Origin: Methylotenera sp.
Lineage (GTDB): Bacteria > Pseudomonadota > Gammaproteobacteria > Burkholderiales > Methylophilaceae
Assembly (NCBI GenBank): GCA_014378845.1
Contig: JACMNB010000014.1
Location: 1 to 43,527, forward strand
Length of the DNA stretch: 43,527 bases
Direction: 5' to 3'
The notes beneath the pieces were generated by a model. That model ran no database searches. It saw only the letters and a program-made list of their open reading frames with translations, and was not told the origin of the DNA. Below, piece after piece: positions 1 to 43,527 of the stretch. The position numbers and the translations under genes are program-made. Position 1 is the first letter of the stretch, and each line of letters starts with the position of its first letter.

Positions 1-1
1 A

Positions 2-76
2 TTGCTAGACTTTGTTAGAGGTAAAATTTTTACTGAACAATGTTGGAATATTATTGAAATACAAATAATCGAGTGA
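2..76 (+). CDS. Possible C-terminal end of a protein cut by the window edge
   Basis: Reading from base 2 gives 24 codons ending at TGA (74-76), with the residues LLDFVRGKIF followed by TEQCWNIIEIQIIE. The composition looks protein-like, but too little is present to recognise a family. It runs opposite to the tRNA and rpoD. It could also be chance open frame. Confidence 0.25.
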   Translation: MLDFVRGKIFTEQCWNIIEIQIIE

Positions 77-177
77 GTAGAATAGTGCTGAATTTTTTGT
101 CAGATAAAACCAACAGGCTAAAAACCTACCGTCTCAATTATACTCATTTTAATATTTGTAAGTGGACTTCCCAGACT

Positions 178-315
178 TCAGTAGACATTTGATAATACAA
201 GCGCTTGATCAAAACGCATACCATAAACATAACCAACAAAAGAAGAATCAAAATCTCCCAGTAATTTAAATAATTGGGATTCATTCGTAATAATTGTGTT
301 GATTAAATCACTCAT
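178..315 (-). CDS. Small 45-residue ORF, unknown; possibly a truncated gene
   Basis: An ATG at 315 opens a 45-codon frame that begins MSDLINTIITNESQLF and ends at a TGA at 178-180. The residue mix looks like real protein rather than antisense noise, and a 24-bp inverted repeat lies just upstream. No domain is recognised, and the abrupt end suggests the N-terminal remnant of a longer gene. Shine-Dalgarno support is weak. Confidence 0.3.
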   Translation of the reverse strand: MSDLINTIITNESQLFKLLGDFDSSFVGYVYGMRFDQALVLSNVY

Positions 316-329
316 ATTTATCCATTTTT

Positions 330-353
330 ATTTGTTAGTATTTATTAACAAAT
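330..353. repeat. Inverted repeat upstream of the 45-residue ORF
   Basis: ATTTGTTA and TAACAAAT form 8-bp arms around an 8-base spacer. It lies 15-38 bases upstream of the ATG at 315, in an operator-like position, but the AT-richness makes chance pairing possible. Confidence 0.4.
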
Positions 354-423
354 AAAATAACAGAAATTCCTATTTTGAGTGAAGGTTGCAGAATGCATAT
401 TAGCTATGACATACTGACTCAGT

Positions 424-460
424 AAAACAAAAACGACCTAGAGATTTCTCCCTAAGTCGT
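424..460 (-). terminator. Rho-independent terminator of the tRNA-Ile(CAU) gene
   Basis: On the minus strand, 7 bases past the tRNA CCA end, ACGACTTAG...GGAGA pairs with TCTC.TAGGTCGT in a long stem with one wobble and one bulge, followed directly by a T-rich run. The position and form fit termination of the tRNA transcript. Confidence 0.8.
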
Positions 461-466
461 CTTAAA

Positions 467-758
467 TGGTGGCCCCTCTGTGAGTCGAACACAGTACCAA
501 CGGATTCTGGTTTGTGACGGTTTCCCGCCTCCCTGGACTATGCCTTCACCATAACAATCATACGATTGCATTAGGTGGGTGCCGTCTAGTCTCTACACGT
601 TCAACAAGCATTTCTACCTGAAGCTTCGCTCGGCATTGCCTTGTGCATTGCTGCCGTCAGGTTTCACCGAATTTGACACCATCCCATATACAGTTTCCAC
701 GTATATGGCACATTTACATATGAGTCCGCTGCTCTAACCAAGCATGAGCTAAGGGGCC
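467..758 (-). tRNA. ileX: tRNA-Ile(CAU), interrupted by a group I intron
   Basis: This is the isoleucine tRNA whose CAU anticodon is converted by TilS to lysidine-AU so that it reads AUA codons. The 5' exon (720-758, 39 nt) gives acceptor GGCCCCT, D-stem GCTC/GAGC and the anticodon arm up to CAT. The 3' exon (467-506, 40 nt) gives AA-TCCGT, a 5-base variable loop, T-arm CTGTG-TTCGACT-CACAG, acceptor AGGGGCC, discriminator A and an encoded CCA. Joined, the exons make a normal 79-nt tRNA with all stems paired. The 213-nt intron sits between anticodon base 36 and base 37. The gene lies downstream of rpoD on the same strand and has its own terminator. It is called Ile rather than Met because the acceptor and arm sequences match the tRNA-Ile2 family and because Azoarcus carries the same intron at this site. 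The gene symbol is assigned by analogy. Confidence 0.93.
507..719 (-). ncRNA. Self-splicing group I intron (subgroup IC3, Azoarcus type)
   Basis: This intron lies in the anticodon loop of tRNA-Ile(CAU). On the minus strand it opens with ATGTAAATGTGCC, so that internal guide GTG can pair with exon CAT and form the U-G wobble of P1. A P2 stem capped by a GGAAAC-type tetraloop follows (CCATATAC/GTATATGG). Next come the catalytic core strings GAGACTAGACGGCACCC and GGCATAGTCCAGGGA, whose ACTAGA/TAGTC parts form P7, the guanosine-binding site. The P9 stem is capped by GAAA, and the terminal omega-G is at 507. It encodes no homing endonuclease. It closely matches my recollection of the about 205-nt Azoarcus BH72 pre-tRNA-Ile intron, including the core and tetraloops, while peripheral stems differ in sequence but keep pairing. 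Function (self-splicing) is inferred from this match. Confidence 0.93.
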
Positions 759-902
759 GTAAACTTACAACGTGGGCATTTTATAGCACATACCCACATT
801 TATTCTATTCTGAAACCACTTACTTAATATTGTTTCAGTTTTACAAATTACTTTTTACTGCTATATACGCCTAAGCACATGAAAATTATCTTAAAACTTT
901 CT

Positions 903-941
903 AAAAAAATTTTAGAGCATCGGATTATGAGTCCGCTGCTC
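903..941 (-). terminator. Terminator-like hairpin built from the tRNA fragment, behind rpoD
   Basis: On the minus strand GAGCA (937-941) pairs with TGCTC (915-919), and inside it CGGA pairs with TCCG around the loop CTCATAA. Only one G-A mismatch separates the two helices. TAAAA and then seven T follow. The stem uses the D-arm 3' strand and anticodon arm of the partial tRNA. It is the only terminator-like structure between rpoD and the full tRNA gene. The four A before the T-run make it less than ideal. Confidence 0.55.
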
Positions 942-965
942 TAACCAAGCATGAGCTAAGGGGCC
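921..965 (-). pseudogene. Intronless 5' half of tRNA-Ile(CAU)
   Basis: These 45 bases are identical to bases 1-45 of the spliced form of the nearby tRNA: acceptor 5' strand, whole D-arm with the same unusual loop, and anticodon arm with CTCATAA uninterrupted. The match stops after AATCCG, where the sequence turns into ATGCTCTAAAA. No variable loop, T-arm or 3' acceptor strand follows, so it cannot be a working tRNA. It lies 20 bases behind the rpoD stop codon in the same orientation as the full gene. Confidence 0.85.
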
Positions 966-985
966 GTAACTCGTTAATGGTGTAG

Positions 986-2932
986 TTAATCTTGTCCTGT
1001 TTCCAAGAAACTACGCAGTCGTTCTGAGCGTGTTGGATGACGCAATTTACGCAGCGCTTTTGCCTCAATTTGGCGAATGCGTTCGCGAGTGACATCAAAC
1101 TGTTTGCCTACTTCTTCAAGCGTGTGATCCGTGTTCATCTCTATACCAAAGCGCATACGCAGCACTTTTGCTTCGCGCGGCGTAAGAGATTCTAGCACTT
1201 CGCTGGTGGCATCGCGCAAGCTGGCATAAACGGCGGCTTCCATCGGCGCAAGTGTAGCATTGTCTTCAATAAAATCGCCCAAATGGCTGTCTTCATCATC
1301 GCCAATGGGCGTTTCCATCGAGATAGGCTCTTTGCTTATTTTTAAGATTTTACGAATCTTATCTTCTGGCATTTCCATTTTTTCGGCCAACAAGGCCGGG
1401 TCTGGCTCTATGCCTGTTTCTTGCAAAATTTGACGCGAAATACGATTCATTTTATTAATCGTTTCAATCATATGCACAGGAATACGAATCGTACGCGCTT
1501 GGTCGGCAATACTGCGCGTAATCGCTTGGCGAATCCACCACGTGGCATAAGTAGAAAACTTATAGCCACGGCGATATTCAAACTTATCGACCGCTTTCAT
1601 TAGGCCAATATTGCCTTCTTGAATCAAATCTAAAAATTGCAGGCCGCGATTGGTGTATTTTTTAGCAATTGAAATCACCAAACGCAAGTTGGCTTCAATC
1701 ATTTCGCGTTTAGCACGGCGCGCGCGCGCCTCACCCGTGGTCATTTGCTTGTTAATTTCTTTTAGCTCTTTAATCGGAATACCGACTTTAGTTTCTAACG
1801 CAATTAGTCTATCTTGTTGATCGACAATAGAGTGTTTATAACGCACCAATTTTTCAATATACGGTTTTTCTAAGCGCAATTCGTTATCTAGCCAAGTTAA
1901 GTTAATCTCGTTACCTGGAAAGCTTTTGATGAAATGTGGGCGCGGCATACCCGATTTATCTACGCAAAATTCCATAATTTTACGTTCGTGACCGCGCACT
2001 TCTTCCACCAAAATACGCACTTGTTCGCACAAGGCTTCAACCTGTTTGGCAGAGAATCGAAACGCCGTTAGCTCTTGCAACACCGATTCATGCAGCTTTT
2101 TATAGCCCGCATTTTGCGAACCTTCATTTTCGCGAATCAAGTTCATCTCGGTGTTGGCCTTGCGAATAATCGCAAAACGCTTTAATACTTCTTCTTTTAA
2201 TTTTGCCAATGCCTCAGCTGAGATTGCGGCGGCTTTTGCGCCATCTTCATCATCGTCTTCATCGGCATCAACATCAGGCTCTTCTTCATCGGCCACTTCG
2301 GCGGCAATTGCATCTTCTAAACCAATATCGCTATCAATTAAGCCATCCACCAAATCATCAACACTTAGCTCATCTTTTTCGACTTTATCAACCATATTTA
2401 ATAATTGAGTAATCGTGGTCGGGCAAGCAGCAATCGCTTGCACCATGTGTTTTAGGCCATCTTCAATACGTTTGGCGATTTCAATTTCGCCTTCGCGCGT
2501 CAGCAAATCTACCGTACCCATCTCGCGCATATACATACGTACTGGGTCTGTGGTGCGGCCAAAGTCAGAATCTACCGTGGCTAGCGCAGCCTCTGCCTCT
2601 TCTACCGCATCTTCGTCGGTTACAGGTGCTGGCGCATCCGACATTAACAACACTTCAGCATCAGGCGCTTCTTCGTACACCTGAATGCCCATATCGTTAA
2701 TCATGCCAATAATGCCGTCAATTTGCTCAGAGTTTTGTACGTCATCTGGCAAGTGATCGTTAATCTCAGCATAAGTTAAATAGCCGCGCTCTTTACCCAA
2801 AATAATCAGCGTTTTTAAACGTGAACGGCGCGCTTCGGCGTCCATCGCCACTGCCGCTGGATCTAGCGCCGCTTCGGCTGCTAGCTTATTCCGCTCTTTT
2901 TCTAGGGTTTTGTCTGATTTTGGTCTGGCCAT
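986..2932 (-). CDS. rpoD: RNA polymerase primary sigma factor RpoD (sigma-70)
   Basis: This is the housekeeping sigma factor that directs RNA polymerase to -10/-35 promoters. From the ATG at 2932 it has 648 residues. Visible parts are region 1.1, region 1.2 ([16 protein letters not shown]), an acidic spacer rich in D and E in the non-conserved region, regions 2.1-2.4 with [20 protein letters not shown], and region 4.2 with [17 protein letters not shown] near the C-terminus. The open frame extends 10 codons further to a TTG at 2962. I prefer the ATG giving MARPKSDK because GGATCAGG precedes it and the upstream codons fall in a tandem repeat. It is the last gene of the rpsU-yqeY-dnaG-rpoD cluster but has its own likely promoter at 3031-3059. 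Confidence 0.97.
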
Positions 2933-2952
2933 GCCTGATCCTATTCTATACG

Positions 2953-2982
2953 TACTATTCAAGTACTATTCACTTACTATTC
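2953..2982. repeat. 11-bp tandem repeat in the rpoD leader
   Basis: TACTATTC occurs at 2953, 2964 and 2975, an exact 11-base period, with a further CTATTC at 2941. The repeat lies between the -10 box and the rpoD start codon, so it is transcribed as GAATAGTA units. Eleven bases is close to one helical turn, which would place any bound protein on one face. Confidence 0.65.
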
Positions 2983-3030
2983 GTTGAGTCCTGCTATTTT
3001 CTATCTGCCACTTAACGCAGAAAACCCGCA

Positions 3031-3059
3031 ATTATACTGCAAAAAGCGCTTAATTTTAA
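3031..3059 (-). promoter_or_regulatory. Predicted sigma-70 promoter of rpoD
   Basis: On the minus strand a perfect -10 box TATAAT (3031-3036) has TTAAAA 17 bases upstream (3054-3059). It lies about 100 bases before the rpoD ATG in the dnaG-rpoD gap. Confidence 0.6.
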
Positions 3060-3125
3060 GCCCTTGTTGGCACTTTTTACTTAAGATTGAATCGCTTAGC
3101 AACCTTTTAGGTTTTATAGCAAGGT

Positions 3126-4874
3126 TTAAGTTTTTTTGGCCGTTAAATTTTTAAGCATTTCGCGCTCATCAATGGTTAATGCGCTAAACGGCTTTTCTTT
3201 CAGCGCATCCAACATGCTAAGACCTTGCTTTTGCTGCGCCAGCTCTACTAATTGGGTACGCGCACCCTCAAATTCAAGCGCAAAATCCAAAGTCTCGTCC
3301 AACAAATGCAATTCACGCCCAATATCATGCAACAATCGCGGGGCAATTTGCGATTCAATGGTGTGTAGCAAAGCAGCTGGCTTAGATTTTGGCTGCGCAA
3401 GCGCCGCTTGGATAGTGACTTGCAGCAGCAGATCTTCTTCATTAAAGCCCTGCGCAAAACTACTATGTTCTAACTTCACCAAATCAGGCCGCATCAAAGC
3501 CATCAGTACAAACCGTTTTTTAATGCTAATTGGCGCACGGCTTTGGCGTTGCGTGGCCTTGGCTGGCGGCCTGTTTGGCGCAGGCAGCTTTAGCAAGCTT
3601 TGCATTTCAGCTTCCGTCACATCGGCCAGCTCTGCAATGCGTTTACGCAACATCAGTGAAAATCTGGGCGCGGTAATTTGCCGCAAAATTGGCTCGGCTT
3701 CGTTTAAAAACTGTACTTTATCTTCTTGCGAGTTTAAGGCGTTATTTTCGCTTAAATGCTGCACAATATATTGCGAAAGCGGCATAGCAGCCTGCATTTC
3801 AGCCTCAATTTTTTCTTTGCCATACTCGCGCACATAGCTGTCTGGGTCATGCTCTTTTGGCAGAAATAAAAAGCGTAATTTTAGGCCATCTGTTAACGCT
3901 GGCAGCGCATTCATCGCCGCGCGCCAAGCGGCGGTGCGCCCGGCATTATCGCCATCAAAACAAAATACAATTTCGTCAGTTTGGCGCATTAATTTGGTAA
4001 TGTGAAATGGCGTGGTCGCGGTGCCAAGTGCGGCTACTGCATATTCAATACCGTATTGCGCTAGCGCTACCACGTCCATATAACCTTCCACCACCAGCAC
4101 GCGACCTGCGTCACGAATGGCGCGGCGTGCGACGAATAAGCCATACAATTCATGGCCTTTTTGAAATAGCGGCGTTTCGGGTGAGTTGTAATATTTTGGC
4201 GTGTCTTCGTTGTTAATCACGCGCCCGCCAAAGCCAATCACTTGGCCTTTTTGGTCATGAATTGGAAACATAATGCGGTCACGAAAACGGTCGTAACGCT
4301 TGCCTTGATCATTCTCCACCACCAAACCCGCGGTTTGCAAGGCTTGGTTTTCGTAATTGGCAAATACGCTTTGCAAGTTTTGCCAGCCCGCAGGCGCATA
4401 ACCAATTTGAAATTTGGCCGCGATTACGCCGCTTAATCCACGGCCCTTTAAATATTCAATCGCACGAGGTGAATTTTTTAGCTCCGCCTTGTAATAATTA
4501 GCCGCTTGTTGCAAGGTTTCTTGCAAACCCAGTTTGATGGTTTTATTTTGCGCATCAACCTCTCGCGATTGCGGTGTAGAATCTTCTTTAGGCACAATCA
4601 TGCCGACATTTTTGGCTAAATCGTTTATCGCCTCAATAAAACTTAGCCCTGCATATTCCATTAAAAAGCCAATGGCCGTGCCGTGCGCACCGCAACCAAA
4701 GCAATGATAAAACTGCTTGGTGGGGCTTACCGTAAAGCTGGGGGATTTTTCATTGTGGAACGGGCAACAAGCAGAATAATTCGCACCCGCTTTTTTCAGC
4801 GGCACGCTTTTGTCTATTACGTCAACCACGTCGACGCGATTGAGTAACTCTTGGATGAAACTTTCTGGAATCAT
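3126..4874 (-). CDS. dnaG: DNA primase DnaG
   Basis: DnaG makes RNA primers for lagging-strand synthesis at the replication fork with DnaB helicase. The 582-residue length is typical. The N-terminal CHC2 zinc finger has C37, H40, C58 and C61 (CCPFH and CFGCG). The RNA polymerase core follows (GFGGRVI, near residue 215), then the Toprim fold with VLVVEGYMD (catalytic Glu) and FCFDGDNAGR (metal-binding Asp). The C-terminal part is the DnaB-interacting helical region. It sits between yqeY and rpoD, the classic macromolecular-synthesis order. A strong terminator separates it from yqeY, so it may be read by partial readthrough or from a weak promoter. No good Shine-Dalgarno precedes the ATG, which would fit low expression. 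Confidence 0.97.
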   Translation of the reverse strand: MIPESFIQELLNRVDVVDVIDKSVPLKKAGANYSACCPFHNEKSPSFTVSPTKQFYHCFGCGAHGTAIGFLMEYAGLSFIEAINDLAKNVGMIVPKEDSTPQSREVDAQNKTIKLGLQETLQQAANYYKAELKNSPRAIEYLKGRGLSGVIAAKFQIGYAPAGWQNLQSVFANYENQALQTAGLVVENDQGKRYDRFRDRIMFPIHDQKGQVIGFGGRVINNEDTPKYYNSPETPLFQKGHELYGLFVARRAIRDAGRVLVVEGYMDVVALAQYGIEYAVAALGTATTPFHITKLMRQTDEIVFCFDGDNAGRTAAWRAAMNALPALTDGLKLRFLFLPKEHDPDSYVREYGKEKIEAEMQAAMPLSQYIVQHLSENNALNSQEDKVQFLNEAEPILRQITAPRFSLMLRKRIAELADVTEAEMQSLLKLPAPNRPPAKATQRQSRAPISIKKRFVLMALMRPDLVKLEHSSFAQGFNEEDLLLQVTIQAALAQPKSKPAALLHTIESQIAPRLLHDIGRELHLLDETLDFALEFEGARTQLVELAQQKQGLSMLDALKEKPFSALTIDEREMLKNLTAKKT

Positions 4875-4889
4875 AGGTATGAGTTCAAA

Positions 4890-4914
4890 TAAAAAAAGGA
4901 GCTTTCGCTCCTTT
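4890..4914 (-). terminator. Terminator/attenuator between yqeY and dnaG
   Basis: On the minus strand AAAGGAGC-GAAA-GCTCCTTTTTTT forms an 8-bp stem with a GAAA tetraloop and a T7 tail. An attenuating terminator between rpsU and dnaG is known in enteric macromolecular-synthesis operons; here it lies after yqeY, 15 bases before the dnaG ATG. Confidence 0.85.
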
Positions 4915-4935
4915 CGTTTTGCTGCGTACTTTTAA

Positions 4936-5379
4936 TTAGCTCAAACGCGCTTTAATCAAGCCTGAAACCTTGCCCATATCCGCCATGCCAGCAACCAACG
5001 GCTTCACTAAACCAACCACTTTGCCCATGTCTTTTGCGCCTTGTGCGCCGCTGTCGGCAATCACCTGGTCAACAATCGCGCTAATTTCAGCATCACTCAT
5101 TTGTTTTGGCAGGTAAGTTTGCAATACGCTCACTTCAAACTTTTCAATATCGGCTAAATCTACACGGTTAGCTGATTCAAATGCAGAGATTGAATCGCGG
5201 CGTTGTTTGAGCATTTTTTCAATGACAGCAATCACGTCTGCATCCGTCAGCTCAATGCGCTCATCGACCTCGCGCTGCTTAATGGCAGAAAGTAACAGGC
5301 GAACCGCCCCAAGACGCGCGCTATCCTTAGCGCGCATGGCGGTTTTCATGTCTTCGGTGATTTGGTTTTTTAAGCTCAT
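4936..5379 (-). CDS. yqeY: GatB/YqeY domain protein
   Basis: This 147-residue protein is a complete YqeY family member, related to the C-terminal tRNA-binding region of GatB, the amidotransferase subunit. The N-terminal helical part (MSLKNQITEDMKTAMRAKD) and the C-terminal part with DMGKVVGLVKP and DMGKVSGLIK repeats are characteristic. Its cellular role is not settled; tRNA-dependent amidation or a stand-alone tRNA-binding function has been suggested from the domain. It lies between rpsU and dnaG, as in many proteobacteria, and a strong terminator follows, so it probably shares the rpsU transcript. The start is the ATG at 5379; the ORF has no good alternative. Confidence 0.93.
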   Translation of the reverse strand: MSLKNQITEDMKTAMRAKDSARLGAVRLLLSAIKQREVDERIELTDADVIAVIEKMLKQRRDSISAFESANRVDLADIEKFEVSVLQTYLPKQMSDAEISAIVDQVIADSGAQGAKDMGKVVGLVKPLVAGMADMGKVSGLIKARLS

Positions 5380-5420
5380 TGTTTTAAAAACTTATAGACT
5401 AAAAACTTGCAGAGCTCGGT

Positions 5421-5714
5421 TTACTTGCTAATGTACTTGTCGAAATTGGCTGAATAATCGGCCACGTTTTCGGTGAGCGCCAATTTGTATTGACTAACAA
5501 AATACTCAATCGCGGCATCTTTTTCAGCTTCAAATGCTTCTTTATTGCCGCATTGTGATGCAATCACAAACGCATTAAAGCGCGCTGACGAGTAAGCAAA
5601 ACCCGCACTGACCACACCGCGATCAGTATCGTTTTGAGCGTTGGCGTGTGCAATAAAGCTATCTGCCACTTTCCAAAAAGCATCATTTTCTGGTTTGACT
5701 TGTGATTCTGCCAT
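5421..5714 (-). CDS. DUF3144 family protein
   Basis: A 97-residue acidic protein with no signal peptide or membrane segment. The motif FWKVADSFIAHAN near the N-terminus and the helical, Ala-rich body match the DUF3144 family, which has no known function. The ATG at 5714 lies 10 bases after the rpsU stop, so it is almost certainly co-transcribed with rpsU; yqeY starts 41 bases further on. Its insertion inside the ribosomal protein-primase-sigma cluster suggests a housekeeping or growth-linked role, but this is only positional. Confidence 0.82.
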   Translation of the reverse strand: MAESQVKPENDAFWKVADSFIAHANAQNDTDRGVVSAGFAYSSARFNAFVIASQCGNKEAFEAEKDAAIEYFVSQYKLALTENVADYSANFDKYISK

Positions 5715-5724
5715 TGGTTAACTC

Positions 5725-5937
5725 TTAATACAGTTTTGCTGGAAGGGTCTGATTACGCAGGCGACGATACTGACGTTTAACCGCAGCAGCGGCTTTACGT
5801 TTACGTTCCCATGTTGGCTTTTCGTAAAATTCGCGCGCGCGCAAATCATTCAACAAACCAGTTTTTTCAATTAGGCGTTTAAAACGGCGCAGGGCAACGT
5901 CAAACGGCTCATTCTCTTTTACGCGTACACTAGACAT
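5725..5937 (-). CDS. rpsU: 30S ribosomal protein S21
   Basis: A 70-residue, highly basic protein of normal S21 length. It begins [21 protein letters not shown] and ends with an Arg/Lys-rich helix ([17 protein letters not shown] region). S21 binds the 30S platform near the anti-Shine-Dalgarno helix and helps initiation. It is the first gene of the macromolecular-synthesis cluster, with AAGAGAG as ribosome binding site and a good sigma-70 promoter at 6029-6057. Divergent tsaD lies on the other side, the common rpsU/tsaD pairing in proteobacteria. Confidence 0.97.
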
Positions 5938-6028
5938 TAATTCTCTCTTATCGACTGTCGTTCAGGTTTTAAATGGTTAATTACTCAAATAAACGGTTTA
6001 CCCGTTACAAACTTGAGAAAAGCCTGAC

Positions 6029-6057
6029 ATATTAATCGTATAATGCTTTTTTTTCAA
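6029..6057 (-). promoter_or_regulatory. Predicted sigma-70 promoter of rpsU operon
   Basis: On the minus strand TTGAAA (6052-6057), a 17-base spacer and TAATAT (6029-6034) form a good promoter about 92 bases before the rpsU ATG. A TATAAT on the plus strand at 6040 could serve tsaD, but it lacks a well-spaced -35 box. Confidence 0.6.
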
Positions 6058-6135
6058 CCTTTATCATACTTTTCTATGGCTTTTATGCAGTTGCCATAAA
6101 AGAATTCAACAAGCGTTATTCAATTGTAGGCATTC

Positions 6136-7173
6136 ATGTTAGTACTGGGTTTTGAATCATCGTGCGACGAAACTGGCGTTGCATTATACGACACCGAATT
6201 GGGGCTGCTATCGCACGCACTACATTCGCAAGTTGAAATGCATGCAGAATTTGGCGGCGTGGTGCCAGAGCTTGCCTCGCGGGACCATATTCGGCGGGCC
6301 TTGCCGCTAACCGAAATCGTATTAAAGCAAGCCAATAAAATCTTAAAAGATATTGATGCAATCGCCTACACGCAAGGCCCAGGCTTGGCTGGTGCGCTGT
6401 TGGTGGGTACCAGCATTGCGCAATCGCTAGCTTTTGCGCTTAATGTGCCAAGCCTGGGTGTACATCATTTAGAAGGCCATCTGCTGGCGCCCTTGTTAGA
6501 AGCAAATCCGCCACAATTTCCGTTTATTGCACTATTAGTTTCTGGCGGGCATAGTCAATTAATGCGCGTGGATGGCATTGGCGAATATGAATTGCTGGGC
6601 GATACGCTAGACGACGCGGCGGGCGAAGCGTTTGATAAAACGGCGAAATTACTCGGCCTTGGTTACCCCGGCGGGCCAGCATTGGCAAAGCTTGCGACGC
6701 TAGGAAGTGCTCACTTTACACTGCCAAGACCGAAGCTAAACAGCAAGGATTTAAACTTTAGTTTTAGCGGTTTAAAAACGGCAGTGCTTACATTGGTGAA
6801 TAATAATCAGCCGCTGACGGATGACATTAAAAAAAATATCGCTTGGGAATTTCAAGAAGCTGTCACTGAAATACTCACCACAAAATGTATGGCGGCTTTG
6901 CGTGAAACAGGCTTAGACAGCTTGGTAGTTTCTGGCGGTGTGGGCGCAAACACAAGGCTGAGAGAAAGACTAAATGCGGCAACTAAGAAAAAACTCTGTA
7001 AAGTGAGTTATCCAAGATTAGAATTTTGCACCGACAACGGCGCGATGATTGCTTTTGCAGGCGCGATGAGGTTGAAAGCACATGCCCTGCAAGCCAATAA
7101 CCACGAGGCTGCTGGCGCATATGCTTTTAGCATAAAGCCACGCTGGAATTTGGCCGAACTAACAAAACCTTAA
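6136..7173 (+). CDS. tsaD: tRNA N6-threonylcarbamoyladenosine transferase TsaD
   Basis: TsaD, with TsaB and TsaE, transfers the threonylcarbamoyl group to A37 of ANN-decoding tRNAs. The 345-residue protein starts [19 protein letters not shown], the typical N-terminus, and has the metal-binding histidines H111 and H115 (GVHHLEGH), the ASKH-fold phosphate motif [10 protein letters not shown], and the C-terminal [12 protein letters not shown]. It is divergent from rpsU. One of its substrates is tRNA-Ile, including the intron-split tRNA in this window, whose A37 is the first base after the intron. Confidence 0.97.
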
Positions 7174-7180
7174 ACATCAT

Positions 7181-7241
7181 TCGCGCAATCAATTGCGATC
7201 CTACGAATGCACACAATGTAGGAGCGATTTTTAAATCGCGA
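7181..7241. repeat. Imperfect palindromic repeat (REP-like) after tsaD
   Basis: TCGCGCAATCAATTGCGAT-CCTAC and GTAGG-AGCGATTTTTAAATCGCGA are related inverted arms around a 13-base spacer. The second arm resembles the TGTAGGAGCGATT-type intergenic repeats seen in many beta- and gammaproteobacteria. It lies in the convergent tsaD/plsY gap and could also act as a bidirectional terminator. Confidence 0.65.
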
Positions 7242-7252
7242 GCTGTAAAACT

Positions 7253-7873
7253 TTATCTTTTTTTAAACCCAGATTCTGTACCATTCATCAACTTTTGAAT
7301 ATTGCTTTTATGCCGCCAAACCAGCATAACCGCCATCACCAGCACCATCAGCACATAATCTTTATAGGGCAACAAAAAACACGCATAAATGGGCGACAAT
7401 GCAGCCGCCGCAATGGCAGATAACGAAGAAATTCGGGTAATAGCAAACACTAAAATCCATGTAATTAAACACGCTAGTGCCAACCAGCCAGAAACCGCCA
7501 GCATCACACCCAGCGCGGTTGCCACGCCTTTTCCCCCTTTAAATTTATGATAAATAGGGTATAAATGCCCAAAGAAAACCGCCAAACCCACCGCGGCCAC
7601 CACCCACATCAACATATCGGTTTGCAACGCCAACCAAACAGGCAGCCAGCCCTTAAGCGCATCCCCCAGCAACGTTAAAATGGCGGGCAATTTTTTACCA
7701 CTACGCGCAATATTAGTGGCCCCAATATTGCCACTACCCACGGTGCGCGGGTCTGGCAGGCCAAATAGCTTGCTCAATAAAATGCCAAACGAAATTGACC
7801 CGATAAGATAAGCGGCAACAATCCACACTAACGGAATTAAAGTAACGGGAATAAAACCTAACTCATTCATCAA
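7253..7873 (-). CDS. plsY: Glycerol-3-phosphate acyltransferase PlsY
   Basis: PlsY moves an acyl group from acyl-phosphate to glycerol-3-phosphate, the first step of phospholipid synthesis with PlsX, in the inner membrane. The 206-residue protein has several hydrophobic segments and the family motifs GSGNIGATNIAR (motif 1) and GHLYPIYHKFKGGKGVAT (motif 2). It is slightly basic at the C-terminus (FKKR). plsY next to tsaD and folB is a common proteobacterial arrangement. It is convergent with tsaD and divergent from folB. Confidence 0.95.
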   Translation of the reverse strand: MMNELGFIPVTLIPLVWIVAAYLIGSISFGILLSKLFGLPDPRTVGSGNIGATNIARSGKKLPAILTLLGDALKGWLPVWLALQTDMLMWVVAAVGLAVFFGHLYPIYHKFKGGKGVATALGVMLAVSGWLALACLITWILVFAITRISSLSAIAAAALSPIYACFLLPYKDYVLMVLVMAVMLVWRHKSNIQKLMNGTESGFKKR

Positions 7874-7947
7874 TCTTGTCCATTCATAAATAAATCCTAG
7901 TCATAAAATCGCTCTTCGCCTTACACAGCCGTCATTCCCGCACAGCT

Positions 7948-8043
7948 GTCATTCCGACGAAAGTCGGAATCTAGTGACTTAAATAATGTAAGTTACTAAT
8001 TATTGGTATTATATTACTGGATTCCGACTTTCGTCGGAATGAC
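7948..8043. repeat. Perfect 24-bp inverted repeat pair, each arm itself a hairpin
   Basis: Arms at 7948-7971 and 8020-8043 are exact reverse complements and begin or end in GTCATTCCGAC. Each arm alone folds as ATTCCGAC-GAAA-GTCGGAAT or its complement. The 48-base centre is AT-rich. A half copy (GTCATTCCCG) lies at 7931. It fills the divergent plsY/folB gap. The structure resembles a small non-autonomous repeat element (REP/BIME or MITE type). Confidence 0.85.
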
Positions 8044-8060
8044 AAGCGAGAATAAGTAAT

Positions 8061-8405
8061 ATGGACAGCATTTTTATCAGCGAACTAAAAGTAAAAACCA
8101 AACTAGGCGTCCCTGCGTGGGAGCGCATGGTGGCGCAAACCATTATTTTAGATATTGAAATTGGCTACGATTTAAGCAAAGCGGGTAAAAGTGATGCCAT
8201 TGCCGACACGATTGATTACGGCGCAGTGGTTGCACGCATTCAAGCCTCGCTAAGCGAACACAGTTTTCAACTAGTAGAAGCTTTGGCTGAGCATGTGTGC
8301 CAATTGATTTTGAGTGAATTTGGCGCGTTAAGTGTGAAAGTAAAAGTCGCTAAACCTGGGATATTGGCGGGGCTGAAGGCTTTGGGAGTTGTGATTGAGC
8401 GGTAA
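8061..8405 (+). CDS. folB: Dihydroneopterin aldolase FolB
   Basis: FolB cleaves 7,8-dihydroneopterin to 6-hydroxymethyl-dihydropterin and glycolaldehyde in folate synthesis. The 114-residue protein has the family start MDSIFISELKVKTKLGVPAWER, the active-site region TIDYGAVV, the conserved LVEALAEHV glutamate helix and the C-terminal VKVAKPGIL. The length is normal for this tunnel-fold enzyme. It lies immediately after the inverted repeat at 7948-8043, which must separate it from its promoter or carry the promoter. Confidence 0.95.
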   Translation: MDSIFISELKVKTKLGVPAWERMVAQTIILDIEIGYDLSKAGKSDAIADTIDYGAVVARIQASLSEHSFQLVEALAEHVCQLILSEFGALSVKVKVAKPGILAGLKALGVVIER

Positions 8406-8420
8406 AAGAGTAAGGTAATT

Positions 8421-8444
8421 TAATATTAATATTAATATTAATAT
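8421..8444. repeat. TAATAT x4 simple tandem repeat
   Basis: Four exact TAATAT units followed by a T-run lie in the short gap between folB and the next gene, 20-43 bases before its ATG. Copy number changes here could alter promoter spacing, since TAATAT also resembles a -10 box. Confidence 0.75.
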
Positions 8445-8464
8445 TTTTTTAATTAGGGGAAAGT

Positions 8465-9043
8465 ATGTCATTTATTACGTTTTGCAAGCAAAAGAAAGAT
8501 AGTTTTATGTCGTTATTTTCAGCTGTAAAAGCCAACAAAGCACTAACTTTGTTTTACACATTAGCTGTTTTTGTCGGCTCCACAATAGCAGCTCCAATTG
8601 TTATGAAAGGATTTAATTATTTTTTCCCGCAGTTTGATGACACAAGCGCTATCATTCAAAATCAAAATACGCAATTTGAATTGATGAGAGAAAACCTGAG
8701 CAAAATTGAAGGTACATTAAGTGGTAAAGATCAAAATTACATAAAAGCAGCATTCAGTTCAATGAAATCTCTAAAAAACGAAAGTGATAATTTAGCAAAA
8801 TATGTTGTCGCTCTTAAGGATGAAAATGAGAGCCTTAACATGTTATTAAAAAATGAAAAAGGGATTGATGGCGAAGATTTGATAAGCAAATATCAAGCAA
8901 GCCAAAAGCTTGATAGCCAAAGGCAAGAAACAATTAAAGGTGTTTCAAATGAACGCGACAACTTAACGCAACGCATTACAAGCTTGCAAACAGAAAATAA
9001 CAAACTTAATCAATCGCTTGAAGCCGAAAAATTAAATAGCTAA
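8465..9043 (+). CDS. Membrane-anchored coiled-coil protein, unknown; stops early
   Basis: I do not recognise a family. The 192 residues comprise a short basic N-terminus, one hydrophobic segment at about residues 25-50 (ALTLFYTLAVFVGSTIAAP), and a long polar, Gln/Asn/Lys/Glu-rich stretch with heptad-like leucines up to the stop, probably coiled coil. GGGGAAAGT precedes the ATG. The frame ends at a TAA (9041-9043), but the same frame then stays open for a further 102 codons of protein-like sequence to a TAG at 9350-9352, so the product looks truncated by one nonsense codon. Base composition is AT-richer than the neighbours, suggesting foreign origin. Confidence 0.75.
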   Translation: MSFITFCKQKKDSFMSLFSAVKANKALTLFYTLAVFVGSTIAAPIVMKGFNYFFPQFDDTSAIIQNQNTQFELMRENLSKIEGTLSGKDQNYIKAAFSSMKSLKNESDNLAKYVVALKDENESLNMLLKNEKGIDGEDLISKYQASQKLDSQRQETIKGVSNERDNLTQRITSLQTENNKLNQSLEAEKLNS

Positions 9044-9352
9044 AATCAACCAACTACTACACTACAAGTTAGCAGTAGCAATAGTGAGTTTGTTTTAAAA
9101 AATGATGCAGGCACAAAAATTGATGGCCAAACCTCATTTGGTTTTAATAGTAATGGTAGTTCTTATGATTGGTCTTATGTTAGCTTAACAACGGTTAAAG
9201 ACGATAAAAGTGTTTCAATAAAACAGCTTTATCCTGGTCAAGGTTTACCGTTTACCAGTGAAAATGGCAAGCCATGCAACTTAGTTTATAACGGCGTTAC
9301 TGGCACAGGCTCTGATTTGGTAGGAAAATTTTCATCATCCTGTCAAAGTTAG
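9044..9352 (+). pseudogene. In-frame 3' remainder of the interrupted gene
   Basis: Directly after the TAA the same reading frame continues for 102 codons to TAG. The residues (for example NSEFVLKNDAGTKIDG, WSYVSLTTVKDD and PCNLVYNGV) look like a beta-rich, possibly extracytoplasmic domain with two cysteines. There is no start codon with a ribosome binding site near the break. I infer one ancestral 295-residue protein: anchor, coiled coil, beta domain. Confidence 0.65.
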
Positions 9353-9416
9353 ATTTTTTAGTTTCGGTAAAGTCTGTTACTTCCCTCGGCTAACGACTTG
9401 GTTCAAAAGTCATTGG

Positions 9417-9437
9417 ATTCCGTGTCAAGCACGGAAT
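9417..9437. repeat. Small hairpin of the GTCATTCC repeat class
   Basis: ATTCCGTG-TCAAG-CACGGAAT is an 8-bp perfect stem, flanked by GGTGG and GTCATTGG remnants. It belongs to the same broad class as the hairpins at 7948 and 14727. Confidence 0.6.
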
Positions 9438-9460
9438 GACGGTGGTGCTTAGCGGGTTTT

Positions 9461-9700
9461 CCACCCCCTTACGCCACGCCGAGCAACGCAATCAACAAAG
9501 GAGTTTTCGTCGAGGACTGTCTGAGCGCTGAAAGCGCGAGTTCCGCAGACGCCTTTGTTGATGAGTAGCCCAGGGTGGCCGTAGGCATGGTGTGGGGGGG
9601 TTTTTTGTTTTGGTACTTATGCAAGTACTAAGCAAAATAAAGTATCTCGCCTACGGGCGAAAAGTTAGGTTCAAGTTTCACCATTGCCCCTCTCCCTCCT
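9461..9700. repeat. Structured repeat element, copy A
   Basis: This is a nested palindrome. The outer stem is ATCAACAAAGG (9491-9501) with CCTTTGTTGAT (9552-9562), perfect over 11 bp. Inside it are CGAGGACTGTCTGAGCG and CGCGAGTTCCGCAG, with an apical hairpin GCGCT-GAA-AGCGC. Outside it C-rich CCACCCCCTTACGCC can pair with GGCATGGTGTGGGGGG. A tail follows: a TACTT/AAGTA hairpin, CGCC-TACG-GGCG, and GGTTCAAGTTTCACCATTGC. The same modules in the same order occur in copy B. No coding frame explains the region. The polarity of any transcript is unknown. Confidence 0.75.
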
Positions 9701-9755
9701 GCGGGCGAGTGGCTTACGCACGTAGCAGGTTTTGCCTTTGCTTTTGATTTTAGCT

Positions 9756-10020
9756 CCCCTGCTGCCGCGCCTGTGATGATTTAAAAAGTTGGGAGCTTTT
9801 GAGCGAGGACTGTTTGAGCTCCGCGGCAAGCCACGGTGTGTGTGGCTTGTTAGGGCGAGTTCCGCAGCGCCCAACTTTTTAAATCAGCGCAGGAAATAAG
9901 CGGTAGGGGGTGCTCTTTTCTTTGGTTACTTTACTTTTGTCTAAGCAAAAGAAAGTAACTCGCCTAGAGGCGAAAAAATAAGGTTCAGGTTTCGCCATTG
10001 CCCCTCTCCTTAGCCCTCTC
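9756..10020. repeat. Structured repeat element, copy B
   Basis: Direct-orientation relative of copy A. The outer stem is a perfect 16 bp at 9778-9793 and 9870-9885 (GATTTAAAAAGTTGGG and its complement), different in sequence from copy A. The inner strings GCGAGGACTGTTTGAGC and GGCGAGTTCCGCAG match copy A. The apical hairpin AAGCCAC/GTGGCTT is also different but perfectly paired. The C-rich/G-rich outer arms (CCCCTGCTGCCGCG; CGGTAGGGG), a TTACTTT/AAAGTAA hairpin, CGCC-TAGA-GGCG with an A-run, and GGTTCAGGTTTCGCCATTGC complete the copy. It ends near the 3' end of xerD. Together the two copies fill the 740-base gene-free stretch 9353-10095. Confidence 0.78.
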
Positions 10021-10095
10021 CCGTTGAGTCAGTATTTGGCTTCCTCGTGGAATATATGCGCTGAAGCGCATTATTCACACGTGACGGGCGAGAAA

Positions 10096-10995
10096 TTATC
10101 CCCTCGGGTGATGCACACTATGCAATTGCTTCAAGCGCTCTCTCGCTACATGCGTATAAATCTGCGTGGTAGAAATATCTGCATGCCCCAACAACATTTG
10201 CACCACGCGCAAATCGGCACCGTGATTCAACAAATGCGTGGCAAAGGCGTGGCGCAACACGTGCGGGCTTATATTTTTAGTAATACCCGCAACCAGCGCA
10301 TAGCGTTTGATTAAATACCAAAAGGCTTGCCGCGTCATCGCGCCGCCTCGGGTAGTGGCGAACATGGCGTCGGTCATTTGGCCGTCTAAAATTTTCGGGC
10401 GCGCGGTTTTAAGGTATTGGTCTATCCAATCCGCCGCCTCTTCGCCCATCGGCACTAATCGCGTCTTACTACCTTTGCCCGTTACGCGCACCACGCCATC
10501 TTGCGTACTCACTTCGTTCACTTTCACCGTCACTAACTCTGAGACGCGCAAGCCGCTTGCGTACAGAAGTTCTAGCATGGCTCTATCGCGCAGGCCAATA
10601 GACTGGTTGATATCGGGAGCATTGAGTAAATCTTCTACTTCGCTTTCGTTTAAGCTTTTGGGCAAGCTGCGGGGTAATTTGGGCGATTCGATTTGCAGCG
10701 TGGGGTCAGTTTTAATTAAATTTTCTCGCAGCGCATAGCGATAAAACCGTCTCAAACTGGCTATTAGCCTGCTGATGCTGCGTGGTTTTCTTTGTGGAAA
10801 TTTTACAGCTAAATATTGCTGAATATTAGCTTGATTGGCTTCAAGTAATTGGCTTTTATTTTTTATAAGCCACGCATTAAACTGACTTAAATCGGCGCGG
10901 TAACTTTCTAAAGTATTTTTAGATAAGCCATCTTCAAGCCAAAGGTGATCGATAAAAGTATCAAGCTGGCTATTGTCGATTTCGGCATCTGTCAA
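10096..10995 (-). CDS. xerD: Site-specific tyrosine recombinase XerD
   Basis: XerD with XerC resolves chromosome dimers at dif under FtsK control. The 299-residue protein has the N-terminal core-binding domain (LDTFIDHLWLEDGLSKNTLESY) and a complete catalytic set: R150 (ASGLRVSEL), K174 (GKGSK), H245 and R248 (HVLRHAF), H271 (LLGHADIS) and nucleophile Y280 (IYTHV). The length and LxxV-type C-terminus suit XerD rather than a phage integrase, and its neighbour ogt is the usual one in this group. It stands 13 bases downstream of ogt, so the two are probably one transcript. Confidence 0.94.
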   Translation of the reverse strand: MTDAEIDNSQLDTFIDHLWLEDGLSKNTLESYRADLSQFNAWLIKNKSQLLEANQANIQQYLAVKFPQRKPRSISRLIASLRRFYRYALRENLIKTDPTLQIESPKLPRSLPKSLNESEVEDLLNAPDINQSIGLRDRAMLELLYASGLRVSELVTVKVNEVSTQDGVVRVTGKGSKTRLVPMGEEAADWIDQYLKTARPKILDGQMTDAMFATTRGGAMTRQAFWYLIKRYALVAGITKNISPHVLRHAFATHLLNHGADLRVVQMLLGHADISTTQIYTHVARERLKQLHSVHHPRG

Positions 10996-11008
10996 AAGCC
11001 TAGGTCTT

Positions 11009-11509
11009 TCAAAAGTTTAGTCCTTCATGTTTGAGTAACCATTTTTTTACTTTTAAGCCATCTGGATTACCTTGCATAAATCCACCAATACCATTTTGCG
11101 CAACCACGCGATGGCATGGGACGATTAAAGGCAAATTATTCGCGCCACAAGCATTAGCCACTGCACGTGGCCCGCTGCCAATCTGTGCCGCAAGTTGCCC
11201 ATAAGTGAGCACTTGCCCACACGGAATCGCGCTGATTGCTTGCCATACGCGTTGTTGAAAAGGTGTGCCGTGTTGATTCACTGGCAGTTTAAAATCATGA
11301 TTGTCACGATTAAAATACGCGGTGATTTGTTTGGCAATGGTTTGCACCGTTTTATTTTCGGCAGGTTTTGGCGCATGCTTTTCGGTTAATAATTCAATTG
11401 AAACCTGCTCACCCAAGGTTTTATCTTTAAGCGCAAAAAAACCGACAGCGCCAAAAGGCGCATCAATAATCGCATCGAACTGCAATGGAAGTTTGTTTGC
11501 TGTTTGCAT
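11009..11509 (-). CDS. ogt: Methylated-DNA-protein-cysteine methyltransferase
   Basis: Repairs O6-alkylguanine by moving the alkyl group to its own cysteine. The 166-residue protein has an N-terminal domain and the C-terminal DNA-binding/active domain with RVWQAISAIPCGQVLTYGQLA, the recognition helix GPRAVANACG and active-site C132 in PCHRV. It is a single-domain-pair Ogt type with no Ada regulatory part. The ATG at 11509 is preceded by an AT-rich leader. It is upstream of xerD, likely in the same operon. Confidence 0.93.
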   Translation of the reverse strand: MQTANKLPLQFDAIIDAPFGAVGFFALKDKTLGEQVSIELLTEKHAPKPAENKTVQTIAKQITAYFNRDNHDFKLPVNQHGTPFQQRVWQAISAIPCGQVLTYGQLAAQIGSGPRAVANACGANNLPLIVPCHRVVAQNGIGGFMQGNPDGLKVKKWLLKHEGLNF

Positions 11510-11559
11510 AACGATTAATGTACTCTAATCTAACCGTGGCTTGCAACAACGGCATGCAA

Positions 11560-11588
11560 TAAAAAAGCCCCAAACAGTTGGGGCTTTT
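11560..11588 (-). terminator. Terminator of the rpsP-rimM-trmD-rplS operon
   Basis: On the minus strand AAAAGCCCC-AACTGTTT-GGGGCTTTTTT has a G/C-rich stem and T6 tail, 31 bases past the rplS stop codon. It separates rplS from ogt. The A-run on the other side means it could also work in the opposite direction. Confidence 0.92.
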
Positions 11589-11618
11589 AATATGCTGCTT
11601 TTTATGATTCTATGAAGC

Positions 11619-12014
11619 TTATTCGGCTGCTGCTGGTGCCAATACTTCTTTTTCGCGCGCAAATAATTTCTCTTTAATACGTGCAGATTTACCTGAACGC
11701 TCACGCAAGTAGTACAACTTAGCACGACGAACATCACCACGGCGTTTCACTTCGATTGAAGCGATTGCTGGTGAATAAGTTTGAAACGTACGTTCTACGC
11801 CCTCGCCAGATGAAATTTTACGCACAATGAATGATGAGTTTAAACCACGGTTGCGAATAGCAATTACGACGCCTTCGTAAGCCTGCACACGTTTACGTGT
11901 ACCTTCAACTACGTTTACGCCAACGACTACTGTATCGCCAGGGGCGAAATTAGGAATTGCTTTGCCCAAACGCGCAATTTCTTCCTCTTCCAACATTTTA
12001 ATAATATCTGCCAT
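11619..12014 (-). CDS. rplS: 50S ribosomal protein L19
   Basis: L19 sits at the 30S-50S interface. The 131-residue protein shows [40 protein letters not shown] in pieces and the conserved [10 protein letters not shown]. The C-terminus carries a small Ala/Glu-rich tail (VLAPAAAE), longer than the E. coli protein by about 16 residues. It ends the operon before a strong terminator. Confidence 0.97.
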
Positions 12015-12094
12015 GCTATTTTCCTTTATTTATCGCTTAAATTGGCTTTTTAAAGCTAAGCTTCTTAAAACCAACCCTCGCGAGTTCCTTTTAA

Positions 12095-12853
12095 TTATAA
12101 AGAGGCTTGTTCCTGCTCTCTAATGCCATCTTGTAGCAGCCGTGCTTCTTCTTTCGTCAACGGCCTTGCGGCCAATAAATCCGGGCGTTTCGCCCTTGTT
12201 AGCAATAACGATTGTTTTAATCGCCATTCTCTAATTTTTGCGTGATTACCTGATAATAAAACCTCTGGCACCACTTTACCTTCATGCGTTTCAGGTCGCG
12301 TGTAATGCGGGCAATCTAGCAATCCGTTTACAAACGAATCTTCAATCGCTGAATCTGCATCACCCAACACACCCGGCAATTGCCTTACAACTGCATCTAT
12401 AAGCGCCATGGCAGGCAATTCTCCACCACTTAACACATAGTCGCCAATTGAGATTTCCTCGTCTACTAGCGCGTCTAACAAACGTTCATCAACACCTTCG
12501 TAACGGCTTGCCAACAAAATTAAACCTTGTTGCTGGCTTAGTTGCATCACTTTTTCATGCGTTAACGGTGTACCGCGTGGCGATAAATGTATTACGTGTG
12601 GTTTAACACCTAAGCCAGCTTGGTTTTGTTTTGCCGCCTCAATTGCTTTTGCAAGAGGCTCTGCCAACATTACCATTCCTGGCCCACCACCATACGGCCT
12701 ATCATCCACCGTTTTGTGATTATCTGCGGTAAATTCACGCGGGTTAATCACCTGTAAACTATAAATCTTTTTGTCTAGCGCCCTGCTGGTAATACCATGC
12801 TTAGAAATAGCATCAAACATTTCAGGAAACAGGCTAATGACATCGAACTTCAT
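12095..12853 (-). CDS. trmD: tRNA (guanine-N1-)-methyltransferase TrmD
   Basis: TrmD methylates G37 of tRNAs that have G36, preventing +1 frameshifts. The 252-residue protein has the SPOUT trefoil-knot fold, seen as [13 protein letters not shown] at the start, the substrate motif [26 protein letters not shown], and the SAM-binding knot [13 protein letters not shown]. The C-terminal domain with [11 protein letters not shown] binds tRNA. It lies 16 bases after rimM, in the standard rpsP-rimM-trmD-rplS operon. Confidence 0.97.
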
Positions 12854-12869
12854 TTAACACTCAACGCCA

Positions 12870-13397
12870 TTAGAAATCTGCATCCCAGTCAACCAGCATT
12901 GTTTTTGCTTCCAAACTCACGTCTACAATCACTTGCGCAATGTATGGAATCAAACGCTCAATGTTATCTTCACTTTTTGCAACAACCACATCATTCGCGC
13001 CTGTTGCAAACACATCACTTACTTTGCCAAAATCAACACCTTGCTGATTTTTGACTGCTAGCCCGATTAAATCAGACCAGTAATATTCTTCAGTTTCTAA
13101 CATTGGCAATAATGCTCTAGGCACCGCTATTTGCTTGCCTTTGCAAGCAAAGGCTGCATCTCTATCATCAATGCCTTGCAGCTTTACCACTAATACATCG
13201 TTATGCGTTTTTGCCTCTTTAACGGTTAGCTCACGCCAATCGTCATCTTTACCAATCCACCAAGTTTTGTAATCTAACAAACCATCAAATACTTCGGTGT
13301 CGGGCACTATTTTTAGCCACCCAAAAACGCCATATGGGGCGAAAACGCGCCCCATTATAACTAAATCACTATTTGGTGGTGTTTTTTTAGCTGTCAA
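12870..13397 (-). CDS. rimM: Ribosome maturation factor RimM
   Basis: RimM binds S19 and helps assemble the 30S head. The 175-residue frame has the N-terminal RimM barrel (VIMGRVFAPYGVFGWLKIV) and the C-terminal PRC-barrel (VPRALLP, DLIGLAVKNQQG, ERLIPYIAQVIVDVSLE). The first codon is TTG directly abutting the rpsP stop (TAATTGACAGC). An ATG at codon 15 would remove the first strand of the barrel, so TTG is preferred. TTG plus zero spacing suggests translational coupling to rpsP, which could keep RimM far below S16 in amount. Confidence 0.95.
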   Translation of the reverse strand: MTAKKTPPNSDLVIMGRVFAPYGVFGWLKIVPDTEVFDGLLDYKTWWIGKDDDWRELTVKEAKTHNDVLVVKLQGIDDRDAAFACKGKQIAVPRALLPMLETEEYYWSDLIGLAVKNQQGVDFGKVSDVFATGANDVVVAKSEDNIERLIPYIAQVIVDVSLEAKTMLVDWDADF

Positions 13398-13904
13398 TTA
13401 TTCAGCTGCTGGCACTTCTGGTGCTGCTTCAGCAATAACTTCTGCTGGTGCTTCTTCAGCAGGAGCAGCTTCTGCGGCGGCTTTTGCAGCAGCGGCTTCT
13501 TCAGCTGCTTTTTCTGCCTCAGCGGCAGCTTTCGCATCGGCTTCCGCTTTGGCAGCATCGGCTGCTGCTTTTACTTTTGCGGCTTCAGCAGCGGCAATAG
13601 TTGCTTTTTTAGCATCGGCTTTAGCAGCATCTTTTGCTTTTGCAGCGATTGCAGCTTCTGGGCCTTTAGCGTGTGTTTTGGCTAAACGTGCAACAGTATC
13701 TGACATTTGCGCGCCATTACCTGTCCAATAGGTAATACGGGCTGCGTCAATACGCAAGCCTTCTGCGCCAGCTTTAGCAGATGGGTTGTAAAAACCCACG
13801 CGCTCAATAAAGCGACCATCGCGGCGATTGCGTGAATCGGCCACAACAACGTTGTAAAATGGGGTCTTTTTAGAGCCACCACGTGATAAACGAATAACGA
13901 CCAT
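13398..13904 (-). CDS. rpsP: 30S ribosomal protein S16 with a long Ala-rich tail
   Basis: The first about 80 residues are a complete S16 ([55 protein letters not shown]). Normal S16 is about 80-90 residues; this one has 168. The extra about 85 residues are almost only Ala, Lys, Glu and Asp, then Ala/Pro/Glu, and would form a long charged helix with a flexible end. The frame is clean with no stop, and rimM follows directly, so it is not a misread. Tails of this kind are known on S16 of some betaproteobacteria, but this one is long. Its promoter is at 13943-13972. Confidence 0.96.
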
Positions 13905-13942
13905 AATCTTGTTCTCTAATAAACTGTGACAGAAAGGCGCGG

Positions 13943-13972
13943 ATTATACGCCAAAAATAGGTGATGCTGCAA
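13943..13972 (-). promoter_or_regulatory. Predicted sigma-70 promoter of the rpsP operon
   Basis: On the minus strand TTGCAG (13967-13972), an 18-base spacer and TATAAT (13943-13948) lie about 40 bases before the rpsP ATG, with a GC-rich stretch (CCGCGCC) right after the -10 box, the discriminator type expected for ribosomal protein promoters. Confidence 0.65.
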
Positions 13973-13998
13973 GCAGTAAAACATGCTTTTATTGCGCT

Positions 13999-14691
13999 TT
14001 AGTTTGCATAACGTGTAGGATCGCTAATACCCGCCTTAATAAAGCCTTCGCGGCGCAAACGGCACGAATCACATTTTCCGCACGCGCGGCCTAAATTATC
14101 GGCCTGATAGCACGAAACGGTTGTGGCATAATCCAAGTCCAGCTTGGTGCCTAGCGCAATAATTTCAGCTTTTGTCATGTCGATTAAGGGCGCATGCACA
14201 GTAATAGTTTGGCCTTCTACCGCGCTTTTTGTGGCTAAATTGGCCATTTGTTGAAACGCTTTGACATATTCACCACGACAATCGGGGTAGCCCGAATAAT
14301 CTAGCGCATTCACGCCAATAAAAATATCTTGCGCGCCTAATACTTCAGCCCAAGCCAAACTAAGCGAAAGCATAATGGTATTGCGTGCTGGCACATAAGT
14401 CACGGGAATGCCGGCAGGAATAGGATTAACGCCACTCTCTGGTATGTCGATGTTCTTATCAGTTAGCGCAGAGCCGCCAAACAAACTTAAATCTAATTGC
14501 ACCGTTTTATGCTGTTTTGCACCAAGGCTGTGGGCTATATTCTGCGCGGCTTGCAGCTCGGCAATATGGCGCTGGTGATAATCTAAACTTAAGCAATAGC
14601 ACTCAAAACCTTGGTGCTTGGCAATCGCCAAGCAAGTTGCGGAATCGAGCCCGCCAGAGAGCAGCACAACGGCTTTTTTTGTCATATTCAT
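13999..14691 (-). CDS. queC: 7-cyano-7-deazaguanine synthase QueC
   Basis: QueC converts 7-carboxy-7-deazaguanine to preQ0 using ATP and ammonia, in queuosine synthesis. The 230-residue protein has the PP-loop SGGLDS at residues 12-17 and a C-terminal zinc site made by [19 protein letters not shown] (four cysteines). It lies downstream of queE, the preceding enzyme, separated by about 80 bases holding a small palindrome. An alternative start is the ATG two codons further in. Confidence 0.96.
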
Positions 14692-14726
14692 ATCAAACTA
14701 TAGCAACACTTAACATAATCTCTTCC

Positions 14727-14752
14727 GTCATTCCCGCGCAGGCAGGAATGAC
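14727..14752. repeat. Palindromic repeat between queE and queC
   Basis: GTCATTCCCGCG and its near-inverse GCAGGAATGAC form a hairpin, the common GTCATTCCCGCGNAGGCGGGAATGAC-type intergenic repeat with small changes. Confidence 0.75.
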
Positions 14753-14771
14753 GATTGAAAGCTGTTTTAGT

Positions 14772-15410
14772 TTAAACACCTTGTTTCTCGCCCCATAATA
14801 TTTTATGCAATTGCACTTGCATTCTTACAGGCAATTTATCCTCCAACACCCAGCCTGCAAGCGCTTCTGCGGATAGATCGTGAAAACTGGGTGAAAGCAA
14901 AATCGGGCATTTTTCTATCAGTTTTAACTCAATAATTTTGGCTTTTGCCCAATCGTAATCTTCGCGATTTACCAGTACAAATTTAATTTCATCGCTTGGT
15001 TTAAGGTGATTGACGTTACTCCAAAGCATATTTTTTTCTTCATTCGAGGCTGGCGTTTTAATGTCTAAAATCACTGACACGCGTTTATCAACTGGCGCAA
15101 TATCCATCGCGCCGCCCGTTTCTAGTGAAACGCTGTAACCAGCATCGCATAAGGCTTTCAGCAATAGTAAACACTCACGTTGCGCCAGCGGCTCACCGCC
15201 TGTGACGGTGACATAACGCGTACCAAAACTAGCCACTTTTTGCATAATTTCTGCAATTTCCATGTTGCCGCCGCCGCTAAATGCATACGCTGTATCGCAG
15301 TAGGTGCAGCGCATCGGGCAACCCGTCAGTCGCACAAATACGGTTGGCAAGCCAACGCGCGAGGTTTCACCTTGTAGTGAATGAAAAATTTCGTAGATTT
15401 TGAGCGACAT
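14772..15410 (-). CDS. queE: 7-carboxy-7-deazaguanine synthase QueE
   Basis: Radical SAM enzyme that makes 7-carboxy-7-deazaguanine from 6-carboxytetrahydropterin. From the ATG at 15410 (MSLKIYEIFHSLQGE) it has 212 residues. C31, C35 and C38 in CPMRCTYCDTAY bind the iron-sulfur cluster, and the SAM-binding TVTGGEPLAQ follows. The frame extends 10 codons upstream, but those residues are not part of the family start. It lies 85 bases after cpoB, and the tol-pal-cpoB-queE-queC order is common in proteobacteria. Confidence 0.95.
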   Translation of the reverse strand: MSLKIYEIFHSLQGETSRVGLPTVFVRLTGCPMRCTYCDTAYAFSGGGNMEIAEIMQKVASFGTRYVTVTGGEPLAQRECLLLLKALCDAGYSVSLETGGAMDIAPVDKRVSVILDIKTPASNEEKNMLWSNVNHLKPSDEIKFVLVNREDYDWAKAKIIELKLIEKCPILLSPSFHDLSAEALAGWVLEDKLPVRMQVQLHKILWGEKQGV

Positions 15411-15495
15411 ATAGTTAAGACAATTAACGCCAACAGTCAAGTTGGCGCTATTTTACAGCGAATAACAATTTTATTAGCGCATTAATTGATTGCGT

Positions 15496-16362
15496 TTATT
15501 TTATCGCGTCAAGCGCTTTCAAGCGTCTTTGCGCGTTGGGCGTTACAGCAGCTTCAGGATATTTGGCCACTAAATCACGTAGCGTTTTTTTAGCGCTGGC
15601 GACTTGCCCCAGCTGAATTTGACCGTTAGCCATGTTGTACATCGCATCGGGCACTTTGGCACTTTCTGGATGCAAATCAATCACTTTTTGCTGCGTTGCG
15701 ATGCTAGATTTATAGTTTTTTAAGGCAAATTGACTGTAGCCCATGCCGTACAGCGCATCGGGCGCCAATTTGCTAGTAGGAAACTCGCGCAAAAACGCAT
15801 CAAATGCGGCAAACGCCTCTTTATGCTTGGCCGATTGGCTTAGCACATTCGCATCGGCAAAGGCTTTGGCGTCTTTTTCTTCTGTCGTTGACGAACTAAG
15901 CGTTATAGTAGAAGGCGCGCTGTTATTGATGCTTGAAGCTGAAGAACCACCTTCAATTTTACGCAGCCTAGTATCGGTATCCACATACAAATCTTTTTGA
16001 CGCGCTTGCGTGGCTTCTAAATTATGCTGTGCGACTTCTAAATCACCTTTTAAATTGGCCACTTCTTGCTTTAAGGTTTCAATTTGATTTTGCATTTCAC
16101 TTAAGCCGCCGCCTTGCACAATCGCTTCAATCGCGGCAATGCGCTTTTCCATCGCGGTTGAGGCTTTTTTCAAATCGGCAATCGCTGACATCGCTGCATT
16201 GTGGTCGCTTTGTTGTTTGGCTTCTACTTCTACTATTTTTTTGCGCGCTTCTTTATCGTCAAACAGCGCAGCGTGCGCTGTATTAAAAAATGAAGCGAGC
16301 GCAAAAAGACTTAAGCCAACCACCACTATTTTTTTTATCATACTGCGTTGAATAACATTCAT
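15496..16362 (-). CDS. cpoB: Cell division coordinator CpoB (YbgF)
   Basis: Periplasmic TPR protein that links outer-membrane constriction by Tol-Pal to septal peptidoglycan synthesis by PBP1B. The 288-residue precursor has a signal peptide ending in NTAHA, an N-terminal trimerising coiled coil (residues about 45-130, many Gln/Lys/Glu with heptads), a Ser/Thr-rich linker, and three TPR units (FDAFLREFPTSKLAPDALYGMGYSQF and two more, in pieces). AAAGG precedes the ATG at 16362; a second ATG seven codons in would also keep the signal peptide. It is the last gene of the Tol-Pal set. Confidence 0.94.
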   Translation of the reverse strand: MNVIQRSMIKKIVVVGLSLFALASFFNTAHAALFDDKEARKKIVEVEAKQQSDHNAAMSAIADLKKASTAMEKRIAAIEAIVQGGGLSEMQNQIETLKQEVANLKGDLEVAQHNLEATQARQKDLYVDTDTRLRKIEGGSSASSINNSAPSTITLSSSTTEEKDAKAFADANVLSQSAKHKEAFAAFDAFLREFPTSKLAPDALYGMGYSQFALKNYKSSIATQQKVIDLHPESAKVPDAMYNMANGQIQLGQVASAKKTLRDLVAKYPEAAVTPNAQRRLKALDAIK

Positions 16363-16383
16363 CTAAAAACCTTTAATTTATCC

Positions 16384-16444
16384 CGTTCATGGTGAGCCTG
16401 TCGAGCCATGAGAACTACTTCCTTCGACAAGCTCAAAATGAACG
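16384..16444. repeat. Inverted repeat of the TTCGACAAGCTC family between pal and cpoB
   Basis: CGTTCATGGTGAGCCTGTCGA (split here at 16384-16404) pairs imperfectly with TTCGACAAGCTC-AAAATGAACG (16423-16444). The same core appears in the large array at 35082-35255. It may form a hairpin in the mRNA between pal and cpoB. Confidence 0.75.
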
Positions 16445-16453
16445 CTAACTTGC

Positions 16454-17050
16454 TTAATCGCCTTCGTAAACAACATCGGCACGGCGATTTTTAGCAAAAC
16501 AATCTTCATTATCGCAATTTTGTACCGCTTTCTCTTCACCGTAACTGATTGTTTCTATTTGATTATCTTTTACACCAAGCAGATTTAAGGCTTTTTTAAC
16601 CGCAACCGAGCGACGTTGCCCAAGCGATACATTATATTCGCGTGTACCACGTTCATCGGTATTGCCTTGCACCACCACTTTGGTATCTGGATGCGCCAGC
16701 AAATATTTGCTATGCGCCTCTATAATTGGGCGATATTCAGCTTTAACCGCATCGCTGTTGTAATCAAAATAAATATTACGTTTTGAAAGAATATTGTTTG
16801 GGTCTTTAAGCGGGTTGTTTTTATCATCCATGCTTGCGTTGCTATCAATTTGTGCTTCTTTTATGGCATTGGTATCCGCGCCGCTATTGTCTACTGGCTT
16901 GGTATTTCCAGCCGTTGATGCAGAAGGGCTTTTATCTTCCACCGCGGCAGGTTTCATCGGCGTACTTTTACACGCCACTAATGCGGTTGAAATTGCCAGC
17001 GCCATCAATAATTTTGTGCTTAGCTTATATTGAGTATTTAAATTGGTCAT
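16454..17050 (-). CDS. pal: Peptidoglycan-associated lipoprotein Pal
   Basis: Outer-membrane lipoprotein that binds peptidoglycan and TolB. The 198-residue precursor has a lipobox ending at C27 (ALVAC) followed by Lys, which favours outer-membrane sorting. After a Ser/Asp-rich linker the OmpA-like domain shows IYFDYNSDAVK, VVQGNTDERGTREYNVSLGQRRS and NRRADVVYEGD. Ribosome binding site GGAG lies 8 bases before the ATG, and an 18-bp perfect palindrome lies just upstream of that. Confidence 0.96.
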   Translation of the reverse strand: MTNLNTQYKLSTKLLMALAISTALVACKSTPMKPAAVEDKSPSASTAGNTKPVDNSGADTNAIKEAQIDSNASMDDKNNPLKDPNNILSKRNIYFDYNSDAVKAEYRPIIEAHSKYLLAHPDTKVVVQGNTDERGTREYNVSLGQRRSVAVKKALNLLGVKDNQIETISYGEEKAVQNCDNEDCFAKNRRADVVYEGD

Positions 17051-17068
17051 CGTGCTTTCTCCTAATTG

Positions 17069-17086
17069 ATACCCATTAATGGGTAT
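17069..17086. promoter_or_regulatory. 18-bp perfect palindrome upstream of pal
   Basis: ATACCCATTAATGGGTAT is its own reverse complement and lies 19-36 bases before the pal ATG, adjoining the ribosome binding site. In RNA it would form a 7-bp stem with a UUAA loop; in DNA it has the form of an operator. Confidence 0.5.
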
Positions 17087-17195
17087 ATGTACGTTGTTGA
17101 TTCAAACTATTAATTTAATATAACGCGTTCATTTAATACGATTTTTTGCTAGTTGCTTATTATGTCGCAGGCAAGTTAATGATTGAATGGCCAAC

Positions 17196-18479
17196 TTAAT
17201 TAATGAGCGGGCCCCACGCGGGCTCACGCACATCGCCAGATGCATCATTTAGGCGTTGATGCACTTTTCCATCGCTTGACACCGCCGCCAGTGTGCCGCG
17301 GCCGCGCGCTTTGGTGGCATATAAAATGACGCGACCATTTGGTGCAAAACTGGGTGATTCGTCTTGCGCGCCCTCACTTAATAATTGCACTTGGCCAGAA
17401 GCTAAATCTTGCAATGCGACACGAAATTTGCCGCCGTCATTGCGAATATACGCCAAGCTTTTGCCATCGGGTGAAAAACGTGGTGAAACATTATAACTAC
17501 CTTCAAATGTCACGCGACTAACCGCGCCGCCGCCAGCAGGCGTTTTGTATATTTGCGGCTTGCCGCCGCGGTCTGAGCTAAAATAAATCCACGCGCCATC
17601 GGGTGAGAAAGCAGGCTCGGTATCAATGCCATTACTTTTAGTAATTTGTTTTAAATCACCACCGCTTGATGAAACCGTATAAATTTGCGAATTTGCGCCG
17701 TACGTGAGCACAATCGCCAATTTACTACCATCGGGCGACCAAGCAGGCGCGCTATTGTTGCCTTTATAGTTAGCCAACACATTTTGCGCGCCGCCGCTCA
17801 GCGATTGCATATAAATAATTGGTTTTTTCTTTTGAAACGATACATAAGCCAGCTTTGTGCCGTCAGGCGACCAAGCGGGCGAGATTATCGGCTCGTTCGA
17901 TCGCAGTACAGGCTGCGGGTTAAAGCCATCAGCATCAGCCACTTGCAAGGCATATTGCTTGCCAGTTTTGGTGATATACGCAATATGGCTGGCAAACATG
18001 CCGCTTTGGCCCGTGAGTTTTTGGTAAATCACATCGGCAATTTTGTGTGCGGTGGTACGGGTTTGGCTGGGGTTTATTTGATATTCCATGCCTGCCAACT
18101 GCGTTTGTTTAAGCGCATCCATCAACTGAAAGCTGACTTTTAACTTACTGCCCACATTTTCAACGTTACCCACGGTTAAGGCTTGTGCTTGCAAAGCTGT
18201 CCATTCGGCGTACTTAATTTGCGTTGCGTTAATAGGCAAATTAGCCATGCCACGTGTTTCTAACACGCGAAACAAGCCGCTGCGCGCTAAATCGGCGGCA
18301 ATAATTTCGTTGATATTTTCTTTGGTATTGGCCGCGCCGCCAAAAGGTACGATGGCGATGGGAATTTGACTTGAGCCGCCGCCACTAATTTCAATTTCAA
18401 GCGCGGCGTAAACTAAGGTAGGCAATAATGAGGCGCTTAAAAAAGCCGCACAAAAAAACATCTTTTTAAATAGATTCAT
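17196..18479 (-). CDS. tolB: Tol-Pal system protein TolB
   Basis: Periplasmic protein that exchanges between Pal, TolA and outer-membrane partners. From the ATG at 18479 it has 427 residues: a signal peptide ending LPTLVYA, an N-terminal alpha/beta domain (IPIAIVPFGG), and a six-bladed beta-propeller with repeats of the type SPAWSPDGTKLAYVS, APAWSPDGSKLAIV, EPAFSPDGAWIYFSSDRGG and SPRFSPDGKSLAYI. The two extra codons to a TTG at 18485 are unlikely to be used. It stands 130 bases after tolA, and pal follows after 145 bases. Confidence 0.96.
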   Translation of the reverse strand: MNLFKKMFFCAAFLSASLLPTLVYAALEIEISGGGSSQIPIAIVPFGGAANTKENINEIIAADLARSGLFRVLETRGMANLPINATQIKYAEWTALQAQALTVGNVENVGSKLKVSFQLMDALKQTQLAGMEYQINPSQTRTTAHKIADVIYQKLTGQSGMFASHIAYITKTGKQYALQVADADGFNPQPVLRSNEPIISPAWSPDGTKLAYVSFQKKKPIIYMQSLSGGAQNVLANYKGNNSAPAWSPDGSKLAIVLTYGANSQIYTVSSSGGDLKQITKSNGIDTEPAFSPDGAWIYFSSDRGGKPQIYKTPAGGGAVSRVTFEGSYNVSPRFSPDGKSLAYIRNDGGKFRVALQDLASGQVQLLSEGAQDESPSFAPNGRVILYATKARGRGTLAAVSSDGKVHQRLNDASGDVREPAWGPLIN

Positions 18480-18609
18480 AAGCAATTGGTATTTTGTTTG
18501 TTAAAAATTTCAACTAAATTCTACTGCAAAGCCGCACTTTTTTCACAGCATTTACACTTTATTACAACTATTACGCTTTGTTAACACCGCTAAATCATTA
18601 AAAAATTGA

Positions 18610-19479
18610 TTAATCATTGGGCCTAAATTTTAGGTTGAGATGTTTAAACTGTGATTTTAAACTCGTGTCCGGTGGTAAGGGCAATGGCTCGGATGCAATA
18701 ATGGCGCGCTCTACCGCCTCGTCGCAAGCATCACTGCCGCTCGATTTGGTAATTTTTGGCGTGCCGCCAATTTCTCCTGTTGGTAATACGTTAATCTCGA
18801 CTTTAATTTCTGGGCTGCCATCGCCGCACAGCGCTTTATTAACATTGCTGCGAATTTTAGCCTTAATTTTTTCGGTATATTCGCCAATTAAACTCGCGTT
18901 TGCGGCGCTGGCTAACTTATCGTCATTGCCGTTTGTTTCATTTAAAATCTCTTTTTGCGCCTTTCTTAGCGCATCTTTATTGGCTTTTTCAACTGCTTTT
19001 TTATCTTTCAATTCTTCATCACGCGCCTCATTTTTTAATTTTTCTAAAGCATCTTGTTTACGTTGCTCGTCGAGCTGTTTTTGCGCTAAGGCTTTTTCTT
19101 TCTTAGCTTCTTCTTTTTGCTCTTCAGCTTGTTTTTGTATCAGCTCTTTCTTCTTTTTTTCAAGCTCAATATCGACTTTTGGCTTTTCTGGCTTTGGTTT
19201 TTCCTCAGCAACGGGTTCAGGCTTAGGTTCTGGCTTTGGTTCTGGTTTTTCTTCTGCCACTGGCGCTGACTTCGGCTCAGGTTTCGGCACATCAGCAACA
19301 TTGGGCGCTGGCAATTTATTCCATAAGGCAACTTCAGTAATCGTTTCTACTGGGTGCGCGGCTTTCCAATTAAATGAAAGCAACATGCCCGCCAACAAGG
19401 CTACATGCACGCCAATGGCTAGCGCGCCTGCTTTCCAAGTGTCTTTTTTGGCTTCTAGATTTTCTTGCTTTTTAATCAT
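18610..19479 (-). CDS. tolA: Tol-Pal system protein TolA
   Basis: Inner-membrane energy transducer spanning the periplasm. The 289-residue protein has one N-terminal membrane segment (GALAIGVHVALLAGMLLSF), a long Pro/Lys/Glu-rich stretch (PEPKPEPKPEPVAEEKPKPE region) leading into a charged Lys/Glu/Ala helix (residues about 105-185), and a globular TonB-like C-terminal domain with C-x-GDGSPEIKVEINVLPTGEIGG and two cysteines expected to pair. tolR ends 12 bases upstream, so it is co-transcribed with tolQR. Confidence 0.94.
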   Translation of the reverse strand: MIKKQENLEAKKDTWKAGALAIGVHVALLAGMLLSFNWKAAHPVETITEVALWNKLPAPNVADVPKPEPKSAPVAEEKPEPKPEPKPEPVAEEKPKPEKPKVDIELEKKKKELIQKQAEEQKEEAKKEKALAQKQLDEQRKQDALEKLKNEARDEELKDKKAVEKANKDALRKAQKEILNETNGNDDKLASAANASLIGEYTEKIKAKIRSNVNKALCGDGSPEIKVEINVLPTGEIGGTPKITKSSGSDACDEAVERAIIASEPLPLPPDTSLKSQFKHLNLKFRPND

Positions 19480-19491
19480 GCTAAGAAAACA

Positions 19492-19887
19492 TTACTGCGG
19501 CGCGGGCTTAAATAGTAAACCGACTTTGTCCACTTTGGCTTGTTTCAGTAAATCCATCACTTTGATGACTTCGCCATATTGGGTTTTTTCATCGGCAGCA
19601 ATCACCACCGCGCGCGCTTTCAGGCCCAGTTGTTTTTTAATTTCATACAATAGCTTATCGCGCGGCAGGCTTTTGCCTTCAATCTCAGTCATGCCATCTT
19701 TGTGTATGGTCACCACAATTGGCGCGCCTACTTGCTTCATGGCTTGGCCAACTTTTGGCAGCTCAACAAGCCCGGGGTTGGTCATCGGAGCGGTTACCAT
19801 AAAAATCACCAACAGCACCAGCGTCACGTCGATGTACGGCACCACGTTGATTTGGTTCATCATGCGGCGTTTGCGGGTACGGCTCAT
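19492..19887 (-). CDS. tolR: Tol-Pal system protein TolR
   Basis: ExbD/TolR-type proton-channel subunit. The 131-residue protein has one membrane helix near the N-terminus with the essential Asp (VVPYIDVTLVLLVIFMVTAPM) and a periplasmic domain (VVIAADEKTQYGEVIKVMDLLKQA). The length is slightly below E. coli TolR (142). It is separated from tolQ by 149 bases containing an inverted repeat, unusually far for this pair, and overlaps no other gene. Confidence 0.95.
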   Translation of the reverse strand: MSRTRKRRMMNQINVVPYIDVTLVLLVIFMVTAPMTNPGLVELPKVGQAMKQVGAPIVVTIHKDGMTEIEGKSLPRDKLLYEIKKQLGLKARAVVIAADEKTQYGEVIKVMDLLKQAKVDKVGLLFKPAPQ

Positions 19888-19932
19888 GGCGTTAACTCCT
19901 GTTCCGTTATTTTAAGCCCACGTTTTTGCAGG

Positions 19933-19978
19933 GCGAAGAATCCAAAACTAGCTAGCAAAAAAGAACTGGATTCTTCGC
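19933..19978. repeat. Inverted repeat in the tolQ-tolR gap
   Basis: GCGAAGAATCCA (19933-19944) and TGGATTCTTCGC (19967-19978) are perfect 12-bp arms; TACACTCAGAATGACAG follows, the usual right flank of this repeat family. It would form a hairpin in the tolQR mRNA. Confidence 0.8.
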
Positions 19979-20036
19979 TACACTCAGAATGACAGTGGAA
20001 GGGATAAACACCTTGATTTAAACAATCCATCATTTT

Positions 20037-20723
20037 TTAAGATTTACGCTGAAGAATATTCGTGAACTCTTCCATAAAGCTTTCGTATCGCACCGACAAT
20101 CGGTCTACTTTTGAGGCGAATCGATTGTAAGCAATCACCGCAGGAATCGCCGCGAATAAGCCAATGGCTGTGGCAACTAGCGCCTCTGCAATGCCAGGCG
20201 CAACCTGGCTAAGCGTTGCTTGCGCCACGCTGGATAAGCCGCGAAACGCATTCATAATGCCCCACACCGTGCCAAATAGGCCGATATATGGGCTTACCGA
20301 GCCAACGCTGGCTAGAAACGGCAAGTGGGCGTCAAGGTCATCCAGCTCGCGATTGTAAGCAGCGCGCATAGCACGGCGCGAGCCTTCCATCACGTCTGAA
20401 ATATCCATTTTTGTGACGGCACCCGCTTGTTGTTTATGGCGCACAAATTCTTTAAAACCCGCTTCAAATATGCTAGCCATGCCTTGCGGTTTGCGCCGAC
20501 CTGCGGTCACGCTTTCGTACAATTTACCTAAATCGCCGCCAGTCCAAAATTTATTTTCAAACGCTTCCGATTCCGCGTCTGCGCGCTTAATGGTCGCCAC
20601 TTTAATAAAAATATACCACCACGAAAACAGCGAAGTAATCAGCAAAATCACCAATACCGCTTGCACTGGCAAGCTGGCGCCAGCGATTAAACTAAATAAA
20701 GACATGTCATTGGCAACGCTCAT
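20037..20723 (-). CDS. tolQ: Tol-Pal system protein TolQ
   Basis: MotA/TolQ/ExbB-type proton-channel subunit that energises TolA. The protein has 228 residues from the second of two adjacent ATGs, chosen because GGAG lies 5 bases before it (the first ATG would leave only 2). Membrane helices are at about residues 15-38 (VQAVLVILLITSLFSWWYIFI), 135-155 and 170-195, with SVSPYIGLFGTVWGIMNAF and VAPGIAEALVATAIGLFAAIPAV typical of the channel. It follows ybgC by 20 bases. Confidence 0.96.
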   Translation of the reverse strand: MSVANDMSLFSLIAGASLPVQAVLVILLITSLFSWWYIFIKVATIKRADAESEAFENKFWTGGDLGKLYESVTAGRRKPQGMASIFEAGFKEFVRHKQQAGAVTKMDISDVMEGSRRAMRAAYNRELDDLDAHLPFLASVGSVSPYIGLFGTVWGIMNAFRGLSSVAQATLSQVAPGIAEALVATAIGLFAAIPAVIAYNRFASKVDRLSVRYESFMEEFTNILQRKS

Positions 20724-20743
20724 CATTACTCCAAAAAGTGCTT

Positions 20744-21172
20744 TTAAATAAGGGTTTTTGCCACTTGTAAAACGGCGGCTGGAATACGGGTTGGTTTAAA
20801 GGTGATGTTATTGATAAAAGCCGCTTTTACCTGCGCCTCAATCAACAATTCTTTACCTAACAAATCATGATGGCGGCAAATCGTTTGCGCGCATTGCCAG
20901 CTGCTGTTGCCAAGCGCAGTTAATTGAGATTTTACAATTAGACAATCGTTAAACTTGGCTGGTTTTTTAAAGGCAATTTGCAAGCTATGCACCACAATAA
21001 TCACGTTTAGGTTATCACGCAAATCGGTTTGCTCAAAACCCAAATGACGCAGCCACTCGGTTCGCGCGCGCTCTAAAAAATTAAGATATTGTGAATGATA
21101 CACCACGCCGCCCGCGTCCGTATCCTCGTAATAAACACGAATAGCCCAGTGATGTGCATGCGTATCAATCAT
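20744..21172 (-). CDS. ybgC: Acyl-CoA thioesterase YbgC
   Basis: Hotdog-fold thioesterase found at the head of tol-pal clusters, acting on acyl-CoA or acyl-ACP and possibly in phospholipid metabolism. The 142-residue protein has the 4-hydroxybenzoyl-CoA thioesterase motif with catalytic Asp (RVYYEDTDAGGVVYHSQYLNFLERARTEWLR in pieces). An inserted glycosyltransferase gene precedes it by 38 bases. Confidence 0.94.
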   Translation of the reverse strand: MIDTHAHHWAIRVYYEDTDAGGVVYHSQYLNFLERARTEWLRHLGFEQTDLRDNLNVIIVVHSLQIAFKKPAKFNDCLIVKSQLTALGNSSWQCAQTICRHHDLLGKELLIEAQVKAAFINNITFKPTRIPAAVLQVAKTLI

Positions 21173-21210
21173 GGTTTTCAGCAGTTTTGAGCGTCAAAAT
21201 TTGAGCCAAC

Positions 21211-22218
21211 CTATTTTGAAATGTTGAATGCAAGTAACAGTACATAAAAAAGCTGCTTTAAAAAAAATAAACTACCCTTATATTTAAAATCATTCACTTT
21301 TATTTTAGAAACTAGTTGAAAGACATTTTTGGATTTATAAAGGCTTAATATTTGCTGATAGTAGGTTAATTTTTGACGTATAGAAATAAGGTAAAGGTCG
21401 TCATTAAAAGTGATGGCCTTACTTTGACCTGATTGGCCAATATATTCTTCCAAAGCTTCAAGCTGATCGACTAACGCTTTAACATTTTGTTTGTTACGTT
21501 CTGCATTATTAACAATGGATTTTTTTTCTTTACCTGCTAAAGTTAACGACCCGCCGTGCCGCCTAAACAATGTCAGAATTTGATTCACTAATAAAATATC
21601 GCCAAGCATTCCGCTTGCAACAATGATTGAAAGATCAAAGCAGGTTGATACATCTCCCAAATCTATTTTTTTGGTCGAAATGTCTTCAATAAGTTTGACA
21701 GCCTCTACACTAAATATCATTTGATGCCCAAATCCCCATAAGTCATCATGATAGGCAGGAAACTTAACCAGTGCTGAATCTTTAAAATTGGGTTGTACCA
21801 CACCTAAATCTTCCAATTTTTCGTTTACGCTGCGGCTTTTGTGTACAGCCAGTTTTACTGTTGGATTTTGTATGAGCAAACTGCGTAAAGTGGATATTTT
21901 ATCTGCTTCCCAATAATCATCTTGGTCGCAATAACAGATAAAATCACTATTACAGTTTTTAAACGCATTTAAAAAGTTATAAATAACGCCTGATTTCTCT
22001 TTAGAATTGATAACTAGTTTTAGCGGTATTGTTGAAATACTTTTAAACTTATTAATGATATTAATGGTTTCATCATTAGAATTATCATCAGAAATAACGA
22101 TTTCATCGGGCAAATCAAGTTGATTGTTAATACTCATCAACTGCTCAAACAGATAACGTTGACCGTTATAAGTCGCCATTGCTACTGATATGGAGATTTT
22201 TTTATCTGCTTTTATCAA
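21211..22218 (-). CDS. Family 2 glycosyltransferase
   Basis: A GT-A fold glycosyltransferase, probably adding a sugar to a surface polysaccharide or lipopolysaccharide. The first strand and nucleotide site are ISVAMATYNGQRYL and EIVISDDNSNDET; the metal-binding motif is FICYCDQDDYWE. C-terminal residues 290-335 contain a hydrophobic stretch that may contact the membrane. The 335-residue frame begins at TTG (22218), preceded by GAGG; the first ATG, at codon 14, would cut the first strand. Its AT-rich codon use differs from ruvB and ybgC on either side, and it has no functional link with them, so lateral entry is likely. The substrate cannot be told. Confidence 0.88.
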   Translation of the reverse strand: MIKADKKISISVAMATYNGQRYLFEQLMSINNQLDLPDEIVISDDNSNDETINIINKFKSISTIPLKLVINSKEKSGVIYNFLNAFKNCNSDFICYCDQDDYWEADKISTLRSLLIQNPTVKLAVHKSRSVNEKLEDLGVVQPNFKDSALVKFPAYHDDLWGFGHQMIFSVEAVKLIEDISTKKIDLGDVSTCFDLSIIVASGMLGDILLVNQILTLFRRHGGSLTLAGKEKKSIVNNAERNKQNVKALVDQLEALEEYIGQSGQSKAITFNDDLYLISIRQKLTYYQQILSLYKSKNVFQLVSKIKVNDFKYKGSLFFLKQLFYVLLLAFNISK

Positions 22219-22242
22219 GTTTTATCCTCATAATTTAGCATT

Positions 22243-23280
22243 TTATTGTTGCCAAACCTCACCCGCAGCCAATGTTTTAGGCACCGGCATGCCAAAGTGC
22301 TGGTAGGCCAAGCTAGTGGCGACGCGGCCACGCGGGGTGCGCATTAAATAGCCTTGTTGGATTAAATACGGCTCTAGCACGTCTTCAATCGTGTCGCGCT
22401 CTTCGCCAATCGCGGCGGCCAAATTATCCAAGCCAACAGGGCCGCCGCCGAATTTTGTCAATACCGCGCCAAGTAATTTTCTATCCATTACATCAAAGCC
22501 CAAGCTATCGACATCCAGCATTTTTAGCGCGGCATCGGCCACTTCGCTGCTGACAATGCCGTCGGCTTTCACTTGCGCATAATCGCGCACGCGGCGCAGT
22601 AATCTGTTGGATATGCGCGGTGTGCCACGGGAGCGTTTGGCGACTTCTTGCGCGCCAGATTCGGTGATTTCTACTGCTAACAAGCCTGCGCTGCGATGTA
22701 CAATGCGACTCAATTCTTCAGTGGTATAAAACTCTAAGCGCGAAACAATACCAAAGCGGTCGCGCAGTGGATTGGTGAGCATGCCCGCGCGCGTGGTTGC
22801 GCCAATTAAGGTAAATGGCGGCAAATCGAGGCGCACACTGCGCGCGGCTGGCCCTTCGCCAATCATAATATCCAGCCGATAATCTTCCATGGCAGGATAC
22901 AAAATCTCCTCTACCACGGGGCTTAAGCGGTGAATTTCATCAATAAACAGCACGTCATTGGGCTCTAAATTGGTAAGTAGCGCCGCTAAATCGCCCGCAC
23001 GTTCTAACACTGGGCCTGAGGTTTGGCGCAAATTAACGCCCATTTCGCGCGCAATAATATGTGCCAGCGTGGTTTTGCCCAAGCCTGGCGGGCCGAATAA
23101 AAGTACATGATCTAGTGGCTCGCTGCGGCCGCGCGCGGCGCTGATGAAGATTTCTAGCTGGCTGCGCGCTTTCTCTTGGCCCACATATTCATCAAGCACT
23201 TTGGGGCGCAGCGCGCGTTCTAGCGCCTCTTCTTGCGGATTTTCGGTGGCAGATGCAATTAAACGGTCGGTTTCAATCAT
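22243..23280 (-). CDS. ruvB: Holliday junction branch migration helicase RuvB
   Basis: AAA+ motor that drives branch migration with RuvA. The 345-residue protein has Walker [10 protein letters not shown], Walker [11 protein letters not shown], sensor/arginine-finger region [19 protein letters not shown] and the C-terminal winged helix ending [17 protein letters not shown]. It is normally next to ruvA; here ruvA is at 31467, about 8 kb upstream, with accessory genes between. Confidence 0.97.
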
Positions 23281-23474
23281 GCTTTAACGTTATCTTGTTT
23301 CAGTTTTTCAATCAAACGGCTATTTTAAACCGATTAGAACGCGCTTGCGTGCATTTAGTGTTGCGCGCCAGAATTTAAGCCAAGAAATATAAACCAAGAA
23401 ATATCAACCAAGCATTTTAATCGCAAAAATTGCAAATTATATTTAAGCCCAAGAGTTGAGCTTGGCTTGTATGC

Positions 23475-25769
23475 CTAAGAATTTAATAGAGAGAAATTCT
23501 CGAGTAATTTTTTAATGGGTATAGGCGCGCCCAAAAACAGGCCTTGACCATAATGCACGCCAATATTTTTTAGTTCTTTCAATATCGCTTCACTTTCTAC
23601 AAATTCGGCCACGGTTTTAATATTCATGGCCTCGGCCACGCTGTGAATCGAGCGCACCATGGCATGATCAATTTTATTACTGTCCATTTCTTTGACAAAC
23701 GAGCCATCAATTTTTAAATAATCCACATCAAAATTCTTTAGGTACATAAACGATGACATGCCGCTACCAAAATCATCAAGGGCAAACGTACAGCCAATCT
23801 TTCTTAAAGCGGCGAATAAATTAATGGTATTTTTTAGATTTACAATCGCTGCAGTTTCGGTAATTTCAAAGCAAATAGCTTGTGGTGGAATAGCGTAAAT
23901 GGCAAATTGCTCACGAATATAGCCAAGCAAGCTTTTATCGCTGAGCGAGGTGCCCGATAAGTTTATTGAAAATGCAACATTGCATTGCTCGTTACTTTTA
24001 TTCAACAATTGACGCAATGTAGAAAATGTTTGCTTAATCACCCACCTGTCAATATTGGGCATCAGATGATAACGCTCAGCCGATGGTATAAACGTGGTAG
24101 GCAGCATGTGTTTGCCGTCTTGCCCCACTTTGCGAATCAGCACCTCAAAATGTTGTGGCTCTGGTATATGCGGCGTAAAAGGTAGTGCCGATGTGAAGGG
24201 CGCAACGCTAGCCAAAGGCAATATTGGCTGGCAATAGAGCACAAATTGTTTATCATCAATTTCGTCAGTAATATCAGCAATCGCTTCAACTGCGGTTTTA
24301 CGTTGGGTGACTTCGACATCGCCGGCATTAAACAAAAAGCTTTGGTTACGCCCAGCCTTTTTGGCAGAGTAGCACGCCATATCAGCAGCGTGAATAATAT
24401 CGCTAACGCTTTCAAAGCCTTGATTAATCACAACAAGTCCGATACTGACGCCAACATTAAAAATCTTGTCTTCGTACATAAATCGATAGTCGCGCACTAT
24501 TTTTAACAGCGCGTTAGTGATTTGACTTGCGTCACTTAAACTACAGTTTTCTAACAACAGGCCAAATTCATCGCCGCCTAGCCGCGCCAAAGTATCGCGG
24601 TCGCGCATTCGGTTATCCAGCAGCAAACTAACCTGCTTCAATAATTCATCGCCCGCAACGTGACCACAGGTGTCGTTAACCAACTTAAACTGATCTAAAT
24701 CTAAAAAACAAAACACGTGCTGGGCGTTATTTTCATGCACGCTTTTTAAGCTACGCTCTAATCTTGCTTCAAATTCTCGTCGATTAATTAAACCTGTTAA
24801 ATCATCATGTTGTGTTTGATAACGCAGCATTTTAGTGGCATCGTTTACCTTATCTTGCATGCTTTCATAGGCTTGCTTTAAGCTGGTTGCCATTGAATTA
24901 AAGCCGCGTTGCAAAGTTTTTAGTTCGCCGCTGGAGTTCTCAGTAATCGTCTGCGAAAACGAGCCTTCACCCACTTTATTGACGGCATACGCAATTTCTT
25001 GAATCGGCTTAGTAATATTTCGGCCAATCCACCAAGCTAGAAGCAAGCTAAACAGCAAGCCTATTAAACCAATCAATGCAATTTTTGTTAATAAATTACG
25101 TTTTAAATCGTTCGATGCGTGCTTACTTAAATCGATATAAATTTGCCCAATTGCAGGTTTGTATAAACTATTATTTTTGGTTTCCTCTCCCGAAATTGCA
25201 ACAAAATCGTCAATTTCTACTAGGCTGCGAAATACCGGCGACGTAAAAATGACGCCTTTGCTGTGGTTCAATTCGGTTAGGTTATTTTGCCTAATTTTTA
25301 CAATTAGCGCGCTTGGCAATTGCGGACCACTAAGGGCTAATACTTTGCCTTTATTATCGACCACCATCACGGTCAACACTTCGTCTTCGGCCGACAGCAC
25401 GCCTTGCACTAACTTTTGCAACACTTGTTTGTTGCCCGAGATAACGCCATATTCGACTGCTGGCGATAATTGTGAGGCAATAATTCGGCCGCGGTCTTGC
25501 AGCGATTGATTGAGTACCCCAAAAATATGCGACACCGCATAGCTGGCCAATATAATTGCAAACACTAAGCCTGGTATGGTGCCCAGCAGTATTACCCTAG
25601 TTTTAATGCCCAAATTTTTGACATCAAAAAATTGAGCCGTTAAGTTTTTTGCGGCCAAATTTTGCGCGTTTAAAAAATCAGTTTGCTTTTTAAACAGATC
25701 AGCATGCACCGTTAAAGACTTGGCTTTTGTCGTTTGCGTAAAAATAGAATTAATGTTTTTTTTCTTCAT
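23475..25769 (-). CDS. Membrane GGDEF/EAL protein (cyclic-di-GMP turnover)
   Basis: The 764-residue protein has two membrane helices (about residues 57-80 and 230-250) bracketing a periplasmic sensor of CHASE8-like size, then a HAMP domain, GGDEF and EAL. The GGDEF site is canonical (ARLGGDEFGLLL) and an RxxD inhibitory site (RDRD) lies five residues before it, so cyclase activity with product feedback is expected. The EAL motif is EVL (FEVLIRK), but downstream residues expected for catalysis appear present: INLSG, FEITETA, LDDFGSG, YLKIDGSFV, AEFVES. Both activities are therefore possible. Its ATG lies inside the end of the upstream binding-protein gene (20-base overlap), so translation is coupled and the two very likely act together. 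Confidence 0.93.
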   Translation of the reverse strand: MKKKNINSIFTQTTKAKSLTVHADLFKKQTDFLNAQNLAAKNLTAQFFDVKNLGIKTRVILLGTIPGLVFAIILASYAVSHIFGVLNQSLQDRGRIIASQLSPAVEYGVISGNKQVLQKLVQGVLSAEDEVLTVMVVDNKGKVLALSGPQLPSALIVKIRQNNLTELNHSKGVIFTSPVFRSLVEIDDFVAISGEETKNNSLYKPAIGQIYIDLSKHASNDLKRNLLTKIALIGLIGLLFSLLLAWWIGRNITKPIQEIAYAVNKVGEGSFSQTITENSSGELKTLQRGFNSMATSLKQAYESMQDKVNDATKMLRYQTQHDDLTGLINRREFEARLERSLKSVHENNAQHVFCFLDLDQFKLVNDTCGHVAGDELLKQVSLLLDNRMRDRDTLARLGGDEFGLLLENCSLSDASQITNALLKIVRDYRFMYEDKIFNVGVSIGLVVINQGFESVSDIIHAADMACYSAKKAGRNQSFLFNAGDVEVTQRKTAVEAIADITDEIDDKQFVLYCQPILPLASVAPFTSALPFTPHIPEPQHFEVLIRKVGQDGKHMLPTTFIPSAERYHLMPNIDRWVIKQTFSTLRQLLNKSNEQCNVAFSINLSGTSLSDKSLLGYIREQFAIYAIPPQAICFEITETAAIVNLKNTINLFAALRKIGCTFALDDFGSGMSSFMYLKNFDVDYLKIDGSFVKEMDSNKIDHAMVRSIHSVAEAMNIKTVAEFVESEAILKELKNIGVHYGQGLFLGAPIPIKKLLENFSLLNS

Positions 25770-26736
25770 TTTCTACTATCTCGCTGTTTTCAAGTGTCAG
25801 CATTTTTTTATAAATAGCGTCTTCGTCAGCTATTGCAATATTAAGCGAGCGCGCTACTTGAAGATTGACGGCCACAGAAAAATATTTGGGTATTTGCGGC
25901 GATGGCAATTGATTAGACGCGGTTTGCGATTTAATGGCAATTTCGGCCGCTTGCTTGGCAATTTGCTTGGTGCTGCTATATACCGAAGCCAGCGCACCCG
26001 CTTTTACATACGACTGCGAATAGCCAAACATTGGCTTTTGATGCCGATAACTGGTTAGCAAAATAGATTCGGCTGTTTCTCGGCTGTAAATCGAACGGTC
26101 TGGAATCGCTAACATGGCTTCAGAGCTTTCAAGCAATTTTTTAAGGTTAGGAATCAATTCTGTATCATTATTCACATTCTCATCTATTAAGGTTAGGCCA
26201 AGTTGGTCTGCCTCATCCCTTAATAAGTCTAAATACTGTGATGAAGCAGACCCCAATAAAACGCCCACTTTTTTGGCCTCTGGTAGAACCGTTTTAATGA
26301 GTGTTAACTGTCGCCAAAAAGGTTGATCGAGCACAATTGCGCTAAAATTACCCAGCTCTCGCTTGCTGATTGCTAAAATTTGATTAAACACTGGCAGCGG
26401 CGTATAAATGCCCAATACTGGCGTAGTGTGTTTTAACATACTTGCCGCCTCAAGCGCTTTAACCCCCAGCGCAATCACTAGTTCGCTATTTTCTGCAACC
26501 TCAAATTTATCCGATTCTTGCATGACAACAACATTGACTTTAAGGCCGTTATTTTTACTGTAAGCTAAATTTACTTTAAAGTTATCTACAAATTGTGTAT
26601 TAGCTGGCGTTTGTGATGACATTAATATGGTGACGCCCGTATAAGCATTGGCAAATTTAGTCGCAGACAAGCTGAAAATTAACACAACGTGTGCCAAAAC
26701 CTTTAACCATTTATTTTTATCTTTATAACAATTCAC
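25750..26736 (-). CDS. ABC-type substrate-binding protein (ABC_sub_bind family)
   Basis: A 328-residue periplasmic protein with a signal peptide ending near FANA and the two-lobed fold of the ABC_sub_bind family (VVVMQESDKFEVAE, LVIALGVKALEAA, KKVGVLLGSASSQYLDLL, SYVKAGALASVYSS). No permease or ATPase gene is nearby, so a sensing rather than transport role is likely. It is 33 bases after the TonB receptor gene and overlaps the GGDEF/EAL gene. I infer that it binds a ligand delivered through the receptor and presents it to the periplasmic sensor of the GGDEF/EAL protein. Confidence 0.87.
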   Translation of the reverse strand: MNCYKDKNKWLKVLAHVVLIFSLSATKFANAYTGVTILMSSQTPANTQFVDNFKVNLAYSKNNGLKVNVVVMQESDKFEVAENSELVIALGVKALEAASMLKHTTPVLGIYTPLPVFNQILAISKRELGNFSAIVLDQPFWRQLTLIKTVLPEAKKVGVLLGSASSQYLDLLRDEADQLGLTLIDENVNNDTELIPNLKKLLESSEAMLAIPDRSIYSRETAESILLTSYRHQKPMFGYSQSYVKAGALASVYSSTKQIAKQAAEIAIKSQTASNQLPSPQIPKYFSVAVNLQVARSLNIAIADEDAIYKKMLTLENSEIVENEEKKH

Positions 26737-26769
26737 AACGACAAACTCTTTTCAACAAACGCTTACAAA

Positions 26770-28899
26770 CTAAAAATTAAGATTTAAATTAACCAACGCA
26801 CGTCTTCCGACAGTGTTATACAGCGCAAATTCTTGGTAATTTTCATCAAACAAATTTTCGACTGCCATTGATAACTCGGCATTCACGCGATTTAAATTAA
26901 ATTTGCGCGCAATCCACACATCTTGCCGCCTATTTAAAGCCACTGGTTGGCCGTCGCCAAGCGCCTCTACCGAGCCTGTTTGATAATAGGCGTAGCTCGC
27001 ATCCCAATTATGATCAAATTGGTGGGTGATAAGTGCGCTAAAGGTATTTCTAGGTGCTGATTTTGTAAACCCGTTAGGCAGTGCTAATGCGTTATCACTA
27101 CTAATATCAACATGCGAAAAGTTGGCCATTAGCTGCGTGGTGTTAAGTAATTGAAACTTTACTTGCGTTTCAAAACCTCGAACTTTTGCGCTACCACCGT
27201 TAATATAAGTTTTAGGGATATTAAGCGATACAATATTTGGCGGCACACTAATTGTGACGTCTTTGGAAATTAATATATTGCGAATGTCGTCATCAAAGAG
27301 GCGCGCATCAATATTAAAGTTGCCTATTTGCCCTAAATAGCCAATTTCTTTAGATAAAATGCGCTCTGGTGTTAAATTACCAGAATCTGCATAACGCTTA
27401 AACAAATAGCTTCTTGGTGGGTTGGTAATGGGTCGTCTGGGAATGTAAGTGGCATCGTTATATTTCTCTTCAATATAATTTGGCGTGCGCGTGGCGGACG
27501 AAACACCAAAACGCACCGTGTGTTTAGGCGCTAATTTCATATTAAAACTAGCCCGCGGCGAAATATCGGTTCCACTAAAACTGTTATGCTCTACCATGCT
27601 GCCCATATTGACTAAAAATTGGTCGTTAAGGCGCCATTCTGCGTGGCCAAATACGCGTTGTAAATTAAAATGATCCGTATTTTCTGTGCCTAGCCAATAT
27701 GGCGCATAAGTAGTATCTAAACGCAAATTACCACCCCAAACAATGCGTAAATTATTGGCAGCAGAAAAAGTATGCTGCGCCTCAATATCATACCGATCTA
27801 GTTGAATATCATTGTTTAAGCTAATTTGGTCATCGCGCAAACTGGCTGCAAATGCGTTAGCTTGTGCTTGCGCTGTTGCCAGCGAAGTGCCTCGTCTTAA
27901 GGCTCTTTCTAGCGTAAGTCTACGGGCATTGGCACGTAAATTGGTCGATGTAAAGTTGTCATCGGTATTATTGCTACTGTGATAGGCCTGCAAAGAAAAA
28001 TCGCTATCTTCGCTAACATTATGCCGCCAACGAATCAGCTGATAGTTAGATGAAATATCGCGCATTCTGGGTACAAACAACACAAAATCTTTTGCCGCTT
28101 CGCCATCAGCGCGGTCGCCATTGGTCAAGCCTAGCTCAATATTAAATTCGTTATTGGCATCAATGCGTTTATCGGCCTGAAAGTTAAGAATATTAGTCCG
28201 TTTATAATCGTTGCGATTATCTAGGCCGTTATCTTCGCGATAGCCAACGCTGACGCGAAAATTAACATCATTTAGTGCGTCATTATTTAAATTGCCGCTG
28301 TAGCGATACAACGCTTCGTTACGGCCATTGCCGTGAGTTAGCCTTACTGAAGAGCCTGTTAAATCTTTTGCATCTTTGGTAATAATGCTAATTACCCCTA
28401 AAAATGAATTGGCGCCATAGCTGGCCGCGTTCGGGCCACGGGTGATTTCTATGCGATCAATGCCGTCTACCGTAATGGGTAGCTCGCTCCACTGCACGCC
28501 GCCATAGAGTGGGCTATAGACGGAGCGGCCATTAATCAGCACCTGCATGGCGCCAGTGTATGCCGATGTCATGCCGTGATAGCTAACCGCATGATTACTG
28601 TTGTAAATAAAGCCCGCATTTTTGCCCACGTAAAAGCCCGGCACCAAGCGTAATAACTCAGGAATATCCACAATGCCAGACGCGCGAATGGTTTTGCGGT
28701 CAATTATGGTTACCGCAGACGGCGAATCTTCTTTTGATTGTGCAAGGCGAGAAACGGTCAGCACCTTTGGCACGTCTCCAATGTAATCGTCCTCAGACAG
28801 ATTTTGTATTGAAATACCATCGATAGCATGCGCCGTACAGGCGTTAAGCATGCAAGTCAAAATAGCTATTTTTTTTAGTCGTTTAATCATGCTATGCAA
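26770..28899 (-). CDS. TonB-dependent outer-membrane receptor
   Basis: A 709-residue outer-membrane receptor with a signal peptide ending at TAHA, a plug domain (SPSAVTIIDRKTIRASGIVDIPELLRLVPGF in pieces; IEITRGPNAASYGANSFLGVISIIT) and a beta-barrel ending in Phe (NLNLNF). No N-terminal signalling domain for sigma/anti-sigma systems is seen. A TonB-box candidate is DVPKVLTVSRL near the mature N-terminus. The ligand is unknown; receptors with ABC_sub_bind and GGDEF partners form a recurrent gene set. It is the first gene of the three-gene operon and is divergent from the gene at 29088. Confidence 0.92.
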   Translation of the reverse strand: MHSMIKRLKKIAILTCMLNACTAHAIDGISIQNLSEDDYIGDVPKVLTVSRLAQSKEDSPSAVTIIDRKTIRASGIVDIPELLRLVPGFYVGKNAGFIYNSNHAVSYHGMTSAYTGAMQVLINGRSVYSPLYGGVQWSELPITVDGIDRIEITRGPNAASYGANSFLGVISIITKDAKDLTGSSVRLTHGNGRNEALYRYSGNLNNDALNDVNFRVSVGYREDNGLDNRNDYKRTNILNFQADKRIDANNEFNIELGLTNGDRADGEAAKDFVLFVPRMRDISSNYQLIRWRHNVSEDSDFSLQAYHSSNNTDDNFTSTNLRANARRLTLERALRRGTSLATAQAQANAFAASLRDDQISLNNDIQLDRYDIEAQHTFSAANNLRIVWGGNLRLDTTYAPYWLGTENTDHFNLQRVFGHAEWRLNDQFLVNMGSMVEHNSFSGTDISPRASFNMKLAPKHTVRFGVSSATRTPNYIEEKYNDATYIPRRPITNPPRSYLFKRYADSGNLTPERILSKEIGYLGQIGNFNIDARLFDDDIRNILISKDVTISVPPNIVSLNIPKTYINGGSAKVRGFETQVKFQLLNTTQLMANFSHVDISSDNALALPNGFTKSAPRNTFSALITHQFDHNWDASYAYYQTGSVEALGDGQPVALNRRQDVWIARKFNLNRVNAELSMAVENLFDENYQEFALYNTVGRRALVNLNLNF

Positions 28900-29087
28900 T
28901 ATTTCAATTTTAGATGCGCAATTGATGTCATTTAAAACTCAATAATTGTAAGAAAATTTGCCTACCATTGCTCATTTCAACAATTTAACCCATTTTTCAC
29001 AATGCTCTTTTTACCACGTAAGGCGGAATTAATCTATGCCCCAAATGGGCTGTGTTACAATTTTGGCACCTCATTTTTAAGTTACTT

Positions 29088-30521
29088 ATGCGCAGTTTGT
29101 TTTCACTAAAATCATTTTGCTTATTTTTGTTGTTAATGTTATCTGCATCAGTTGCTAACGCTTGGTGGGATTGCAATTGGAGTAAACGCGTATTAGTAAC
29201 TATTAACAACACTTCTGGCAGCACGCTGACTAATTACGAAGTGCCGTTTGCAGTGAATGCGGGCAATTTTCCTGGCTATGTTTTTACTAATAACGATAAA
29301 GATTTTCGCGCTGTAGATACTAACGACACAACTTTACTTAATTATTTTGTAGAACAACACCAAAGCGCCACAACTGGTTACACCGCTTGGGTAAAAATTC
29401 CTTCACTCGCGGCGGGCGCCAGCAAAACTTTTTATATTTACTATGTTAATGCAGCAGCGGTAAGTGGCAGCAGTGCAGTCAATACCTTCAGCCAAACAGG
29501 AATTAGGGTTTGGACACGCAATAGCGCGGCAGACCCCTCAGACCGCGCCAGCTATGATACTGCATTTGCAGCGGCTACTGATTTAACAGGCTCTGGCTAT
29601 GGTTGCAAAATTATTACCGATTGGACCAGCGTCAACAATAACAGTCTATTTGGTCCGCCCAGCAAAAATAATGACATTTTATGGTCTTGGCTGGCTTACT
29701 TTGATGCATCTGGAAACGTTGGCAATTGGGGTTTTAGGCAAGCATTAGATTATGGCCGCGGCGGTGCGCTTTATATAGATGACGGCATTATTCAAGAAAA
29801 TTGGAACGCAGATATGTACTCTGCCAATAATTATCTTGTTGCTGCTAACATACTTTCAAATAACAGCGTGCCTTTAACTACTGGTTATCATGCTTTGCGT
29901 GGTAATGGCGCTGAAGGCTGTTGCGATGGCGCAGGGTCAGCTCAATTTAAAACCCCTGCAGGGGCTTTTACAAACTGGAACACAACTAATTTAGCGTCAA
30001 CACGGGCTCCGCAGTGCCGAGTAAACGGCGTTACTACTTCTTTAACGCCGTTTAATTCTAACTTTAGTGTCAGTAAAACCGTGCTGGCTTTTTCTGACCC
30101 GGTCAACAATACCACTAATCCTAAATACATTCCTGGGGCTAGAGCGCGCTACTTAATTACTATTGCCAACAATGGTGGCAGCCCTGCCGACGCGGGCACT
30201 ATTTTTATTACTGACCCAATTCCTGCTAATACTCAGCTATTTGTAGGTGATTTGGGTGTGGCAGGCAGTGGGCCTGTAAAATTTACCCAAGGCGCGCCAA
30301 CTAGCGCATTAACTTACTCGTTTTCTAGCCTTGCGAGCGCAGCGGATGATGTGTCATTTTCAAATAATAGTGGGGCATCATACGTTTACACACCTGTGAA
30401 TACTGGTGGATTTGATGCCAACGTAACCAACATTAGCATTAACCCAAAAAACGCGTTCGCCTGCTCAACCACAGGCAGCACACCCACCGCGCAGTTTGAA
30501 TTTGACGTAGGAATTAAGTAA
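29088..30521 (+). CDS. Secreted DUF2341/DUF11-like protein with a CCDG motif
   Basis: From the ATG at 29088 (MRSLFSLKSFCLF) it has 477 residues with a signal peptide ending SVANA. The N-terminal part matches DUF2341 (WDCNWSKRVLVTINNTSG, LNYFVEQ, AWVKIPSLAAGASKTFYIYY). The middle has GGALYIDDGIIQENWNADMY and the motif EGCCDGAGSAQF, reminiscent of CCXG-type exported proteins. The C-terminal part is a DUF11-like repeat domain (ARYLITIANNGGSPADAGTIFITDPIPANT). No PEP-CTERM or other sorting signal is seen, so it is probably released or surface-held by other means. It ends 2 bases before the convergent DUF4349 gene. Confidence 0.85.
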   Translation: MRSLFSLKSFCLFLLLMLSASVANAWWDCNWSKRVLVTINNTSGSTLTNYEVPFAVNAGNFPGYVFTNNDKDFRAVDTNDTTLLNYFVEQHQSATTGYTAWVKIPSLAAGASKTFYIYYVNAAAVSGSSAVNTFSQTGIRVWTRNSAADPSDRASYDTAFAAATDLTGSGYGCKIITDWTSVNNNSLFGPPSKNNDILWSWLAYFDASGNVGNWGFRQALDYGRGGALYIDDGIIQENWNADMYSANNYLVAANILSNNSVPLTTGYHALRGNGAEGCCDGAGSAQFKTPAGAFTNWNTTNLASTRAPQCRVNGVTTSLTPFNSNFSVSKTVLAFSDPVNNTTNPKYIPGARARYLITIANNGGSPADAGTIFITDPIPANTQLFVGDLGVAGSGPVKFTQGAPTSALTYSFSSLASAADDVSFSNNSGASYVYTPVNTGGFDANVTNISINPKNAFACSTTGSTPTAQFEFDVGIK

Positions 30522-30523
30522 GC

Positions 30524-31435
30524 TTAGTTAGATTTAGCCCAGAATTTGGCTCTTAATTTCTGCCAAAATTGTCGCACCAACAATAGCAATGGAATGCCAA
30601 TTAGCAACCACGGAATGGCGCTCACCACAAAAATAATCACAGCGCCAAAGCTTTCCATCATGACGTGGCCAGCATCTTTAAGTGCCCGTGCCACTGGCGC
30701 AAAAAACCCTTGCTCGGTAATGCCTTGCGCAGCAGTGAAATCAATATTCACCGCAACTAAGTCGGTTTCTAACGACAAAGCTTTGCGTATGCTGGCAAAG
30801 CTATCTAACTCGCTTTGCGTATTGGCGAGTTGCGTTTCTACTTCAATTAAATCTTTAAATTTGGCCGATTTATCGGTCAGCATGGCGCGTAGCCTATCGC
30901 GAAGCTCGGTTAGATTTTTAATGCGCGCATCGGCATCTACCACTTGATTGGTTTTATCTTCACTATCGCGGCCGTGTTGCATTACCTCGCCATTTTTAGC
31001 TAGCCCATCTAAAAATATCTGCACATTACGCGGTGGCACGCGCACGCTAAGGCTGGCAGACGGCGGATTATAGGGCGTTTCTTTATTGAAATTAGCGCTT
31101 AGCATTTGGCAGCTTAATGCCTCGCAATGCGCCACAGCTGCGTCAAACGCGGCTTGCATTTGGTCTGCAGGCGCTTCAATTTGCAAATGATGTCGCAGCG
31201 CGATGTATTTTCTTGGCGCTGTGCTATTGGCCATAGGCTCTGATATTTCGGTTAAGCTTTGCTCTGCGCCGCCAGCCACGCTATCTGCCGCCATTTTAGC
31301 CATTGGCGCAGAGGTGTTTACTGGAGCTGGTGCCTCTGCTGCAGGAGCGTAATGCGGTGCGCTTTGTTTACCGCAAGCTGCCAACAATACAGCTGCACTC
31401 ATCAAAACTAGGGTCACCCAACTAAACTTTTTCAT
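30524..31435 (-). CDS. DUF4349 lipoprotein
   Basis: A 303-residue predicted lipoprotein with lipobox LLAAC (C21), a low-complexity Ala/Pro linker, the DUF4349 domain (ALRHHLQIEAPADQMQAAF through LETDLVAVNIDF) including a coiled coil (LTELRDRLRAMLTDKSAKFKDLIEVETQL in pieces), and a C-terminal membrane helix (VIIFVVSAIPWLLIGIPLLLL) with basic end. Function unknown. It lies 31 bases after ruvA on the same strand and may be part of the ruv transcript. Confidence 0.88.
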   Translation of the reverse strand: MKKFSWVTLVLMSAAVLLAACGKQSAPHYAPAAEAPAPVNTSAPMAKMAADSVAGGAEQSLTEISEPMANSTAPRKYIALRHHLQIEAPADQMQAAFDAAVAHCEALSCQMLSANFNKETPYNPPSASLSVRVPPRNVQIFLDGLAKNGEVMQHGRDSEDKTNQVVDADARIKNLTELRDRLRAMLTDKSAKFKDLIEVETQLANTQSELDSFASIRKALSLETDLVAVNIDFTAAQGITEQGFFAPVARALKDAGHVMMESFGAVIIFVVSAIPWLLIGIPLLLLVRQFWQKLRAKFWAKSN

Positions 31436-31466
31436 GCTGCCGCTCCCGCCTAAAATGAATAGCTGA

Positions 31467-32042
31467 TTATTTTGAAAGGCTTTTCAAGGCCTGCTTGATG
31501 CCTTCTGCCACCGTGACCTCTTTAGGCAACAATTTTACCGCTGAACCCGCTTCACGTTCATTGTAGCCCAATGCAATTAAGGCGTTTAATACATCGTAAC
31601 TGGCCGATTTTGGCTGGCTTGTCGTGGTGGTTGATCCCGTAATTGCAAACTTGTCTTTCAGCTCCAACAACAAACGCTCGGCAGTTTTTTTGCCGATGCC
31701 TGGAATGCGCGTGAGCATGCCAACCTCTTGTCGATTGACCGCTTCTACCAGATCATCAATATTCACACCGCTTAAAATAGAAAGTGCTGACTTTGCACCA
31801 ATGCCATTGACCTTAAGCAATTGTTTAAATGTGCTTTTTTCTTGCTCGCTGCCAAAACCATACAGCAATTGCGCATCTTCACGCACTACAAAATGTATCA
31901 GCAATTGAATTTGTTTGCCGATTTCGGGCAAGTTATAAAAGGTACTCATCGGCACTTCAACCTCGTAACCCACGCCGTTGCAATCCACAATCACTTGCGG
32001 AGGCGATTTTTCAATCAAAATGCCGTTTAGGCGTGCAATCAT
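31467..32042 (-). CDS. ruvA: Holliday junction DNA helicase subunit RuvA
   Basis: RuvA binds four-way junctions and loads RuvB. The 191-residue protein starts [20 protein letters not shown] (OB-fold domain I), has the two helix-hairpin-helix units ([16 protein letters not shown] and [19 protein letters not shown]) and a C-terminal UBA-like domain III that meets RuvB ([16 protein letters not shown]). It is 114 bases downstream of ruvC, with a perfect 18-bp inverted repeat between them. Confidence 0.97.
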
Positions 32043-32071
32043 GCTGATCTCTTTTACTAAAATTAATTTCC

Positions 32072-32148
32072 GTCATTGCGAGCGTTAGCTAAGCCATCTA
32101 GAACTTGGTTTCGGATTACTGGATTGCTTCGCTAACGCTCGCAATGAC
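32072..32148. repeat. Perfect 18-bp inverted repeat between ruvC and ruvA
   Basis: GTCATTGCGAGCGTTAGC (32072-32089) and its exact complement (32131-32148) flank a 41-base centre with GGATT. It is of the GTCATTGCGAGC family also found at 35828 and 36802. Confidence 0.85.
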
Positions 32149-32156
32149 AAATAATA

Positions 32157-32732
32157 TTAAATCAATCGTCCATTTTTAACTCTAAACCCTGCCGTAGCCA
32201 ATTTACCCAAACCCTGCCCGCCATGTGCATGACAAATTGCGCATGCCAGCGCATCGGCCGAATCTGACTTGGGCGCAGCAGGTAAATTGAGCAATCTTTT
32301 CACCATTTCTTGCACTTGCTCTTTTTGCGCGTGACCGTTGCCCACAACACTTTGCTTGACTTGTAGCGCGGTATATTCTGCCACGCTTAAATTGCGTATC
32401 ACCGCCGCACTAATCGCGGCGCCGCGCGCTTGGCCCAGCAATAATGTAGATTGCGGGTTGACATTCACAAACACTTTTTCTATGGCTACTTGGTTGGGTT
32501 TATAGGTATCAATCACCTCAAATAGCCCGTCCAGTATGACTTTTAAGCGCGCGGGCAACTCTTCACGGTCATCTTCGCCTTCAATGACATTTTTTTTGGC
32601 AGATGCGGTTTTAATCACGCCGCTTGTCACATAAGTAATTTTACTGTTTGATTTTTGGCTATCAATTTCAATGACGCCAAAGCCCGTTAAGCGCAGGCCA
32701 GGGTCAATACCAAGGATTCTGACTAAACTCAC
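32157..32732 (-). CDS. ruvC: Crossover junction endodeoxyribonuclease RuvC
   Basis: Resolves Holliday junctions by paired nicks. The 191-residue protein has catalytic Asp in [15 protein letters not shown], Glu in [20 protein letters not shown] (in pieces) and the C-terminal Asp pair in [15 protein letters not shown]. Length is slightly above the E. coli protein because of an insertion near residues 45-60 ([16 protein letters not shown]). It follows yebC by 117 bases, with another palindromic repeat between. Confidence 0.96.
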
Positions 32733-32741
32733 TTACAACGC

Positions 32742-32813
32742 CATTCCCGCGCAAGCGGGAATCCATTTTGACTTTTTAAATACTAAGCATGGATTCCCGC
32801 TTTCGCGAGAATG
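32742..32813. repeat. Inverted repeat between yebC and ruvC
   Basis: CATTCCCGCGCAAGCGGGAAT and the near-inverse ATTCCCGCTTTCGCGAGAATG flank an AT-rich centre. It is of the same class as the repeats at 7948 and 14727 but diverged. Confidence 0.8.
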
Positions 32814-32849
32814 ACGAGTTATGGAAGTTTGTTTAATTAAAACAGGCAT

Positions 32850-33575
32850 TTAGTCCTCTATCACGGCCGTAGTATAAACGTCCTGCACATCATCCAACTC
32901 TTCCAACATATCTAATATTTTCTGCATTTTTACCGCATCATCACCCGTAAACACGGTTTCCATATTCGGCTTCATTATGACTTCTGCCACTACCGCTTTT
33001 AAGCCTGCGGCTTCCATCGCTTCTTTAACCGCCATAAAGTCATTCGGCGGCGTAATCACTTCTATGCTGCCGTCAATATCCGTCACAATATCTTCTGCAC
33101 CCGCTTCTAGCGCCACTTCCATCACTTTATCTTCACTAATACCCGGCTCATAAACCAATTGTCCGCAATGTTTAAACATAAATACCACGCTGCCGTCGGT
33201 GCCTAAATTGCCGCCATGTTTACTTAGCGCATGGCGCACATCCATCACCGCGCGTTGTTTGTTGTCGGTGAGGCAATCAATAATAATAGCCGCGCCATTA
33301 ATGCCGTAGCCTTCATAACGAATTTCTTCATAGTTAACGCCTTCTAGCTCGCCCGTGCCTTTTTTAATGGCGCGGGTGATATTATCGGCGGGCATGTTTT
33401 CTTCTTTAGCCTCGGCCACCGCTGCGCGCAGGCGTGGGTTCATGGCAGCATCGCCGCCGCCCATGCGGGCTGCCACGGTGATTTCTTTAATAATTTTGGT
33501 GAAAATTTTGCCGCGCTTGGCGTCTTGCCTGCCTTTACGGTGTTGAATGTTTGCCCATTTACTATGACCCGCCAT
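32850..33575 (-). CDS. yebC: YebC/PmpR family protein
   Basis: A 241-residue complete YebC (TACO1 family) protein with [20 protein letters not shown] at the start, [18 protein letters not shown] and the C-terminal [13 protein letters not shown]. The family has been described as transcriptional regulators (PmpR) and, more recently, as helpers of translation through proline-rich stretches. The latter is of interest because this window encodes a (Pro-Val)20 tract. It is first in the yebC-ruvC-ruvA cluster. Confidence 0.95.
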
Positions 33576-33636
33576 AAACTTACCTTTACTACTTAATGAT
33601 TGTTTGAAAAGAGAATTTTATCATAAGCTAAGCTGG

Positions 33637-34548
33637 CTATTCTTGACCTTGTGCAACATTTACCGCTTGATGTTTGCGAATGGTAATTGTAGAAATGATG
33701 ACTAATGCCAACGCTATTAAGCCCATGCCAGCTAGTTCAATTTGATTAGGACGCTCGCCCAATTGCAACCAAGCGCAGGCCACTGCAATTACAGGAATCA
33801 ACATACTTGCCATGCTGGCTATCCCCGCTGGCAAACGTTGTAGGGCGTACATCCACAGTACCCAAGCCAAACTGCCGCTTAAAAAGATGCTATAGGTGAC
33901 GGTTAATATAAATGTTTGCGACCATACAATTGGCGGTGCGGGCATTAATAAGGCAACCACAACAATTGGCAAAGAACCCAGCAATGTTGGCCAAGCGGTA
34001 ATATTGAGTAAATCTAAATCTGGCCTACGCTGGTGTAATTTTTTGGACACAATCACTGATATTGCCCATGAAATTCCCGAGCCTAAAGCCATGAACATGC
34101 TAATGCCATCGCCTTTAATGTGCAGCGGATCAAATATTAGCGCGATGCCAAACAGCGCAAAAATCACCGCTAACCATTGCCAGCCTTGCACTTTTTCGCC
34201 CAACATTGGCCACGCAAATAATAGTACCCAAAATGGCATGGTGAAAGATAATACCGATGTTTTGCCAGCACCGCCAACTACTAAGGCCAAAATCAATAAA
34301 CCCGTAAAGCCGCATGTTTGCAGTAAACCTAGCGCCAACATAGTTGGAAACTCTTGCAGCTTAAGCGGCCTTTTGGTGATGATTAACACTAAAAATAACA
34401 TCAACGCGCCAATAAACGTGCGCAGCGCTGCAAATTGAAACGGGCTGGCATATTGTATTGCCAGCTTCATCACAATCCAGTTATAGCCCCAAATAAGCGT
34501 GAGTAAAAACAGTGCAAAAAAGGCTTTGATAATTGTATTATTTTTCAT
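33637..34548 (-). CDS. EamA/DMT-family transporter
   Basis: A 303-residue inner-membrane protein with about ten hydrophobic segments in two EamA repeats (FALFLLTLIWGYNWIVMKLA for the first; GSGISWAISVIVSKKL for the second). Family members export amino acids or other small metabolites; the substrate is not evident. It is upstream of yebC on the same strand (61-base gap) and divergent from the CBS gene. Confidence 0.9.
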   Translation of the reverse strand: MKNNTIIKAFFALFLLTLIWGYNWIVMKLAIQYASPFQFAALRTFIGALMLFLVLIITKRPLKLQEFPTMLALGLLQTCGFTGLLILALVVGGAGKTSVLSFTMPFWVLLFAWPMLGEKVQGWQWLAVIFALFGIALIFDPLHIKGDGISMFMALGSGISWAISVIVSKKLHQRRPDLDLLNITAWPTLLGSLPIVVVALLMPAPPIVWSQTFILTVTYSIFLSGSLAWVLWMYALQRLPAGIASMASMLIPVIAVACAWLQLGERPNQIELAGMGLIALALVIISTITIRKHQAVNVAQGQE

Positions 34549-34624
34549 GGTTGATTAACATAATTGGCTAATTGCATTATAAGGTGTATATTTTTTATTC
34601 GCGCGACATTAGTGGGAGCAAATC

Positions 34625-35056
34625 ATGAAAACATTACAACAAGTTTTAGATGACAAAAAACATAAAGAAATCATTTCAATTGCGCCCAATCGCCCGGTGT
34701 TTGATGCTTTGGTGATATTGGCTGAATACAAAATTGGCGCGTTGGCGGTGATTCAAGACGGCAAATTAGTCGGCATATTTTCAGAGCGTGATTACGCGCG
34801 CGAGGTTATTTTGCAAGGCCGCTCATCTAAAACCACGCAAATTAGTGAGGTGATGACTGCCGAGGTAATTACTGGAAAACCGACTGATTTGGTTGAAAAT
34901 ACCATGAGCATAATGAGTGAAAAACGCATTCGCCATTTACCCGTTGTAGATGGCGACAAGCTAATAGGCATGCTATCTCTGGGCGATTTGGTAAAAGAAA
35001 CCATTGCCTACCAACAGCGTTTAATTAGGGAGTTGGAAGGTTATATAAAAGGCTAG
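34625..35056 (+). CDS. CBS-domain-pair protein
   Basis: A 143-residue soluble protein made of two CBS domains (SIAPNRPVFDALVILAEYKIGALAVI with FSERDYARE; and MTAEVITGKPTDLV with IRHLPVVDGDKLIGMLSLGDL, in pieces). CBS pairs bind adenine nucleotides and sense energy status. There is no attached effector domain. GGGAGC lies 6 bases before the ATG. It stands alone on the plus strand. Confidence 0.9.
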   Translation: MKTLQQVLDDKKHKEIISIAPNRPVFDALVILAEYKIGALAVIQDGKLVGIFSERDYAREVILQGRSSKTTQISEVMTAEVITGKPTDLVENTMSIMSEKRIRHLPVVDGDKLIGMLSLGDLVKETIAYQQRLIRELEGYIKG

Positions 35057-35081
35057 ACTTGCGATTGTTTATATTTTTGTA

Positions 35082-35255
35082 CTTCGACAATTCTCCTTCG
35101 ACAATTCTCCTTCGACAAGCTTCCTTCGACATGCTTCCTTCGACAAGCTTCCTTCGACAAGCTTCCTTTGACAAGCTCAGGACGAAAGGATTTTTTATAT
35201 AGTGATCATTCATAACCGTTCGTCCTGAGCTTGTCGAAGGAAGCTTGTCGAAGGA
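35082..35255. repeat. 14-bp tandem array inside an inverted repeat
   Basis: Seven consecutive 14-bp units of the form CTTCGACAAGCTTC start at 35082, 35096, 35110, 35124, 35138, 35152 and 35166, the first two with AATTC and the last leading into CAGGACGAAAGG. After a 40-base centre the opposite strand pattern returns as GTTCGTCCTGAGCTTGTCGAAG plus one more unit (35218-35255, in pieces). It is a REP-type inverted repeat in which one arm has been expanded by duplication. Confidence 0.88.
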
Positions 35256-35266
35256 CAAAAAATTAT

Positions 35267-35686
35267 CTATTCGCCGATAATTTTTATCAGCACACGCTTA
35301 TTACGCCTGCCATCAAATTCACCGTAAAAAATCTGCTCCCACGGCCCAAAATCCAGCTTGCCTTCAGTTACCGCAACCACCACTTCACGGCCCATTATTT
35401 GGCGCTTAATGTGTGCATCTGCATTGTCCTCGCCCGTATCGTTATGGCGATAACCGCTAACGGGCTCGTGCGGGGCGAGCTTTTCTAGCCACACTTTGTA
35501 GTCACTATGCAAACCGCGCTCATCATCATTTATAAACACGCTGGCAGAAATATGCATAGCGTTAATCAGCGCCAAACCTTCTTTTATACCGCTTTCGCGC
35601 AAGCATTCAACCACGTCATGCGTAATATTTTTAAAATCCATGCGCGATGGAATGTTAAACCACAGTTCTTTGCGATAGCTTTTCAT
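35267..35686 (-). CDS. yjbQ: YjbQ family (UPF0047) protein
   Basis: A 139-residue protein of the YjbQ/UPF0047 family, described as secondary thiamine-phosphate synthase activity; its true role is unclear. Typical parts are [23 protein letters not shown]-like [19 protein letters not shown], and [18 protein letters not shown] with conserved His and Asp residues. AAGGAGATAAC is a strong ribosome binding site. A terminator just upstream (35731) isolates it from the SoxYZ-like gene. Confidence 0.92.
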
Positions 35687-35730
35687 TGTTATCTCCTTGT
35701 TTTGCTTATTTTACACGGTAATTTTAGCAA

Positions 35731-35754
35731 TAAAAAAGCCTCTTAATAGAGGCC
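35731..35754 (-). terminator. Terminator between the SoxYZ-like gene and yjbQ
   Basis: On the minus strand GCCTCTATTAAGAGGC forms a 6-bp stem followed by TTTTTTATTGC. It lies about 107 bases past the SoxYZ-like stop codon. Confidence 0.85.
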
Positions 35755-35827
35755 CAAACTAAAACAAATCATTTAACTGACTTCAATGCGAATTTAGCGT
35801 GGCTATTCAGTATAGCTTTTGCCTATA

Positions 35828-35853
35828 GATTGCCGCGCTTCGCTCGCAATGAC
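35828..35853. repeat. Half copy of the GATTGCCGCGC repeat
   Basis: GATTGCCGCGCTTCGCTCGC continuing into AATGAC matches the right arm of the inverted repeat at 36802-36877. It lies next to the stop codon of the SoxYZ-like gene. Confidence 0.7.
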
Positions 35854-35860
35854 TACATCA

Positions 35861-36673
35861 TTAGCTTTTCACTTCAAGCGCTTGACTAAAACTTTTACCT
35901 TCGTTATCAGTTGCTGTGACTTCCATTTTGCCTGGCGCATCTGGCACAAAATTAAATTTAAAATACGGATCTTCTGCCGTACCTACGCCCACATCCACCG
36001 TTAATACGTTTTTACCATTGTAATTAAAAGCGGTTTTGTTGATATAAAACGCGGGCACAAAGCCTTGCGAGACCAACTCGCGTTGCAAACCAGTGCGCAT
36101 GGGGTGTCTAATGTTAAACGTTGTTGCTGTGGCTGCGCCAAATTTTACTGGCTCTTCAACTTTAAATTTGATTTTACCAGCCGATGCGCGAATCGCCGCC
36201 TCGTCGCCATCTACCGTGCCGCCGCAGCCGCCAGCGGCGCGAATCTCGCGTGATGCCACGTACAATTTACCTGCGGCATCTTCACCCACCAGGCGCACAA
36301 ATGCGTCTGTTTCAAATCGAATACGTGTTGATAAATTAAAGTTACCCAGCGCATCGGTTAAATGATAAGTTGCCGTTAGTGGAATCGGGTTGGCATCGAC
36401 AAACGCGTACAGCTTAACAACTTTAACGCCTTTAGCTGCGGCGTTATCAATGCTATAAGTGACAGGCACTTGCGCCCCACTTTCGGCGCGGCGCGGCGCA
36501 TCCACTTTAATAAAGTCAACTTCTGTCATATCGCGTTTTGCAAAAAAGGCTTCTTTCATTACAGGCCACAATTTTGGATCAGGCTCTGCAAAAGCCGATG
36601 CGCTGCAAGCCAATAAAACTGTGCCTGCTAGAGCCATTAACAATTTAGGGCTTAATAATTTACTCATTCGCAT
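35861..36673 (-). CDS. Quinoprotein dehydrogenase-associated SoxYZ-like carrier
   Basis: A 270-residue periplasmic fusion of SoxY-like and SoxZ-like domains. The signal peptide ends SASAFA. The SoxY-like part ends in the sulfur-carrying motif GGCGG with C150; the SoxZ-like part follows (FNIRHPMRTGLQRE, PAFYINKTAFNYNGK, KFNFVPDAPGKMEVTATDNEG). In true Sox systems the cysteine carries sulfur intermediates; in this fused type, associated with PQQ dehydrogenases of methylotrophs, the role is unclear. No dehydrogenase gene is in this window. GGAG precedes the ATG at 36673 by 5 bases. Confidence 0.9.
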   Translation of the reverse strand: MRMSKLLSPKLLMALAGTVLLACSASAFAEPDPKLWPVMKEAFFAKRDMTEVDFIKVDAPRRAESGAQVPVTYSIDNAAAKGVKVVKLYAFVDANPIPLTATYHLTDALGNFNLSTRIRFETDAFVRLVGEDAAGKLYVASREIRAAGGCGGTVDGDEAAIRASAGKIKFKVEEPVKFGAATATTFNIRHPMRTGLQRELVSQGFVPAFYINKTAFNYNGKNVLTVDVGVGTAEDPYFKFNFVPDAPGKMEVTATDNEGKSFSQALEVKS

Positions 36674-36801
36674 ATATTCTCCGCAATATTGACTACCAAC
36701 TTTAACGCACTTAATAAGAAAACCGACTACACGATTTGATGCTTAGTTACCATTTTAGTTATATTTAAACACTTGTATGTGATGCCAGTCACACATAAGC
36801 A

Positions 36802-36877
36802 GTCATTGCGAGCCAAAGATTTATTGGCGCGGCAATCTACAGCGAGAAATGGATTGCCGCGCTACGCTCGCAATGAC
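36802..36877. repeat. Inverted repeat upstream of the SoxYZ-like gene
   Basis: GTCATTGCGAG...GGCGCGGCAATCTAC and GGATTGCCGCGCTACGCTCGC..AATGAC form imperfect arms around AGCGAGAAAT. It occupies most of the gap between the VOC gene and the SoxYZ-like gene. Confidence 0.85.
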
Positions 36878-36899
36878 GATATACTACATTTTACTTGAG

Positions 36900-37328
36900 T
36901 CAAACATTACTCGGATCGCCCGAAGGACGCATCACGTAATCAGGATTCCAAAATTCTTCAAAATTAAGCTCCACACCGTTGCCAGCAGGGTCTTTCAAGT
37001 TAATCTGCCGCACCCCATTAGCCAAAATACGCGTACTAAAAGCCACCTTATTTGCACTCAAATGCGCTTCCATCGCTGGCATATCGGTGCAGGTAAAACT
37101 CACGTGGTCATAAGTGCCGTGTACATTTAATTGTGGCGGCGTTACGGTTTTATATTCTGCCAAATGCACCACATCGTTAGTACCAATATATAGCCAATAG
37201 CCATAAGTCGTACTCGCCACGCGTTTACCAACCGTTAAACCCAAAATATCGCAATAAAAATCGCGCAGCTTAAGCATAGTCTCGCGGTCGGTACGAAAAT
37301 TAACGTGATTGATTTCGGTAAGTGGCAT
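36900..37328 (-). CDS. VOC (glyoxalase/dioxygenase) family protein
   Basis: A 142-residue protein with two beta-alpha-beta-beta-beta units. Likely metal ligands are His in INHVNFRTD, His in GTYDHVSFTC and Glu in GNGVELNFEE. The exact reaction is unknown; relatives include glyoxalase-like and extradiol dioxygenase-like enzymes. It follows the DUF2442 gene by 20 bases and is probably co-transcribed. Confidence 0.88.
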   Translation of the reverse strand: MPLTEINHVNFRTDRETMLKLRDFYCDILGLTVGKRVASTTYGYWLYIGTNDVVHLAEYKTVTPPQLNVHGTYDHVSFTCTDMPAMEAHLSANKVAFSTRILANGVRQINLKDPAGNGVELNFEEFWNPDYVMRPSGDPSNV

Positions 37329-37348
37329 AATCGTTTGCTATGAGCTAA

Positions 37349-37615
37349 TTATTTTGTGTGATATTCGACTGAAGGTCGCCCAGCAAGCAGCCCGACAATA
37401 TTAATATCTTGGTCTAATTCTGGCCAATGAATACCCACGCCATTGCCCATTAACTCATATGTCGAGCGCTTTGCAGGAGTAGCATTATGCAAGCGTGGAA
37501 ACCACACCAAAGGCGCAGAAAGCACACGCCCATCGGTTAATCTCACCACCAAATCGCTGTCAGATGTTTCCACAGATTGCGCGATTGGCTCAGCGTTTAA
37601 TGTTAAAGAAGTCAT
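37349..37615 (-). CDS. DUF2442 family protein
   Basis: An 88-residue DUF2442 protein with LVVRLTDGRVLSAPLVWFPRL and GVGIHWPELDQDINIVGLLAG. These small proteins are often found next to DUF4160 partners in toxin-antitoxin-like pairs; no such partner is seen here. GGAGGC lies upstream of the ATG at 37615. Confidence 0.9.
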   Translation of the reverse strand: MTSLTLNAEPIAQSVETSDSDLVVRLTDGRVLSAPLVWFPRLHNATPAKRSTYELMGNGVGIHWPELDQDINIVGLLAGRPSVEYHTK

Positions 37616-37754
37616 TCCAAGCCTCCAAAAATAGTGCAGTAGTGATACGGCGAATATAATACAAAATTGATTAAATTTGTAGGGTGGGGTTTAACCCCAG
37701 GCGTTAAATATTCCAATTGTGTCACGCGTAGGTTCAAGAACCCACGCTACTTGG

Positions 37755-38675
37755 CTATTCATCTACATAATAATCAGAATCAATCTTTTTAACTTCATAA
37801 GTTGCAGCTATTGATACGCCAACATTATTTTCAATCATCAATTTAGCCAATGCAAAACCATTCATTAACACCACTTTATTGCTGATATTTGTAACGTATT
37901 CTTGCGCTTCTTTAGTAAAGTCAGACGTTGTAATAAACACACCTTTATGCGCTCTTTGACCTTGTAAAGCACCTACAAATTTCTGAATTTCTGGGCGGCC
38001 TACTATACCTTCCCAACGTTTTGCCTGAATATAAATTGCATCTAAACCTAAACGATCTTCATCAATAATGCCGTCAATGCCGCCATCACCGCTACGGCCA
38101 ATAACGCGTGCCGCATTAGCTAATGTTCCGCCGTACCCCATTTTAACAAGTAACGCTACAACAAGACGCTCGAAAAATACTGGGGAGCAACTTTTGACAA
38201 TATCTAAAATTTCACCAGCTAAATTATCATTTATTTCTGCAATAACGCTCTCTAGAAGCTCTTCTGAAGGCACATCTTTAATTTCTTTAGCTACTACAGC
38301 TTCAGTTTGCTGCTTGGCTGGAATGCTTAGTTTCCACTTAGCATAGCCCTCGCTGCACGCTTCTAACAAACCAACTTCACCTAATTGAATTGCGTCATTG
38401 CCAGTATTAGATAGAGTCCATGTACCTTTTTCTTTGATTAAAAATCCAGATTTTATCGCGTCAATCGTGAAAAAATGTAAGATAGATACCCAGCGTGTAT
38501 TGCCAGTTTTTTCATATACAAATTTATCCCACTCGGTCAATTCAACAGACGACTCTATTCTGGTAATAACTTCTTTACCTGCTAGGGATCCACCTGCATC
38601 TTTGAGGATTTTAAAAGTAGCAAAAAGTAATTTTGCAGCTAAAGCTGTAGAAGGGGCAAGTGGTTTATTTGACAT
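37755..38675 (-). CDS. mrr: Mrr-type restriction endonuclease
   Basis: A type IV-like restriction enzyme that would cut modified DNA. From the ATG at 38675 (MSNKPLAPSTA) it has 306 residues: an N-terminal winged-helix Mrr_N domain (about 1-100; KFVYEKTGNTRWVSILHFF) and the Mrr catalytic domain with PD-(D/E)XK-type residues in RSGDGGIDGIIDED and YIQAKRW, then VGALQGQRAHKGVFITTSDFT. The frame runs 26 codons further up inside aspS, but those residues are only an aspS shadow. The ATG is one base after the aspS stop codon, so its expression depends on the aspS transcript. Cognate modification is unknown. Confidence 0.9.
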   Translation of the reverse strand: MSNKPLAPSTALAAKLLFATFKILKDAGGSLAGKEVITRIESSVELTEWDKFVYEKTGNTRWVSILHFFTIDAIKSGFLIKEKGTWTLSNTGNDAIQLGEVGLLEACSEGYAKWKLSIPAKQQTEAVVAKEIKDVPSEELLESVIAEINDNLAGEILDIVKSCSPVFFERLVVALLVKMGYGGTLANAARVIGRSGDGGIDGIIDEDRLGLDAIYIQAKRWEGIVGRPEIQKFVGALQGQRAHKGVFITTSDFTKEAQEYVTNISNKVVLMNGFALAKLMIENNVGVSIAATYEVKKIDSDYYVDE

Positions 38676-38676
38676 A

Positions 38677-40467
38677 TTAGACAACTGGAGTTTGTGTCCG
38701 AACTCGAATATGCAACTCTCGCAACTGTTTCTCATCCACCTCATTCGGCGCATTGGTCATCAAGCATTGCGCGCGCTGGGTTTTAGGGAAAGCAATCACA
38801 TCACGGATTGATTCTGCACCAGCCATTAAGGTCACAAGTCTATCTAGGCCGAAAGCCAAGCCGCCATGCGGTGGTGCGCCATATTGCAGCGCATCCAGCA
38901 AGAAGCCGAATTTTTCTTGGGCTTCTTCTTTGCTGATTTTAAGTGCATCAAATACTTTAGATTGCACTTCTGATTTATGAATACGCACTGAACCGCCACC
39001 AACTTCCCAACCGTTTAGTACCATGTCGTAAGCTTTGGAAAGCGCCGCGCCAGGGTTAGTGGTGAGCAAGTCTTCGTGGCCGTCTTTTGGTGCGGTAAAC
39101 GGGTGGTGTAATGCGGCCCAGCGGTCGTTTTCTTCGTCGTGTTCAAACATGGGAAAGTCCACCACCCACAATGGCGCCCATGCGCGACCATCGACGTGGC
39201 CTTTATCGTGGCCAACTTTTAAGCGTAGCGCGCCAAGTGCTTCGTTGACGATTTTGGTTTTATCCGCGCCAAAGAACACAATATCGCCATTCTGCGCGCC
39301 TGTGCGGTCGATTATGGCTTGCAGCGCTTTGTTGTGAATGTTTTTGACGATTGGGCTTTGCAGGCCTTCTTCGTTGAGTTTTGTCACATCGTTAATTTTG
39401 ATATAAGCCAAGCCTTTAGCGCCATAGATTTTCACAAACTCGGTGTAAGCGTCAATCTCGCTACGGGCAATCGCCGCGCCGGCAGGCACGCGCAGGGCGG
39501 CTACGCGGCCACCTGCCATATTAGCTGCGCCGCTAAACACTTTAAAATCGACATCTTTCATAACATCGGACAGCTCGGTGATTTCAAGCGTTACGCGCAT
39601 ATCGGGCTTGTCTGAGCCATATTTATGCATCGCATCATGAAAGCTCATGCGCGGAAAAGCAGCCGGCAAATCCACGTTTTGCACCGATTTCAACATTTGT
39701 CGAATCATCTCTTCGACAATGTCCATAATCTCGTTTTCGGTCATAAACGAGGTTTCAATATCCACTTGCGTAAATTCTGGCTGGCGATCAGCGCGCAAAT
39801 CTTCATCGCGGAAGCATTTGGTGATTTGAAAATAACGGTCGAAACCTGACACCATCAGCAATTGTTTAAACAACTGCGGTGATTGCGGCAGCGCGAAAAA
39901 CTGCCCTGCATGCACGCGGCTTGGCACGAGGTAATCGCGCGCGCCTTCTGGCGTGCTGCGCGTTAACATCGGCGTTTCCACTTCAATAAAGCCATTCACA
40001 TCGAGATAATCACGCAGAGTTTTTGCCACGCGATAACGTAGCATCATGTTTTTTTGCATAGCAGGGCGACGTAAATCGATGTAACGGTGCTGCAATCTCA
40101 CCGTTTCGGTTAAATTTTCGTCATCTAACATAAATGGCGGCGTGAGCGAGGCGTTTAAAATCTCAATTTCGGTTGCAAACATTTCCACCTCGCCAGTAGC
40201 TAAGTTAGCGTTGGTGGCACCTTCGGGGCGAGCGCGCACTTGGCAAATTACCTTAAGCACATATTCGCTACGCACGCTCTCTGCAATTTTAAAGGCGGCA
40301 ACCATATCAGGGTTAATTACAATTTGCGCCATGCCTTCACGATCGCGTAAATCAATAAATATAACGCCGCCGTGATCGCGCCTGCGATGCGCCCAGCCGC
40401 ATAAAGTAACGGTTTGGCCGATGTGGCTACGGTTTAATTGGCCGCAATAGTGTGTACGCATTGTCAT
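38677..40467 (-). CDS. aspS: Aspartyl-tRNA synthetase (probably non-discriminating)
   Basis: Class II synthetase of 596 residues, bacterial type with an insertion (GAD) domain. The OB anticodon domain is at the start ([34 protein letters not shown] in pieces). Class II motifs are seen in [21 protein letters not shown] (motif 1 region, in pieces), [22 protein letters not shown] (motif 2) and [16 protein letters not shown] (motif 3). A second ATG two codons in gives the more usual MRTHYCG start. Non-discriminating use for Asn is possible but not shown by the sequence here. Confidence 0.96.
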
Positions 40468-40513
40468 ATAAGTATTAGTTCTATAAAGATTTTACAAAAA
40501 TTACTGTTATTGA

Positions 40514-41146
40514 TTAAAGTTGAGTGGCTTGAAAACGAAGTTGTTGTGTTGTGCGGTGGGGTTTTGGCGTAACTGTGCCCATACTAATAATGTATTTCAA
40601 GGCCTCGTCCACGCTCATGTCCAGCTCAATCACATCGGCTTTGGGCATCATCAAAAAAAAGCCAGAAGTTGGATTAGGCGTGGTGGGCACATAAATACTC
40701 ACATAATCGCCATGTAAATGATTTACCACATCGCCGCCAGGTACGCCCGTGACAAAGGCAATGGTCCAACTGCCTTGGCGGGGATATTGCACCAGCACGG
40801 CTTTGCGAAAAGCGTTGCCCGAATCTGAAAATAGCGTATCAGATACCTGCTTAACGCTAGAATAAATGGTTTTAACAAACGGAACACGCGCTAAAAAAGA
40901 CTCCCACAACACAATCAGTTGGCGTCCAAATATGTTGGTTGCAATCAAACCTGTGACAAAAATCGTCACTAATGTCAGTAATGCGCCAACGCCTGGCAGC
41001 TCAAAACCAACTAAATTTTTGGGTCGCCAAGCTTCTGGCAACAATAATAAGCTTTGGTCCATGGTGTGAATTAGTGTTACCAACACCCAAATGGTGATAA
41101 ATAAGGGCACTAACACCAACAAACCAGTAATGAAGTATTTTTTCAT
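40514..41146 (-). CDS. DUF502 family membrane protein
   Basis: A 210-residue inner-membrane protein with two helices (FITGLLVLVPLFITIWVLV; GALLTLVTIFVTGLIATNIFG in pieces) and a conserved soluble part (VPFVKTIYSSVKQVSDTLF, GDYVSIYVPTTPNPTSGFFLMMP). DUF502 proteins have no settled function in bacteria and resemble plant COV proteins. It sits between fmdB and aspS, its usual place in betaproteobacteria. Confidence 0.92.
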   Translation of the reverse strand: MKKYFITGLLVLVPLFITIWVLVTLIHTMDQSLLLLPEAWRPKNLVGFELPGVGALLTLVTIFVTGLIATNIFGRQLIVLWESFLARVPFVKTIYSSVKQVSDTLFSDSGNAFRKAVLVQYPRQGSWTIAFVTGVPGGDVVNHLHGDYVSIYVPTTPNPTSGFFLMMPKADVIELDMSVDEALKYIISMGTVTPKPHRTTQQLRFQATQL

Positions 41147-41177
41147 TTGTTATATCAATTAGTTATAAACAAAATGC

Positions 41178-41447
41178 TTAATGGCAAGCGCAACCCGGCG
41201 CGCAACTGGCGGCTGGCGCTTCGGTAATGCTAGCTTTGTTAGAGACATCCGTTTTATTCACTTTTTTGTCTTTAAAATCAGAGGCATACCAGCCCGTTCC
41301 ATTTAGCTGAAAGCTGGGCGCAGAAAGCATTTTGCTAAATGCTTTTTGACTACATTTTGGGCAAACTATTGTGCCTTCGTCGCCGCTTTTGCGTAGCAGC
41401 TCATCTTTAAAATTGCAGCTTGTGCATTGAAAATCATATATTGGCAT
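41178..41447 (-). CDS. FmdB-type zinc ribbon protein
   Basis: An 89-residue regulatory-type protein starting MPIYDFQCTSCNFKDELL, with a zinc ribbon made by CTSC and CPKC. The C-terminus is Cys/His-rich (SCAPGCACH) and may bind an additional metal ion. It is the first gene of the fmdB-DUF502-aspS-mrr cluster. Confidence 0.92.
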   Translation of the reverse strand: MPIYDFQCTSCNFKDELLRKSGDEGTIVCPKCSQKAFSKMLSAPSFQLNGTGWYASDFKDKKVNKTDVSNKASITEAPAASCAPGCACH

Positions 41448-41600
41448 GGTTTTCGCTTTTAACCTTCTGATAATTCAAAAGTTAGATTATAACTGATGTG
41501 ACTAAAATTTTTAATGCATTAATATTTTAGAAAAACCCGTAGCTATTCTAATGCCTACATTTTTGCGGCATTAACTTCTAATGATAAAAAAGGCAAGAAT

Positions 41601-43301
<1,701 letters not shown>

Positions 43302-43335
43302 TAAAGCAATATAAAAAGTTAAACTTTTGAACAAT

Positions 43336-43361
43336 AAAAAGCCCGCATTTGCGGGCTTTTT
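43336..43361. terminator. Bidirectional terminator between the FecR gene and ssb
   Basis: AAAAAGCCCGCATTTGCGGGCTTTTT has a 7-bp G/C stem with A5 and T5 tails on the two sides, so it can serve both convergent genes. It lies 34 bases after the FecR gene stop and 18 bases after the ssb stop. Confidence 0.93.
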
Positions 43362-43379
43362 GTTAATTTAAAGTTAAGT

Positions 43380-43527
43380 TCAGAAAGGTATGTCGTCTTC
43401 AAAATCATCAAAATTACCCGCTGCCGGTTTTGTAGCTGGCGCTTGCTGGTTTGATGCCTGATTGGTTGATTGACTGGAACTGTTTGCCGAAGATTGTCTT
43501 GACGGCGCTTGATTGTATTCATCTTGG
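43380..43527 (-). CDS. ssb: Single-stranded DNA-binding protein, C-terminal end only
   Basis: The last 48 codons of SSB, cut by the window edge. A Gln/Ser/Asn-rich flexible linker leads to the acidic tip FDDFEDDIPF, which binds partner proteins such as primase, exonuclease I and RecQ. The OB-fold lies outside the window. Confidence 0.93.
   Translation of the reverse strand, partial: QDEYNQAPSRQSSANSSSQSTNQASNQQAPATKPAAGNFDDFEDDIPF

Follow-up and report, generated by a model that had tools for sequence, protein, structure and literature searches.

The 45 bases behind rpoD in a 43,527-nucleotide stretch of Methylotenera sp. DNA (contig JACMNB010000014.1, here called the window) are very probably the left attachment scar of an integrative element that brought with it a complete, intron-bearing replacement tRNA(CAU) gene. 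In the sequences compared, the native tRNA(CAU) gene is split at a constant break point, its displaced 3′ half is found in some genomes, and a complete tRNA gene lies inside the insert of one genome (G077). From this arrangement we infer a recombinase, presumably of the tyrosine type, that would exchange strands within the CTCATAA of the native intronless tRNA(CAU) gene behind rpoD. The gene would thereby be split, with its 5′ half staying behind rpoD and its 3′ half moved to the far end of the insert. The left end of the insert would supply the complete replacement tRNA(CAU), with a putatively self-splicing group I intron inside the same anticodon loop, and because this gene is complete the cell would have kept a needed tRNA. 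Much of the element would later have been lost or would have decayed in most lineages. Since the intron splits the 7-bp crossover sequence, the tRNA of the element could be immune to integration.

Read on the minus strand from 965 to 921, the scar is identical to nt 1-45 of the spliced tRNA(CAU) and lies 20 nt behind the rpoD stop, and the intact intron-bearing copy begins 207 nt beyond it (Table 1). A repeat search returned a 44-nt exact direct repeat (719-762 and 926-969), composed of four upstream bases (TTAC), the 39-nt 5′ exon and one further base. The scar runs on with AATCCG across the intron site, which gives the 45-nt match to the spliced tRNA, and diverges thereafter. Direct reading and the repeat search thus agree with the initial annotation, which had described 45 bases identical to the spliced form of the split tRNA that pass the intron site uninterrupted and then break off. 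Judged on sequence, an exact match of this length 207 nt away is not a chance event. An assembly error is argued against by the recurrence of the same structure in many separately assembled genomes.

With default settings ARAGORN finds no tRNA in this region; when introns are allowed, it reports a single tRNA(CAU), its 213-nt intron placed at position 40, and labels the tRNA Met from the CAT anticodon. We take the tRNA to be most likely tRNA-Ile2, the identity of Azoarcus-type genes. The Azoarcus-type intron is small, lies in the anticodon loop of a CAU tRNA and contains no open reading frame. An Rfam search gave nothing at gathering scores; the match to the group I intron family RF00028 reaches 46 bits (E 2e-10), slightly under the gathering score of 50. 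A group I core, at this sub-gathering score, is thus found together with the anticodon-loop position in a tRNA(CAU) given by ARAGORN. In the window genome (G000), the right junction of the element coincides with a contig break.

Table 1 Features at the rpoD 3′ end of the window
Feature	Position	Strand	Basis
rpoD (658 aa)	986..2962	-	Open reading frame and translation; stop at 986
5′ half of native intronless tRNA(CAU): scar, probable left attachment site	921..965	-	45 nt identical to spliced tRNA; recurs in relatives
CTCATAA, 7-nt anticodon loop; proposed recombinase overlap	925..931	-	Common to scars and displaced 3′ halves
Inverted repeat around the loop (the hairpin of the initial annotation); proposed recombinase core arms	914..942	-	Arm complementarity and fold
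T7 run after the hairpin	903..909	-	Length not conserved; absent from terminator scan output
Spacer from scar to tRNA, presumed left end of the inserted element	759..924	-	70.9-89.0% pairwise identity among seven genomes with the same left-end type
Exon 1 of the intron-bearing tRNA(CAU)	720..758	-	Sequence comparison, ARAGORN
213-nt group I intron within the anticodon loop, following T36	507..719	-	Rfam RF00028, E 2e-10; ARAGORN i(40,213)
Exon 2 with encoded CCA	467..506	-	Sequence comparison, ARAGORN
Terminator-like hairpin behind the intron-bearing tRNA	430..463	-	Terminator scan
Inferred element interior; contig ends at 1	1..429	.	Displaced 3′ halves on another contig, beginning with the crossover sequence

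We searched 187 genomes with the intron and obtained matches in 26, several of them by decayed or cut pieces only; genomes holding merely such pieces (e.g. G095, G116, G174 and G182) were left unclassed. At least 12 relative loci (L005-L013 and L015-L017) carry an intronless tRNA(CAU) gene behind rpoD. The proposal that rpoD was formerly followed by such a gene is borne out by the persistence of this state in relatives (e.g. L005, L008, L012, L013 and L016). A scar lies behind rpoD in G000, G007, G022, G023, G049, G059, G067, G077, G082, G135 (where the contig ends just past it), G139 and G148, and also in G160, G162 (where part of it reads N), G164 and G175. On contig C5 of G142 the scar is cut to 18 nt, apparently by a deletion between two ATGCT repeats, and in G088 the intron-bearing tRNA lies directly behind rpoD without a scar, a state that recombination between the two 5′ halves would produce. 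The comparison of rpoD 3′ regions suggested by the initial annotation yields intronless, intron-bearing and scarred states alike. Every family scar tested has rpoD as its upstream gene, and most of the other scars have either rpoD or hrcA. In L160 and L163, rpoD is situated about 1 kb farther upstream; in L151 and L166, a stretch of 3.2 kb contained neither gene. Limnohabitans (L150) and Polynucleobacter (L148, L160 and L163) records that are not titled as MAGs also carry the arrangement.

The position at which the scars end was determined by aligning exon 1 of each copy, extended by AATCC, to the preceding 900 nt of the same copy, with no core sequence required and the query ending at nt 44. 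Among 43 intron-bearing copies, 25 have an upstream copy of the 5′ half that ends at nt 41, 43 or 44; nt 41 is the last base of CTCATAA, so these scars stop just past the anticodon loop. Of the other 18, L096 runs into N, L042 ends at nt 18, and 16 have no scar, which runs contrary to the integration reading; three of the scarless copies (L041, L048 and L153) carry CTCATAA with a different left flank. A second count, in which CTCATAA was sought and the break point assumed, gave 21 scars, 3 cores with another flank and 16 copies with neither among 40 copies. Relative to this count, the 25 of 43 include in addition the decayed scar L166 as well as L046, L049, L098 and L163. Twelve duplicates and nine short entries were left out before the 40-copy count (L138 being also among its copies with neither), and L138 (too short) and L178 (false exon 1) before the 43-copy count; L086 and L046 lack the 3′ pattern of the core-requiring search and are therefore absent from its 40 copies.

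What follows CTCATAA differs between lineages. At least eight sequences occur there, some of which resemble each other: that of the window genome (TCCGATGC); TCTATTCAAG; TCCAACGC/TCCGAAAT; TCCGTTTACTC in G023; and ACAA..TT (Limnohabitans type), GAAAGAA (Polynucleobacter), TCTATTAACTC (Sterolibacterium) and TCCGTTAAGT (Oxalobacteraceae). In the 21 scars of the core-requiring count, 162-232 nt separate the scar core from the exon 1 core. Spacers are of similar length from one lineage to the next, as would also be the case if homologous recombination spread a short unit.

Both junctions of an insert are visible in G077. Here, the host 5′ half is followed by CTCATAA, the left end, the intron-bearing tRNA, a 150-aa ORF without a Pfam match, the right end (...TTGAAGCTA), CTCATAA and the 3′ half. 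The insert is 1,209 bp long and holds the complete intron-bearing tRNA(CAU), and the displaced host 3′ half starts at CTCATAA. The intron-bearing tRNA lies with its own terminator-like sequence inside the insert, and the 3′ half with another outside it. The same TTGAAGCTA occurs in G058, where one long right end (...TTTCTTGAAGCTA) is joined to a host 3′ half on contig C134 and to the left end of an element on C76, the latter join being a tandem or circle junction. The right-end arms match at 10 of 14 positions in G058 (0.00125 of shuffles) and at 9 of 14 in G077 (0.009). A 7-bp overlap with inverted core arms is thus present, with scars ending at nt 41-44 and arms in G058, G077 and the window.

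Two 3′ halves are found on contig C36 of the window genome. The first begins with the contig itself, one base ahead of CTCATAA, and a HipA-like gene (Pfam) comes after it; the second precedes a GalE-like epimerase gene (Pfam), and a gene that looks similar by eye is found past the intact tRNA of G038. The HipA-like gene (L050, 800-2071) lies between the two tRNA 3′ halves, an arrangement that amounts to a stacked island at the same tRNA. When scar and displaced 3′ half are joined in silico, ARAGORN recognizes a tRNA(CAU) both in G000 (with the first C36 half) and in G077. A target tRNA split at one core with both halves present is therefore found in G077 and, across contigs, in G000. The initial annotation had an intron-bearing newcomer replacing the native gene and leaving the scar; this much is supported, and what it missed were the break in the anticodon loop typical of site-specific integration, the displaced 3′ halves of some genomes and the complete tRNA in the incoming DNA of G077.

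We searched 19 carriers for displaced 3′ halves with a CTCATAA core, allowing one mismatch, and found them in six (G000, G058, G059, G077, G162 and G175) and in none of the other 13. One G059 half and the halves of G162 and G175 show a different right end (...TGTA) and are possibly parts of other islands. The 3′-half match in G142 is to an intact gene without an intron, whose contig has another rpoD end. No displaced half was seen in the complete genome G022 or in the examined stretches of G142 C5, G049, G148, G139, G023 and G088, which counts against a simple recent insertion in these genomes.

The lack of a displaced 3′ half in most carriers would suit an insert that gave a promoter and an intron-bearing 5′ half and reused the host 3′ half, so that the displaced piece is the 5′ half only. 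Islands of this kind are a known minority: 159 of the 3,919 islands in Islander (PMC4383910) carry 5′ tDNA fragments and 3,760 carry 3′ fragments. The window sequence past exon 2 also resembles, by eye, that of the intronless genomes G038 and G050. We nevertheless consider this reading distinctly improbable. G077 has a 3′ half outside the insert, and its intron-bearing tRNA keeps its own exon 2 and following sequence; the intron-bearing tRNA of G023 differs in sequence from its scar; and a right junction of this type would require the very CTCATAA that the intron interrupts.

The scar folds into a hairpin (-13.3 kcal/mol, z -3.1). The initial annotation had ascribed its GAGCA/TGCTC pairing to the break; the hairpin exists, but part of the pairing is that of the anticodon stem itself, since the arms of the native intronless gene are complementary at 7 of 13 positions (0.032 of shuffles). 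In the window scar, 12 of 13 positions around CTCATAA are complementary, with 0.00005 of shuffles as good. The anticodon loop and stem are described as matching the 7-bp overlap and arms of integrase core sites in the sections consulted of an archaeal review (PMC8371274) and of the Islander paper (PMC4383910). The inverted repeat of the scar accordingly looks more like a recombinase core site, which it fits at least as well as it fits a terminator.

The stable hairpin and the T7 run had also suggested that the break made a terminator that may now end rpoD transcription. That the scar is an rpoD terminator arising from partial duplication of a tRNA is, in our estimate, very unlikely. The T7 run (909-903) begins four bases past the stem, so the scar hairpin lacks the T run at once after a GC stem that marks an intrinsic terminator, and a terminator consensus scan reported only the hairpin at 463-430 and not that of the scar. 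Among relatives, G022, G059 and G007 have a shorter T run and G139, G142 and G175 have none; the scar is kept although the run varies (in G142 C5 in shortened form), and its break point is constant in lineages with different following sequence. The terminator reading was dropped after the scan and the comparison with relatives.

A second insertion site is seen in G142, where contig C52 holds another copy of the spacer and intron-bearing tRNA, joined at GACTCATAATCC with the same core. The flank of this unit resembles, in a short alignment, the sequence beside tRNA-Lys in G050, and C52 itself carries ffh and tRNA-Lys some 37 kb from the unit, with a Mu-like prophage in between. This prophage (L041/L126/L127, about 8-45 kb of C52; Mu transposase Pfam match) directly adjoins the ectopic unit. 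The G142 assembly has two different rpoD 3′ ends and is therefore probably mixed. A junction downstream of tRNA-Lys in G059 was set aside as a right end, since the sequences of G050 and G142 point to a relic of that locus, and we counted it only as a second insertion site.

The uninterrupted passage of the scar across the intron site had left room for a retrocopy of spliced tRNA, or for a tandem duplication followed by intron gain. Such an origin has next to no probability and is rejected on the constant break past CTCATAA, seen in many lineages, and on the matching displaced 3′ halves. It would also leave the differing left ends and the G142 C52 junction unexplained, and it is contradicted by G077 and G058. 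The 45-nt piece is best taken as the scar of an attachment site and not as a retrocopy.

Sequence comparisons bear on how the unit spreads now. In seven genomes with the left-end type of the window (21 pairs), rpoD (last 1.35 kb) is 74.1-85.6% identical, the spacer 70.9-89.0% and the intron 93.6-98.7%. The non-coding spacer exceeds rpoD identity in 15 of the 21 pairs; third codon positions are 46-62% identical, an approximate figure from a nucleotide alignment with gaps. In another left-end group (G077, G049, G148 and G160), the corresponding values are 75.0-78.3% for rpoD, 50.8-79.1% for the spacer and 84.2-94.1% for the intron, so that the spacer is not clearly better kept than rpoD and the intron alone stands out. 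This pattern fits lateral movement, with constraint as the alternative.

Homologous recombination might be the main route by which spacer and intron-bearing tRNA spread today, any action of an integrase being old. The nearly constant spacer length within groups agrees with this, as does the fact that no integrase or right end is seen in most carriers. We hold this to be unlikely, if well short of negligible, as some scars track the host lineage and not the unit (a GGCCCCC variant is common to G135 and G057, and G142 C5 agrees with the intronless G069 from rpoD stop to tRNA), and both the second insertion site in G142 and the element-element junction in G058 speak for integration. The B-type spacer occurs in 8 of the 187 genomes, one of them (G057) by 25 nt and discounted, and the E-type spacer in 2. 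A free-standing spacer element was rejected, as the spacer was found in the 187 genomes only with the intron-bearing tRNA, save for the discounted G057 match. No known phage or plasmid record covers as much as 80% of the query, and the matches listed (20 of 76 and 20 of 88) are short and partial, none with the scar arrangement. Eight viral contig stretches match the intron pattern. These IMG/VR contigs (L105-L112) have the same intron type, most with CAU-type exons on both sides (by eye), and roughly 1 kb of each, read by eye, contains no scar.

Later insertions appear to have used the intron itself. In seven loci, displaced fragments begin near intron nt 162-170, and six of these continue into most of exon 2 (L148 (3146-4950), L163, L178, L087, L090 and L093, with L092 lacking most of exon 2). 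In Polynucleobacter L148 an identical 85-bp repeat flanks a 1.7-kb insert. Later elements may thus use the 3′ end of the intron as their attachment site. Other displaced intron pieces start at nt 37 and 42 (L085), 108 (L089) and 103 (L100); those of L085 (G160), separated by about 3.7 kb, are two further downstream copies of intron and exon 2. G077 also has a diverged second copy of the intron-bearing tRNA, situated away from its rpoD locus and without a scar (L086, C5 at about 49.3 kb).

Candidate recombinases were found in a few carriers. In G007 the intron-bearing tRNA is directly followed by the gene for a 424-aa protein (Arm-DNA-bind_3, Phage_int_M and Phage_integrase); G164 has in the same place a contig-cut relative, 65% identical over 175 residues and covering the first two domains only. 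Both integrases could belong to later elements and are no more than candidates for action at CTCATAA. Islands at the same tRNA in G066, G110 and G059 C19 have a different integrase group, and no integrase gene is seen in the 1,209-bp insert of G077; in the window genome only an incomplete element is available. A 453-aa gene in L144 was rejected as an integrase, having no Pfam match.

We further suggest, as a scheme whose chances fall somewhat short of even, that a class of elements carries a complete tRNA(CAU) whose group I intron interrupts the 7-bp overlap of the recombinase and so would hide the replacement from its own and rival recombinases. Putative self-splicing would keep the tRNA working, deletion between the two 5′ halves would yield a plain intron-bearing gene, and a second wave of elements would target the 3′ end of the intron.

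Some contigs show further features. C5 DNA methyltransferase genes (Pfam) lie downstream of the intron-bearing tRNA in L036 (3368-4525) and L041 (5888-6994) and are possible defence cargo. The same tRNA is carried by a contig titled Akkermansia muciniphila (L137), whose HrcA is 98.5% identical in protein sequence to that of a Limnohabitans MAG; this is probably a misassigned MAG contig.

The loci share several features with known systems. As in Islander islands, the target tRNA gene is split, a displaced fragment marks one end and the crossover lies in the anticodon loop; 2,083 of the 3,919 Islander islands were scored as anticodon-centred, going by the portion of that paper used (PMC4383910). 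Islander islands restore the split gene with a fragment, whereas here, as G077 shows, a complete, separate intron-bearing tRNA is provided, the left ends are unlike a tRNA 3′ half and the host gene is left in halves. Partial tRNA genes have likewise been described as footprints of mobile-element integration (PMC9897764); the accessible part of that report describes no intron-bearing replacement gene of the kind present here and does not contain the word intron. The closest precedent, to judge from the available part of the report, is the model for tRNA-Thr(GGU) of Caldiarchaeum (Sugahara 2012, PMC3293823), in which a tRNA 5′ fragment also lies upstream of the intron-bearing copy and the archaeal tRNA-Thr intron is proposed to derive from the attP of an element and to prevent further invasion. 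That case concerns an archaeal bulge-helix-bulge intron in one natural population, in contrast to a bacterial group I intron in many lineages here, and both junctions at one 7-bp core are seen here, in G077, unlike in that system. The Azoarcus-type group I intron in pre-tRNA-Ile (PMC3984707) likewise occupies a tRNA gene and is familiar as a model of splicing; no link to integrative elements was found in the literature searched. Among the open-licence papers listed, titles and abstract starts contained no bacterial case; most subscription journals fall outside this scope, so novelty is only weakly indicated.

The movement of small group I introns from one tRNA gene to another, in the absence of a homing endonuclease, is an open problem, for which a reverse-splicing route has been proposed without direct experimental support, according to the part of the review consulted (PMC3984707). 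The loci described here suggest a vehicle, namely integrative elements that disrupt this very tRNA gene and bring the intron-bearing copy as a rescue gene. They also suggest a selective reason for the position of the intron, because it disrupts the attachment core. If true, this would explain the spread of group I introns without homing endonucleases through bacterial tRNA genes. The archaeal idea that tRNA introns guard against integration (PMC3293823, in the part available) becomes testable in bacteria with the Limnohabitans and Polynucleobacter records named above.
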